54,033 nucleotides of DNA from Candidatus Binatia bacterium (GTDB lineage: Bacteria > Desulfobacterota > Binatia > UBA9968 > JAJDTQ01), in assembly GCA_022823055.1 (NCBI GenBank), contig JAJDXX010000164.1, positions 1 through 54,033 of the forward strand, read 5' to 3'. The first letter of the stretch is position 1. Each line of letters starts with the position of its first letter. Below are positions 1 to 54,033 of the stretch, in pieces. The translations under genes were made by a program, and so were the position numbers. The notes beneath the pieces are model-generated. The model was given only the letters and a program-made list of their open reading frames with translations, was not told the origin of the DNA and searched no databases.

Positions 1-88
1 AAGCGGGAATCCAGGGGTGGTGGCAGGGCGCTACAGCGGCGTTTCCCCGCTCTACCCCTCCTGGATTCCCGCTTTCGCGGGAATGACG
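1..88. repeat. dRS3-like composite palindromic repeat, cut by the window start
   Basis: The copy has two arms in inverted orientation. The left arm (1-14) is truncated by the window edge. The right arm (61-88) contains the complete 20-bp core ATTCCC-N8-GGGAAT at 65-84. The loop between the arms (15-60) is unrelated to the loop of the copy at 32724-32838. The arm sequence matches that of the other copies in this window. The rest of the gap up to 242 holds a degenerate half copy near 137-177 and an AT-richer stretch around 190-220, with no gene visible. Confidence 0.85.
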
Positions 89-242
89 TTTCTGGGGGTT
101 GTTGCCTCTCTTGAATGGTGTTTTGACACAGCCTGTTCCGCGGGAATGACTCATTGAGGTGTAGCGGGATTCCATAACTACCCGAAACCATTGAACAATT
201 GTTTATTCTCATATCAATGACGGTTCGGGGCGTGGGTAGCTC

Positions 243-1922
243 CTAGGGTTGGCTAGTCTCCGCCGGCTGCATCCGGCAATGGCAGGATGAAGCGATCTCC
301 ACGTCGCTCCGGGCAAGCGCCGCGGCCAGCGACGGCGCAACGGCCGCCGCTTCGCGGTCGCGGCCCGTGCGTTGCAGGCACTCGTGGTATCCGTGCAGGC
401 TCCAGACGTTGTCGCGGTTCTGCAGGCAACGCCTGACGGTGTTGTCGACGCCGAGGTCGGCGCGGTAGACCTGCTCGGCTTCCTCCAGTTGTCCCTGCTC
501 CAGCAGCAGGGCGCCCAGGGCATGGCGGGGCGGATGCATCCACGGCCAAGGCTCGCTGTAGCGCAGGCGGTCGTTGAGACGGACGGCCTCCCGCAGGTGC
601 GCGAAGCCGGCCTCGTGGCGGCCCCGGTGGTAGGCGATCTCTCCGTAGAGCATTTCCCGGGCCACGGCCATGACGTTGGGAGCCGTGTCGTTGGCGTAGA
701 TGCGGTCCTCGGGCAGGGCGGCGCAGCCGGCATCGAAGCGTGAGCGTTCCCTGTCTGCCGCCTCGAAGTCGCCGAGGGCGGCGTGGGCGACCCCCTTTGC
801 ATAGAAGACCATGAGGGTCGTGGTCACGTAGAGCTCGGGGTGAGCGGGCATGGGGGCGTCCGCGATTTCGTGCCAGCGCCCGAACCGTACCGGCACGTGG
901 ATGGTTCCGGAGCGGAAGTAGTCCAGGGTCTGGACCAGGGTCGGGCGGTCCTGGCGGAGCAGCTCCGGCGTCACGGCCTCATCGATCTTCCGCGCCGCCT
1001 CGTCCGCGCCGCGGTAGTCCCCCAGCAGCATCCCGGCGTTCATCATGGCGTGCAGGTGATGGCAGCGGGCGGTGGTGTAGAAGTTGAACGGGCCCGCGTG
1101 CCGCGCGTACTTCCCGTCGGCGGTGGCCGCTTCCCGGCTTACCTCCAGCCCGTCCGAGTAACGGCCGCACTGGAAGTAGATATGGGTGGGCATGTGGTTG
1201 AGGTGGCCGTTGTCGGGACACAGGCCGCGCAGTTGGTCGGCCGCGGCGAGGGCTTGTTCCGGCGTCCGCGACATCTCCATCACGTGGATGTACATGTGCA
1301 GCATGCCCGGATGGGGCGGCCCCCCGCGGTCGCGCCGTTGCCGCATGCCCGTCTCCAGCACTTCGCGGGCCTCGACGGTATCGGCGCCTTCCACCGGTGT
1401 GCCGGTGTCGAGGTCCCAAAGCTCCCAGGGCGTGCGGGTGATGAGGGCCTCGGCGAAAAGGGCGACCACGTCCGAGTCTTCGGGGAACCGGCGGTACACG
1501 CCGCGCATGGCGGCGGCGAATGCATCGTCCCACGCCGAGAACTCCTCCACCGTACCCGCCGTGCCGCGCGGATACCGTTCCGGCAGCGCCTCGATGAGGG
1601 CACGCTCGACGGGACCGGCGCCCTGGCGCCGCGCCATGGCCGCCTCGGTGGCAGCGAAGCAGGCGGCCAGGGCAGCCCGGCGCTCCGTTTCGCTCTGCCA
1701 CTGCCAAGGCAGGTTGATGAACGGCCCCGCGGCGAAGGCCTCGCCCCAGAAGGCCATGGCGCAGGACGGGTCGGCGCGCTGCGCCTCCCGGAAACAGTCT
1801 ACCGCCTCCTCGCGGTTGAACCCGTAGAGCCAAAGAAGCCCGTGGTCGAACCAGCGTTGGGCGTCGAGGTTGCCGGTGGTGATTGGCCGGGAATGGGCGC
1901 CGAGATCGAATTCGTAGCTCAC
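243..1922 (-). CDS. Tetratricopeptide-repeat protein, function unknown
   Basis: A 559-residue soluble protein. The start is a GTG preceded by AGGAAAG at a sensible distance. No signal peptide or membrane segment is visible. TPR-like helical pairs are seen near the N-terminus (about residues 24-66, with the WFDHGL...F..EEAV.CF pattern) and again at about 445-535 (ALGALLLEQGQLEEAE followed by another pair). Such proteins are usually scaffolds, and nothing here gives an enzymatic role. It lies downstream of a repeat block that separates it from the ABC transporter genes on the same strand, so co-transcription with them is doubtful. The tail carries a short Cys-His-Cys cluster (SSCHCRM) of unknown meaning. 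Confidence 0.8.
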   Translation of the reverse strand: MSYEFDLGAHSRPITTGNLDAQRWFDHGLLWLYGFNREEAVDCFREAQRADPSCAMAFWGEAFAAGPFINLPWQWQSETERRAALAACFAATEAAMARRQGAGPVERALIEALPERYPRGTAGTVEEFSAWDDAFAAAMRGVYRRFPEDSDVVALFAEALITRTPWELWDLDTGTPVEGADTVEAREVLETGMRQRRDRGGPPHPGMLHMYIHVMEMSRTPEQALAAADQLRGLCPDNGHLNHMPTHIYFQCGRYSDGLEVSREAATADGKYARHAGPFNFYTTARCHHLHAMMNAGMLLGDYRGADEAARKIDEAVTPELLRQDRPTLVQTLDYFRSGTIHVPVRFGRWHEIADAPMPAHPELYVTTTLMVFYAKGVAHAALGDFEAADRERSRFDAGCAALPEDRIYANDTAPNVMAVAREMLYGEIAYHRGRHEAGFAHLREAVRLNDRLRYSEPWPWMHPPRHALGALLLEQGQLEEAEQVYRADLGVDNTVRRCLQNRDNVWSLHGYHECLQRTGRDREAAAVAPSLAAALARSDVEIASSCHCRMQPAETSQP

Positions 1923-1936
1923 GTTCTACTTTCCTA

Positions 1937-2095
1937 GTGTCCTGTCCCGTATAAAACGTCGTGAAGATGCGCAGGACTTTTTGTCGTCGGCAAGGCGCGA
2001 CGACGAGCAGTGGCCCCTACCACGCGAGGAGGAGCAACGCAGCCGACGGCGAAAAGGACAAGCAGATTCATGACGTTTTATACGGGACAGGACAC
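1937..2095. mobile_element. MITE-like element with perfect 24-bp terminal inverted repeats
   Basis: Positions 1937-1960 and 2072-2095 are perfect inverted repeats of 24 bp. The similarity continues inward imperfectly for about 35 more bases on each side, so the 159-bp unit could fold into one long hairpin. It encodes no protein. A non-autonomous transposable element mobilised by a transposase elsewhere is the simplest reading. I could not identify a clear target-site duplication: the flanks are TTCCTA on the left and CAGGA on the right. Confidence 0.7.
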
Positions 2096-2121
2096 CAGGA
2101 GCCTGTCCGAGTAATCGACCT

Positions 2122-2235
2122 GTCCTTCGACTTCACGACGCTTCGCGTCGCTACACTCAGGACGAACGAAGAAGAAACTATCACAACCGTTCGTCGTGAG
2201 CGTAGCGGAGCGTCAGCGAAGCGAAGTCGAAGGAC
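2122..2235. repeat. Long imperfect palindrome (GTCCTTCGACTTC-type repeat)
   Basis: Left arm (about 2122-2168) and right arm (about 2189-2235) are imperfect inverted repeats of each other. Both begin at the outer edge with GTCCTTCGACTTC and end toward the centre with GACGAACG. The central loop is about 20 bases. A half copy of the outer arm recurs at 54004-54020. Together with the preceding element it fills the 1923-2264 interval, in which no gene is visible. Confidence 0.7.
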
Positions 2236-2264
2236 GCAAACTTTGGACGTCGCAACCCACTGGA

Positions 2265-3182
2265 TCAGTGCCGCCGGACGCGCGGGTCCAGTGCGTCACG
2301 CAGCCCGTCGCCCATGTAGTTCACGCTCAATACAGTAAGGGAAATCGCAAGGCCCGGCCAGAGGACACGCGCCGGGGCGATCTCCAGGAACGGGACGCCG
2401 TCGAAGAGCAGCCGGCCCCAGGTGGGGAAATCGGAGGGGAAACCCAGGCCCAGGAAGCTCAGGGCGCTCTCGGTGATGATGGCGTTGGCGATGCCCAGGG
2501 TGGCGGCGACGGTGATGGGGCTCAGGGCGTTGGGCAGGACGTGGCGCAGGATGATGTAGCGCGGGGCCGCGCCGACCCCGCGGGCGGCGATGACGAACTC
2601 CCGTTCCTTGACGGCCAGCACCTCGCCGCGCACGAGCCGGGCGGTCTGCATCCAGCTCGTCAGGCCGATGACCGCCACGATCAGGATGAAGATGCCGGCC
2701 TCGGGTCCCAGGGCGGCCCGCAGGGGATCGCGGAACAGCATGATGCCCACCAGCAGCAGCGGCAGCACCGGCAGCGCCAGGAAGAGGTCGGTGAAGCGCA
2801 TGAGCGGACCGTCGAGCCGGCGAAAGAAACCGGCCATGACGCCGACGAAGGTGCCGAGGGTCAGCGACAGCACCATGGCGGCGACCCCCACGGCCAGGGA
2901 GATCTGCCCGCCCGCCAGCACCCGCGCCAGCGTGTCGCGGCCAAGGTTGTCGGTGCCCATGGGATGTGCCAGCGAAATGCCCTGGTTCCGGGACAGGTAG
3001 TCGAGATACTGGGGATCGACGCCGTAGACCGCGGCGCCGAGCAACACCCCCAGCGCCATCAGCGCGAACACGGCGGCGCCCGCCACCGCGCCCTTGTGGC
3101 GCCGGAACTGCTGCCACACGCCCCGGGCGGGAGGGCGGTGTTGCGGCCCCTGGGGCGCGGGATCCGTGGAGCCGTCAATCAT
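2265..3182 (-). CDS. Peptide/nickel-type ABC transporter permease (DppC family)
   Basis: A 305-residue inner-membrane permease of the DppC/OppC family. A first transmembrane segment lies at about 33-53 after a polar N-terminal tail. The periplasmic loop has the family's HPMGTDNLGRDTLARV motif, and five further membrane segments follow. The EAA-type cytoplasmic loop that contacts the ATPase is AARGVGAAPRYIILRHVLPN. The gene overlaps the end of the DppB-type gene upstream by 8 nt, so the two are co-translated partners. The C-terminus (GLRDALDPRVRRH) is typical. The substrate cannot be read from the sequence. Confidence 0.93.
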   Translation of the reverse strand: MIDGSTDPAPQGPQHRPPARGVWQQFRRHKGAVAGAAVFALMALGVLLGAAVYGVDPQYLDYLSRNQGISLAHPMGTDNLGRDTLARVLAGGQISLAVGVAAMVLSLTLGTFVGVMAGFFRRLDGPLMRFTDLFLALPVLPLLLVGIMLFRDPLRAALGPEAGIFILIVAVIGLTSWMQTARLVRGEVLAVKEREFVIAARGVGAAPRYIILRHVLPNALSPITVAATLGIANAIITESALSFLGLGFPSDFPTWGRLLFDGVPFLEIAPARVLWPGLAISLTVLSVNYMGDGLRDALDPRVRRH

Positions 3183-4188
3183 AGCGAATCCTCGGATCCA
3201 GCACGCCGTAGAGCACGTCCGCCACGAGATTGAACGCCACGATCAGCACCGCGAAGATGAAGGTCACCGTCTGGACCGTGGGGATGTCGCCGCCCTCGAT
3301 GGCGCCGATGAGCAACTGGCCGACGCCATTGATGCGGAAGATCTGCTCGGTGATGATGGCCCCGGCGAAGGTCGTCGGCAGCCCGAGGGCGATGACCGTC
3401 ACCACCGGGATCAGGCTGTTGCGCAGCACGTGGACGAGAATGACGCCGCGCTCGGCCACCCCCTTGGCGCGGGCCGTGCGCACGTAGTCCTGGTTCAGGT
3501 TCTCAAGCACCGAGGAGCGGGTGAAGCGGCTGAGCTGCGCCGCGTTGAAGAGCCCGAGCACCATCACCGGCATCACCATCTGGCGCACCTGGACGAGAAG
3601 GCTTTCGAGGTCCGTCACCCGGTGGGTGGTGTCATAGATGGACGGGAACCAGTCGAGCCACACGCTGAAGACCACGATGAGTACGGTGCCGGTGAAGAAG
3701 GTCGGCACCGAGAACCCCACCATGGTGACGAAGGTGCCCGCCTGGTCGAAGATGGAATACTGCCGGCAGGCGGAGTAGACGCCCACCGGCACGGCGATGA
3801 GGATGGCGACGATGTAGGAGATGCCGACGACGGTCAAGGTCTGCGGCAGGCGCGACGCGATCAAGTCCACCACCGGCGCGCGGGTGGCCCAGGAGCGCAC
3901 CCGCAGGCGGCCGGCGGAGTCGCCGATCTCGATGCCCCACATCCGCTCCAGAAGGTTGAGGGGCTCGTTCACCAGGAACTGGTCGAGCCACTTGAGGTAG
4001 CGGATGTGGAACGGCTGCCCGAGACCCAGGCTCTCCCGGATGGCTTGCCGGGTCTCCGGCGGGATGGTCAGCGGAAGCTGGGCCGTAGGGTCACTGGGGG
4101 CGAGGTCCAGCAGCGCGAAAACGATGAAGCTGATGACCAGGAGCGTGGGGACCGCGAAGAGCAGGCGTCTGGCCACGTAGCGTGACAT
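3175..4188 (-). CDS. Peptide/nickel-type ABC transporter permease (DppB family)
   Basis: A 337-residue permease starting with the typical N-terminal membrane anchor (RYVARRLLFAVPTLLVIS). It has a long periplasmic stretch (about 45-120), five more membrane helices, and the ATPase-coupling loop TARAKGVAERGVILVHVLRN. It ends with the usual VLYGVLDPRIRYD. It lies 21 bases downstream of the binding-protein gene and overlaps the DppC-type gene. With them it forms the membrane part of an importer for peptides or another small solute. No ATPase gene follows in the window. Confidence 0.93.
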   Translation of the reverse strand: MSRYVARRLLFAVPTLLVISFIVFALLDLAPSDPTAQLPLTIPPETRQAIRESLGLGQPFHIRYLKWLDQFLVNEPLNLLERMWGIEIGDSAGRLRVRSWATRAPVVDLIASRLPQTLTVVGISYIVAILIAVPVGVYSACRQYSIFDQAGTFVTMVGFSVPTFFTGTVLIVVFSVWLDWFPSIYDTTHRVTDLESLLVQVRQMVMPVMVLGLFNAAQLSRFTRSSVLENLNQDYVRTARAKGVAERGVILVHVLRNSLIPVVTVIALGLPTTFAGAIITEQIFRINGVGQLLIGAIEGGDIPTVQTVTFIFAVLIVAFNLVADVLYGVLDPRIRYD

Positions 4189-4209
4189 GGGCGCTCACTC
4201 GTGCGGGAC

Positions 4210-5919
4210 CTACTTCCGGCGGTGCCACTCGTTGATGTTCCACTGCAAGGCGTCCCAGGCGTTGATCCGGACCCCGCCCAGGGACAGCGCGTGCGCGCCC
4301 ACCTCGCCGCGGTGGACCAGCGGGATCAACGCGCCGTAGTCCATCAGCATGTCGTTCAGGCGCTTGGCGATGGCCGCGCGCTTCTCGATGCCCGCGGTCT
4401 TGGCCAACTCCGCCGCGAGCTTTTCGTATTCCGCATCACAGTAGCGCGGCATGTTGTTGCCGATCCACTGGTTGTCGGGTCCGGGGATCTCCTTGCACAG
4501 CCAGCCCTGCATGTAGGCTTGGGGATCGGTGCCGTTGAACTGGTTGGCGTACATCTGGATGTCCGCGTAGAACTTCTGGTAGGTGTCCGGGCTCGCCGGG
4601 TCGCTGCCGAAGAACACCGACGCGCTGATGTTCTTCAACTCGGTCTCGACGCCGATCTGGCGCCACATCTGCTTGATCAGCGCCTGGGTGCCCTGGCGCA
4701 CGGAGTTGGTGGATGTCTGGTAGAGGATCGAGAGGCGCACGCCGTCCCTGGCGCGGATGCCGTCGGAGCCGCGCACCCAGCCGGCTTCGTCCAGCAGCTT
4801 GTTGGCGGCGGCGACGTCCTGGGTCTTGCACCAGTCGTTGGCCGTGGAGGCGTACGCCGGCGGCGCCGGCAGGATGTTGCAGGTGACCCGGCCCGCCTGG
4901 CCGTAGCCGGCCTCCACCAGGATGTTGCGGTCGATGGCCAGGGACAGCGCGCGCCGCACCGCCGGGTCCGAGAGGAAGGGGTGGGGGTTCTTGCCGTCCT
5001 GGTAGGTGGACCGCTTGTCGCCCAGGGCGGGATCGGGATTGGTAAGCTGCACGATCAGCCGCTCCACCAGGGTGCCGAAGGCCGACACCACCTTGCCCTT
5101 GCCCGCCTTTTCCATGGCGGCGAGGATCTCGGGCTCCACCTGGAGGTTCCAGGCGTAGTCGAACTCGCCGGTCTCCAGCACCGCCCGGGCCGCGGATACG
5201 GCGTCGCCGCCGCCCTTCACCAGGACCGAGGCGAAAGCCGGCTGGTCCGGGTTGCGGTAGCGCTCGTTCATCTCGTAGCGGACCACGTCGTTGGGCCGGA
5301 ACTCCTTCACCTTGAAGGCGCCGGTGCCGATGGGGCCGAAGTTCTGCGCGGTACATTCGGGCGCCTTGGCTCCCAGGCAACCCTCGAACTGCTTCTTCTG
5401 GATCACCGGGCAGGTGGAGCCCACGAACGGCCCGTAGGGGAACGGCATCGCGACCTTGAAGGAGATCCGTACGGTGTGGTCGTCCACCGCCTCCACCGCG
5501 GCCACGTTCTCGAACCGGGGCGCGGCGTTGCAGCCCCCGTCCGGGTGCATACAGTAGGCCGCCGTGAAGGCGACGTCGGCGGCGGTGAACGGCGTCCCGT
5601 CGGACCAGGTCACGCCTTTCCGGAGCTTCCACGTGACGGACTTGAGGTCGGCGGCCACCCCGCCGTTCTCGACGGTGGGTATCTCCGCCGCCAGCGCCGG
5701 GACCATGTTGGCGTTGTCGTCGTAGCGCGCCAGCGGCTCGATGACGAACGCCGCGGCGTGGATGTCCTTGGTTCCCCCGGAGAGGAACGGGTTCAGGACC
5801 GATGGCGCCTGCCAATAGAGCATCCTGAGCTCGCCGTCGGCGCCCCGTTGCGCATACGCCGCGGTGGCGAACACGACCAGGATGGTCGTTGTCAGAATCA
5901 AACCGCGCAGTCTCGACAT
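4210..5919 (-). CDS. ABC transporter substrate-binding protein, family 5 (peptide type)
   Basis: A 569-residue secreted or periplasmic solute-binding protein of the DppA/OppA class. The start chosen at 5919 is preceded by GAGGAGGT. It leads straight into a signal peptide (SRLRGLILTTTILVVFATA) with likely cleavage after AYA. An in-frame ATG nine codons upstream (5946) is a weaker alternative. Family signatures include the early YWQAPSVLNPF segment, the WKLRKGVTWSDGTPFTAADV motif and a C-terminal IPLVHRGEV region. It is the first gene of the three-gene importer operon and has a good -10 box upstream. Confidence 0.93.
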   Translation of the reverse strand: MSRLRGLILTTTILVVFATAAYAQRGADGELRMLYWQAPSVLNPFLSGGTKDIHAAAFVIEPLARYDDNANMVPALAAEIPTVENGGVAADLKSVTWKLRKGVTWSDGTPFTAADVAFTAAYCMHPDGGCNAAPRFENVAAVEAVDDHTVRISFKVAMPFPYGPFVGSTCPVIQKKQFEGCLGAKAPECTAQNFGPIGTGAFKVKEFRPNDVVRYEMNERYRNPDQPAFASVLVKGGGDAVSAARAVLETGEFDYAWNLQVEPEILAAMEKAGKGKVVSAFGTLVERLIVQLTNPDPALGDKRSTYQDGKNPHPFLSDPAVRRALSLAIDRNILVEAGYGQAGRVTCNILPAPPAYASTANDWCKTQDVAAANKLLDEAGWVRGSDGIRARDGVRLSILYQTSTNSVRQGTQALIKQMWRQIGVETELKNISASVFFGSDPASPDTYQKFYADIQMYANQFNGTDPQAYMQGWLCKEIPGPDNQWIGNNMPRYCDAEYEKLAAELAKTAGIEKRAAIAKRLNDMLMDYGALIPLVHRGEVGAHALSLGGVRINAWDALQWNINEWHRRK

Positions 5920-5954
5920 CACACGTACCTCCTCGCCTGAATGCACCCGTTGCG

Positions 5955-5960
5955 ATTATA
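5955..5960 (-). promoter_or_regulatory. Candidate -10 element for the peptide importer operon
   Basis: On the minus strand the hexamer is TATAAT, a perfect sigma70-type -10 box, 36 bases upstream of the chosen ATG at 5919. The -35 region is poor (TACCCA at the proper spacing), so an activator may be needed. Seen in sequence only. Confidence 0.45.
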
Positions 5961-6201
5961 GAGAATCAATTTTGACATGGGTAGAGGCGAAACCGGCACC
6001 AAGAGTACCCGTTGACCCTTTCCCGATCACAAGCCCAAGTCTGCCAGTACCCACAGGAACGGACAAGCTGCGCGAACACCGGACCACACAAACCTCCCCC
6101 CGGCCAATGGGCCGTCGCGGACGCCTTCCAGCTTGCCCGACCATGCCATCCGGGCTACTATCTACGGCATCGAGACGCTATTGATCCGAAGGGAGAAGGC
6201 C

Positions 6202-7308
6202 ATGTCCCAACAACGCATCATCGACGCCGACGGGCATGTGATGGAAATCGACGACGAGCTTCGCGACTACATCGGCGGTCCGTACGCTGAACTGGAATGG
6301 CACCGGTCCTACAGTTTCTGGCCGGGCCTTACCATGGACGGCTACCTGCGCTCGTTGAGACAGCCGGGCGGCTGGGTCGGCGGCGGCACCGGACCCAACG
6401 CCGGGCATTGGCTCGACTTCCTCGACAAGAACGGCATCGAGCTGACCGTGCTGTACCCGACCCAGGGGCTCACTCACGCGGCGATCCGGGACCACGAATG
6501 GGCCATCACCATGGCACGGGCCTACAACGACTGGCTGCACGACCGCTTCATGCGCGTGAGCCCGCGCCTGGTGGGCGTGGCGCTGCTGCCCATCCAGGAC
6601 ATCGACGAGGCCGTCAAGGAGCTTCGCCGGGCCGTCGAGGAGTTGGGAATGGTGGGCGCGGTGCTGCCTTCCGCCGCCCCGGGCGGGAAGCTCTTCAGCG
6701 GACCCGACTTCTACCCCTTGTGGGAGGAGGCCCAGCGGCTGGACGTGCCGGTGTCACCCCATGGCGGCATGAGCTTTCCCGACCTGGGCATCGACGACAC
6801 CCGGAACTTCATGGTGGCGCACACCCTGGAGCATCCGTTCGCGCAGTTCCGGCAAATCGTGGCGATGATCTGTGAAGGCGTGTTCGAGCTGTTCCCCAAG
6901 CTGCGCTTCGGCGTGTTGGAGTGCGGCGCGGGCTGGGTCCCCTACCTGATGGACCGCCTGGACGAAGAGTACGAGCGCAAGGGGCACTACTCGCCGAACT
7001 GCAAGCGCAAGCCCAGCGAATACTTCCGGGAAGGCAACATTTACTTCGCCGCCGAGGTAGAAGAGACGCTGCTGCCCGAGACCGCCCGCCTGGTGCCGGA
7101 GCACACGCTCCTCTGGGCTTCCGACTATCCCCACGAACGGGACCAGCGGGACTTCAGCGAGGACATCCCGCACCTGCTGGGGCGCGACGACCTCAGCGAC
7201 GAACTGAAGCACAAGATCCTGTTCGAGAACCCGTTGCGGTTCTACCCGCGGCTGCGGGCGCGGCTGGATGCCACCGCGGTGGCGTCGGCGGAGGCGGCCG
7301 TTAGCTGA
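6202..7308 (+). CDS. Amidohydrolase (ACMSD-like, COG2159 type)
   Basis: A 368-residue TIM-barrel metal-dependent hydrolase or decarboxylase. Start 6202 follows GGGAGAAGG; the reading frame extends upstream to 6133 without a credible ribosome site. The N-terminal metal-binding motif D-A-D-G-H-V is at 8-13. A histidine lies in PHGGMSF near residue 186. The late aspartate is in [10 protein letters not shown], followed by the common ENPLRFY end. Relatives include 2-amino-3-carboxymuconate semialdehyde decarboxylase and many catabolic amidohydrolases; the true substrate is unknown. Its stop overlaps tail-to-tail with the thioredoxin gene on the opposite strand. Confidence 0.88.
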
Positions 7309-8170
7309 ACAGCACCTTGGCCATCTCCGAGCGGAAGCGGTCGGCGAGTTCGTTCCGCCCCAACACTTCGAAGATCTGCACCATGGCCTTGCGGGCGCCG
7401 TCGTCCTCGAAGGCGCGGTCCTGTTTGAGCACCGCCAGGAATTCTTCGAGGGCGGCCTCGTAGCGCTCTTCGGCGGCCAGCGCCTGGGCCAGCCGGAAGC
7501 GGAGGTCGAGGCGATCCGGGGCCGCCGCCAGTTCCTCGCGCAGGGACTCGGTGTCGGCGCCTTCGCCCGCGCTGAGTTTCTGACGGGCGATCAGTCGGTC
7601 GGCCTCGTTTCGTTCCGGGTCACCCAAGGGAACTCGTTCAAGCATGGACAGGGCGCGTTCCTCATCCGTCTCAAGCAGTCCCCGCCCCAGTCCCAGGAGC
7701 GCGCCGGCATGGTTCGGCGCCTCCTCCAGCACCTGCTCGTAGATGGCCAACGCACTTTCCGCATCACCCTCGGACCACAATTGATCCGCCTCCGCGGTCA
7801 GCTCATCCTCGCGCGAGGGCACCACCCGCTCCAGGATCTCGCGCACGCCCGTTTCGGGCAGCGCCCCGGTGAACTCCGCGGCCAGACCCCCGTCCCTGAA
7901 GACCTTGACCGCCGGGATCCCCTGTATCCCGAAGGCGGCCGCCAGCTCCTGGTTCTCGTCCACGTTGACCTTGGCCAGGAGAAACTTCCCGCCGTATTCC
8001 TCGGCGAGCCGCTCCAGCACCGGACCCAGTACCCGGCACGGGCCGCACCACGGCGCCCAGAAGTCCACCGCCACCGGCGTCTCCCGGGAGCGCTCCAGCA
8101 CGCGCGCCTCGAACTCGGACTGGTCGACGTCGAAGACCAGCGCTTCCATCCCTTCTCGAGAACCCTCCAT
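7301..8170 (-). CDS. Thioredoxin-TPR protein (YbbN/CnoX type)
   Basis: A 289-residue cytoplasmic protein. An N-terminal thioredoxin domain (about 10-115) has an intact WCGPC active site at 41-45, followed by TPR-like helices (about 125-285). This domain order is that of YbbN/CnoX, which combines chaperone holding with redox activity; E. coli CnoX has a degenerate active site, while here both cysteines are present. The start is uncertain: 8170 or an internal ATG at 8149. It lies 52 bases downstream of the OsmC-like gene on the same strand and could supply electrons to it. Confidence 0.9.
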
Positions 8171-8222
8171 GGCCCTTTCCCGTCCGCGGACCCGATCCTG
8201 TGTCGACCCTGGTCTTGCCCGG

Positions 8223-8708
8223 CTACTTCCTGCTCGTATCGAAATCCGCTCCGTTGAGCGTCACCCGCGTCTCCACCGGCGTCGGATTCTTGACCGTCTG
8301 CATGACGTAGCAGCCCTGCTCCGAGTTGCGGATCACCGCGGCCACGCGTTCCGGAGGTTCGTCGGATTCCACGTCGAGCTTCGTCTCGACGCCGACGCCC
8401 TCGGCCTGCACCGTCTCCCGCAACACCGAGCCCTCGTTTCTGAAGCGCGCGGTCACGTGCACGCGCGCCTTGCTGATCTTCACCTTCATCATTTCCCCGT
8501 ACCGGGAAAGCTGGGTGAGCAGTCAGAATCCGATGGACAGCGCGAAGTACGCCATGGGCGGCGGCGCCGTGTTGTCGCCACCGATGTGCCCGCCCTCGTC
8601 GCACATCATGGTGAAGCCCCGCGCCTCGCCGCGCTTCTGCTGCCGCTCCATCATCTCGGCGTCGGCCTCCATCACCACTTCGCGTTTGACGATCATGTCG
8701 TCTGCCAT
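8223..8708 (-). CDS. OsmC-family protein with in-frame UGA, probable selenoprotein
   Basis: Read with the single UGA (8523-8525, minus strand) as selenocysteine, this is a 161-residue OsmC/Ohr-family peroxiredoxin-like protein. The start at 8708 has a strong GGAGGT site. Residues 1-61 end in [13 protein letters not shown]. Residue 62 is the UGA, aligned with the family's first catalytic cysteine. The same frame runs on through [17 protein letters not shown] to a stop at 8223. The second catalytic cysteine is present in [10 protein letters not shown] (C133). There is no frameshift and only one stop. A hairpin follows the UGA. Automated callers would report a 61-residue and an 89-residue fragment, or only one of them. 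The alternative is a nonsense-mutated pseudogene. Sec-containing OsmC-like proteins are known from metagenomic selenoproteome surveys. Confidence 0.8.
8492..8509 (-). promoter_or_regulatory. Candidate bacterial SECIS hairpin
   Basis: In the mRNA, UUUCCC and GGGAAA form a perfect 6-bp stem closing the hexaloop GGUACG. It begins 13 nt after the UGA, and the loop begins 19 nt after it. Bacterial SECIS elements lie inside the coding region just 3' of the UGA and have an exposed G/GU in the apical loop, which agrees with this arrangement. Folding was judged by eye. Confidence 0.6.
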
Positions 8709-8782
8709 ATAACAACCTCCAGGAACTTTGTGGCACGAAGGGTAGCCGATAGACCCGGCATCGTCAATTTGTGTGGCAATCC

Positions 8783-9280
8783 ATGGCCAAACGACACCCC
8801 GCACTGATACCGCTTTCCCACGACCACCACCACGGCCTGGCGCTGGCGTTGCGCTGCCGCAAGCATGCCCTCGGCCAGCTCAACCCGGGCGACCCCGCGG
8901 CCATGGAGGCATGCGCGGCGCAGGCATCCCGCTTCTTCAGCGAGAACCTGCAAGCCCATTTCGAAGCCGAAGAGACGGTGCTCTTTCCGCTGATGGCCGC
9001 CCATGAAGAATCACGGGAGTTGGTGGCCCGGCTCCAAGGCGATCACCGGAAGTTCCGCGAGATGGTCGCCCGGTCCGGCGATGCGGCAGGCAGGCGCAAG
9101 TTCCTCTTCGACTTCGGCGACCTGCTGGAGCAGCACATCCGCAGCGAGGAGCGCCACCTCTTTGCCGCTTTCGAGTTGCACATACCGGAGGCGGACGCCG
9201 CACGTGCCGGCTTGGAGATCAAGCGAGTGCTGGAGCGGGATCAGCCCTCCGGCTCCGATGCGAAACCCGACGCGCCATGA
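8783..9280 (+). CDS. Hemerythrin-like (HHE domain) protein
   Basis: A 165-residue four-helix protein with the iron-ligand pattern of HHE/hemerythrin domains: HDHHH at 13-17, HFEAEETVLFP, DHRKF and EQHIRSEERHLF. Such proteins bind a di-iron centre and sense or handle oxygen, nitric oxide or iron. ATG at 8783 is preferred; a GTG four codons upstream (8771) is possible, and neither has a strong ribosome site. It is divergent from the OsmC-like gene, with about 75 bases between them. Its stop overlaps the start of the next gene (ATGA), so they are translationally coupled. Confidence 0.87.
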   Translation: MAKRHPALIPLSHDHHHGLALALRCRKHALGQLNPGDPAAMEACAAQASRFFSENLQAHFEAEETVLFPLMAAHEESRELVARLQGDHRKFREMVARSGDAAGRRKFLFDFGDLLEQHIRSEERHLFAAFELHIPEADAARAGLEIKRVLERDQPSGSDAKPDAP

Positions 9281-9486
9281 ACACCAAGACCGCCATCATC
9301 TCCATCGGCGATCTGACCGAGGCCGCCGTAGCCGACCTGACCGAAGCCTTCGAAAGCACTGCAGGCGTCGCCGAGGTGGATTTCTCGGTGGAGCGGCAGG
9401 TCGCCGTCATCGAGTTCGACCCAGAGGTGACCCACATCGATGGCCTGCTGCGGGTGGTGCTGGGCAAGGGGTACAAGGTCCTGTGA
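9277..9486 (+). CDS. Small HMA-fold protein lacking the metal-binding CxxC
   Basis: A 69-residue protein with the size and beta-alpha-beta-beta-alpha-beta pattern of heavy-metal-associated domains (AIISIGDLTEAAVADLTEAF, then AGVAEVDFSVERQVAVIEFDPE, then LLRVVLGKGYKV). The GMTCxxC loop is replaced by IGDLTEAA and the protein contains no cysteine at all, so copper-type binding is not expected. It is coupled to the hemerythrin-like gene by a 4-base overlap, which suggests a shared role. The function is unknown. Confidence 0.75.
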   Translation: MNTKTAIISIGDLTEAAVADLTEAFESTAGVAEVDFSVERQVAVIEFDPEVTHIDGLLRVVLGKGYKVL

Positions 9487-9512
9487 CGGACGCATGATCC
9501 GCGACGCAGCAC

Positions 9513-10130
9513 ATGACCCACTCGACCGCGGCGACACCCTCCTACACGCTCCAACGACTCTACGACTGGACGATCCGCAGCGCCGGAACGCGCCACGCCG
9601 TCTGGGCGCTGGTCGGCGTGTGTTTTTTCCAGAGTCTCTTTCTCCCGGTTCCCCCGGACCTGCTTCTCATCCCCATGGTGTTGGCGCGGCGAGCCAGGGC
9701 CTGGACCTTCGCCGGCATCTCCACCCTGTCGTCAACGGCCGGCGGCCTCGCCGGTTACGCCATCGGCTATTTCCTTTTCGAGGCGGTGGGTGAGCCTCTG
9801 CTCGGTCTGTGGGGGTATGCAGGGGAGCTGGAGGAGTTCGAGACGTACCGGCGCGAATGGGGCGCATGGATCGTCGTCGCCGGCGCCCTGACCCCGCTCC
9901 CCTACAAGCTGGTCGCCGTCGCGTGCGGCGCCGCCGGACTCGACCTCGGCGTTTTCATCCTGGCCTCTCTACTCTCCCGCGGCTTCCGCTTCTACGTCGA
10001 GGCCACGCTCCTCTGGTACTTCGGGCGCCCGGTAAGGACGCTGATCGAACGCCACCTGAGCGCGGCCACGGTTATCGGCTTGATCCTCGTCCTCGGCATC
10101 TGGTTGCTGCTCCGCTTCTTCCCGTCATGA
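9513..10130 (+). CDS. YqaA-like VTT (DedA superfamily) membrane protein
   Basis: A 205-residue inner-membrane protein of the VTT/SNARE-associated family. Predicted helices lie at about 30-55, 63-90, 118-140, 146-165 and 182-203. The family's conserved glycine/proline re-entrant motif is GALTPLPYKLVAVACGAAG at about 128-146. DedA-superfamily proteins act in lipid scrambling and membrane homeostasis. The closer YqaA branch is uncharacterised. It lies 26 bases after the HMA-like gene on the same strand, likely in one transcript. Confidence 0.85.
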   Translation: MTHSTAATPSYTLQRLYDWTIRSAGTRHAVWALVGVCFFQSLFLPVPPDLLLIPMVLARRARAWTFAGISTLSSTAGGLAGYAIGYFLFEAVGEPLLGLWGYAGELEEFETYRREWGAWIVVAGALTPLPYKLVAVACGAAGLDLGVFILASLLSRGFRFYVEATLLWYFGRPVRTLIERHLSAATVIGLILVLGIWLLLRFFPS

Positions 10131-10244
10131 AAGAACACTAGCAAGCGGGCACATCCCCCACTGCGCGTAGGATGCCGGGACGGTCTTGTATCAGCAGCGC
10201 GGCGTCCGGGGGTAAACCGGCCAGGGAGGCCCGATCGGGGTTGC

Positions 10245-11600
10245 CTACTCCCCAGCCACGGTCATGCGCCCGACCTTGACCGTGGGGGCAGCCACAGGGC
10301 TCTGCGGCCTCAGGTCGTTGCCGACCATCTCGATCCGGCCCAGCATGTCGTTGAGGTTGCCGGCGATGGTGAGCTCGGAGACGGGGTAGGCGAGCTCGCC
10401 GTTCTCGATCCAGATGCCGGCGGCGCCCCGGGAGTAGTTGCCGGTGACGGCGTTGAAGCCGAAGCCCATGAGCTCGGTGACGTAGAAGCCGTCCTCCACC
10501 GAGGCGATGATGTCCTCGGGGCTGTGTTCGCCGGGGATGAGGTGGAGGTTCATGGGGGAAACCCCGGAGGGTTGGCCCACCCCTCGGGCGGCGTTGCCGG
10601 TAGACTTGCCGCCGAGCTTGCGCGCGCTGTAGGCGTCCAGGAGGTAGCTTCGCAGGACTCCAGCCTCGACCACCTCCTTGCGCCGAACGCCGACGCCCTC
10701 GGCGTCGAACGGTCGCGATCCGAGCGCCCGCGGAATCGTGCCGTCGTCGACGATGTGGACGAGGTCGGACGCCACGCGCTCCCCGAGCCGGTCGCACAGA
10801 AAGGAAGCGCGCTGATAGAGGGCGTAGCCGGAAATTGCCTGGGCCACGTGCCGCGCCAGGGTGCCGGCGATGGACGCGTCGAAGACCACCGGCACCTCGC
10901 GGCTGCGCACCTTGCGGGCGCCCAGCCGCCGGACCACGCGGCGGCCGGCCTCCCGACCCACCTCCTCCGGAGAATCCAGCGCGTCGCGGCGGCGCGCGGC
11001 CGTGTACCAGTGGTCCCGCTCCATGGAGCCGTTGGACGTCGCCACCGGGGCCAGGGAGAGATGAAAGCCGGACGTGGCGTACTCGCCGGCAAAGCCCCGG
11101 GAATTGGCGTGGATGACGCGGTTGAACGAGCTCGCGAACTCGGCGCCCTCGGAGTTGGTCACCCGCGGGTCGTATTGCAGCGCGTGCTCCTCCGCGGCGC
11201 GCGCGGCATCGATGCCGTCCTCGATGGGCAGCCCCCGGGACTCCTGGTCCAGCAGGTCCAGGTCCGGCACCTCGGCGGCCATCTCGCCGGCTTCCGGCAG
11301 GCCGCCGAATTCGTCCCGTGCAGTGGCCTGGGCCATGGCGCAGGTCTCGTCAACCAAGCGGTCCAGCGAGGTGCGCGACAGGTCGGAGGTGGAGGTGGCG
11401 GCGGCGCGCTGGCCGAAGAAGAGCCGTAGCCCGAGACGCATCTCATGCGCCTGGCTCACGGTCTCCACCTCGCCGAGCCGCACCTTCACCTGCACGCCCT
11501 CCCGCTCGATCAGCGTCACGTCGCCCTGGGAGGCGCCCTTCTCCTTCGCCCGCGCCAGCAGCCCCAGCGCCAGCTCCCGGTCCATCGGCAAACGCTCCAT
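10245..11600 (-). CDS. tldE: TldE/PmbA, partner subunit of the TldD/E metalloprotease
   Basis: A 451-residue protein of the modulator-of-DNA-gyrase family. The start at 11600 lies 8 bases after the tldD stop, behind GAGG; a second ATG at 11585 is possible. It lacks the HExxxH motif of TldD. It has the TldE-type C-terminus (NAVTGNYSRGAAGIWIENGE, then LAYPVSELTIAGNL). TldD and TldE form a heterodimeric protease that processes peptides such as microcin B17 and the CcdA antitoxin, with TldE as the non-catalytic partner. The two genes form an operon. A long reading frame extending further upstream in this phase is an antisense-like artefact over tldD. Confidence 0.92.
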   Translation of the reverse strand: MERLPMDRELALGLLARAKEKGASQGDVTLIEREGVQVKVRLGEVETVSQAHEMRLGLRLFFGQRAAATSTSDLSRTSLDRLVDETCAMAQATARDEFGGLPEAGEMAAEVPDLDLLDQESRGLPIEDGIDAARAAEEHALQYDPRVTNSEGAEFASSFNRVIHANSRGFAGEYATSGFHLSLAPVATSNGSMERDHWYTAARRRDALDSPEEVGREAGRRVVRRLGARKVRSREVPVVFDASIAGTLARHVAQAISGYALYQRASFLCDRLGERVASDLVHIVDDGTIPRALGSRPFDAEGVGVRRKEVVEAGVLRSYLLDAYSARKLGGKSTGNAARGVGQPSGVSPMNLHLIPGEHSPEDIIASVEDGFYVTELMGFGFNAVTGNYSRGAAGIWIENGELAYPVSELTIAGNLNDMLGRIEMVGNDLRPQSPVAAPTVKVGRMTVAGE

Positions 11601-11608
11601 GTCCGTCC

Positions 11609-13096
11609 TCAGCCTTGAAAGCCGCTCGGTCCGCGCACGGACGTGCCGCCCACCACGAGCTGGTCCACCCGGATGGTGGGCAGGCCGACGCCCACGGGCA
11701 CGCCCTGGCCGTCCTTGCCGCAGGTGCCGATGCCGTCGTCCAGCGCCAGGTCCGCGCCCACCCGGCTGACCCGCGTGAGCACGTCCGGCCCGTTGCCGAT
11801 GAGCGTCGCGTCGCGCACCGGATGGGTCACCTTGCCGCCTTCGATGCGGTACGCCTCGTTGGCGGAGAAGACGAACTTGCCGCTGGTGATGTCCACCTGC
11901 CCGCCGCCGAAGGAGACCGCGTAGATGCCGTCCTTGACCGAGCGAATGATGTCCTCGGGATCCTCCTCCCCCGCCAGCATGAAGGTATTGGTCATGCGCG
12001 GCATGGGGACGTGGGCGTAGCTCTCGCGCCGGCCGTTGCCGGTGAGCTCCATGCCCAGCAGGGCGGCGTTCAGGCGGTCGTGCATGTACCCGCGCAGGAT
12101 GCCCTTCTCGATCAGCACCGTGCGCTGGGTAGGCGTGCCCTCGTCGTCCACGTTGAGGGAGCCGCGCCGCCAGGGGATGGTGCCGTCGTCCACCACCGTG
12201 CACAGCTCGGTGGCCACGCGCTCGCCGATGCGCCCGGAGAAGGCCGAGGTCCTGCGCCGGTTGAAGTCCGCCTCGAGACCGTGCCCGATAGCCTCGTGCA
12301 GCAGGATGCCGGGCCAGCCCGGACCCAGCACCACATCCATGGGACCCGCGGGCGCGGCGACCGCGTCAAGGTTCACCAGCGCACGGCGCACGGCCTCACG
12401 GGCACTGGCTTCGCAGCGCTCCGCGTCGACGGAGTCGTCCAGCGCCATGCGCCCGCCCCAACCGAAGTAGCCCGACTGACGGTTGCCCTTGTCCTCCACA
12501 ATGCAGCGGACATTGCAGCGCACCAGCGGCTGGAAGTCCCCCAGCACCCAGCCCTGCGACGAGGCGACAAGCACCACCTTGTTCTCCAGCGACAGGGTGG
12601 CGAAGACGCCCTTGACGCGCGCATCGGCCTTGCGCGCGAACCGGTCCAGGTCCTGCAGGACGCCGATCTTGCGTTCCAGGGGCACGTCCGCGAAGGAGCG
12701 AGGCACGGGATAGAGGTCATGACGTGGGACCGTCGGGGTCGGTAGCCGCGCCGGCCGGTCGGAACCCCGATCATTGGCGATGACGTTGGCCGTCCGCACC
12801 GCCGCGTCCAGGTTCTTGATGGTCACGTCGTCGGTAAACGCGTATCCGGTCCTGGCCTCGGCGAGCACGCGCGCGCCGACACCGTTGGCGGTGGATACCG
12901 ACGCATGCTTGACCAGTCCCTCTTCCAGGTGGACCTGGTCGTGAGTGCGGTACTCGAAATAGAGGTCGGCGTAGTCCGCCTGCCGGGCCATGGCCCGTCC
13001 CAGCACCCGGTCCAGATCCCGCGCCGTAACCCCGAACCGCTCGTCGAAGAACGCCGCCGGCGAGAACGCGGGCGGACTCCCTTGGCTCTTGTCCAA
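11609..13096 (-). CDS. tldD: TldD, catalytic metalloprotease subunit
   Basis: A 495-residue zinc protease. The metal-binding HEAIGH (HExxxH) is at 267-272. The conserved GTCGKDGQG cysteine region lies near the C-terminus. A TTG start preceded by GGAAAGGGAACGG is used here, because no ATG lies near the expected N-terminus. It is the first gene of the tldD-tldE pair. Confidence 0.93.
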   Translation of the reverse strand: MDKSQGSPPAFSPAAFFDERFGVTARDLDRVLGRAMARQADYADLYFEYRTHDQVHLEEGLVKHASVSTANGVGARVLAEARTGYAFTDDVTIKNLDAAVRTANVIANDRGSDRPARLPTPTVPRHDLYPVPRSFADVPLERKIGVLQDLDRFARKADARVKGVFATLSLENKVVLVASSQGWVLGDFQPLVRCNVRCIVEDKGNRQSGYFGWGGRMALDDSVDAERCEASAREAVRRALVNLDAVAAPAGPMDVVLGPGWPGILLHEAIGHGLEADFNRRRTSAFSGRIGERVATELCTVVDDGTIPWRRGSLNVDDEGTPTQRTVLIEKGILRGYMHDRLNAALLGMELTGNGRRESYAHVPMPRMTNTFMLAGEEDPEDIIRSVKDGIYAVSFGGGQVDITSGKFVFSANEAYRIEGGKVTHPVRDATLIGNGPDVLTRVSRVGADLALDDGIGTCGKDGQGVPVGVGLPTIRVDQLVVGGTSVRGPSGFQG

Positions 13097-13252
13097 GACC
13101 GTTCCCTTTCCTTATATCGGACTTGCCTGTATGCTATGAGATCCGGTGCCGTCGCTCCCCTCCGCGGCCGGCACAAGAACAGTGTAACGGCAACACGCAC
13201 AACATGAAAGGATGCGGGGAGCGGCCGGACACGGTTGCGAGGAGTCGATCCG

Positions 13253-14320
13253 ATGGACCAGAAAATCGTTCACGTTGTCGGCACGGGGACCATAGGCGAG
13301 CCGCTCATCGGTATCCTGGCGAGCTTCAGGGAAGCCTTCGGTATCGACGAAGTGACGTTCAACAAGCAGACCCCGCGGGTCACCGACCGTTCCAAGGTCA
13401 CGGCGCTCCAGGGCAAGGGCGCCAGGCTGAGCGTGGACAAGGACCACTGGGACGAGTTCGCCAAGCTCGAGATGAAGCCGTCGTTCGACTCCGAAGCCGC
13501 CATCGAGCGGGCCTCCGTCGTGATCGATTGCACGCCCGTGGGAAACCAGAACAAGGACAAGTACTACCAGCATTACGCCGGCAAGAACGGCAAGGGGTTC
13601 ATCGCCCAGGGCAGCGAGTTCGGGTTCGGGAAGATGTATGCCCGCGGCATCAACGACGCCGCCCTCGACCGGGAGGAGGACCGCTTCGTCCAGGTGGTGA
13701 GCTGCAACACCCACAACCTCGCGGTGCTCATCGACACCCTGGCCCTGGGACCGGAGAAGGAAGACAACCTCGAGGCGGGACGCTTCGTTTGCATGCGCCG
13801 GGCCAACGACATCAGCCAGGAGGGCGACTTCATCCCCGCCCCGGAGGTGGGGCGCCACGACGACGAACGGTTCGGCACCCACCAGGGGCGCGACGCCTAC
13901 TATCTCTTCAAGTCGATGGGCTTCGACCTCGACATCTACTCGTCCGCGCTCAAGATCAACACCCAGTACATGCACACCATCCACTTCAACCTGATACTGA
14001 AGCGGGCCATCGACATGGAGCAGATCATGCAGCGCATCCGCTCCAACCGCCGCATCGCGGTCACCAACAAGAAGTCCTCGGCGTCGGTGTTCTCCTTTGG
14101 CCGCGACCACGGGCTGTTCGGGCGCATCCTGAACCACACGGCCATCGTCACCCAGAGCATCGCGCTGCGCGGGGAGCGCGAGGTGGTGGGCATGTGCTTC
14201 ACGTCCCAGGACGGCAACTCGCTCCTGAGCAGCATCGCCGCCACGCTGTGGCTGCTGAATCCGGACACGTACGAGGAGCGGCTCCAGCCCATCCGGCCGT
14301 ACTTCTTCCGGGAAATCTGA
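13253..14320 (+). CDS. Type II glyceraldehyde-3-phosphate dehydrogenase-like protein
   Basis: A 355-residue protein with an N-terminal NAD(P)-binding motif (HVVGTGTIGEPLIG, about 7-20) and a SCNTHN motif at 150-155, where C151 matches the catalytic cysteine of archaeal-type (type II) GAPDH. ATG 13253 follows GAGGAG; a TTG at 13235 is less likely. The usual archaeal SCNTT is changed to SCNTH and the surroundings diverge, so the substrate may not be glyceraldehyde 3-phosphate. It stands alone, divergent from tldD. Confidence 0.75.
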   Translation: MDQKIVHVVGTGTIGEPLIGILASFREAFGIDEVTFNKQTPRVTDRSKVTALQGKGARLSVDKDHWDEFAKLEMKPSFDSEAAIERASVVIDCTPVGNQNKDKYYQHYAGKNGKGFIAQGSEFGFGKMYARGINDAALDREEDRFVQVVSCNTHNLAVLIDTLALGPEKEDNLEAGRFVCMRRANDISQEGDFIPAPEVGRHDDERFGTHQGRDAYYLFKSMGFDLDIYSSALKINTQYMHTIHFNLILKRAIDMEQIMQRIRSNRRIAVTNKKSSASVFSFGRDHGLFGRILNHTAIVTQSIALRGEREVVGMCFTSQDGNSLLSSIAATLWLLNPDTYEERLQPIRPYFFREI

Positions 14321-14361
14321 CCCGGGCCGGCCAGCGCCGCAACGCCTGCCACGGACCCTGG

Positions 14362-14838
14362 CTACGGCAACCGCTCGAAGCGGCCCACGTCGCCCACAGC
14401 GATCTGGCTGCGGCGCGCCACGCCGGCGCGAACTTCCAGCACGTAACGGCTGGCAACCCCCACGCTGACGGAACGGGTGGAGAACGGCACGGTGTCGTGG
14501 ATGATCCCCACCACCCGCCGGCGCCCGTCCATGAAGATCATGTCCAGGGACAGGGGCGTATTCTTCATCCAGAAGGAATGGTCCCTTTCCTCGGGGAAGA
14601 CGAACAGCATGCCCTCGTCGTCCCCCAACTCCTGCCGGTACATCAAGCCCCAGCGCCGTTTCTCCGGAGTATCGGCCACCTCCACGCTGAAGGTTGCCTT
14701 GACTCCGTCGGCGCCTTCGAAACTGACCGAGGGGACGCGCTCGCACGCGGCTTGCAGACAAAGCAGCAGCACACAGACCGGCCACAGCCGCACACTCATC
14801 CCGAATGCCTTCACGACATCAGCCACGCGCCGTCCCAC
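14362..14838 (-). CDS. DUF192-family putative lipoprotein
   Basis: A 158-residue protein. A hydrophobic leader ends in LCLQAAC, a lipobox with the lipidated cysteine at 32. The DUF192 domain follows (TPEKRRWGLMYRQEL, GMLFVFPEERDHSFWMKNT, SLDMIFMDGRRRVVGI). DUF192 proteins are widespread small beta-barrel exported proteins of unsettled function. The start may be the ATG at 14799, which gives a more standard leader length. It is convergent with the GAPDH-like gene; no terminator is evident between them. Confidence 0.88.
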   Translation of the reverse strand: MGRRVADVVKAFGMSVRLWPVCVLLLCLQAACERVPSVSFEGADGVKATFSVEVADTPEKRRWGLMYRQELGDDEGMLFVFPEERDHSFWMKNTPLSLDMIFMDGRRRVVGIIHDTVPFSTRSVSVGVASRYVLEVRAGVARRSQIAVGDVGRFERLP

Positions 14839-15072
14839 AGCCGGGAGAGAAGCTCACGCCACGGCAAGATGTCGATGCCGTCTACGCAACGGTAACCGGT
14901 GTTTTGATGATGACCCACAACTGAGTTGCTGATTTGCATGATCATCAACGACAGACCTGCCAATTTGGCCGCCCTGGTTGTCGGTACATTAGCGCTGTGC
15001 GCTGGTTTCGGCTAAGTTAGGCGGCTGGAGTTGAAACACCTCGGAGTCTCCCAACACCCTCTATATCCAGTC

Positions 15073-16571
15073 ATGATCCAACCTTCGTACCGCGAGTTCG
15101 CGGCACTCGCCAAGCGCGGAAACGTCGTTCCGGTGTACGAGGAAACCCTCATGGACCTCGAAACGCCGGTGTCGTTCTACAACCGCCTGAAGAAGAGCCG
15201 GCACTCGTTCCTGCTGGAAAGCGTGGAAGGGAGCGAGCGCTGGGCGCGCTATTCGTTCCTCGGCACCGAGCCGGAGCTGGTGTTCAAGGCCTGGGGGCGC
15301 GAGGTGGAGGTGACCGAGGGGCGGAAGAAGAGAAAATGGACCTGCGATGATCCGCTGAAGGCGCTCACGGAACTCCTCGAAGAGTACCAGCCCGCCAACA
15401 CGATTCCGGATCTGCCGTTCACGGGCGGCGCCCTGGGATACGTGGCCTACGACGCGGTGGAGCGGCTGCACGGGGTGGCCAACCCGGACCGGAGCGCCAA
15501 CCGCTATCCCGACGTCTACTTCCTGCTGGTGCGCACGCTGGTGAGCTTCGACAACCTCAAGCACACCATCACGATCATCGACAACGTCCACATCGACACC
15601 AACAAGAGCCTGCGCGTCCTCTACGGAGAAGCGGTGGCCCGCATCGAGCGGGTGCGAACCTCCCTGCGGAAGTCGCCCGAAGCCCTGGAGGCCAGAAGCC
15701 TTACCGGGACCGGCGGCGGCGTCCGGTACCGCTCCAACGTCACGCCGCACACGTTCCGTGCCATGGTGCGCCAGGGGAAAGAGTACATCGCCGCCGGTGA
15801 CGTCATCCAGGTGGTGCTTTCCCAGCGGCTGGAGGCGAAGACCCGGGCCGAGCCCCTGGAGATCTACCGCGCGCTGCGCTTCACCAACCCGTCGCCCTAC
15901 ATGTTCTACCTGGAGCTGGACGACCTCAAGATCATCGGCTCCTCGCCCGAGATCCTGGTGCGCCTGACCGGACGCCGGATCGAGCTCCGGCCCATCGCCG
16001 GCACGCGGCCGCGGGGCAAGGACGCGCGGGAGGAACGGGAGCTGGAGGAAGACCTACTCGCGGACCCGAAGGAGCGCGCCGAGCACATCATGCTGGTGGA
16101 CCTCGGGCGCAACGACGTGGGGCGGGTGGCCCAAGTGGGCTCGGTAGAGGTGGACCAGCTCATGGTCGTCGAGCGCTATTCCCACGTCATGCACATCGTA
16201 TCCAACATCAAGGCGGAGCTGGCACGGGGAAAGACGCCGCTCGAGCTGTTCGGCTCCTGCTTCCCGGCGGGCACGGTGTCGGGCGCGCCCAAGATCCGGG
16301 CCATGCAGATCATCAGCGAGCTGGAGCCGGAACGGCGCGGGCTCTACGCCGGCGCCGTGGGCTACCAAAGCTTCAACGGCAACCTCGACACCTGCATCGC
16401 CATCCGCACGATCACCCTTCACAACGGCACCGCCGTAATCCAGGCCGGCGCCGGCATCGTCGCCGACTCCGACCCGGCCACCGAGTACGAGGAGACCCTC
16501 AACAAGGCCCGCGGCATGCTCAAGGCCATCGAGCTGGCGGAGTCCTGGCGCAAGGAGCGGCAACAAACGGC

Positions 16572-16575
<4 letters not shown>
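15073..16575 (+). CDS. trpE: Anthranilate synthase component I
   Basis: A 500-residue chorismate-utilising enzyme that, with TrpG, makes anthranilate in the first step of tryptophan synthesis. The LLESVEGSERWARYSFLG segment contains the tryptophan feedback site. The C-terminal catalytic half carries the IAGTRPRGKD, DLGRNDVGRV and SGAPKIRAMQII signatures. ATG 15073 fits the family N-terminus; a TTG at 15031 in the same frame is an alternative. The last bases overlap the trpG start (ATGA). The 234 bases upstream show no Trp-rich leader peptide or clear attenuator. Confidence 0.95.
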
Positions 16576-17141
<566 letters not shown>

Positions 17142-17182
17142 GCCGGTTTCGGGCCGGTCAAGGGCGTATTTGAAAACCCGGC

Positions 17183-17410
17183 CTACACCTGCTGGGCCGC
17201 GTAGGCGCGGGCGCACTCTTCGCTGCAGAAATAGTGGCCGCCGGAGCGGTAGGCTTCGTTCTTGGGAACGTAGCTCTTGCAGTGGGGGTCCAGGACCATG
17301 GATTCGCCTTGGGACGGGTCGGTGTTGCTCCCCTTGCGTTTGAGGCTCGAGTAGAGCAGCACGATGAACAGGTAGACGAGCAGGCCCAGTATGAGAAATT
17401 TGAGGATCAT
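17183..17410 (-). CDS. Small membrane-anchored YHS/TRASH-type protein
   Basis: A 75-residue protein. A single N-terminal membrane helix (about 2-20) is followed by a basic, polar linker. The C-terminal YHS/TRASH-like segment has cysteines at 44, 62 and 66 (DPHCKSYVPKNEA ... HYFCSEEC). Such segments usually bind metal. It resembles the PP0621-type small proteins often found near cell-envelope and cofactor genes. Its start overlaps the folK stop by 4 bases, so it is coupled to folK. Confidence 0.75.
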   Translation of the reverse strand: MILKFLILGLLVYLFIVLLYSSLKRKGSNTDPSQGESMVLDPHCKSYVPKNEAYRSGGHYFCSEECARAYAAQQV

Positions 17411-17946
17411 CTCACCGGCACCGTTGATGATCTCGGCGCCTCCCGCGCGTCGTGGGCCGTGATTTCCCGCACTCGCTTGTCATCTTCCACCCGGGCCAAC
17501 AGATCCCGGATGCTGCTTCCGAGAAGCGGGTGCTTCAGTTCCGGTGCAATCTCGCATAGCGGGGCCAGCACGAACCGGCGCCGGTGAAGCTCCGGATGCG
17601 GGATGATCAAGTCGGGTCCTTCCAACACCCTATCATCATAGAACAGGATGTCCAGATCGATGACCCGGTCCGCCCAGCGCGGGCGCGCGGCGGGCCGGCC
17701 CATCTCCCTTTCGACGGTCTGGCAGTGCTGCAGCAGGATATCCGGTTCCAGACCCGTGTCGACGGCCACGACCCCGTTGACGTACCATTCCCCGCTCGGA
17801 GCGCCCCACGGCTCGGTGGCGAACCAGGACGAGACCTGGCGCACCCGGGTTTCCGGGAACGTCCCGATCCTGCTCACGGCGCGGCGGCAGTTCCGCTCCT
17901 TGTCCCCCTGGTTCGAGCCCACCCCGATGTAGGCGCGATTCGTCAC
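17407..17946 (-). CDS. folK: 6-hydroxymethyl-7,8-dihydropterin pyrophosphokinase
   Basis: A 179-residue folate biosynthesis enzyme. Signatures are YIGVGSNQGDKE near the N-terminus, the WFATEPWG loop, NGVVAVDTGL, and the RWADRVIDLDILFYDD motif followed by IPHPELHRRRFVLAPL. It transfers pyrophosphate from ATP to hydroxymethyl-dihydropterin. It lies 13 bases downstream of the dapL-like gene on the same strand. The C-terminal 20 or so residues extend beyond the usual fold. Confidence 0.94.
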   Translation of the reverse strand: MTNRAYIGVGSNQGDKERNCRRAVSRIGTFPETRVRQVSSWFATEPWGAPSGEWYVNGVVAVDTGLEPDILLQHCQTVEREMGRPAARPRWADRVIDLDILFYDDRVLEGPDLIIPHPELHRRRFVLAPLCEIAPELKHPLLGSSIRDLLARVEDDKRVREITAHDAREAPRSSTVPVR

Positions 17947-17959
17947 GGACGTTGGTGTT

Positions 17960-19123
17960 CTACAGGCTGACCTGCTGGAGCCGCTCCACGGCCTCCTTCA
18001 GACGCTCGGCCGGGGAACACAAGGTCATGCGGATGAAGCCCTCGCCGGGATCGCCGAACCCGTTGCCGGGGGTGGTGACGATGCCTGCGTCGTCGAGCAG
18101 CCGGGCGCAGAAGTCGGTGGAGGTCCATCCCCCGGGCACCGGCAGCCAGACGTAGAAGGTCGCCCGGGGCGCGGGAAGCTCGAAACCGGCGCGGTGGAGG
18201 CCGTCGACCACGGTGTCCCGCCGCTCCTGGTACACTTCGCGAATGGGCTCCAGGAATTCCTCGGCGTGCTCCAGGGCGAGGATGGCCGCCTCTTGCACCG
18301 GCTGGAAGACCCCCGAGTCCACGTTGGACTTCACCTGCCCCAAGGTCCCCACCAGCTCCGCGCTGCCCACCGCCATGCCGATGCGCCAGCCGGTCATGTT
18401 GAAGGTCTTGGATAGCGAATGGAACTCGATGGCGACTTCCTTGGCGCCGTCCACCTGCAGGATGCTCGGAGCCCAGTAATCGTCGAAGCCGAGCTCGGTG
18501 TACGCGGCGTCGTGGCACAGGAGGATCTTGTGCCGGTGGGCGAACTCGACCGCTTCCTTGAAGAAGCTCACGTCCGCGATCGCCCCGGTGGGGTTGTTGG
18601 GGTAGTTGATCCACAGCATCTTCGCCCGCTCGAGCACGTCGGCGGGGATGCTCGACAGGTCGGGCAGAAAGCCGTTCTCGCGCGTCAAGGGCAGAAAATG
18701 GACGTCGCCGCCGTTGAACCGCGTGCCGATGGCGTACACGGGATAAGCCGGCGTGGGCACCAGCACCACGTCGCCGGGGTCGACGTAGGCCACCGCCATG
18801 TTGGCCACGCCTTCCTTGGAGCCGATAAGCGACACCACCTCGGTGGCGGGGTCCAGGGTCACGCCGAACCGCCGCGCGTACCAGTCCGCCACCGCCTGTC
18901 GGAACTCCATCATGCCCGAGCTGCTGGGATAGCGGTGGTTGGCGGGCTCGGTGGCGGTTTCCGTGAGCCTCTGGATGATCCTTCCGGGCGTCGGGATGTC
19001 GGGGTCTCCGATGCCCAGGTCGATCAGGTCGACCCCCTTGGCTTGGGCGGCGCGCTTCTTCCGGTCGATCTCGGCGAACAGATACGGGGGCAACTCCTGG
19101 ATGCGTCTGGCCTTGTTGAACAT
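17960..19123 (-). CDS. dapL: LL-diaminopimelate aminotransferase-type class I aminotransferase
   Basis: A 387-residue PLP enzyme with the N-terminus typical of DapL-like enzymes (ELPPYLFAEIDRKK, then LIDLGIGDPDIPTP). The NNPTG motif is at 176-180 and the PLP lysine is K239 in SLSKTFNMTGWR. DapL converts tetrahydrodipicolinate directly to LL-diaminopimelate for lysine and murein. ATG 19123 is chosen because it starts at the conserved N-terminus; the frame runs 24 codons further upstream. Other aminotransferases of the same subfamily act on alanine or aspartate, so the exact substrate is an inference. Confidence 0.8.
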   Translation of the reverse strand: MFNKARRIQELPPYLFAEIDRKKRAAQAKGVDLIDLGIGDPDIPTPGRIIQRLTETATEPANHRYPSSSGMMEFRQAVADWYARRFGVTLDPATEVVSLIGSKEGVANMAVAYVDPGDVVLVPTPAYPVYAIGTRFNGGDVHFLPLTRENGFLPDLSSIPADVLERAKMLWINYPNNPTGAIADVSFFKEAVEFAHRHKILLCHDAAYTELGFDDYWAPSILQVDGAKEVAIEFHSLSKTFNMTGWRIGMAVGSAELVGTLGQVKSNVDSGVFQPVQEAAILALEHAEEFLEPIREVYQERRDTVVDGLHRAGFELPAPRATFYVWLPVPGGWTSTDFCARLLDDAGIVTTPGNGFGDPGEGFIRMTLCSPAERLKEAVERLQQVSL

Positions 19124-19326
19124 TACGGGCGACTCGCTTTCTCGGTTGATGGACGGGCCTCGGGGTTCTCCCCGTGAACCCGTATCCGGGACCAACTTGA
19201 ACCCGCCAGCTTACAACATTTCCCGCCCTCTAGTGAAACCCCGCGTCGCCACCCCGTTCGCGGCAACGCGTGGAAACGGTTATATTTTGACGTTCCACCT
19301 TCAATTTTCTGACGGAGAACCTAACC

Positions 19327-19842
19327 ATGCCGTTTCACATCGTCGTAGACGGCTACAACGTCATCGGCAGCGAACAAGGTCTTCGCGGCGACCTGGAGCA
19401 CAAGCGCAACGCGCTCGTCAATGAGGTCGCGGCGTACCAGACGCGCACCGGCCACTCCCTGACCACCGTGTTCGACGGTTGGCGCAACGGCCGGGACGAC
19501 GAGACGCGCCAGCAGGTGGGCAACGTGACCGTCGTGTTCTCCCGCTACGGCGAGAAGGCCGACGCGGTCATCGAGCGCCTCGCCCGGGAAATCGGCGACA
19601 CCTGCATCGTGGTTACCTCCGACCGGGACCTGCGGCGCAGCGTGGAGAGCAGCGGCGCCGTGGCCGTCTACGTGGGCGAGTTCCTCGCGAAGATGAGGGT
19701 GAATCCGGACATGCCCGATCCCGAGGACGAAGCCGTCGACTTGGAACCGTTTCCGCGGGGGCGGGACGGGCGCAAGAAAGGCAACCCGCGGCGGCTCTCC
19801 AAGGCCGAGCGGGTGCGCCGGGAACGCCTCGCCAAGTTGTGA
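19327..19842 (+). CDS. NYN-domain (YacP/Rae1-like) ribonuclease
   Basis: A 171-residue protein with a PIN-like NYN fold. Acidic metal-binding residues are in IVVDGYNVIG (5-14), VFDGW and VVTSDRDLRRSV. The C-terminal third is basic (KKGNPRRLSKAERVRRERL) and may bind RNA. YacP/Rae1 homologues cleave mRNA on the ribosome in Bacillus. Divergent from the dapL-like gene. Confidence 0.85.
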   Translation: MPFHIVVDGYNVIGSEQGLRGDLEHKRNALVNEVAAYQTRTGHSLTTVFDGWRNGRDDETRQQVGNVTVVFSRYGEKADAVIERLAREIGDTCIVVTSDRDLRRSVESSGAVAVYVGEFLAKMRVNPDMPDPEDEAVDLEPFPRGRDGRKKGNPRRLSKAERVRRERLAKL

Positions 19843-19863
19843 CGAGGGCGCCCCCTCCCCGCC

Positions 19864-19893
19864 CCTGGATTTCCGCTTCCGCGGGAATGACGA
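19864..19893. repeat. Solitary dRS3-like palindrome
   Basis: One arm of the repeat family with a slightly degenerate core (ATTTCC-N8-GGGAAT, 19869-19888). It lies between the convergent NYN and permease genes, where the hairpin could also help end transcription. Confidence 0.75.
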
Positions 19894-19901
19894 ACTCTAT
19901 C

Positions 19902-20753
19902 TCAACTCGCCCTGACGCCGCGCAGCCGCTCGCCGCGCCGGCGCAACAGCTCCAATGTCGTCAAGAGGAGTATCGAGACGCAGACGAGAAGCGTGGCTAC
20001 CGCGAGGATGGTCGGGCGGATCTCTTCGCGGATGCCCGAGAACATCTTCCACGGGATGGTTCGCTGCTCCACGGAACCGACGAAAAGCACCACGACCACT
20101 TCGTCGAACGACGTGATGAAGGCGAACAGGGCGCCGGATACCACGCCGGGAAGAATCAGCGGCATCGTCACCTTGAAGAACGTCTGGACGGGGTTCGCCC
20201 CGAGGGTGGCCGCGACCTGGGGCAGGGAATGATCGAAACCGGCCAGTGTCGCGGTCACCGTGATCAACACGAACGGCGTGCCCAGCGCCGCGTGGGCGAG
20301 TATGACGCCCAGGTGCGTCGACGAGATTCCGATGAGCGCATAGAAGAAGTACATGCCCGTGGCCGAGATGATCAACGGCACGATCATCGGGGATATCAAG
20401 AGCGCCATGAAGGCCGTCTTGAACGGCATCTCGGACCGGCTCAGCCCGAGGGCCGCCAATGTTCCGAGAACCGTCGATATCAGCGTCGCGAAGACGGCTA
20501 TGACGAGGCTGTTCCACACCGCGTCCTGCCAGGAAGCCTCGGTGAAGAACTCGCGGTACCACTTGGTGCTGTAGCCGGCGGGATCCAGGGACAGCATTTC
20601 CGGGGTGAAGGTGAAGTAGGGCAGCTCGTTGAAGCTCAACGGGATGATCACGAAGATGGGGCCGATCAGAAACACGAAGATGACGGCACAGATCACGCGG
20701 TACGTGTAGTGCCATGCCCTCTCCAGCGGCGATGCATATATCGGCAGCGGCAT
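19902..20753 (-). CDS. Polyamine-type ABC transporter permease (PotC family)
   Basis: A 283-residue inner-membrane protein with six predicted helices and the ATPase-contact loop ATLGANPVQTFFKVTMPLILPGV. Start at 20753, 8 bases after the stop of the PotB-type gene. It is the last gene of the four-gene importer on the minus strand. Family members take up putrescine, spermidine and related amines; the neighbouring creatinase suggests that other guanidino or amine compounds are possible. Confidence 0.93.
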   Translation of the reverse strand: MPLPIYASPLERAWHYTYRVICAVIFVFLIGPIFVIIPLSFNELPYFTFTPEMLSLDPAGYSTKWYREFFTEASWQDAVWNSLVIAVFATLISTVLGTLAALGLSRSEMPFKTAFMALLISPMIVPLIISATGMYFFYALIGISSTHLGVILAHAALGTPFVLITVTATLAGFDHSLPQVAATLGANPVQTFFKVTMPLILPGVVSGALFAFITSFDEVVVVLFVGSVEQRTIPWKMFSGIREEIRPTILAVATLLVCVSILLLTTLELLRRRGERLRGVRAS

Positions 20754-20761
20754 GGTAAGGC

Positions 20762-22024
20762 TCAACCCAGCTTCATGTTGTCGACGCCGACGATCCGGTC
20801 GTAGATCAGGTAGAGTGCCAAGACCAGACCGAGCAACAGGGCTCCGAGCGCGGCCGCCAGGCCCCAGTTCAGCGTTTCGCCGACGTGCAAGGCGATGAAA
20901 TTGGAGATGAAGGTGCCGGTGCGGCCTCCCACCAGCGCCGGCGTGATGTAGTACCCGATGGAAAGTATGAACACCATGATGCAACCGGCCCCGACACCCG
21001 CCACCGTATTGGGCATGTACACCCTTACAAACGCGGTGAAGGGTGTCGCGCCGAGCGAGCGTGCGGCGCGCATCAAGGACGGAGGAATCGTCTTCATCAC
21101 GGAGTAGAGCGGCAGGATCATGAACGGCAGCAGGATGTGAACCATCGCCACGACCGTGCCGAACTTGTTGTGGATCATCTGCAGCCGGCCGTCTTCGGAC
21201 AGGAGCCCGGCAAACACCATGATGTCGTTCAGCACGCCCTCGGTCTGCAAGAGCGCGATCCAGGCCGTGGTGCGCACGAGCAGGGACGTCCAGAACGGCA
21301 ACAGGACAAGGATCATCAGCAGATTGCTGATGCGGAGCGGCAACGTGGCCAGCAGATAGGAGACGGGGTAGCCCAGCAGCAGGCACAGCACGGTAATCAG
21401 CCCGCTCATCCACAGAGTCCGGTAGAACAGCGTCAGGTAGATCCGGCGCGGCTCGGGCTGCCTGACGATGGCGCCGCGCTCACTCAGTTTCAAGTCGGCG
21501 GCGGCGAGGAAGTAGGCGCTCGTCAACGCGCCCGACTCCCGGTGGATCAGGCGCCAGGTGCTCGAGTCTCCCCAACGCTTGTCGATGGCGATCATCCGGT
21601 CCCGGTAGGGAGCCCCGGTGATGCGCGCCGCGCCCCTGCCGGATTTCCTGAACAGGCTCGACATGCCGGGCTTCTCGTAGTTCAGCCGGCGGCCGACACG
21701 GCCCAGTGTCCTGTCCTTGAAGGCCGCCTGAATGTCGCGCACCAAGGCTTCGAAGACGGCCTCGTCCGGCAACTTCGCTCGATCGGGATCCCAGTCCTGT
21801 ATGGCCACGGCCGTGCGCGGCAACACGGACCCGACGATCCGGTTGTCGACGCTGCGAAACAGCATGTGGCCGATGGGGAACAGGAAGAAGACCAGCACAA
21901 AGGCCAACAGGGGTAGCACGAGCAGCAGCGCTCGCAGCCTGCTGCGTACCAATGCCCTCTGAAGGCTGATCTTCAGCGGCGTGCCGTCCGCGGTACGCAT
22001 CACATCGTCGGTTGGCGTGGGCAT
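20762..22024 (-). CDS. Polyamine-type ABC transporter permease (PotB family) with extra extracytoplasmic domain
   Basis: A 420-residue permease. After the first membrane helix (about residues 32-52) there is an insert of roughly 115 residues, predicted to be extracytoplasmic, before the second helix. This makes the protein well over 100 residues longer than E. coli PotB. The remaining five helices and the coupling loop SLGATPFTAFVRVYMPNTVAGV are typical. Start at 22024 (MPTPTDD) is chosen; the frame upstream looks non-coding. Similar long PotB-like proteins occur in other proteobacterial importers as far as I recall. Confidence 0.9.
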   Translation of the reverse strand: MPTPTDDVMRTADGTPLKISLQRALVRSRLRALLLVLPLLAFVLVFFLFPIGHMLFRSVDNRIVGSVLPRTAVAIQDWDPDRAKLPDEAVFEALVRDIQAAFKDRTLGRVGRRLNYEKPGMSSLFRKSGRGAARITGAPYRDRMIAIDKRWGDSSTWRLIHRESGALTSAYFLAAADLKLSERGAIVRQPEPRRIYLTLFYRTLWMSGLITVLCLLLGYPVSYLLATLPLRISNLLMILVLLPFWTSLLVRTTAWIALLQTEGVLNDIMVFAGLLSEDGRLQMIHNKFGTVVAMVHILLPFMILPLYSVMKTIPPSLMRAARSLGATPFTAFVRVYMPNTVAGVGAGCIMVFILSIGYYITPALVGGRTGTFISNFIALHVGETLNWGLAAALGALLLGLVLALYLIYDRIVGVDNMKLG

Positions 22025-22106
22025 GCGGATCGGCCGTGGGTTGGGCCTAGCAGGAGATGCTTGCCGGGCGGGAACACTCCTGGCCCCCCGCCCGGCAAGA
22101 CAATGC

Positions 22107-23210
22107 CTACTTGGCGAGCCAGGCGTTAAACTTGTCGTTGAGTTCGGCCTGGTGATCCGCCCACCAGACATAGTCGGAAATGAGGACGGTCTTGGAATTT
22201 TCGGGGCTCGTGGGCATGTGCGGCTTCATGTCGACGCCGAGCTTCGCGTGCTTGCCCACCAGACCGGCGGAAGAGTGGCGCGCGGGCCCATAGGAAATGT
22301 ACTTCGCCTGGTCGGCCAGCCTTTGCGTGTCCGTGGCGAAACGCACGTATTTCTTCACCGCGGCGAGATTCTTGCCGCCCTTCGGCACTACCCATCCGTC
22401 CAGATCGAAAGCTTGCCAGTCCCACACGATGGCGATCGGCTGCTTCTTTTCGACGATGGCGGAGAACAGCCGGCCGTTGTACGCCGACGCGATCACGACC
22501 TCGCCGTCCGCCAACAACTGCGGCGGCTGAGCCCCCTTGGTCCACCAGATGACCTGGTCCTTGATGGTATCCAGCTTGGCGAACGCGCGGGCCACACCCT
22601 CGTCGGTGCTCAGCATCTTGTAAACGTCCTTGGCGGGAACGCCGTCGGCGATAAGGGCCCATTCCATGTTGTTGTTCGGCCTCTTTTCCAGCGCCCTCTT
22701 GCCGGGAAACGCCTTCAAGTCAAACACATCGAGCAGACTGGAGGGCTGCTTGCCCTTGAAGGCATCCGTGCGGTAACCGAAGGTCGTCGAGTAGACGATC
22801 TGCGGAATGAAGCAGTTGGTTCCCCCGACCGTGAGGGTCCCGGCAAAGAAGTCCTTGGATGCCGGCGTGCCGTCGGGAGCCGCGGCCAGCCAGGTGTCGG
22901 GCTCGATGGGCTCCACCAGCCCTTCGTCACAGGCGATGATGGCATCGGCGGCGGTCATGTCGATGAGGTCCAAGGTCACCTTGCCGGATTCGACCTCGGC
23001 CCTAAGCTTCGCCAACGCCCCCGACCCCAGATCGTGATTGACGATCTTCACGCCCGGGTTCGCCGCCATGTAAGGGTCGTGGTAGGCCTGCTGCTGGCTG
23101 GCGGTATACGCCCCGCCCCACGACACGACGTTCAGATTCTGCGCCTGGGCGCTGCCGGCCGCCAGTGCCAGCGCTGCCACCATTGCCAGGGAACTCCATA
23201 CTCGCTTCAT
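22107..23210 (-). CDS. Extracytoplasmic substrate-binding protein (PotD/PotF-like)
   Basis: A 367-residue periplasmic binding protein. ATG 23210 follows GGAGGAAGACCT and starts a clear signal peptide (KRVWSSLAMVAALALAAG) with likely cleavage after AQA. The mature protein starts with NLNVVSWGGAYTASQQQAY, the usual beginning of this cluster. The ligand is not identifiable from sequence. It lies between the ATPase and the first permease gene. Confidence 0.93.
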   Translation of the reverse strand: MKRVWSSLAMVAALALAAGSAQAQNLNVVSWGGAYTASQQQAYHDPYMAANPGVKIVNHDLGSGALAKLRAEVESGKVTLDLIDMTAADAIIACDEGLVEPIEPDTWLAAAPDGTPASKDFFAGTLTVGGTNCFIPQIVYSTTFGYRTDAFKGKQPSSLLDVFDLKAFPGKRALEKRPNNNMEWALIADGVPAKDVYKMLSTDEGVARAFAKLDTIKDQVIWWTKGAQPPQLLADGEVVIASAYNGRLFSAIVEKKQPIAIVWDWQAFDLDGWVVPKGGKNLAAVKKYVRFATDTQRLADQAKYISYGPARHSSAGLVGKHAKLGVDMKPHMPTSPENSKTVLISDYVWWADHQAELNDKFNAWLAK

Positions 23211-23305
23211 AGGTCTTCCTCCATTCCATTGTCCCTGCCCTCTGTCGGCGGGACATCCCTTGTCTGCCGCTCTCCCCACCGCGGGACGAAACCGCGGAGC
23301 CCCGC

Positions 23306-24421
23306 TCACGCGGGAGCGGCCTCCTTCCCGGACGCGTCCAGCGCCCTGCAATCCTCGGCGGCCCAGGCGAGTTGAATCCACGTGCCTTCCGAAAGAGAGG
23401 CATGGCGAGGGGCGTTGGGCACCTTGACGATGAACTCGTCTTCTCCGGCCACGGTCAGCCGGGCGCGGATGTGGTCCCCCAGATAGATCAACTCCTCCAC
23501 GCGACCGTTCAAGACATTCTCCTCGGCCTGTCCATTGGGTTCGATGGCAACCCGCTCGGGGCGCAGGGACAGACAGGTTGACGCCCCTTTTCCGCTCACG
23601 TTGACCTTCAGTGCGCGAACCGTCGCCCCATCCCGGAGCACCACCTCGCAATAGTCCCCGTCAACGGATGCCACCTTGCCCCGCAGGCGGTTGTTCTCGC
23701 CGATGAATTGCGCCACGAAAGCATTCTCCGGCTCCTCATAGAGAACGCTGGGCGTCGCCAACTGCTGGATGACGCCGTCGTTGAAGACCGCGATACGGCT
23801 GGACATGGTCAGCGCCTCGGATTGATCGTGGGTCACGTAGATGACCGTGATGCCGAGATTGTCGTGGATACGCTTGATCTCGTACTGCATTTCCTCGCGC
23901 AGGTTCTTGTCCAGCGCACCGAGGGGCTCATCCATCAAGACCAGCGCCGGCTCGAATACGAGCGCCCGCGCCACCGCCACGCGCTGCTGCTGGCCGCCGG
24001 AGAGCTGAGCGGGCTGGCGGCTCTCGAAGCCGGACAAACGGACCATGTCGAGTATCCGCTCCACCTTGACGCGGATGTCCGGCTTGGGAACCTTGCGCAC
24101 CTGCAAGGGGAACGCCAGGTTCTCGGCTACCGTCATGTGCGGGAACAACGCGTAGTTCTGGAAAACCATGCCGATGCTGCGCCGGTGCGGTGCCACATGG
24201 TTGATGGGCTGATCGTTGAGATAGATTTCGCCGTAAGTCGCCGGCTCGAACCCGGCCAGCATCATCAGGCAGGTGGTCTTGCCCGACCCCGAAGGCCCCA
24301 ACATGGTCAGGAACTCGCCCGCTTCTATGTCCAGATTGAGATCCTTGATGACCAAGGTCTCGCCGTCATAACTCTTCTGAACGCGGTCGAACCTGACTAT
24401 CCTGGGCTTGGTCTCAACCAT
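23306..24421 (-). CDS. Polyamine-type ABC transporter ATP-binding protein (PotA family)
   Basis: A 371-residue ATPase. Walker A GPSGSGKT is at 42-49, the Q-loop is in FQNYALFPHMTV, the signature is LSGGQQQR, Walker B is LVLMDEP and the switch histidine is in YVTHDQSEA. A TOBE-type regulatory domain occupies about 285-360. Start 24421 is chosen at the conserved N-terminus (VETKPRIVRFDRV). It is the first gene of the importer operon, after a 207-base gap from creatinase. Confidence 0.95.
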   Translation of the reverse strand: MVETKPRIVRFDRVQKSYDGETLVIKDLNLDIEAGEFLTMLGPSGSGKTTCLMMLAGFEPATYGEIYLNDQPINHVAPHRRSIGMVFQNYALFPHMTVAENLAFPLQVRKVPKPDIRVKVERILDMVRLSGFESRQPAQLSGGQQQRVAVARALVFEPALVLMDEPLGALDKNLREEMQYEIKRIHDNLGITVIYVTHDQSEALTMSSRIAVFNDGVIQQLATPSVLYEEPENAFVAQFIGENNRLRGKVASVDGDYCEVVLRDGATVRALKVNVSGKGASTCLSLRPERVAIEPNGQAEENVLNGRVEELIYLGDHIRARLTVAGEDEFIVKVPNAPRHASLSEGTWIQLAWAAEDCRALDASGKEAAPA

Positions 24422-24523
24422 ACGAATACGGCGCCCCGGAGGAACGCACGGGCCAAACGGACTCGGGCGCGGCATGACCGAGAGTCACACTTCACCAACT
24501 CGGTCCGTTGCAATGAAGGAAAA

Positions 24524-24552
24524 ACCATATAACAGGCGTGGCTGAACGACAA
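24524..24552 (-). promoter_or_regulatory. Candidate promoter of the PotABCD-like operon
   Basis: Minus-strand TTGTCG (24547-24552) and TATGGT (24524-24529) are separated by 17 bases, a plausible sigma70-type pair about 100 bases upstream of the ATPase start. It is the best candidate in the 207-base gap downstream of creatinase; that gap holds no gene. Confidence 0.35.
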
Positions 24553-24628
24553 CCTCGTACCGAACAGGACGATCAACGACCGAAGGGTGCCTGCGGTCCC
24601 CGCGGCGGCCACGAAGCCGGGGCCCGCT

Positions 24629-25834
24629 TCAACGCCGGCGGATGATGTTGTGCTCCGGCCCGTAGGGAAAGCCGGTGATGTCCTCGGAGCCGTACTCCGT
24701 CACCACCAGGATGTCATGCTCCCGGTAGCCGCCGGCGCCGGGCCGGCCCTCGGGTATCATGATCATCGGCTCCATGGACACGACCATGTTGGGCTCGAGC
24801 ACCGTGGTCACGTCCTCGCGCAGCTCGAGGCCGGCCTCGCGGCCGTAGTAGTGGCTCAACACGCCGAAGCTGTGACCGTAGCCGAAGGTGCGGTTTTCGA
24901 GCAGGCCGTAGCGCTCGTAGATCTTGTTGAGCTCGGCGGCGATGTCGCAGCAACGCACCCCGGGCCGGATGAGACTGATCCCCGCTTCGTGCACCTCGAC
25001 GTTGATCTTCCACAGCCGCAGGTGCGCGTCCGAACACTCCTCGGCGAACAGCGTACGCTCGAGCGCCGTATAATAGCCGGCGGGCATGGGAAAGCAGTTC
25101 AGGCTCAGGATATCCCCGCGCTCGATCTTCCGGGAAGTAACCGGGTTGTGGGCGCCATCGGTGTTGATGCCCGACTGGAACCAGGTCCACGTGTCCATCA
25201 ACTCCACGTGGGGCTGACTCCTGCCGATCTCGCGCACCATGGCCTGGGTCGCGTGCAGCGCCACCTCGTACTCCGGCACGCCGACCCCGACGGCTTCGAC
25301 GCAGGCGCCGCCGCCGATGTCGGCGATGCGCGCGCTCTCGCGAATCCAGGCGATCTCTTCGTCGGACTTGACCATGCGCATGCGCATGGCCGGCTTGCCC
25401 ACGTCCACCAGCTCGGCCGTGGGCAACGCGCCCTGAAGCTTGCGCAGGTTTTCCGCGGTGACGTGGTCGAACTCGATGCCGACCCGGCAGCCATCCGGGA
25501 TGAGTCGCTTCACCGCGACGAAGTAGTTGTCCCTGTGCCAGTCGGTATAGACGAGGTTGTCGCCGAAGGTGCGCCGCCAGGGTTGACCCGCGTCGATGTT
25601 GGCCGAGATCGTGGTCTGGCCCTCGTGCGTGACCGCCAGGCCGTAGGGGCGCCCGAAGGAGCAGTAGAGGAAGTCGCTGAAGTAGTGGATGTTGTGGTGC
25701 GAGGTGAAGAGGCAGACGTCGATCTGCCTCTCCGCCATGTGGGTGCGCAGGGCCGCCAGTCGGCGATTCATCTCTCCAGCCGAGAAAGTCGGCTTGACCT
25801 TCTCCCCGTTGGGGATCGTCTTGAGTTGTTCCAT
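24629..25834 (-). CDS. Creatinase (creatine amidinohydrolase)
   Basis: A 401-residue enzyme that hydrolyses creatine to sarcosine and urea. It matches Pseudomonas creatinase along its whole length as I remember that sequence: FTSHHNIHYFSDFLYCSFGR, ISANIDAGQPWRRT, ELMDTWTWFQSGINTDGAHN, then YGHSFGVLSHYYGREAGLEL and VVSMEPMIMIPEG. The catalytic histidine (H229 here, H232 in Pseudomonas), E259 and the substrate-binding F60/R62 are all kept. Creatinase has the pitta-bread fold of M24 peptidases but is not a metallopeptidase. ATG 25834 lies behind GGGGGTGACGAGC. It probably forms an operon with the two genes upstream. Confidence 0.93.
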   Translation of the reverse strand: MEQLKTIPNGEKVKPTFSAGEMNRRLAALRTHMAERQIDVCLFTSHHNIHYFSDFLYCSFGRPYGLAVTHEGQTTISANIDAGQPWRRTFGDNLVYTDWHRDNYFVAVKRLIPDGCRVGIEFDHVTAENLRKLQGALPTAELVDVGKPAMRMRMVKSDEEIAWIRESARIADIGGGACVEAVGVGVPEYEVALHATQAMVREIGRSQPHVELMDTWTWFQSGINTDGAHNPVTSRKIERGDILSLNCFPMPAGYYTALERTLFAEECSDAHLRLWKINVEVHEAGISLIRPGVRCCDIAAELNKIYERYGLLENRTFGYGHSFGVLSHYYGREAGLELREDVTTVLEPNMVVSMEPMIMIPEGRPGAGGYREHDILVVTEYGSEDITGFPYGPEHNIIRRR

Positions 25835-25868
25835 GCTCGTCACCCCCCAACGCTTCGCCGGGCTCCGG

Positions 25869-26933
25869 CTAGACTCGTCCGGCGATCTCCGGCGAATCCG
25901 CCGCGTAGCGGTAGGCGCGGAAGACGTAGTTGCCACCCCTGTAGCTCGGATGCTCCTCGGAGAAGTACGGCGAGACATACTCCCACACGATCTCGCCCAC
26001 CGGGGTGACCTCGAAGAACCGCCCCCAGACACCTTCGCAGATCAACGTGTTGCCCGAAGCGAGCCGCTGCGCGCCGCTGATGAACCAACTGAAGAAGGTC
26101 CCCGGCGGCGAGCCCTGGTACTGCCAGACGATCTCTCTGGTGGCGGGGTCCAGCTCGATGACGCGCGACCCCGCGCCCGGCCCGCCGTAGAGCACGTCGG
26201 CGCCGTTGGCGAAGAACAGCAGGTTGCCGTTGTCCAGCATGTGCACGTTGTGCTGCTGGCCGTAGGACCAGTCACAGTGTTCCCATTTGAACGTCTTGGT
26301 TTCCCGGTCGATGACCGCCATCAGGTGGTTGTAGCGGAAGTTCACCAGCAGGTCGCCGTTGTCCAGCGGCCACACGGAGTTGGCATGGCTGAACTCGACC
26401 CGCGCGCAGATCGGATTGATGGGATAGCGGTACATCTCCTCGGATGAGGCGGCCTCCCATTCCCATACCGCGTTGCCGTCACGGTCGATCTCGCGCAGCA
26501 CGTCGCCATAGATGCCGTCCGCGTGCTCGGTCCCCTCGCGCCCGCCCCGCACCCGCCGTGCCTGCTCCTCGGTGAGCAGCTTCCAGGAGGCGTAGACGGT
26601 GTTGCCGTTGGCGCGGCGCCGCTGGTCGTGGTGGTGGAACGGGTCCACGTGCTCCCAGACGATCTTCCCGTCCCAGTCGAGTTCCAGCATGTGTCCGGCC
26701 TTGCCGCGCAGGCCGCTCGGGCCGTCGGTGGTCTGAACCGCGGCCAGCAGGTTACCGTTGGGCAACAGGTAGGCGTACAGCCCGGCAAAGCCCGGCAGGC
26801 GCCATTCATGAACGACCCGGCCGTGCAAGTCGATCAGGTGTGTGGCCTTCCGGCCAAGGGGGCTGAAGATCGTGTAGCCCGGCGTTGCGCGGACCTCGTC
26901 GAAGATCGTGAGTCCGGTGACAAGGTGCCGCAT
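25869..26933 (-). CDS. Arylsulfotransferase-like beta-propeller protein
   Basis: A 354-residue protein with repeated blades of the ASST/arylsulfotransferase family: HLIDLHGRVVHEW, MLELDWDGKIVWEHV, EIDRDGNAVWEWEA, VIELDPATREIVWQYQG and FEVTPVGEIVWEYVSP. The histidine-rich HANSVWPLDNGDLLVNFR and QQHNVHMLDNGNLL segments match the family. There is no signal peptide, so it is probably cytoplasmic, unlike periplasmic bacterial ASST. The actual substrate is unknown. It lies 34 bases upstream of creatinase and 28 bases after the dienelactone hydrolase gene. Confidence 0.82.
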   Translation of the reverse strand: MRHLVTGLTIFDEVRATPGYTIFSPLGRKATHLIDLHGRVVHEWRLPGFAGLYAYLLPNGNLLAAVQTTDGPSGLRGKAGHMLELDWDGKIVWEHVDPFHHHDQRRRANGNTVYASWKLLTEEQARRVRGGREGTEHADGIYGDVLREIDRDGNAVWEWEAASSEEMYRYPINPICARVEFSHANSVWPLDNGDLLVNFRYNHLMAVIDRETKTFKWEHCDWSYGQQHNVHMLDNGNLLFFANGADVLYGGPGAGSRVIELDPATREIVWQYQGSPPGTFFSWFISGAQRLASGNTLICEGVWGRFFEVTPVGEIVWEYVSPYFSEEHPSYRGGNYVFRAYRYAADSPEIAGRV

Positions 26934-26961
26934 ACCCGCTCCGGAAACAGGCGTGGGAGGT

Positions 26962-27714
26962 TCAGTTTTCCGAGAACGTCAGGCCGTCGGCCTCGTGGTC
27001 GAGTTCCCGGGCCATGAAGTCCACCACCAGGGGGAAGGAAAGCTTGGCGGCGTGGGGATGATACCCCTCGGTGCCGGGGTCCACGAAGCCGTGGCCGCCG
27101 AAGGGGAAGAAATGCCACTCCAGCGGCTGCCCGTTGGCGAGGAAGCTCTCCCAAACCCGCTGCTGGATGGGCACGGTGGAGATGCGGTCGTCGACACCGT
27201 AGAGGATGATGGACGGACACTTGAACTTGCGCGCATTGTCGCAGGGATGAACCGGCCTGATCTCCGTGGCGGGTTCGTCCCGGATCGTCGGGTAGTAGCC
27301 GACGAAGGCCCGCACCTCGGGGGTCGCGGCGACGAAGTGGATGGCGATGCGCCCGCCCATGCAGTACCCGGACACGGCCACGCGGCCGGCGTCCACGTCG
27401 CTCCGCGAGGTGAGATAGTCCCAGCCCTGCCGGATGACCCGCACGAATTCCCCGTCCTTGGTGCGCGCCTGTATCTGCCGGCCCGTGTGGATGTGGGTCA
27501 CGTCGGGGTAGCCCAGCATCGAGTACAGATCCGGGATCACCACGGTGTAGCCCAAGTGGGCGAACTTCAGCGCCTCGATCTTGATGTAGTCGGTGACGCC
27601 GGTGTTCTGGTGCGTCATGAGCAGCGCCGGCCCCGGCGTGTCCCGCTCCGGTGCGGCCAGATAGCCGTAGACGCCGTCTCTTTCAGGCGTAAGGACGCGT
27701 TCGTGTACTTTCAT
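26962..27714 (-). CDS. Dienelactone hydrolase family protein
   Basis: A 250-residue alpha/beta hydrolase. The nucleophile is C118 in VSGYCMGG, the acid is in YGVDDRIS and the histidine is in FGGHGFVDPG, the Cys-Asp-His triad of dienelactone hydrolases. These open lactone or ester bonds in aromatic degradation and elsewhere; the substrate is not known. ATG 27714 is chosen; the frame upstream overlaps the tRNA and is not coding. First gene of the probable hydrolase-ASST-creatinase operon. Confidence 0.88.
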   Translation of the reverse strand: MKVHERVLTPERDGVYGYLAAPERDTPGPALLMTHQNTGVTDYIKIEALKFAHLGYTVVIPDLYSMLGYPDVTHIHTGRQIQARTKDGEFVRVIRQGWDYLTSRSDVDAGRVAVSGYCMGGRIAIHFVAATPEVRAFVGYYPTIRDEPATEIRPVHPCDNARKFKCPSIILYGVDDRISTVPIQQRVWESFLANGQPLEWHFFPFGGHGFVDPGTEGYHPHAAKLSFPLVVDFMARELDHEADGLTFSEN

Positions 27715-27764
27715 GGTATGACGTGCATGACGTGAGCGTGTGTGGTGTGGCCCGCGAAGCGGCG

Positions 27765-27841
27765 TGGATGCGGGGGGTGGATTTGAACCACCGACCTCAA
27801 GGTTATGAGCCTTGCGAGCTACCGGGCTGCTCCACCCCGCA
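27765..27841 (-). tRNA. Initiator tRNA-fMet (CAT anticodon)
   Basis: 77 nt with encoded CCA (27765-27767). The anticodon is CAU in loop CUCAUAA. The body matches E. coli tRNA-fMet closely, including the D-arm with A11:U24, which marks bacterial initiators. Two deviations are seen. Position 1 is U facing A72, instead of the C1xA72 mismatch. The anticodon stem has A29:U41 plus two G:C pairs instead of three G:C pairs. The T-arm is GGUGG-UUCAAAU-CCACC. Confidence 0.93.
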
Positions 27842-27900
27842 GGATAGTTTGTAGCCCTTGGGCAGGGTAGTGTCAACTGTGTGACGTGGGCTGGGCAGGC

Positions 27901-28395
27901 TCAGGCCTGCGGAAACTTCTCCTGGAGCTGCTTGAGCACGACATCGGGGACGAAGGCGGCGACGTCGCCGCCGAGCCCGCACACCTCCTTCACCAGCCGG
28001 GAGCTGATGTAGAAGGACGACTCGCTGGTCATCATGAAGAAGGTCTCGATGTTCGGCTTGAGCCGGCGATTCATGGTGGCCATCTGGAACTCGTACTCGA
28101 AGTCCGAGACGGCGCGCAGCCCCCGGATGACTACCTTGGCGGAGACCGCCTCGGCGTAGTCCACGAGCAGGCCCTGGAAGCTGTCCACGCGCACGCGCTC
28201 CTCGGACTCGAAGACCTTGCGCACGGTGGCCATGCGTTCCTCCACCGTGAACAGAGTGCGCCCCTTGTCCTGGTTGTACGCGATGGCGATGATCACCTGG
28301 TCGAAGATCCGGAGCGTCCGGCGTACCAGGTCGATGTGACCGTTGGTGATGGGGTCGAAGGACCCGGGATAGACCGCTATGCTGGTTTCCGCCAT
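27901..28395 (-). CDS. coaD: Phosphopantetheine adenylyltransferase
   Basis: A 164-residue nucleotidyltransferase making dephospho-CoA. The YPGSFDPITNGHIDLVRR N-terminus contains the (T/H)xGH motif. RGLRAVSDFEYEFQMATMNR and the C-terminal ISSRLVKEVCGLGGDV are typical. It lies 9 bases after rsmD, the common bacterial rsmD-coaD pair. Confidence 0.97.
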   Translation of the reverse strand: MAETSIAVYPGSFDPITNGHIDLVRRTLRIFDQVIIAIAYNQDKGRTLFTVEERMATVRKVFESEERVRVDSFQGLLVDYAEAVSAKVVIRGLRAVSDFEYEFQMATMNRRLKPNIETFFMMTSESSFYISSRLVKEVCGLGGDVAAFVPDVVLKQLQEKFPQA

Positions 28396-28404
28396 GTGAA
28401 GAAC

Positions 28405-28965
28405 CTAACCTTGGCTGTCGATCCCGAAGAAGGACAGCACCGTATCGCCGTATTGCCGGCGGTCCCGGCACGCCAGTGGACCGTATTGCTCTTCGACCCT
28501 CTCCCGCGGACTGTGCTCGGCCACGGCGACGCCCTCCGCCTGGAGGGTTCCGGCCCTTGCGACCGCGGCCAAAGTCTTTCCCACCCAACCGCCGTCATAG
28601 GGAGGGTCGAGAAAGATCGCGTCGTACGCCGCACCCTCGTCCGCCAGCCGGCTCAGCGCCTTCCCCACCGGGTGCTTCCAGATCCGCGCCCGGTCCGCGA
28701 AACCCAGCGCATCGACGTTGCGGCGGATCAGCTTCGCCGCCGCCTCCGATTCGTCCACCAGCAGCGCGGACTCCGCCCCCCGGCTGAGGGCCTCCAGGGA
28801 CAGGCTGCCGCTGCCGGCGAAGAGATCCAGCACCCGCATCCCGGCGAGATCCCGCGGCAGGATGTTGAACAGCGCCTCCCGCACCCGGTCGGCGGTCGGG
28901 CGGATGGCGCTTCCCTTGGGCGCCGCTATTCTTCTGCCGCGCGCGCTGCCGGCGATGATGCGCAC
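28405..28965 (-). CDS. rsmD: 16S rRNA (guanine966-N2)-methyltransferase
   Basis: A 186-residue SAM-dependent methyltransferase. MRIIAGSARGRRI and IRPTADRVREALFNIL mark the N-terminus. The SAM-binding motif is VLDLFAGSGSLSLEALSRGA and the catalytic motif is DPPYDGG. It is 6 bases after the MDR gene and is followed by coaD. Confidence 0.96.
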   Translation of the reverse strand: MRIIAGSARGRRIAAPKGSAIRPTADRVREALFNILPRDLAGMRVLDLFAGSGSLSLEALSRGAESALLVDESEAAAKLIRRNVDALGFADRARIWKHPVGKALSRLADEGAAYDAIFLDPPYDGGWVGKTLAAVARAGTLQAEGVAVAEHSPRERVEEQYGPLACRDRRQYGDTVLSFFGIDSQG

Positions 28966-28971
28966 AGGCCA

Positions 28972-30006
28972 CTACCCCGGCAACAGGATGATCTTGCCGA
29001 ACTGCTTTCCGGTCTCCAGCCGGGTCTGTGCCGCGGCCGCCTCGGCCAGGGGGAAGCTCCGGTCGATGACCGGCTCGACCTTCGCGGCTTCGACGAAGCG
29101 CAGCACCTGCTCGAACTCTTCGCGGCTTCCCAGGGTCGACCCGAAGATGCTCAGATGGTTCCAGAAGATCCGGCGGATGTCCGTAGGCGGGGTGGCGCCG
29201 GTGGTGGCGCCGCAGGTCACGAGCCGCCCTCCCTTGACGAGTGAGGCGAGGCTCTTGGCCCAGCTATCGCCGCCCACGCAGTCCACCACCACGTCCACGC
29301 CGCGCTTGCCGGTGACGTCGCGGATCTCGCGGGTGAAGTCGCGCTGGGTGTAGTTCAAGCCGTAGTCCGCGCCCAGGCAGCGCGCGCGCTCCAGCTTCTC
29401 GTCGCTGCTCGAGGTCACCGCCACCCATGCATTCATGGCCTTGGCGATCTGCAGCGCGGCAATGGCCACGCCGCCGCCGATGCCCAGGATCAGCACCTTT
29501 TCTCCGGGTGCGAGGCGCGCGTTGGTCACGAGCATGCGCCACACCGTCACGAACACCAGCGGGAACGCCGCGGCCTCCTCGAACCCGTAGCCCTCGGGGA
29601 TGGGAAAACAGTTGTCGCCGGGAATCGTCACGTATTCGGCGTACGATCCCTTCATGCCTTCGCCGAGAACGCGCAAGCGCACGCACATGAAGTCCCGGTC
29701 CGTGTAACAGAAGTCGCAGGCGCCGCACCCCACCGGAGGATAGATGCAGACGGCGTCGCCCTTCTTGCAGTGTGTCACCTCGTTGCCCACCTCCTCCACC
29801 ACTCCGGCCCCGTCGGCACCGAGGATGTGCGGGAACTCCACCTTCATCCCGGTCAACCCCTTGCGGTTCCACAGGTCGATGTGGTTCAGGGACGCCGCCC
29901 GCAGACCCACGATCACGTCCCGCGGCGAGCGCAACCGCGGATCCGGCGCGTCCTCGTAGCGCAGCTTGTCGGCGCCGCCGTGCTCGTAAATCTGTACCGC
30001 TTTCAA
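28972..30006 (-). CDS. MDR-family zinc-type dehydrogenase / quinone oxidoreductase
   Basis: A 344-residue medium-chain dehydrogenase/reductase. The structural-zinc cysteines are C94, C97, C100 and C108 (GCGACDFC...C). The nucleotide-binding motif is LILGIGGGVAIAALQIAK. The position that in alcohol dehydrogenase holds the catalytic zinc cysteine reads SLNHIDLW, so Asn replaces Cys. The enzyme may therefore reduce enones or quinones rather than oxidise alcohols through a catalytic zinc. No specific substrate can be assigned. Confidence 0.88.
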   Translation of the reverse strand: MKAVQIYEHGGADKLRYEDAPDPRLRSPRDVIVGLRAASLNHIDLWNRKGLTGMKVEFPHILGADGAGVVEEVGNEVTHCKKGDAVCIYPPVGCGACDFCYTDRDFMCVRLRVLGEGMKGSYAEYVTIPGDNCFPIPEGYGFEEAAAFPLVFVTVWRMLVTNARLAPGEKVLILGIGGGVAIAALQIAKAMNAWVAVTSSSDEKLERARCLGADYGLNYTQRDFTREIRDVTGKRGVDVVVDCVGGDSWAKSLASLVKGGRLVTCGATTGATPPTDIRRIFWNHLSIFGSTLGSREEFEQVLRFVEAAKVEPVIDRSFPLAEAAAAQTRLETGKQFGKIILLPG

Positions 30007-30058
30007 GGTGATGACCTCGGAAGAAGAATGCCCGGCCCCGAAGAGGTGCGCCGGGCCT

Positions 30059-30451
30059 TCACGCCGAAAAGGAGGTGCCGCACCCGCAGGTGCCGGTGGC
30101 GTTGGGGTTGGAGAAACGGAAGCTGGCGCCCTGAAGCTCGCTCACGTAGTCGATGACCGTTCCTTCGAGCTGCTGCAGGATGGGCTTCTCCACGAAGACC
30201 TGCAGGCCGTCCAGTTCGAGCACCATGTCGTCGGGCTTGGGGCCGTCGTCGAAGTCCAGCTTGTAGGAATAGCCGGAGCAGCCTCCGGGGGTGACGGACA
30301 CCCGCAGTCCCCGGCCGTCCAGATGTTCCCGCTCGCGAATCTTCTTTACGTGCGCGACGGCGGCGTCGGTCAAACGAAGAGCCTGTCCTTGACTGTCCAC
30401 AAGTCCGAATCTAAACAACGCCTCCGGCCAAGTCAAGATTCTCGCGCGCAT
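30059..30451 (-). CDS. A-type iron-sulfur carrier protein (IscA/ErpA family)
   Basis: A 130-residue Fe-S cluster assembly protein. The three conserved cysteines are C58 (TPGGCSGYSY) and C122/C124 (TCGCGTSF). The family core begins around LRLTDAAVAHVKKI. The first 17 residues are unusual and there is a GTG at 30400 that would give a normal-length protein, so the start is uncertain. It delivers clusters to apo-enzymes. No other isc or suf genes are visible nearby. Confidence 0.9.
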   Translation of the reverse strand: MRARILTWPEALFRFGLVDSQGQALRLTDAAVAHVKKIREREHLDGRGLRVSVTPGGCSGYSYKLDFDDGPKPDDMVLELDGLQVFVEKPILQQLEGTVIDYVSELQGASFRFSNPNATGTCGCGTSFSA

Positions 30452-30494
30452 ATCGTCCGCGCGACCTCCGCGAAGGCTCGGCAGTCACGCCCCG

Positions 30495-31928
30495 TCAGCC
30501 GGATTCCCGCCCACGCAAACCCGCAACGATCCTTGCGGGAAGGCCGCCGAAGCCGCCGTTGGACATTACCAGCACCACGTCGCCCGCGGCCGCATCGCGG
30601 ACCATCGCGGCCGCGATGTCGTCGACGCCCGGCAAGTAGGAAGCCGCTTCGTCCCCGCGGCAGTGGTTGATGCCGTCCACGAGTTCCGCGGGCGAGAGCC
30701 GCTGGTCTTCCGGGATCTTCTCCGGATGGTAGAGGTCGGGCAGGAGGACGCGGTCGGCCCGGGCCAGCGCCTCCGCGAACTCTTCCAGGAAAACGCGGCG
30801 CCGGCTGGTCTGGCTGCGGGGCTCGAACACCGCCCAGAGGCGGCGTCCCGGCCATGCCTCGCGTACCGCCGCGATGGTGTCGGCCACCGCGGTGGGATGG
30901 TGCGCGAAGTCGTCGATGACCAGGACCCCGGCGGCCTCGCCGGCGATCTCCTGCCGCCGCCTCACCCCCCGGAAGGACGCCAAGGCGGAGCGGATGCCGG
31001 ACGCGCTCAAGCCGATCTCCCGCGCCGTGGCGTAGACCGCCAGCGCGTTCTTGGCGTTGTGGCGCCCGATGAGGGGCAGCGCCACCGGACCTTCGGCATC
31101 GCCCTTGTAGCACGGCGTGAACACCGTGCGGCCCCCTTCCGTCCGGACGTCGCGCGCCTGCCAGTCCGCGGCACCGCTCAACCCATAGGAGAGAACCGGA
31201 CAGGCGGCGTCGCGGACGAGTTCCCGGGCATGGACGGCGTCGTCGCACACGAGCAGGCTGCCGCCCGCGGGGATGATCGCCACCAAGCGTCGGAAGGCGT
31301 CCTTCACGTGATCGAGGTCCCGGTAGATGTCCGCGTGGTCGAACTCGAGGCTCGTGAGGATCACTCGTTCCGGCTGGTAGTGAAGGAACTTGGGCCCCTT
31401 GTCGAAGAAGGCGCTGTCGTACTCGTCGCCCTCCATCACCACCCAGGACCCGTCGCCGGAGCGGAAGCCGCTGGCGAAGTTCACCGGGATGCCGCCGATG
31501 AAGAAGCTCGGGTCCAGCCCGGCGGCTACCAGCACCCAGGACATCAACGAAGTGGTGGTGGTCTTGCCGTGGGTGCCGGCCACCACCACCGAGCGCTTGC
31601 CGTCGACGAGGAACCGGCCCAGGGCCTGGGGCAGGGACACGTAGGGAATACCCTGGCGCAGCACCGCCTCCGCCTCGGGATTGCCCCGGGACACCGCGTT
31701 GCCGATGACCACCAGGTCGGGACGCTGGGCGACATGGGCCTCGCTGAAACCGGGCAGGATGTCGATGCCGATGCCTGCGAGGAACGTGCTCATGGGCGGG
31801 TAGACGTTCTCGTCCGAGCCGGTGACGCGAAAGCCCCGCTCGTGCAGCAGGCCGGCCAGGGAACCGGTGCCGACCCCGCAGATCGCGACGAAATGAACGT
31901 GTGCTCCAGGGCTCAGGCGGGGAATCAT
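30495..31928 (-). CDS. mpl: UDP-N-acetylmuramate:L-Ala-gamma-D-Glu-meso-DAP ligase
   Basis: A 477-residue Mur-ligase family enzyme that re-attaches recycled murein tripeptide to UDP-MurNAc. ATP-binding motif GTHGKTTTTS is at 118-127. Family features include ICGVGTGSLAG, VMEGDEYDSAFFDKGPKF and VIDDFAHHPTA, and the long LEFDHADIYRDLDHV segment is typical of Mpl. Its ATG overlaps the stop of the serine hydrolase gene (ATGA). With the upstream LD-carboxypeptidase gene this makes a murein-recycling operon. Confidence 0.94.
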   Translation of the reverse strand: MIPRLSPGAHVHFVAICGVGTGSLAGLLHERGFRVTGSDENVYPPMSTFLAGIGIDILPGFSEAHVAQRPDLVVIGNAVSRGNPEAEAVLRQGIPYVSLPQALGRFLVDGKRSVVVAGTHGKTTTTSLMSWVLVAAGLDPSFFIGGIPVNFASGFRSGDGSWVVMEGDEYDSAFFDKGPKFLHYQPERVILTSLEFDHADIYRDLDHVKDAFRRLVAIIPAGGSLLVCDDAVHARELVRDAACPVLSYGLSGAADWQARDVRTEGGRTVFTPCYKGDAEGPVALPLIGRHNAKNALAVYATAREIGLSASGIRSALASFRGVRRRQEIAGEAAGVLVIDDFAHHPTAVADTIAAVREAWPGRRLWAVFEPRSQTSRRRVFLEEFAEALARADRVLLPDLYHPEKIPEDQRLSPAELVDGINHCRGDEAASYLPGVDDIAAAMVRDAAAGDVVLVMSNGGFGGLPARIVAGLRGRESG

Positions 31929-33289
31929 GAAAACAGCGCGTCCATGGCCGCGTCGTGCACGCGCGGACGGAACTCCCAGATGGCTTCGTTGTCGCGCGAC
32001 GGGTGCACCCGGTTGGTGAGAAGGACGACGTGGACGTCGCGCTCCAGGTCCCACCACACGGAGGTACCGGTGAAGCCCAAGTGGCCAACGGTCTCGGGAG
32101 AAAAGTGGCGGCCGCTGGATGAACCCTCGGGTGAAGGCGTATCCCAGCCGAGCACGTGGGTCTGCCCGGACAAGGGCCGTTCCGCTTCCAGGAACTCGCG
32201 CACGATGGCGCCGGGGAGAAAATCCGGCTCGGCGTCTTCGCGGCAGCGCGCGAGAAAGCGCAGAAAACGATGTATGTCCGGAGCCGACGAGAATATGCCT
32301 GCGTGTCCCGCGACACCCCCCATGGCGTAAGCATTGTCGTCGTGGACCTCGCCGCAGAGTATCTTCCCACGCCAGGGGCAGTCCTCGGTGGCAGCCAGGG
32401 TGTGGATGGAGCCTGCCCCCGACCCGCGTGAATACGGGTTCAGATCCACGAAGAACGTCGACGAAAGCCCTAGGGGCCCGAAGATCTCACCATCGCAGAA
32501 CCGGTCCAGCCGTCTCCCGGTCAACCGCTCCACGGCCTCTCCCAGGAGGATGAACCCAAGGTCGCTGTAAAGGGCCTTTTCCCCCGGTGAGGCTTCCGGC
32601 GGCTCCGCATGGATTTGTGCAAAAACGCGGTCGCGCCCCGCATCCTCATTCCCGCACACCACCTCTCGGTCCGCCCCGCCCTTCTCTCCGTCATTCCCGC
32701 GGATCTCTCCGTCAGTGCCGCCCCTCACTCCGTCATTCCCGCGAAAGCGGGAATCCAGGGGTGGAGAGGGGTCACGCGACTCGACGACCTCACCCCGCTC
32801 CACCTGGATTCCCGCTTTCGCGGGAATGACGGAGTGAGAGGCGGCGCTGAGGGAGTGAGGGGTTCGTATGATAGGGAGAGGGACAGCTTCGTAGTACGGC
32901 TTCCACGCCGGAAGTCCGGACGTATGGTTCAGGAGCTGGCGGAACGTCGCCGCGGACTTGGGGCCTTCGCTGAACTCGGGAACGACGGCGCTCACCGGGT
33001 GGTCGAGAGCCACGCGCCCGTCCCGCGCCAGCAGCATCATGGCGGTGGTGGTGGCGATGGGTTTCGTGAGGGAGGCTACGTCGAACACGGTGTCGGGCAG
33101 CATCGGGAGACGCGTGGGGACCAGCGCCCTGTTGCCGTAGGCGCGGTGAAAGAGGATTTCCCGGCTGTTGCCCACCAGGACCACGACGCCGGCCGCAACC
33201 CCTTCGGAGACCCCTCGCCGGCAGGTCTGGTCGAGCGCGCGCCACGCCCGCGCGCCTTCCCGGTGCCCGACGTCGTGCGTCGCCCGCAT
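31925..33289 (-). CDS. Beta-lactamase-like serine hydrolase with in-frame repeat insertion
   Basis: A 454-residue class C/AmpH-type serine hydrolase. The SxxK nucleophile motif is S73-L-T-K76, the second motif is YSD at 241-243 and an HLGFTGTS segment serves as the third motif. Start 33289 overlaps the LD-carboxypeptidase stop by one base; no signal peptide is seen. Between KPYYEAV (about 130-136) and GRDRVFAQI (from 218) lie about 80 residues translated from a palindromic repeat (VIPAKAGIQ ... LDSRFRGNDG ... RGNDG). Family members lack this stretch as far as I know. Frame and catalytic motifs are intact, so the enzyme may still work. Such hydrolases cleave murein fragments or esters. Confidence 0.85.
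   Translation of the reverse strand: MRATHDVGHREGARAWRALDQTCRRGVSEGVAAGVVVLVGNSREILFHRAYGNRALVPTRLPMLPDTVFDVASLTKPIATTTAMMLLARDGRVALDHPVSAVVPEFSEGPKSAATFRQLLNHTSGLPAWKPYYEAVPLPIIRTPHSLSAASHSVIPAKAGIQVERGEVVESRDPSPPLDSRFRGNDGVRGGTDGEIRGNDGEKGGADREVVCGNEDAGRDRVFAQIHAEPPEASPGEKALYSDLGFILLGEAVERLTGRRLDRFCDGEIFGPLGLSSTFFVDLNPYSRGSGAGSIHTLAATEDCPWRGKILCGEVHDDNAYAMGGVAGHAGIFSSAPDIHRFLRFLARCREDAEPDFLPGAIVREFLEAERPLSGQTHVLGWDTPSPEGSSSGRHFSPETVGHLGFTGTSVWWDLERDVHVVLLTNRVHPSRDNEAIWEFRPRVHDAAMDALFS
32724..32838. repeat. Composite dRS3-like palindrome inside the serine hydrolase gene
   Basis: Arms 32724-32758 and 32804-32838 are perfect 35-bp inverted repeats of each other. Each arm contains its own 20-bp palindromic core (32735-32754 and 32808-32827; ATTCCC-N8-GGGAAT). 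Degenerate half units lie beside it at about 32643-32720 (three near-copies of TCATTCCCGC). All are read in frame by the host gene. Confidence 0.92.
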
Positions 33290-34215
33290 CAACACGCCGC
33301 CTGGGTCGCCGGCTCCACCAGCATCAGCACGCCGTTGCGGCCGTCCAGCTCGGCGTCGAGCCCGATGGGAAGCAGGGTGTTCGGGGTGGCGTGGCCGCAG
33401 GGCAGACCCGTCACTACCGGGTAGGGGGCTCCGGCGAAGACTTCGGTGAGAACTTCGGTGACGTCCCGGTCGGCGCCGGTCTCGCAGTCGTTGAAAGCGC
33501 CTGTCACCACGCCCGCGACGCCGTCGAGCTTCCCGGCCATGCGCAGGTGGGTCAGCATGCGTTCGATTCGGTAGGGGCGCTCGCCCACGTCCTCCAGGAA
33601 AACGATCTTCCCCGCGGTATCGATCTCGTAAGGCGTCCCCAGGGTGGTCACCAGCACCGAGAGGCACCCGCCGGCCAACGGTCCCCGCGCCGGACCGTTG
33701 CCGCCGCGGAGCACGCCGGTGCCCTTGATCTGCCAGAGCCGCCGTTTCCCGGTGAGCGCGTCCCAGAATCCGCTGGTGACTCCGCCTTCAAGCTCCCCGG
33801 CGAACTCGACGGCGACCATGGGCCCATGGAAGGCGACGATCCCGCAGCTCTGGGACATCCAGTTGAGCAGGGCCGTGACGTCGCTGAACCCGACGAATAT
33901 CTTCGGATGGGTGCGAATGAGCTCGGCGTCGAGAGCTGGAAGAAGCTGGATCGAACCGAACCCCCCGCGGGCGCAGAAGATGGCCGCGATGTCGTCCCGC
34001 AGGAAGAAGCGCTCCAGCGTTTCCGCGCGCTGCCGCTCGCTCCCGGCCAGGTAGCCCTTGCGCGCGAGGATTCCCTCGGCGAGGAGCACGCGGAATCCGC
34101 GCGCCTCCAACGCGCGGACGCCCTTGGCAAGGAGGTCCCCGTACACGGCTCCGGCCGGGGCGATGACCCCGATGGTGTCGCCGGGCCTGAGGGGCGGCGG
34201 TTTGAGGAGTTTCAT
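33289..34215 (-). CDS. ldcA: Murein LD-carboxypeptidase (peptidase family S66)
   Basis: A 308-residue cytoplasmic serine peptidase that removes the terminal D-Ala from recycled murein tetrapeptides. The S66 triad is visible: S111 in VGFSDVTAL, E208 in IVFLEDVGE and H275 in LPCGHATPN. It opens the three-gene operon with the serine hydrolase and mpl. This gives a coherent order: trim tetrapeptide to tripeptide, then ligate it. Confidence 0.92.
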   Translation of the reverse strand: MKLLKPPPLRPGDTIGVIAPAGAVYGDLLAKGVRALEARGFRVLLAEGILARKGYLAGSERQRAETLERFFLRDDIAAIFCARGGFGSIQLLPALDAELIRTHPKIFVGFSDVTALLNWMSQSCGIVAFHGPMVAVEFAGELEGGVTSGFWDALTGKRRLWQIKGTGVLRGGNGPARGPLAGGCLSVLVTTLGTPYEIDTAGKIVFLEDVGERPYRIERMLTHLRMAGKLDGVAGVVTGAFNDCETGADRDVTEVLTEVFAGAPYPVVTGLPCGHATPNTLLPIGLDAELDGRNGVLMLVEPATQAAC

Positions 34216-34335
34216 GACGTCTTACGGGATGTTGCACGCCATTCTGTCAAGTTTCCGTGGGTACGGCAAACAGCGAAAAGGCGCCGCCGGACCTGCGGCG
34301 ACGTCCGTTTCCCGACAAAAGTTATCCACACCCCC

Positions 34336-34363
34336 TTGACAGTCCCCGGACCGTGCTTAGATT
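34336..34363 (+). promoter_or_regulatory. Probable promoter of groES-groEL
   Basis: TTGACA (34336-34341) and TAGATT (34358-34363) are separated by 16 bases, a good sigma70-type promoter about 88 bases upstream of groES. It does not look like a sigma32 heat-shock promoter. No CIRCE element (TTAGCACTC-N9-GAGTGCTAA) is found between 34216 and 34450. Confidence 0.6.
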
Positions 34364-34370
34364 TACCGCC

Positions 34371-34384
34371 GCACCTCGTGGTGC
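34371..34384. promoter_or_regulatory. Small inverted repeat downstream of the groES promoter
   Basis: GCACC-TCGT-GGTGC, a 5-bp stem with 4-base loop starting about 8 bases after the -10 box. It could be an operator or a leader hairpin, or be chance. Confidence 0.25.
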
Positions 34385-34450
34385 GCGTCTATCAGTGTAT
34401 CGGACGTATCGAAACTCTCGCAGGCGATACTTGAAAAAGGAGGAGCGAAC

Positions 34451-34741
34451 ATGAGCATCAGGCCCTTACAGGACCGGGTCATCGTCAAGCGGATCGAAGA
34501 AGAGGAGAAGACCGCGGGCGGCATCATCATCCCCGACACGGCGAAGGAGAAGCCCCAGGAGGGCCAGGTTGTCGCGGTGGGCAAGGGCAAGGCCGACGAT
34601 GGCGGCAAGGTGACTCCGCTGGACGTGAAGGTGAACGACCGGGTGCTGTTCGGCAAGTACGCCGGCACCGAGATCACCCTGGACGGCGAAGAGCACATCA
34701 TCATGCGCGAGGACGACATCCTCGGCATCGTCGAGCAATAA
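34451..34741 (+). CDS. groES: Co-chaperonin GroES
   Basis: A 96-residue protein, full family length. It begins [20 protein letters not shown]. It has the mobile-loop region that binds GroEL ([19 protein letters not shown]) and ends [10 protein letters not shown] strong AAGGAGGA site precedes the ATG. Twenty-seven bases separate it from groEL. Confidence 0.98.
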
Positions 34742-36427
<1,686 letters not shown>

Positions 36428-36450
36428 CCCTGCCATTGCGGCAGCTCAAG

Positions 36451-36490
36451 GGCCTGGAGTCTCTCGGGAGAGGGCTCCAGGCCTTTTTTT
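36451..36490 (+). terminator. Rho-independent terminator of groESL
   Basis: GGCCTGGAG (36451-36459) pairs with CTCCAGGCC (36475-36483). An inner CTCT/AGAG helix lies between them and seven T follow (36484-36490). Confidence 0.92.
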
Positions 36491-36582
36491 GCTTTATTGG
36501 GATCAGGGGACTATAGTGGCAGGGCGTTCACCAGGAATTCCGTAGTCCCAACGATTGCCCATCAGTTACCGACTTCCATCCC

Positions 36583-37929
<1,347 letters not shown>

Positions 37930-37975
37930 ACTAAAAAGGTTGGTTTGCAGAAAAGATAGCAAGGAACAAACCCGT

Positions 37976-38563
37976 ATGAGCGTAAAGATCAGACTGAGCC
38001 GGCACGGCGCGAAGAAGCGGCCGTATTACCGCATCGTGGTGGCGGACGCGCGCGACCCGCGCGACGGAAGATTCATCGAACAGGTGGGCACCTACGACCC
38101 GAGGACTCCGGCGGCGACCCTGAAACTGGATCAGGCCAAGGTCAACGGTTGGATCGAGAAGGGGGCACAGCCGACCCAGACGGTGCGCAACCTCATAAAG
38201 CGGGCGGCCAAGGAAACCGGCGCGGTCGCGGAGAGTACCGAGGCCGCGGCGGGGCACGCGGAGGCGACGGAAAGCGCGGCGGTCGCGGAAATCCCAGCGG
38301 TGACGGAAGACGCGGCCGTGACGGAGGGCGTGGCGGCGGATAGCTCGACCGAAACGGAGAGTCCGGCCGCGGCGGAGAGCGTCGCCCCGGCGGAGAGCAC
38401 GGCCGAAGCGGCAGACGTGACCCCGGCGGACAGCCCGACCGAAGCGGAGACCGTGGCCCCTGCGGACAGCGCGACCCAAGCGGACGACGTCGCTCCTGCA
38501 GACAGCCCGGCCGAAGCGGCAAGCCCCCCGGAAGCGGAAACCGCGGAGGCGCCGAAGGAATAG
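37976..38563 (+). CDS. rpsP: 30S ribosomal protein S16 with long acidic C-terminal tail
   Basis: A 195-residue protein. Residues 1-80 are a normal S16 ([40 protein letters not shown]). The next 114 residues are a low-complexity, acidic tail rich in Ala, Glu, Thr, Ser, Pro and Asp, with drifting repeats such as [17 protein letters not shown] and [10 protein letters not shown]. The tail has almost no basic residues, unusual for a ribosomal protein. S16 usually has about 80-100 residues, with modest extensions in some groups. ATG 37976 is chosen at the conserved N-terminus. Confidence 0.95.
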
Positions 38564-38626
38564 GCCCGTCCCGGGCAGCGCTTGCCCACAGCCCCGCCAA
38601 CGTCCGCGCTCCAGGAGACACGCTTC

Positions 38627-38863
38627 TTGAAGGAACTGGTACAGTACCTGGCGGAGTCCATCGTGAACCGCCCCGAGGCCGTGGAAGTCACGGAGACGCA
38701 GGAAGACGATGCCTCCGTGCTGGAGCTCAAGGTCGCGAAGGAAGACTTGGGGCGGGTCATAGGCAAACAGGGCCGCACCGCCAAGTCCCTCCGAACGATA
38801 CTGAACGCCGCGGCCGCGCGGACGCACCGGAAGGTCGTCCTCGAAATCGTCGACGAGCAGTAG
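38627..38863 (+). CDS. khpA: KH-domain RNA-binding protein KhpA
   Basis: A 78-residue protein with the KH motif IGKQGRTAKSLRTIL. A TTG start at 38627 after AGGAG gives the usual KhpA N-terminus (KELVQYLAESIV); the frame is open from 38582. KhpA, with KhpB in some bacteria, binds RNA and affects cell division and ribosome assembly. Typical position between rpsP and rimM. Confidence 0.93.
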   Translation: MKELVQYLAESIVNRPEAVEVTETQEDDASVLELKVAKEDLGRVIGKQGRTAKSLRTILNAAAARTHRKVVLEIVDEQ

Positions 38864-38878
38864 CCGTCCCCTTTCCCT

Positions 38879-39391
38879 TTGTCCATTCAGCAGATCGCCC
38901 TGGGCGACATCGTGGCCACGCACGGCGTGGCCGGCTGGGTGCGCCTGCGGCTGTTCAACCCCGAGGGCCGTACGCTCTACTCGAGCGCGCAGGCGGAGTT
39001 GACGCGCGGGGAGGGCCGGCTCACCGTTGACGTGGAGCAGGCCAAGCCCCACCGAGGGTTCGCGCTCTTGAAGCTCCGAGGCATCGACGACATGGACGCG
39101 GCCCGCGAACTGGTGGGGTACCGGCTGTCGGTGCCCGGCGAACGGCTCGCCCCGCTCGGCTCGTCCGAGTATTACTACGCGGAAGTGGTGGGTTTCGAGG
39201 TGCGGGACGCCTGCGGCGAACGCGTCGGCACGGTATCTCGGATATGGGCGAAGCAGGGCGGCGACCTGCTGGTGGTGGACGGCGCCGAGCGGGAACACCT
39301 CGTCCCCGCGGTCCGGGAGGTGATCCGGCAAATCGACGTCGTCGAAAGAACCATCACCATCGACCCGCCCGACGGGCTCCTGGACCTCTGA
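38879..39391 (+). CDS. rimM: Ribosome maturation factor RimM
   Basis: A 170-residue two-domain protein. The N-terminal domain has LGDIVATHGVAGWVRLRLF. The PRC-barrel domain (about 95-170) has YYYAEVVGFEV and LVPAVREVIRQIDV. It binds S19 and helps 30S maturation. TTG start. Confidence 0.94.
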   Translation: MSIQQIALGDIVATHGVAGWVRLRLFNPEGRTLYSSAQAELTRGEGRLTVDVEQAKPHRGFALLKLRGIDDMDAARELVGYRLSVPGERLAPLGSSEYYYAEVVGFEVRDACGERVGTVSRIWAKQGGDLLVVDGAEREHLVPAVREVIRQIDVVERTITIDPPDGLLDL

Positions 39392-39430
39392 CCGTCCACG
39401 CATGAAATGGGCGGGCGAGGAACCGTTCCC

Positions 39431-40717
39431 ATGCATTTCTCCGTCATCACGCTCTTCCCGGACATCTTCGAGTCGCCCCTGGCGCACAGCATCCTGAAGC
39501 GGGCCCGGGAAAAGAACCTCGTGTCCATCGACCTGGTGGACCTGCGCCAATACGCACGAGACCGCCACCGGGTCACCGACGACTACCCCTACGGCGGCGG
39601 CCAGGGCATGGTGCTCAAGCCGGAGCCCGTCATCGAGGCCATCGAGGACTGTCGAAGCCGGCTGAAGAAGCCCCGGGTGGTGCTGCTTTCCCCGCGCGGA
39701 CGCGTCTTCGACCAGGCCGCCGCCGCGCGACTCCTGGAAGACCGGGAAGTGATCCTGGTTTGCGGCCGCTACGAGGGGTTCGACGAGAGAGTGACGGCCT
39801 ATGCCGACGACATGGTGTCCATCGGCGACTACACCTTGAGCGGCGGCGAGATCCCCGCCCTGGCCGTCATCGACGCGGTCACGCGGCTGGTTCCGGGGGT
39901 GCTGGGGAACGAGGAGTCCGCGCGCGACGAGTCCTTTGTCGAGGGGCTTCTGGAGTATCCGCAGTACACCCGCCCCGCGGAGTACCGGGGCATGAAGGTG
40001 CCGGAGGTGCTGCTCTCGGGCGACCACGAAATGATCCGGCGCTGGCGCCGCCGCATGAGCGTGGAGACCACCGCGCGGACGCGGCCGGACCTGCTGGCGA
40101 AGGCCCCGACCGCGGCCGGGATGCCCCTGGCGGACGTTTACGTGGCGCTGCTGCACCACCCCGTGTCCGACCGCCGCGGCGACACGGTGACCTCGTCCAT
40201 CACCAACCTGGACATCCACGACATCGCCCGCACCTGCCGCACCTACGGGGTGAAGGCCTTCTACGTCGTGAACCCGGTGAAGACGCTGCAGTTGCTGGCG
40301 GCCAGGATCATCGACCACTGGGAGCGCGGCTACGGCGGCGCCTACAACAGCACGCGCAGGGAAGCGCTCTCCCTGGCACGGGTGTGCGACACCCTGGACG
40401 ATGCGGTGGCGCAAGTGCGGGCGGAATGCGGCACCGCCCCCCGGCTGGTGGCGACCTCGGCGCGGCCCGTCGCCGGCAGGGAACGCACAACTTTTGGAAA
40501 AATGCAGGAAATGCTAATAATGGACGATGTCCCTTGCATGATCCTGCTGGGAACGGGCTGGGGGCTGGCGGATGCCGTCTTTGCCCGTTCGGACCTGATA
40601 CTCGAGCCCGTCGCGGGCCGGGACGACTACAATCATCTTTCCGTACGAGCCGCCTCCGCCATCATGCTGGATCGTATACTGGGACGGTTGAAGGGAGTGT
40701 TCAATGAACGTCATTGA
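39431..40717 (+). CDS. trmD: TrmD fused to a second SPOUT-type RNA methyltransferase domain
   Basis: A 428-residue bifunctional-looking protein. Residues 1-225 are TrmD, tRNA (guanine37-N1)-methyltransferase, with the knot motifs [13 protein letters not shown] and [19 protein letters not shown]. Residues about 232-425 are a second methyltransferase-like domain ([74 protein letters not shown]). It looks like the Methyltrn_RNA_4 family, which is often a separate gene next to trmD. The linker shows no stop or start signal, so this is a true fusion. ATG 39431 follows GAGGAA. It overlaps rplS by 14 bases. Confidence 0.93.
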
Positions 40718-41060
40718 CCAGATCGAACAGGAGCACACGCGGGAGATGCCGGCGCTCAAGCCCGGGCAACGCGTGCGCGTGCACGTGCGCATCATCGAGG
40801 GCGAGAAAGAGCGCATCCAGGTCTTCGAGGGCGTTGTCATCGCCATCTCCGGGAGCGGCAACCGCGAAACCTTCGTCGTGCGCAAGACCTCCTACGGGGT
40901 CGGCGTCGAACGCATCTTCCCGCTCCACTCGCCGCGCATCGAGAAGGTCGAGGTGGTCACCCAGGGCCGGGTGCGCCGCGCCAAGCTGTACTACCTGAGG
41001 AACCTCTCGGGCAAACGAGCCCGCCTGGAGGAAGACCGCCGCCCGCGGGCGTCGCGCTGA
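40704..41060 (+). CDS. rplS: 50S ribosomal protein L19
   Basis: A 118-residue protein of standard length. It has [50 protein letters not shown] and [15 protein letters not shown]. It lies at the 30S-50S interface. It starts inside the end of trmD, so the two are translationally coupled. Confidence 0.97.
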
Positions 41061-41066
41061 CCGCCC

Positions 41067-41083
41067 ACGGGCGCACCGCCCGT
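41067..41083 (+). terminator. Hairpin after rplS, weak terminator candidate
   Basis: ACGGGCG-CAC-CGCCCGT, a perfect 7-bp GC-rich stem just after the rplS stop, but with no T-tract. It may stall polymerase or protect the mRNA end. Nothing else is seen between rplS and rarA. Confidence 0.35.
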
Positions 41084-41179
41084 TGACGTACGAACTCGCC
41101 GCCGGGATCAGGCCGCCGACTTCGCGCCCGCTTCCACCAACGCACCCTTCCTGCCGCCCGCGCGGCGCGGACCGTAAGA

Positions 41180-42550
41180 GTGGATCTTTTCGACACCGTG
41201 AGTCCCCGCTCAGCCGGCGACGGCAACACGCCGCTGGCCGAGCGCATGCGTCCGGCCCGGCTGGACGAGGTGCTGGGGCAGGAACACCTGTTGGGCCCCG
41301 GCAAGCTGCTGCGCGGCATGGCGGACAGCGGCCGCCTCCAGTCCATTATCCTGTGGGGGCCGCCGGGCTGCGGCAAGACCACCCTGGCCCGCCTCCTGGC
41401 GGACGCCTGCGGTGCGCACTGCATCCACTTCTCCGCCGTCAGTTCCGGCACCCGCGACCTCAAGAAGATCCTCCCGGACGCCCGGCGCCTGCGGCGCGGC
41501 GCCGTTCCGGTGGTGCTCTTGGTGGACGAGATCCATCACTTCAACAAGTCGCAGCAGGACACCTTTCTGCCGCACGTCGAGGCGGGGCTTCTGACCCTCG
41601 TCGGCGCCACCACCGAGAACCCGTCCTTCGAGCTCATCTCGCCGCTGCTGTCCCGTTGCCGCGTGTGTGTACTCCATCCCCTGACCGAGGACACCCTCGA
41701 CCAGATCATCACCCGCGCCCTGGCCGAGCGCGGGCGGGGGCTATGGGACGGGGACATGGAGATGGACCCCGCGGCGCGCGCCTTGCTGGTGCAGCGGGCG
41801 CAGGGTGACGCACGGGTGGCCCTCAACGGGTTGGAGGGGGCGGTCACGCTGGCCCGCGCCGGCGGCGACGCGAAGCGTATCGAGTTGAGCCACGCGGAAC
41901 AGGCCCTGCAGGTTTCGCCGCTCCAGTACGACAAGGCCGGCGAGGAACACTACAACCTGATCTCTGCCTTCATCAAGAGCCTGCGGGGCAGCGACCCCGA
42001 CGCCGCCGTCTACTGGATGGTGCGCATGATCGAGGCAGGCGAGGACCCGCTCTTCATTTGCCGGCGCATGGTCATCTTCGCCGCCGAGGACGTGGGCAAC
42101 GCCGATCCACGCGCCCTCCAGGTGGCCGTGGCCGCCAAGGACGCCGTGCACTTCGTCGGCCTGCCGGAGGGGCGGATCCCCATGAGCCAAGCGGCCACCT
42201 ACCTGGCCACCGCGCCCAAGTCCAACTCCGCGTACCGCGCCCTGCTGGAGGCCACCCGCGACGTGCGCGAGCACGGCACGCTGCCCACCCCGCTCCACCT
42301 GCGCAACGCCCCCACCGGGCTCATGAAAGCATTGGGCTACGGCGCGGACTACCGTTATCCACACGACGAACCCGGCCACGTCACGGAACAGGAGCACCTG
42401 CCGTCCGAGCTCGAGGGCCGCCGCTACTACAAGCCCGGCGACCAGGGGTATGAACGGGTCATCCGGGAGCGCCTCGAAGCCTGGACCGCGTTGAGGAAAC
42501 GGAGCACCACACCAGGTCCTTCTTCGTCATTCCCGCGAAAGCGGAAATGA
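41180..42550 (+). CDS. rarA: Replication-associated recombination protein RarA (MgsA) AAA+ ATPase
   Basis: A 456-residue clamp-loader-like ATPase. LAERMRPARLDEVLGQEHLLG is at the N-terminus. Walker A is GPPGCGKTT, Walker B is LLVDEIHHFNKSQQD and GATTENPSFELISPLLSRCRV is the sensor-1 region. The C-terminal oligomerisation domain has PKSNSAYRAL. A GTG start is used. The last residues (SSSFPRKRK) and the stop codon are encoded by a dRS3-like repeat, so the natural C-terminus has been replaced or extended. Confidence 0.94.
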   Translation: MDLFDTVSPRSAGDGNTPLAERMRPARLDEVLGQEHLLGPGKLLRGMADSGRLQSIILWGPPGCGKTTLARLLADACGAHCIHFSAVSSGTRDLKKILPDARRLRRGAVPVVLLVDEIHHFNKSQQDTFLPHVEAGLLTLVGATTENPSFELISPLLSRCRVCVLHPLTEDTLDQIITRALAERGRGLWDGDMEMDPAARALLVQRAQGDARVALNGLEGAVTLARAGGDAKRIELSHAEQALQVSPLQYDKAGEEHYNLISAFIKSLRGSDPDAAVYWMVRMIEAGEDPLFICRRMVIFAAEDVGNADPRALQVAVAAKDAVHFVGLPEGRIPMSQAATYLATAPKSNSAYRALLEATRDVREHGTLPTPLHLRNAPTGLMKALGYGADYRYPHDEPGHVTEQEHLPSELEGRRYYKPGDQGYERVIRERLEAWTALRKRSTTPGPSSSFPRKRK

Positions 42551-42552
42551 CG
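42525..42552. repeat. Solitary dRS3-like palindrome at the rarA 3' end
   Basis: A 28-bp near-perfect palindrome with a GAAA loop and one mismatch in a 12-bp stem. It covers the rarA stop (42548-42550) and ends two bases before the convergent secretin gene. It could act as a hairpin for both transcripts, though no T-tract follows. Confidence 0.85.
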
Positions 42553-42554
42553 CT

Positions 42555-44672
42555 TCAGGGTGCTTGGCGGCTCTCCAGTTCACGGCGGACGGCACGCACC
42601 TTGTCCAGAAATCGTTCCGTCACTGCCTTGCCTTCCTCGTAATTGCGAATGACACGGGGGGTTATCAGGATGACCAGCTCGGTTCGATCCGAGCGTTCCA
42701 GGTCGGTGCGGAAGAGTTGTCCTAGCACGGGGACGTCCATGAGCAGGGGAATGCCGACCCGCGTCTTGCGCCGGTTGTCGGTGATGATGCCGCCGATGAC
42801 CAGGGTCTGTCCGTCCTGAAGCACGGCGGTGGTCTCCGCGTCCCGTATGTTGAAGGCATCGAAAGTCTGGTTCCCTACCGCGACCCGTTCGCCGACGTCG
42901 CTGACCTCGACCCGCACCTGGAGGTTCACCATGCCGGCGTCGCTGACCCGCGGGACGATGGTCAGTATCCGCCCGACGTTCCTGAACTGGATGGTGGTGG
43001 TGACGGCTTGCGCCTCTTGCGACACCACGGTCCCGGTGGCCACGGGCTGCTCGCTACCCACGCGGATCCGAGCCGGGCGGTTGTCCAGCGCCAGCAGATG
43101 CGGGGACGACAGCACCTTGACCCGCGCGTCCTGCATGAGCGCGTTGACGAACATCCGGAATTCGCGGCCCGCGTCGACGATGGACGTGAACCCGGATTCG
43201 AGGGCCTGAAAACCGGCGCCCAAGGGCGCGCCGGCGGTGTTCCCCTCCGCCTCGGAGGGCGGGGGAAAGCCCCCTTTCGACAGGGCATGCTCCACCCCCA
43301 GCGCGAACTCGTCGGCGAGCGTCACCTCGGCCACCAGCACCTCCATGAGCACCTGGCGGGGAACGGCGTCCAACTCCGCCAGGACCTCGGCAAGTTGAAG
43401 GTATTGCCGGCGCGTGGCCAGGATCACGAGTGAGTTGGTGGCGGGCTCCGCCACCACGCGTACGCTTTCGACGTCTTCGTCCGTCGCCGGCGGGGTATCC
43501 ATCGAGGACTCCGTACTCACCCCTGCCGAACCGGACCAGAGACGGAACGCTCCGGCCGGGTCTCCGCCGACGGGTGAGGCGCTTTCCGGGACAAGAGATC
43601 CCCCGGGGCCGGGGTCTCGCCCGAAACCCGTGGTTCCCGTCGCGTCGTCCGGTTCCCCGCCGCCGGACAAGTCAGGCAGGTCGTTGAGCCGGCGCCGCGC
43701 CGACAGGGACTTCGTCTTCCCGGCGGGGCGCTTCCCGGCATCGTACAACCGGTTGAGCACTTGCGCGAGCGCCACCGCGTCGCCGTTCTCCACGGGCCGG
43801 ATGAACACCTTCCGCCCTCCGGTCCGGCTCGCGACGTCGAGGCGTTCGAGCCAGCGTCGAACGTAGCGCCACGCCGCTTCGCTGTAGGCGACCACCAGGA
43901 GCCGGTTGATCCTGGGCAAGGGCAGAAACCGGGCGGCGAACGCATCGCCCTGCATCTCGGCGGCGGCGAAAAGGCGCATGGCCGCGGACAACTCGCGCGC
44001 GAGATCTTGTGCCGCGGCCGCCCTGGGCTCGTACAGGTCCATGCGCGTGCCCGCGAACACCTCGACGTCGATCAACTCCATGATCTCAACCAAACGGCGA
44101 ATGTTTGACGGCAGGTCGACAATAACCAGATAGTTGCCGCGCGCGTGCTCGAGTATCGTCCCGCCCTCGCCGAGGAACGGCGCGAGAAGCCCCTTCATGG
44201 CCGCCGCCGGGAAGAACCGGACCGGCGCGATGCGCATGGCGAATCCCGCATCCCGACCGCCGGAGGGCGAAGCGGCCCCGAGCCCTTTGGCAACGGTGGT
44301 GATCCGGTAAAGGTCGCCGCGCTTGATGGCAACGGCGTCGTGGATGCGCAGCAGTTCGTGGAAGATCGGCAGCAGGTCGGCACGCCCAACGGGCCGGCCG
44401 CTGAAGATGGTGACGGCGCCCCGAACGTCCGGGTCGATGGTGAAATTGAAGCGCAGGTGGCGCGCGAAGACGTGAATGACCTCGACCAGATCGGCGCCGT
44501 CGAAGTTCAGGGTCACCGTGCCGGCGTCATCGGCGCGCTCGCCTCCGGCCTCGCGCGCCACCGCACCGGAGGCTTCCACCACCACCTCCGCCGGCTGGCT
44601 CCGCGCCGGCCAGTCGTGCAAGAAAACCCCTGTCAGGAGCCATGCGACAATCCACAGCGTCTTGAAGGTCAT
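42555..44672 (-). CDS. Type II secretion-like secretin (GspD family)
   Basis: A 705-residue outer-membrane channel protein. A signal peptide is visible (FKTLWIVAWLLTGVFL, cleavage around ARS-QP). The N0 domain (about 50-125) has LNFDGADLVEVIHVFARHL, and N1-N3 domains follow, with a low-complexity linker around 310-380. The C-terminal secretin domain has GSEQPVATGTVVSQ, VLQDGQTLVIGGII and LLMDVPVLGQLFRTD. ATG 44672 is preferred over a TTG at 44690. No other gsp or pil genes are adjacent, so it is an orphan here. It follows lptD by 30 bases on the same strand. Confidence 0.9.
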   Translation of the reverse strand: MTFKTLWIVAWLLTGVFLHDWPARSQPAEVVVEASGAVAREAGGERADDAGTVTLNFDGADLVEVIHVFARHLRFNFTIDPDVRGAVTIFSGRPVGRADLLPIFHELLRIHDAVAIKRGDLYRITTVAKGLGAASPSGGRDAGFAMRIAPVRFFPAAAMKGLLAPFLGEGGTILEHARGNYLVIVDLPSNIRRLVEIMELIDVEVFAGTRMDLYEPRAAAAQDLARELSAAMRLFAAAEMQGDAFAARFLPLPRINRLLVVAYSEAAWRYVRRWLERLDVASRTGGRKVFIRPVENGDAVALAQVLNRLYDAGKRPAGKTKSLSARRRLNDLPDLSGGGEPDDATGTTGFGRDPGPGGSLVPESASPVGGDPAGAFRLWSGSAGVSTESSMDTPPATDEDVESVRVVAEPATNSLVILATRRQYLQLAEVLAELDAVPRQVLMEVLVAEVTLADEFALGVEHALSKGGFPPPSEAEGNTAGAPLGAGFQALESGFTSIVDAGREFRMFVNALMQDARVKVLSSPHLLALDNRPARIRVGSEQPVATGTVVSQEAQAVTTTIQFRNVGRILTIVPRVSDAGMVNLQVRVEVSDVGERVAVGNQTFDAFNIRDAETTAVLQDGQTLVIGGIITDNRRKTRVGIPLLMDVPVLGQLFRTDLERSDRTELVILITPRVIRNYEEGKAVTERFLDKVRAVRRELESRQAP

Positions 44673-44702
44673 GGCCCGTTGGAGACGCAAAATACGGGCC
44701 GT

Positions 44703-47015
44703 TCAGGTTCCCAGGCCAAGAAAGTCGAACTTGAAGCCGACGCTCGTCCGGTCCGGGTTGGTGCGTTGCTCCACGGACAGGGTCAAGGTCCAGCACCGGC
44801 ACTCGGAGAGATACTTGATCCCCAGCTCGTTTTGCGCCCACCGGCCCGCCGCGCCGTCGTAATTGCCGTCGTAAAGCAGCAGCATCCGGTCCGTCGCCCG
44901 CAGCACGGCGCCGGCGTGAAAGCCGTTCAAGGCATCCCGCGGCATGCATCGTGGGTCCGAGGGGCAGTCCGCCAGGAGATCAAGATCGGCGTGGCGCGCG
45001 AGGGGCGACAGGACGTTCGCCCGAATGAACCGATACCCGAGGGACACGCTGCTGGGTCGCTGGAAATCCCGGTCGGACACCCTCGTTTCCACGGGCGCGA
45101 CATCGGAAAGCGAGACCTCCAGGGCGGCCCGCCGGAGGTTCCACGGACCGGGTTCCATGCCCATTTCCAGGGACGCGTACAGGCGTTCGACGGGATCCAG
45201 TCGCACGCCGAAGCCCACGTCCGCGAGACCGTCCTCACCCGCGCGCGCCTTGTCGACGTCGAGACTGGCCGTGACAGAGGCGCGGGCGAAGGGCGCGACG
45301 GCCGGCGGGGACGCGCCCCCGTCGGGTTCCCGGGAGCCGCCGTCGTCCGGAGCCGGCCCTCGCTTCCCCCCGAGTGCGCCCCAGAAGCGGTTGTTCAATG
45401 CCACCGTCAGCAGGTTGCGGCGCCGGACGCGGTCGACCGGATCCCAGATCGGCAGCTCGTCCTGATCGGTCGCGGGAATGAACAGGTACTCCACCGCGGG
45501 CTCCAGCACGTGCCGGACTCGGTTCCAGCCACCCAGACTCCAGTCGTAGGTCCGGCTCAGCGCCGTGGTCAGTCGCCAGCCGAGTTCCACCAGCTCGCGC
45601 GAACCGTTGCGGGCCAAGCCGCCGGTGTCGCCGTGGCGCGCGGCGGTGAACCCGCCTTCGATCGAATCGAGCCGGTAGAGGGTCTCGCGCAACGCCACGC
45701 GGGTGTCCATGCGGAAGTGACGCACCGGAGCCGCGCGCCAGGTGAGCTCGGGCCGCACGTCCACCCGCAAGCCGTCCGACCCCTGCTCGCGCCGGTAGTG
45801 GGTCAACCCCACGTCCCACTCGAGGTCGAGACCGTACCCGAGCCCACGGCCGCCGGTGAGGGAAAGGTGGGGGACCCGGTGCAGCGCGTGCTCCTGCGGC
45901 TGGACGAGGTCCTGGACGTAGTCCACCCCCCCGGTCAGCACCATGTCCGTCCCATGCCACCGAAAGCCGAGTCGTGACGCGCTGTACCGGCTCGAACGCA
46001 GGACGTCTTCCTCTTCCGCCCCGGAGACGAAGAACTCCGCCAGCTCCCGCGGCGCGACGCTGTCGCTGTACAAGGCGATGTCGCTGAACGTCGCCCACCC
46101 GGCCGGAAGCCGATGACGGTGGGTCCAGCGCGCGCTCCAGCGGTCGAGAGGAATCGCCGGGTCCGCGATGCCGGTGTCGTGAGCGGGGGTCGATCCGCGC
46201 ATGCGCTCGCTGAAGTATGAGAGCTCCAACCTGCCGGCGGCGTTCCGGTCCAGGATGGTGCGATACTGCGCGCTCATGCCGACGCGCGTCCTCGACTCGA
46301 CGGCGAACTCGAAGGTGGCGTCGTTGCTCTTGTCCAGCGCCCAGAAGAACGGTTGCCGGTAGAGGAACCCGTCGCGGCGGGACCAGCCGAAGGAAGGTAT
46401 CAGGAACCCGGTGGTGCGCTCCGTGAGATAGGGGAACGACAGATAGGGCAGGTACAGTACCGGGACGTCGTAGACGTAGAAGGTGGCGTCATCCACCACC
46501 GCCTTCGCCCCCTCCTCCAACCGGAGCCTGCCGGCGCTGATGCGCCACGGCGAAGCGCCCTCTTCGCACAGGCACGTGGTGAAGCGTCCGTCGCGGATCT
46601 CGTAGGTCTGCCCCGTGAATTTCTCTACCCGGCTTCCGCCGAGACGGATGCCCCCCTCCTGGATGAACATCTCGGCGTCGCGTATCGTGGCCGTCTCGTC
46701 ATCGAGGTTCATCTCCAGCTCGGCGGCCCGAAGCCGGTAACGGGGATCCTCGAGGCGCACGGATCCCTCCGCCCGCAGCGTGCGCCGAGCATGGTCGAGA
46801 TCCACCGTGTCGGCGCCGAAGACCGTCGCACCCCGCCGGATCTCCACGCTGCCGCTCGCCCGGACCGTGTCGCGGGTCGTCTCGATGGAGTCTTCCGCCG
46901 AGACCTCGATGCGTTCTCCGGTTCCCGGGGACTGGGCGTGAGCGAGAGCGACGGGGAGGAGGGTGCACCAGCACGCCGCCGCCCACGCCGCCAGATATGG
47001 ACGCCACAGAAGCAT
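44703..47015 (-). CDS. lptD: LPS-assembly protein LptD
   Basis: A 770-residue outer-membrane protein. The signal peptide ends ALAHA. The OstA/LptA-like jellyroll (about 35-150) has VRASGSVEIRRGATVFGADTVDLD. The beta-barrel has PVLYLPYLSFPYLTERTTGFLIPSFGWS. LptD with LptE inserts LPS into the outer leaflet. Cysteines occur in TTCLCEEG, CPSDPRCMP and CRCWTLTL and could form disulfides, as in other LptD proteins. Its presence implies an LPS-bearing envelope. Confidence 0.94.
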   Translation of the reverse strand: MLLWRPYLAAWAAACWCTLLPVALAHAQSPGTGERIEVSAEDSIETTRDTVRASGSVEIRRGATVFGADTVDLDHARRTLRAEGSVRLEDPRYRLRAAELEMNLDDETATIRDAEMFIQEGGIRLGGSRVEKFTGQTYEIRDGRFTTCLCEEGASPWRISAGRLRLEEGAKAVVDDATFYVYDVPVLYLPYLSFPYLTERTTGFLIPSFGWSRRDGFLYRQPFFWALDKSNDATFEFAVESRTRVGMSAQYRTILDRNAAGRLELSYFSERMRGSTPAHDTGIADPAIPLDRWSARWTHRHRLPAGWATFSDIALYSDSVAPRELAEFFVSGAEEEDVLRSSRYSASRLGFRWHGTDMVLTGGVDYVQDLVQPQEHALHRVPHLSLTGGRGLGYGLDLEWDVGLTHYRREQGSDGLRVDVRPELTWRAAPVRHFRMDTRVALRETLYRLDSIEGGFTAARHGDTGGLARNGSRELVELGWRLTTALSRTYDWSLGGWNRVRHVLEPAVEYLFIPATDQDELPIWDPVDRVRRRNLLTVALNNRFWGALGGKRGPAPDDGGSREPDGGASPPAVAPFARASVTASLDVDKARAGEDGLADVGFGVRLDPVERLYASLEMGMEPGPWNLRRAALEVSLSDVAPVETRVSDRDFQRPSSVSLGYRFIRANVLSPLARHADLDLLADCPSDPRCMPRDALNGFHAGAVLRATDRMLLLYDGNYDGAAGRWAQNELGIKYLSECRCWTLTLSVEQRTNPDRTSVGFKFDFLGLGT

Positions 47016-47054
47016 GATCGATGCCGCCGACTCGCACCGGGCCGCCGCGTGACA

Positions 47055-48392
47055 CTAGCGGCGCGAACCCGTCTCGGACGCGCTCGTGTCCTGGTTCCTC
47101 ACGGTCCCACGCCGACCGCGCAACACCGCGGCACGCACGGCGCCCACGAGGTACAACGACCCGGCCACGAGAATCGGATCATCGCGCCGCGCGCGGTCCG
47201 TCATCAACATGGAGACGGCGTCGACGGGGTCTTCCACCACCGTCGCCGGCAACCCCGGCCGCACGGCCGCGCGGAGGGCCTCCAGCCCCGCCCCCCGCGG
47301 CGACGGGTTGCGGGTCAACACCACCTCCCGGGACACGGCGCAGAGCGCCCCCAGCATGGACGGCCAACCCTTGTCCCCCATGCTGGCGAACAAGAGGCGC
47401 ACCTTGCCGTTGCCGAGGAGACCGCGGACCTCGCTCACCAGCGCCTCGACCCCGGCCGGGTTGTGGGCTCCGTCCAGCAGCACCGGGGGTCTTCCCGGCA
47501 GAAACTCGAAGCGCCCCGGCCAGCGCACCGACGCAAGGCCCGAGCGGACCGCCTTCGCGTCCGCGGGGAGGACCGCGTTCAGGGTTTCCAGCGCCGCCAG
47601 CGCGACACCGGCATTGTGCCGTTGATACCCGCCGCGCAGGCCCGGGCGCAAACCTTCCAGGCGCCACTCCCGGCCGTGATAGTCGAACCGGTCCGGTGGA
47701 CGCGGGACGACCGAGAAATCCTTGCCCCACTCGCGCATGGGCGCTTCCCGTTCGCGCGCGATGCGGTGCAGCATGCGCTTGGCGGCCGGCGGCAAGGCGC
47801 CGCACACCACCGGGACTCCGGTCTTGATGATGCCGCCCTTCTCCCGCGCGATGTCTCCGATGCGCGTACCGAGGAAGTGTTCGTGGTCGCGGGAGATCGT
47901 GGTCACAACGCAAACGCTCGGCCGCACGACGTTGGTGGCGTCCAGCCTGCCGCCCAGCCCCACCTCCACCACCGCCGCGTCCACCTCCCGCCGCGCGAAG
48001 TGCAGGAAAGCCATGACCGTGACGAACTCGAAGAACGTGAGCGCGATGGAGGCTTGCCGGGTCCTGCCGGCGACCTCCCGCACCAGGGAGGTCACCGCGG
48101 CCTGGGTGATGGGCCGCTTGCCGACACGGATCCTTTCGGTGAACGACTCCAGGTGAGGCGAGGTGTAGAGGCCCACGCGGTGGCCCTGGGCGGACAGGAC
48201 GGCGTGGATCATCGCCGCGGTGGAGCCCTTGCCGTTGGTCCCGGCGACGTGACAGACGCGGAAGCGGTGCTGGGGATCTTCGAAGAGCGCCAGGGCCGCG
48301 GACACGCGTTCGAGCCGCAGGTCGAACCGCAGGCCGGTCTCGCGGCCGCTGAGACCGTAAATGAGGTCGAGACTCTTCCGGTACGCGTTCAC
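47055..48392 (-). CDS. folC: Folylpolyglutamate/dihydrofolate synthase
   Basis: A 445-residue Mur-ligase-fold enzyme. The P-loop is HVAGTNGKGSTAAMI. TSPHLESFTERIRV and EVGLGGRLDATNVV are diagnostic, and LLDGAHNPAG is the C-domain motif. It adds glutamate to dihydropteroate and folate. GTG start, 7 bases after the trpF stop. Clustering of folC with trpF and a SPOR protein also occurs in other proteobacteria. Confidence 0.95.
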   Translation of the reverse strand: MNAYRKSLDLIYGLSGRETGLRFDLRLERVSAALALFEDPQHRFRVCHVAGTNGKGSTAAMIHAVLSAQGHRVGLYTSPHLESFTERIRVGKRPITQAAVTSLVREVAGRTRQASIALTFFEFVTVMAFLHFARREVDAAVVEVGLGGRLDATNVVRPSVCVVTTISRDHEHFLGTRIGDIAREKGGIIKTGVPVVCGALPPAAKRMLHRIAREREAPMREWGKDFSVVPRPPDRFDYHGREWRLEGLRPGLRGGYQRHNAGVALAALETLNAVLPADAKAVRSGLASVRWPGRFEFLPGRPPVLLDGAHNPAGVEALVSEVRGLLGNGKVRLLFASMGDKGWPSMLGALCAVSREVVLTRNPSPRGAGLEALRAAVRPGLPATVVEDPVDAVSMLMTDRARRDDPILVAGSLYLVGAVRAAVLRGRRGTVRNQDTSASETGSRR

Positions 48393-48399
48393 GACGGGC

Positions 48400-49029
48400 T
48401 CACCCCGCCTTGGCTGCCGCGATGAACTCCTTCATGCGCGGGTGGTCCTTGCGGCCCGGAGCGGCTTCGACTCCGGTGCACACGTCCACGCCGAAAGGTT
48501 TGAGCTCGCGCACCGCCGTGCTCACGTTGTCAACGCCGAGCCCTCCGGCGAGAATGACCGGCCGCGCCAGGGAAACCGTCAGCCAGCTCCAGGTGAACGC
48601 GGCGCCCGAGCCCCCGAAGCCCTCGCTCCAGGAGTCGAGCAGGTAGAAGTCCGCCGGATACTCGCCGATCCGTGCCAGGGTCTCCGGGTCACGCACGCGG
48701 AACGCCTTGATCACCTTGAGAGGCCAGCGGGCGCAGTAGTCACGCGCCTCGTCGCCGTGGAACTGCACGGCGGTGAGGCCGGCGCCCCCTCTTGACCGGC
48801 ATGATCCGAGCACGGCCTTCACGTGTTGCCGCGACTCGTTGACGAACAGCCCGGCGGTACAGATCCCGGCGGGCAGATCCCGGAGGATCGCGGCGGCGTC
48901 TTCCGGCTCGATGTAGCGGGGACTGGGCGGATAGAAGTTGAAGCCCAACGCATCGGCGCCGTACTCCACCGCCTTGAACGCATCCTCCGCGTTGGTGACG
49001 CCGCAGATCTTAACCTTGACCAGGGACAC
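48400..49029 (-). CDS. trpF: Phosphoribosylanthranilate isomerase
   Basis: A 209-residue TIM-barrel enzyme with VKICGVTNAEDA at the N-terminus (catalytic Cys in KICG), DALGFNFYPPSPRY, TAVQFHGDE, LLDSWSEGFGGSG, LAGGLGVDNV and the VDVCTGVEAAPGRKD phosphate-binding end. A GTG at 49029, inside the end of trpC, gives the normal length; the frame is open up to 49077. It converts PRA to CdRP in tryptophan synthesis. Confidence 0.94.
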   Translation of the reverse strand: MSLVKVKICGVTNAEDAFKAVEYGADALGFNFYPPSPRYIEPEDAAAILRDLPAGICTAGLFVNESRQHVKAVLGSCRSRGGAGLTAVQFHGDEARDYCARWPLKVIKAFRVRDPETLARIGEYPADFYLLDSWSEGFGGSGAAFTWSWLTVSLARPVILAGGLGVDNVSTAVRELKPFGVDVCTGVEAAPGRKDHPRMKEFIAAAKAG

Positions 49030-49837
49030 TAGCCGTTCCGAGAAGCTCCGCGAGCTTGACTCCCGGATCGGGAGCACGCATCAGCGTTTCACCCACGAGG
49101 AACACCCGGCCGCCGGCGGCCTCGATGCGCTCGACATGGGCCACATCCTTGATGCCGCTCTCGCATACCGCCAGCACGTCCGGCGGTATCCGGGGCAGGA
49201 GCGATTCGGCGACCGCGAGATCCACCTTGAAGGTGCGCAGGTCGCGGTTGTTGATGCCGATGATGGAGGCGCCGATCCTCAGGGCGGTATCCAGCTCTCG
49301 CTCCGAGTGCACCTCCACCAGAACGTCCAGAGCCAAAGAACGCGCTTCCGCGTGCAGGGATTCCATGGCGCCGTCGTCGAGCATGGCGGCGATCAGGAGG
49401 ACGGCGTCCGCGCCGAAGCCGCGCGCCTCCACGAGATGGTAGGGGTCCAGCACGAAGTCCTTTCTGAGGAGGGGCAGGGCGACTTTCTCCCGGATTTCCG
49501 AGAGGTACAGCAGGGAGCCGTCAAAGAAGCGCTCCTCGGTGACCACCGAGAGAGCCGTGGCGCCGCCGGCCTGGTAGCGGGTGGCGATGCCGACGGGGTC
49601 GAAGTCCTCGCGGATCACTCCTTGGGAGGGCGACGCCCGCTTCACCTCGGCGATGACGTGCCGGGCGGGGCGGGACAGCGCCTCCCGGAAGCCCCGGCGC
49701 GGTTCGTGGTAAAGCACGCGTTCCATCAGCGCCTTGACCGGGAGTTGCCGGCGGCGCGATTCGAGCGACCCGCGGACGTGCGCCGCAATCCGTTCGAGAA
49801 TGTCGTTGCTCGGGGTCTGGGCGCCGTTATGCTTCAT
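49010..49837 (-). CDS. trpC: Indole-3-glycerol phosphate synthase
   Basis: A 275-residue TIM barrel with HVIAEVKRASPSQGVIREDF, ALSVVTEERFFDGSL, LLRKDFVLDPYHL, VLVEVHSERELD and IGINNRDLRTFKVD. These contain the catalytic Lys and Glu residues. Its start overlaps the trpD end by 11 bases and its end overlaps trpF. Confidence 0.96.
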   Translation of the reverse strand: MKHNGAQTPSNDILERIAAHVRGSLESRRRQLPVKALMERVLYHEPRRGFREALSRPARHVIAEVKRASPSQGVIREDFDPVGIATRYQAGGATALSVVTEERFFDGSLLYLSEIREKVALPLLRKDFVLDPYHLVEARGFGADAVLLIAAMLDDGAMESLHAEARSLALDVLVEVHSERELDTALRIGASIIGINNRDLRTFKVDLAVAESLLPRIPPDVLAVCESGIKDVAHVERIEAAGGRVFLVGETLMRAPDPGVKLAELLGTASVPGQG

Positions 49838-50843
49838 TGGTCAGCCGGATCAGGTGTTCGAGCTTTCCCATCGCGGCTCCCGAATCGATGCGTTCCCGTG
49901 CCACGTCGACACCTTGTGCGATGGTGTCCGCGCGCTCGCTCACGCACAGCGCCGCGCCGCTGTTGAGCAGCACCACGTCCCTCGCCGGACCCGGTTCCCC
50001 CTTCAGGACCGCCGTGACGATGGCGGCGCATTCCGCCGGGTCGGCGGCGGTGAGCCGCCCGGCCGGACACGTCTCGAAGCCGAACTCCTCGGGGTGAAGC
50101 GTGTAGCGGGCAACCTCCCCATCCCTCCATTCCGCCACCGACGTGGGACCACCGAGCGAGATTTCGTCGAGGCCTTCGTCGCCGTGCACCACCATGGCGC
50201 GCTCGCTGCCGAGGTTGCCGAGGACTTGCGCCACGGTTTCGATGAGCGCGCCGTCATAGATGCCGAGGAGCTGATGGCTGGCCCTGGCGGGGTTGGTCAG
50301 AGGACCCAGGAGGTTGAAGATGGTGCGGATGCCGAGCTCGCGGCGCGGCGCCACGGCGTACTTCATGGCCTCGTGCATCATCGGCGCGAACAGGAAACCC
50401 AGCCCGACCTCGCGCATGCAGCGTTCCACCGTTTCCTTGGGAACGTCGATCTTCACCCCGAGCTCGGCCAGGACGTCCGCGCTGCCGGAACCGCTGGAAA
50501 CCGCCCGGTTGCCATGCTTGGCCACGGTGATGCCCGCGGCCGCCACCACGAACGCCACCGTGGTGGAAATGTTGAAGGTGTTCTTGCCGTCGCCGCCGGT
50601 GCCGCAGGTGTCCAGCACACAGTCCGGGCCTGCCTCGACGTGCAACGCCTTCTCGCGCATCACCCGGGCGGCGCCCGTGACCTCCTCGACGGTCTCGCCC
50701 TGGATCCGCAGCGCCGTCAGGAACCCCGCCACCTGAATCGGCGTCGCCTCTCCCGTCATGACCTGGTTCATGACGTCCACCATTTCCGGCTCGGTGAGGT
50801 TGGCGCCGTCCACCAGGCGGGCAATGGCTTGCTGGATGTTCAT
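49827..50843 (-). CDS. trpD: Anthranilate phosphoribosyltransferase
   Basis: A 338-residue enzyme joining PRPP and anthranilate. The PRPP-binding DTCGTGGDGKNTFNIST is intact, followed by KHGNRAVSSGSGSADVL and FNLLGPLTNPA. ATG 50843 overlaps the stop of the SPOR gene (ATGA). It opens trpD-trpC-trpF; trpA and trpB are not in the window. Confidence 0.96.
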   Translation of the reverse strand: MNIQQAIARLVDGANLTEPEMVDVMNQVMTGEATPIQVAGFLTALRIQGETVEEVTGAARVMREKALHVEAGPDCVLDTCGTGGDGKNTFNISTTVAFVVAAAGITVAKHGNRAVSSGSGSADVLAELGVKIDVPKETVERCMREVGLGFLFAPMMHEAMKYAVAPRRELGIRTIFNLLGPLTNPARASHQLLGIYDGALIETVAQVLGNLGSERAMVVHGDEGLDEISLGGPTSVAEWRDGEVARYTLHPEEFGFETCPAGRLTAADPAECAAIVTAVLKGEPGPARDVVLLNSGAALCVSERADTIAQGVDVARERIDSGAAMGKLEHLIRLTNEA

Positions 50844-51370
50844 TGGGTCCTCGTGAGCATCACGTCGTACTTGTCCTTCTTGAGTCGCTGCAGGTCGGTC
50901 ATGGCTTCCTGCCGGCTTCCGTACCGCCCGACGCGCACCCGGTAGAACGTCGTCTGGTTGAGCCGGCCGGACGTGACATAGGCCTCGTAGCCGCGCTTCT
51001 TCAACTCCGCCGCCATGTTGTCCGCCAGCGCCCGCGTCTTGGCGGCCGCCACCTGAACGGTCCACGGAGTCTGGTCGTCGCCGGCGGGCGGGCTCTGGAC
51101 GGGAGCGCCGGCCTCGGGCGGCTCCGGTTTCGTCAACGTTTCAGGGAAGGTCAGTTCCAGGTCGTCGCCGGACGCGCCCGGCTTGACCGGCAACCTCACG
51201 CCGTCGTCGCCCTTGCTCACGAGCTTGCGCTCCTCGATGCTCTGTCCGATGAGGATGCCGAAGAAGAAGATGACGGCCGCCGTGACGACAAAAAGCGATG
51301 CAACGCCGAAGAGTTGCCCGCGACTGAAGTAGACGCTGCCGCGGTTCCTCGCCTTTCGATGGTTGGCCAT
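50840..51370 (-). CDS. SPOR-domain inner-membrane protein
   Basis: A 176-residue bitopic protein. A basic N-terminus is followed by a membrane helix at about 20-42 (LFGVASLFVVTAAVIFFFG) and a Pro/acid-rich linker. The C-terminal SPOR domain (about 100-172) has WTVQVAAAKTRALADNMAAELKKRGY. SPOR domains bind denuded glycan strands at the septum. It is placed between rplQ and trpD, 73 bases from rplQ. ATG 51370 is preferred over a TTG at 51379. Confidence 0.9.
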   Translation of the reverse strand: MANHRKARNRGSVYFSRGQLFGVASLFVVTAAVIFFFGILIGQSIEERKLVSKGDDGVRLPVKPGASGDDLELTFPETLTKPEPPEAGAPVQSPPAGDDQTPWTVQVAAAKTRALADNMAAELKKRGYEAYVTSGRLNQTTFYRVRVGRYGSRQEAMTDLQRLKKDKYDVMLTRTQ

Positions 51371-51443
51371 AGACACCAATGACCCGCGCGCCAGCGGTTG
51401 TCCGAAGGATGTGGCCGCGGCGCGCGCCGGCCCGGGACCGCCC

Positions 51444-51872
51444 TCAGGTCCCGCGCGTGGTGGACGATTCGCCGGCCGCGTCGCCCCCGTCCGCCGGCTC
51501 GACGGCGGCCTCGCCCGAGGCCGGCATCAACTCGATGATGGACAGCGGTGCGGCGTCGCCCCGACGGCGGCCCACCTTGACGACGCGGGTGTAGCCTCCG
51601 TGACGCTCCTGATAGCGCGGCCCCAGCTCGTTGAACAAACGCGCCACGACGGCCTTGTCCTGAACGAAGGCCAGCGCCTGGCGACGGGCGTGGAGGCTTC
51701 CGTCCTTGCCGAGCGTGATCAACCAATCGGCCCACCGCCTGAGCTCCTTGGCCTTGGCGTCCGTGGTCGTGATGCGGTCGTGCCGCAGCAGCGACGTGGC
51801 CATGTTGCGCAACAAGGCGTGCCGGTGGCTCGCGCTACGGTTCAGCTTTCTGCCGGTCTTCAAGTGCCGCAT
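51444..51872 (-). CDS. rplQ: 50S ribosomal protein L17
   Basis: A 142-residue protein. It begins [20 protein letters not shown] and has the [17 protein letters not shown] and [19 protein letters not shown] segments. A short acidic tail of about 25 residues ([17 protein letters not shown]) follows the conserved core. It sits 3 bases after rpoA, the standard order. Confidence 0.97.
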
Positions 51873-51875
51873 GGC

Positions 51876-52898
51876 CTACGCTGTCTCCTTCTGCTCGGCC
51901 TGCTTGCGGGCTTCCAGCTCCTCGCGGCTCGGGAAGTGGTCCAGCCTCATTCCCAGTTCCAGCCCCAGCTCGCCAAGCAACTCCTTGATCTCGTTGAGCG
52001 ACTTCCGCCCGAAGTTCTTCGTCTTGAGCATCTCCTGCTCGGTTTTCTGCACCAACTCGCCGATGTACTTCAAGTTGGCGTTCTGCAGGCAGTTCTGCGC
52101 CCGCACGGAGAACTCCAGGTCCTCCACCGCGCGGAAGAGGTTCTCGTTGAGCGTACCGGCCTCCGCCACCGCCTCGACCTCCGCCATCTGCGGTCCCTCG
52201 GCGAACTCGGCGAAGATGGAAACCTGGTCCTGCAGAATCCGCGCGGCGTACGCGAGCGCGTCCTCAGGCTTTTCGCTGCCGTCCGTCCACACCTCCAGGA
52301 CCAGCTTGTCGTAGTCCGTGCGCTGGCCGACCCGTGCATTGGTGACCGTGAAATTGACCTTGCGAATGGGTGAGAACACGGCATCCATGAAGATCGTGTC
52401 GACCGGCAGTTCCTCTTCGCGGTTACGCTCGGCGGGCACGTATCCCTGCCCCGCGCGCACGACCATGTTGGCGTTCAGGCGGCCCTCCTTGGAAAGGAAC
52501 GCGATGCGGTGCTCCGGGTTGAGCACCTCCACCTGCGCGCTCCGGACGATGTCTCCGGCCAGCACCTCGCTGGGCCCCGTTGCATCGATACGAATGACCT
52601 CCCGATCCGTGTCGTGCAGCTTGAGCCGCACCTCCTTCAGGTTCAGGATGATCTCGGACACGTCCTCCGTGGCCCCTGGGATGGTGGAAAACTCATGCAG
52701 CGCATTCTCGATCTGAACGGAAGTGATGGCGGCGCCCCTCAGCGACGAAAGCAGGATGCGGCGCAGACTGTTGCCGATGGTCTGGCCGAAGCCTCGTTCG
52801 AAGGGTTCGCCGGCAAACTTCCCATAGGTCGAGCTCAGGCTCTTCTCGTCAACCTCGATGCCTTCCGGCTTGATCAGTTCGCTCCAGTGCTTGGACAT
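51876..52898 (-). CDS. rpoA: DNA-directed RNA polymerase subunit alpha
   Basis: A 340-residue subunit. The NTD (about 1-230) has [22 protein letters not shown] for dimerisation. The CTD (about 260-325) has [12 protein letters not shown]-type and [19 protein letters not shown] elements for UP-element and activator contact. ATG 52898 is preceded by GGAG. A rise in Glu/Lys at the C-terminus is normal. Confidence 0.98.
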
Positions 52899-52925
52899 GG
52901 GATCTCCAACACGGTTCATCGCCGG

Positions 52926-53552
52926 TTACTTGGAATACAACTCAACGATGAGCTTCTCGTTGATGGGCGTCGTGATGTCGCCGCGGCTCGGGAGCATCCT
53001 GACCGTGCCGGAGAAGTTCTCCCGGTCCACCTCGATCCAGTCAGGCACGCCGCGCCGCTGGGCTCCTTCCATGGCGGTGAGCACGCGCTCGGACTTGCGG
53101 CTCTTCTCCGCCACCGCCACGACGTCGCCGACACCCACGCGATAGGAAGGGATGGTCACCCGGCGGCCGTTGACCCGCACGTGGCCGTGCCGGACAAGAA
53201 GGCGAGCATCTCCCCGGGAACACGCGAAGCCGAGACGGTAGACGACGTTGTCGAGCCGTCTTTCGAGGATCACCAGCAGGTTCTCGCCGGTGATGCCGCG
53301 GGATTTTTCCGCGCTCTCGAAGCTTCCCCTGAACTGCTTTTCGAGCAGCCCGTACATCCGCTTGACCTTCTGCTTCTCCCGGAGCTGGAGGCTGTACTCG
53401 GAAAACTTGAGCCGCCTCTGTCCATGCTGGCCTGGAGGGTAGTTGCGCCGTTCGATGGCGCACTTGTCCGTGTAGCACCGCTCTCCCTTGAGAAACAGCT
53501 TCAGGTTCTCTCGCCGGCACAGCCGGCATACCGGGCCATGATACCTTGCCAC
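52926..53552 (-). CDS. rpsD: 30S ribosomal protein S4, zinc-binding form
   Basis: A 208-residue primary 16S rRNA binding protein. The N-terminus has four cysteines (C9, C12, C26, C31), the zinc-binding form of S4. The S4 RNA-binding domain has [27 protein letters not shown]. It may also repress its own operon, as in E. coli. Confidence 0.97.
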
Positions 53553-53565
53553 TGACGATCTCCTC

Positions 53566-53976
53566 TCAAACGCGCCTGCGCTTGGGCGGCCGGCAGCCGT
53601 TATGGGGGATGGGGGTCACGTCCTTGATCAGGCTGACGTTCAATCCCGCCGACTGAAGCGACCGCAACGCCGACTCCCGCGCCGAGCCCGGGCCGCGCAC
53701 GTAGACCTGTATGGAATGCATGCCGTGATCCATGGCCTTGCGCGCCACGTTGTCCGCGGCCTGCTGCGCCGCGAAGGGCGTTCCCTTGCGCGATCCCTTG
53801 AAGCCGATGGCGCCGGCGCTCGACCATGCCACCACGTTGCCCTGGGGGTCCGTGATGGTGATGATCGTGTTGTTGAAGGTGGAGTGGATGTGCGCCACCC
53901 CCTCGGCGATGTTCTTCCGTCCGCGCCGTTTCCTCGGCGCCCGCGCGTCGCGCGCTCTCTTCGCGGCCTGGGCCAT
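53566..53976 (-). CDS. rpsK: 30S ribosomal protein S11
   Basis: A 136-residue platform protein with [41 protein letters not shown] and the C-terminal [25 protein letters not shown] precedes the ATG. It is followed by rpsD, rpoA and rplQ; rpsM would be expected just upstream but the sequence there is repeat-like. Confidence 0.98.
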
Positions 53977-54003
53977 GGATGCTCCTGTTCTGGTTTCAAG
54001 CCC

Positions 54004-54020
54004 GTCCTTCGACTCCGCTC
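54004..54020. repeat. Half copy of the GTCCTTCGACT-type palindrome upstream of rpsK
   Basis: GTCCTTCGACTCCGCTC matches the outer arm of the element at 2122-2235. It lies 28 bases upstream of the rpsK start codon and continues beyond the window. Confidence 0.6.
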
Positions 54021-54033
54021 GTGTATCGGTCAG

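Follow-up and report, generated by a model that had tools for sequence, protein, structure and literature searches.

Does the minus-strand OsmC-like gene of this locus carry a disabling stop codon, or does its in-frame UGA encode selenocysteine? Automatic ORF calling splits the gene, here called Sec-OsmC, into two fragments. A sequence-only reading of the window (the whole stretch of 54,033 nucleotides that was analysed) had proposed that both belong to a selenocysteine-containing OsmC-like protein. The analyses described below support this interpretation, which passed the refutation tests applied to it.

One OsmC frame with an internal TGA

The features of the gene are as follows:

8223..8708, minus strand: Sec-OsmC gene, 161 codons plus a TAG stop, with one in-frame TGA
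8716..8720, minus strand: putative ribosome-binding site GGAGG, recognised from its sequence
8601..8603, minus strand: codon for C36, a third invariant cysteine, which precedes D37
8523..8525, minus strand: TGA codon 62, read as selenocysteine, at the first (peroxidatic) cysteine position of OsmC/Ohr proteins
8492..8510, minus strand: predicted SECIS stem-loop inside the coding sequence (UUUCCC, loop GGUAC(G), GGGAAA), with synonymous silence and covariation
8310..8312, minus strand: codon for C133, the conserved second cysteine, which aligns with a Cys in 3cje

The frame runs from an ATG at 8708-8706 to a TAG at 8225-8223, and the TGA at 8525-8523 is its sole interruption. The two fragments were correctly described as parts of one frame that lie one UGA and ten sense codons apart, the next in-frame ATG being at 8492, and read-through gives a product of 161 residues. 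The good ribosome site noted before the upstream start is also present, as the GGAGG at 8720-8716 lies 7 nt from the ATG. The assignment to the OsmC family holds as well. The Pfam OsmC model matches residues 44-147 of the joined product with 59.2 bits, and the NCBIfam model NF041052 ('OsmC-related (seleno)protein') matches it over model positions 2-144 of 144 with 184.5 bits, for a cut-off of 95. Residue 62 aligns with a Cys ('CVMTQ') of the solved OsmC-like protein 3cje, and C133 with its second Cys ('GCFLEQ'). Position 62 (Sec, written as C), C133 and C36 are all invariant in an alignment of 34 rows that includes Cys forms. The UGA thus occupies the site of the first redox cysteine and the second is kept, as had been claimed.

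The whole window was scanned for TGA codons between two coding-like stretches of the same frame. Sec-OsmC was the only candidate found in which a single protein-family domain extends across the TGA, which argues that the TGA of the OsmC frame is not there by chance. Another in-frame candidate, the TGA at 44703-44705 on the minus strand, was rejected as an ordinary junction of two genes that share one frame; judging from their sequences, we take these to be an LptD-like gene followed by a secretin-like gene. The TGA at 39389 on the plus strand separates coding-like same-frame stretches of 175 and 441 codons and probably marks where one gene ends normally and the next begins in the same frame.

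Conservation of the TGA and of the stem-loop behind it

A search with NF041052 covered 58 related genomes. TGA-containing matches were found throughout the genus (nine of nine members, with the source genome counted) and across most of the order, and sampled genomes of other orders of the class gave weaker matches devoid of stops, or no match. Codon-by-codon comparison placed a TGA at position 62 in every close homologue, all from one bacterial order; among these close relatives, no other stop codon occurs at the site and the frame is kept. The aligned site is a Cys in 10 of the 10 more distant, TGA-free homologues inspected, which provides the Sec/Cys pairs that the sequence-only reading had suggested looking for. 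An example is LQYFIASIGF-C-MFSQ versus LQYFVASIGF-U-MLSQ, the latter from a second Sec paralogue. Between near relatives, synonymous substitutions predominate upstream as well as downstream of the TGA (for locus L025, 9 synonymous and 3 non-synonymous upstream, 15 and 3 downstream). The part 3' of the UGA is therefore under protein-level selection and appears to be translated in the same frame.

These data bear on two alternative explanations. The first is that of a pseudogene, an OsmC gene broken by a nonsense mutation; UGA is normally a stop, and ORF calling does yield two fragments. However, the identical TGA has been kept in the genus and the order, in more than 25 genomes, with mostly synonymous change around it, and the synonymous silence and covariation of the stem-loop described below also argue against decay, so that we reject a pseudogene as very improbable. 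The second is a sequencing or assembly error for TGC or TGT at 8523-8525, given that the source genome is a draft assembly (4.27 Mb, 253 contigs, 97.6% complete). Yet TGA is found in independent assemblies of the genus and the order, including the single-contig genome G004. Such a misreading is excluded in practice, and its probability is negligible.

The hairpin proposed after the UGA was upheld by comparison of relatives, not by single-sequence energy, which is unremarkable (z -0.88) and counts against the selenocysteine reading. The first base of the UGA and the start of the stem are 16 nt apart, and the stem-loop CUUUCCC-GGUAC-GGGGAAA coincides exactly with codons 67-72 (8510-8493 of the window). 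The synonymous difference, calculated from codon pairs for the same amino acid in 31 homologues, has a median of 0.50 at the other codons and drops to 0-0.08 in these; of all seven-codon windows along the gene, those that begin at codons 68 and 67 score lowest. The letters of the stem change in pairs between subfamilies, UUUCCC with GGGAAA and UGACGC with GCGUCA, and 85.7% of the cells are paired. The covariation score of 0.474 exceeds that of every slid register; it compares with 0.169 in shuffles (0/500), a control that ignores relatedness, so that this count is not a probability. Further support comes from the synonymous silence and from the slid registers. The stem is absent from the Cys homologues. 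The Cys homologues L065-L069, which belong to the same order and in which C36, residue 62 and C133 are all aligned with those of Sec-OsmC, differ from it by having a Cys at position 62 and no SECIS stem; they share 20-29% identity with it and form a different paralogue group. In PMC1088965, the bacterial SECIS elements of OsmC-like selenoproteins are described as having a small apical loop with a G, just 3' of the UGA. The Sec-OsmC stem-loop directly follows the UGA and has a G in its apical loop, and on these features and the comparisons above we regard it as a bacterial SECIS element.

Additional TGA-containing OsmC genes were observed. A second one, on contig C60 of the source genome (335-766; L002/L016), has a single TGA, which falls at the site equivalent to codon 62 (U-M-L-S); its SECIS stem, UGACGC/GCGUCA, differs from that of the first gene yet covaries. 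In another genome, locus L083 (G024:C205:3600-5100) harbours two such genes in tandem on one strand, of which the upstream copy is ~60% identical to Sec-OsmC of the window and the other ~41%.

Selenocysteine decoding genes

The selenocysteine genes, whose presence the sequence-only reading had left to be checked, were found in the source genome. The selA (511 bits), selB (387 bits, cut-off 242) and selD (373 bits) genes lie side by side on contig C247, and a tRNA-Sec gene (73 bits; anticodon TCA according to ARAGORN) is on contig C248. The selD gene (L015, 6066-6992, G000:C247) itself has an in-frame TGA (AGUAAK), and the selenophosphate synthetase is therefore also a predicted selenoprotein.

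A clear SelA was detected in 27 of the 30 genomes that hold the TGA form above the cut-off. The three others, G020, G029 and G010, count against the selenocysteine reading. G020 is devoid of the selABD cluster and has a tRNA-Sec; in G029, a contig end holds a fragment of SelD. In G010, rated 100% complete, selA, selB, selD and tRNA-Sec are all absent above the cut-off, which also counts against that reading; its TGA form (L049, G010:C113) has an intact SECIS. As selA, selB and selD adjoin in the source genome, one missing contig can account for the loss of all three, but G010 stays an exception.

A third alternative is that the UGA is suppressed by insertion of another residue such as Trp or Cys, independently of selenium, or that translation terminates there and restarts at the ATG at 8492. 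The position of this ATG, ten codons on, would suit a restart, and termination at UGA always competes to some extent with selenocysteine insertion. Against this stand the full set of sel genes, the presence of the stem in TGA forms and its absence from Cys forms, and the Sec/Cys exchange; a restart would also cut the central helix 52-73 of the modelled fold. We consider this alternative very unlikely. The sequence evidence argues, with a very high degree of confidence, for a redox protein of the OsmC family in which SelB and tRNA-Sec insert selenocysteine at UGA codon 62 with the help of a SECIS directly downstream, and the apparently broken gene is almost certainly an intact selenoprotein gene in which the UGA specifies an active-site Sec.

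Family, fold and putative redox partner

The selenoprotein family to which Sec-OsmC belongs is represented by an NCBIfam model of its own and was already recognised in 2005. In that year, OsmC-like selenoproteins with a UxxT motif were reported from Sargasso Sea DNA (Zhang, Fomenko, Gladyshev; PMC1088965), and they appear again in 2008 and in reviews of 2022 and 2026 (PMC2398784, PMC9312934, PMC13188914). The U62-L-L-T65 sequence fits the published motif, with the in-frame UGA aligned with the catalytic Cys. The family (PMC1088965; NF041052, OsmC_like_Se) shares with Sec-OsmC the OsmC domain, the Sec in UxxT, the SECIS directly downstream with a G in a small apical loop and the Cys homologues at the site; we see no essential difference between them. 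The family was first reported from marine metagenomes, whereas here it is found in genomes related to MAGs labelled Ca. Binatia/Deltaproteobacteria and with an adjacent thioredoxin-TPR gene. A limited literature search returned no paper on Binatota together with selenoprotein, none on OsmC, Ohr or lipoyl with selenocysteine and, in the text portions available, no earlier mention of multi-copy Sec-OsmC in the order or of the conserved thioredoxin-TPR neighbour.

An AlphaFold model based on 34 sequences (mean pLDDT 85.5, pTM 0.76) has an OsmC-type fold, with residue 62 within a long helix (52-73) and C133 where helices 119-132 and 134-139 meet. In Foldseek, OsmC/Ohr proteins are the top matches, and the PDB matches include 2onf, 1lql and E. 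coli OsmC; their TM-scores are moderate, ~0.5-0.7, which counts against the assignment. Like the OsmC/Ohr thiol peroxidases (E. coli OsmC, 1qwi; P. aeruginosa Ohr, 1n2f), Sec-OsmC combines the OsmC fold with two conserved redox positions, the first of them in a long central helix. It differs from them in that Sec replaces the first Cys, and identity is low (~10-20%). The Ohr equivalog model NF052637 gives 13.8 bits versus a threshold of 240, and the passages of the cited literature hold no report of peroxidase activity for the OsmC-like Sec subfamily. By analogy, Sec62 and Cys133 are best read as a redox pair for OsmC/Ohr-like peroxide or disulfide chemistry.

The genes next to Sec-OsmC include a possible partner:

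7301..8170, minus strand: thioredoxin (WCGPC)-TPR protein, CnoX/YbbN-like (Pfam Thioredoxin, TPR_19 and TPR_20), candidate redox partner

This gene lies 52 bp downstream of Sec-OsmC on the same strand. Its product has the domain composition of CnoX/YbbN chaperedoxins, an N-terminal thioredoxin domain and C-terminal TPR repeats, with a putative holdase role. Of the 29 homologous loci compared across the order, 24 have a homologue of it that follows Sec-OsmC on the same strand at a distance of 14 to 1070 bp; a contig end truncates at least one of the five loci devoid of it. Because of this conserved position, we propose the CnoX-like protein as a putative partner or reductant of Sec-OsmC, which is a reasonable assumption. 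On the other side, a divergent hemerythrin-like gene (8771-9280, plus strand) adjoins Sec-OsmC, and its placement on the opposite strand is conserved within the genus.

In the mechanism that we propose, SelB and tRNA-Sec would decode UGA codon 62 at the signal of the SECIS stem-loop within the coding sequence. Judged from OsmC/Ohr chemistry, the most likely target of Sec62 would be a hydroperoxide or some other oxidised compound. Cys133 may resolve the resulting selenenic acid as a selenenyl-sulfide, to be reduced in turn by a dithiol donor; the adjacent thioredoxin-TPR protein is the best candidate for this donor or for a partner. More tentatively, and with less than even confidence, the two proteins might form a dedicated pair in this order, in which a selenium-dependent peroxidase or reductase either feeds a chaperedoxin or is recycled by it, with several Sec-OsmC paralogues per genome specialised for different substrates.

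Reading the UGA as selenocysteine restores a gene model that is broken into two by standard ORF calling, and it reveals that Sec-OsmC has been retained, often in multiple copies, across much of one bacterial order. The thioredoxin-domain neighbour makes the substrate and the reductant of this OsmC-like selenoprotein family testable.
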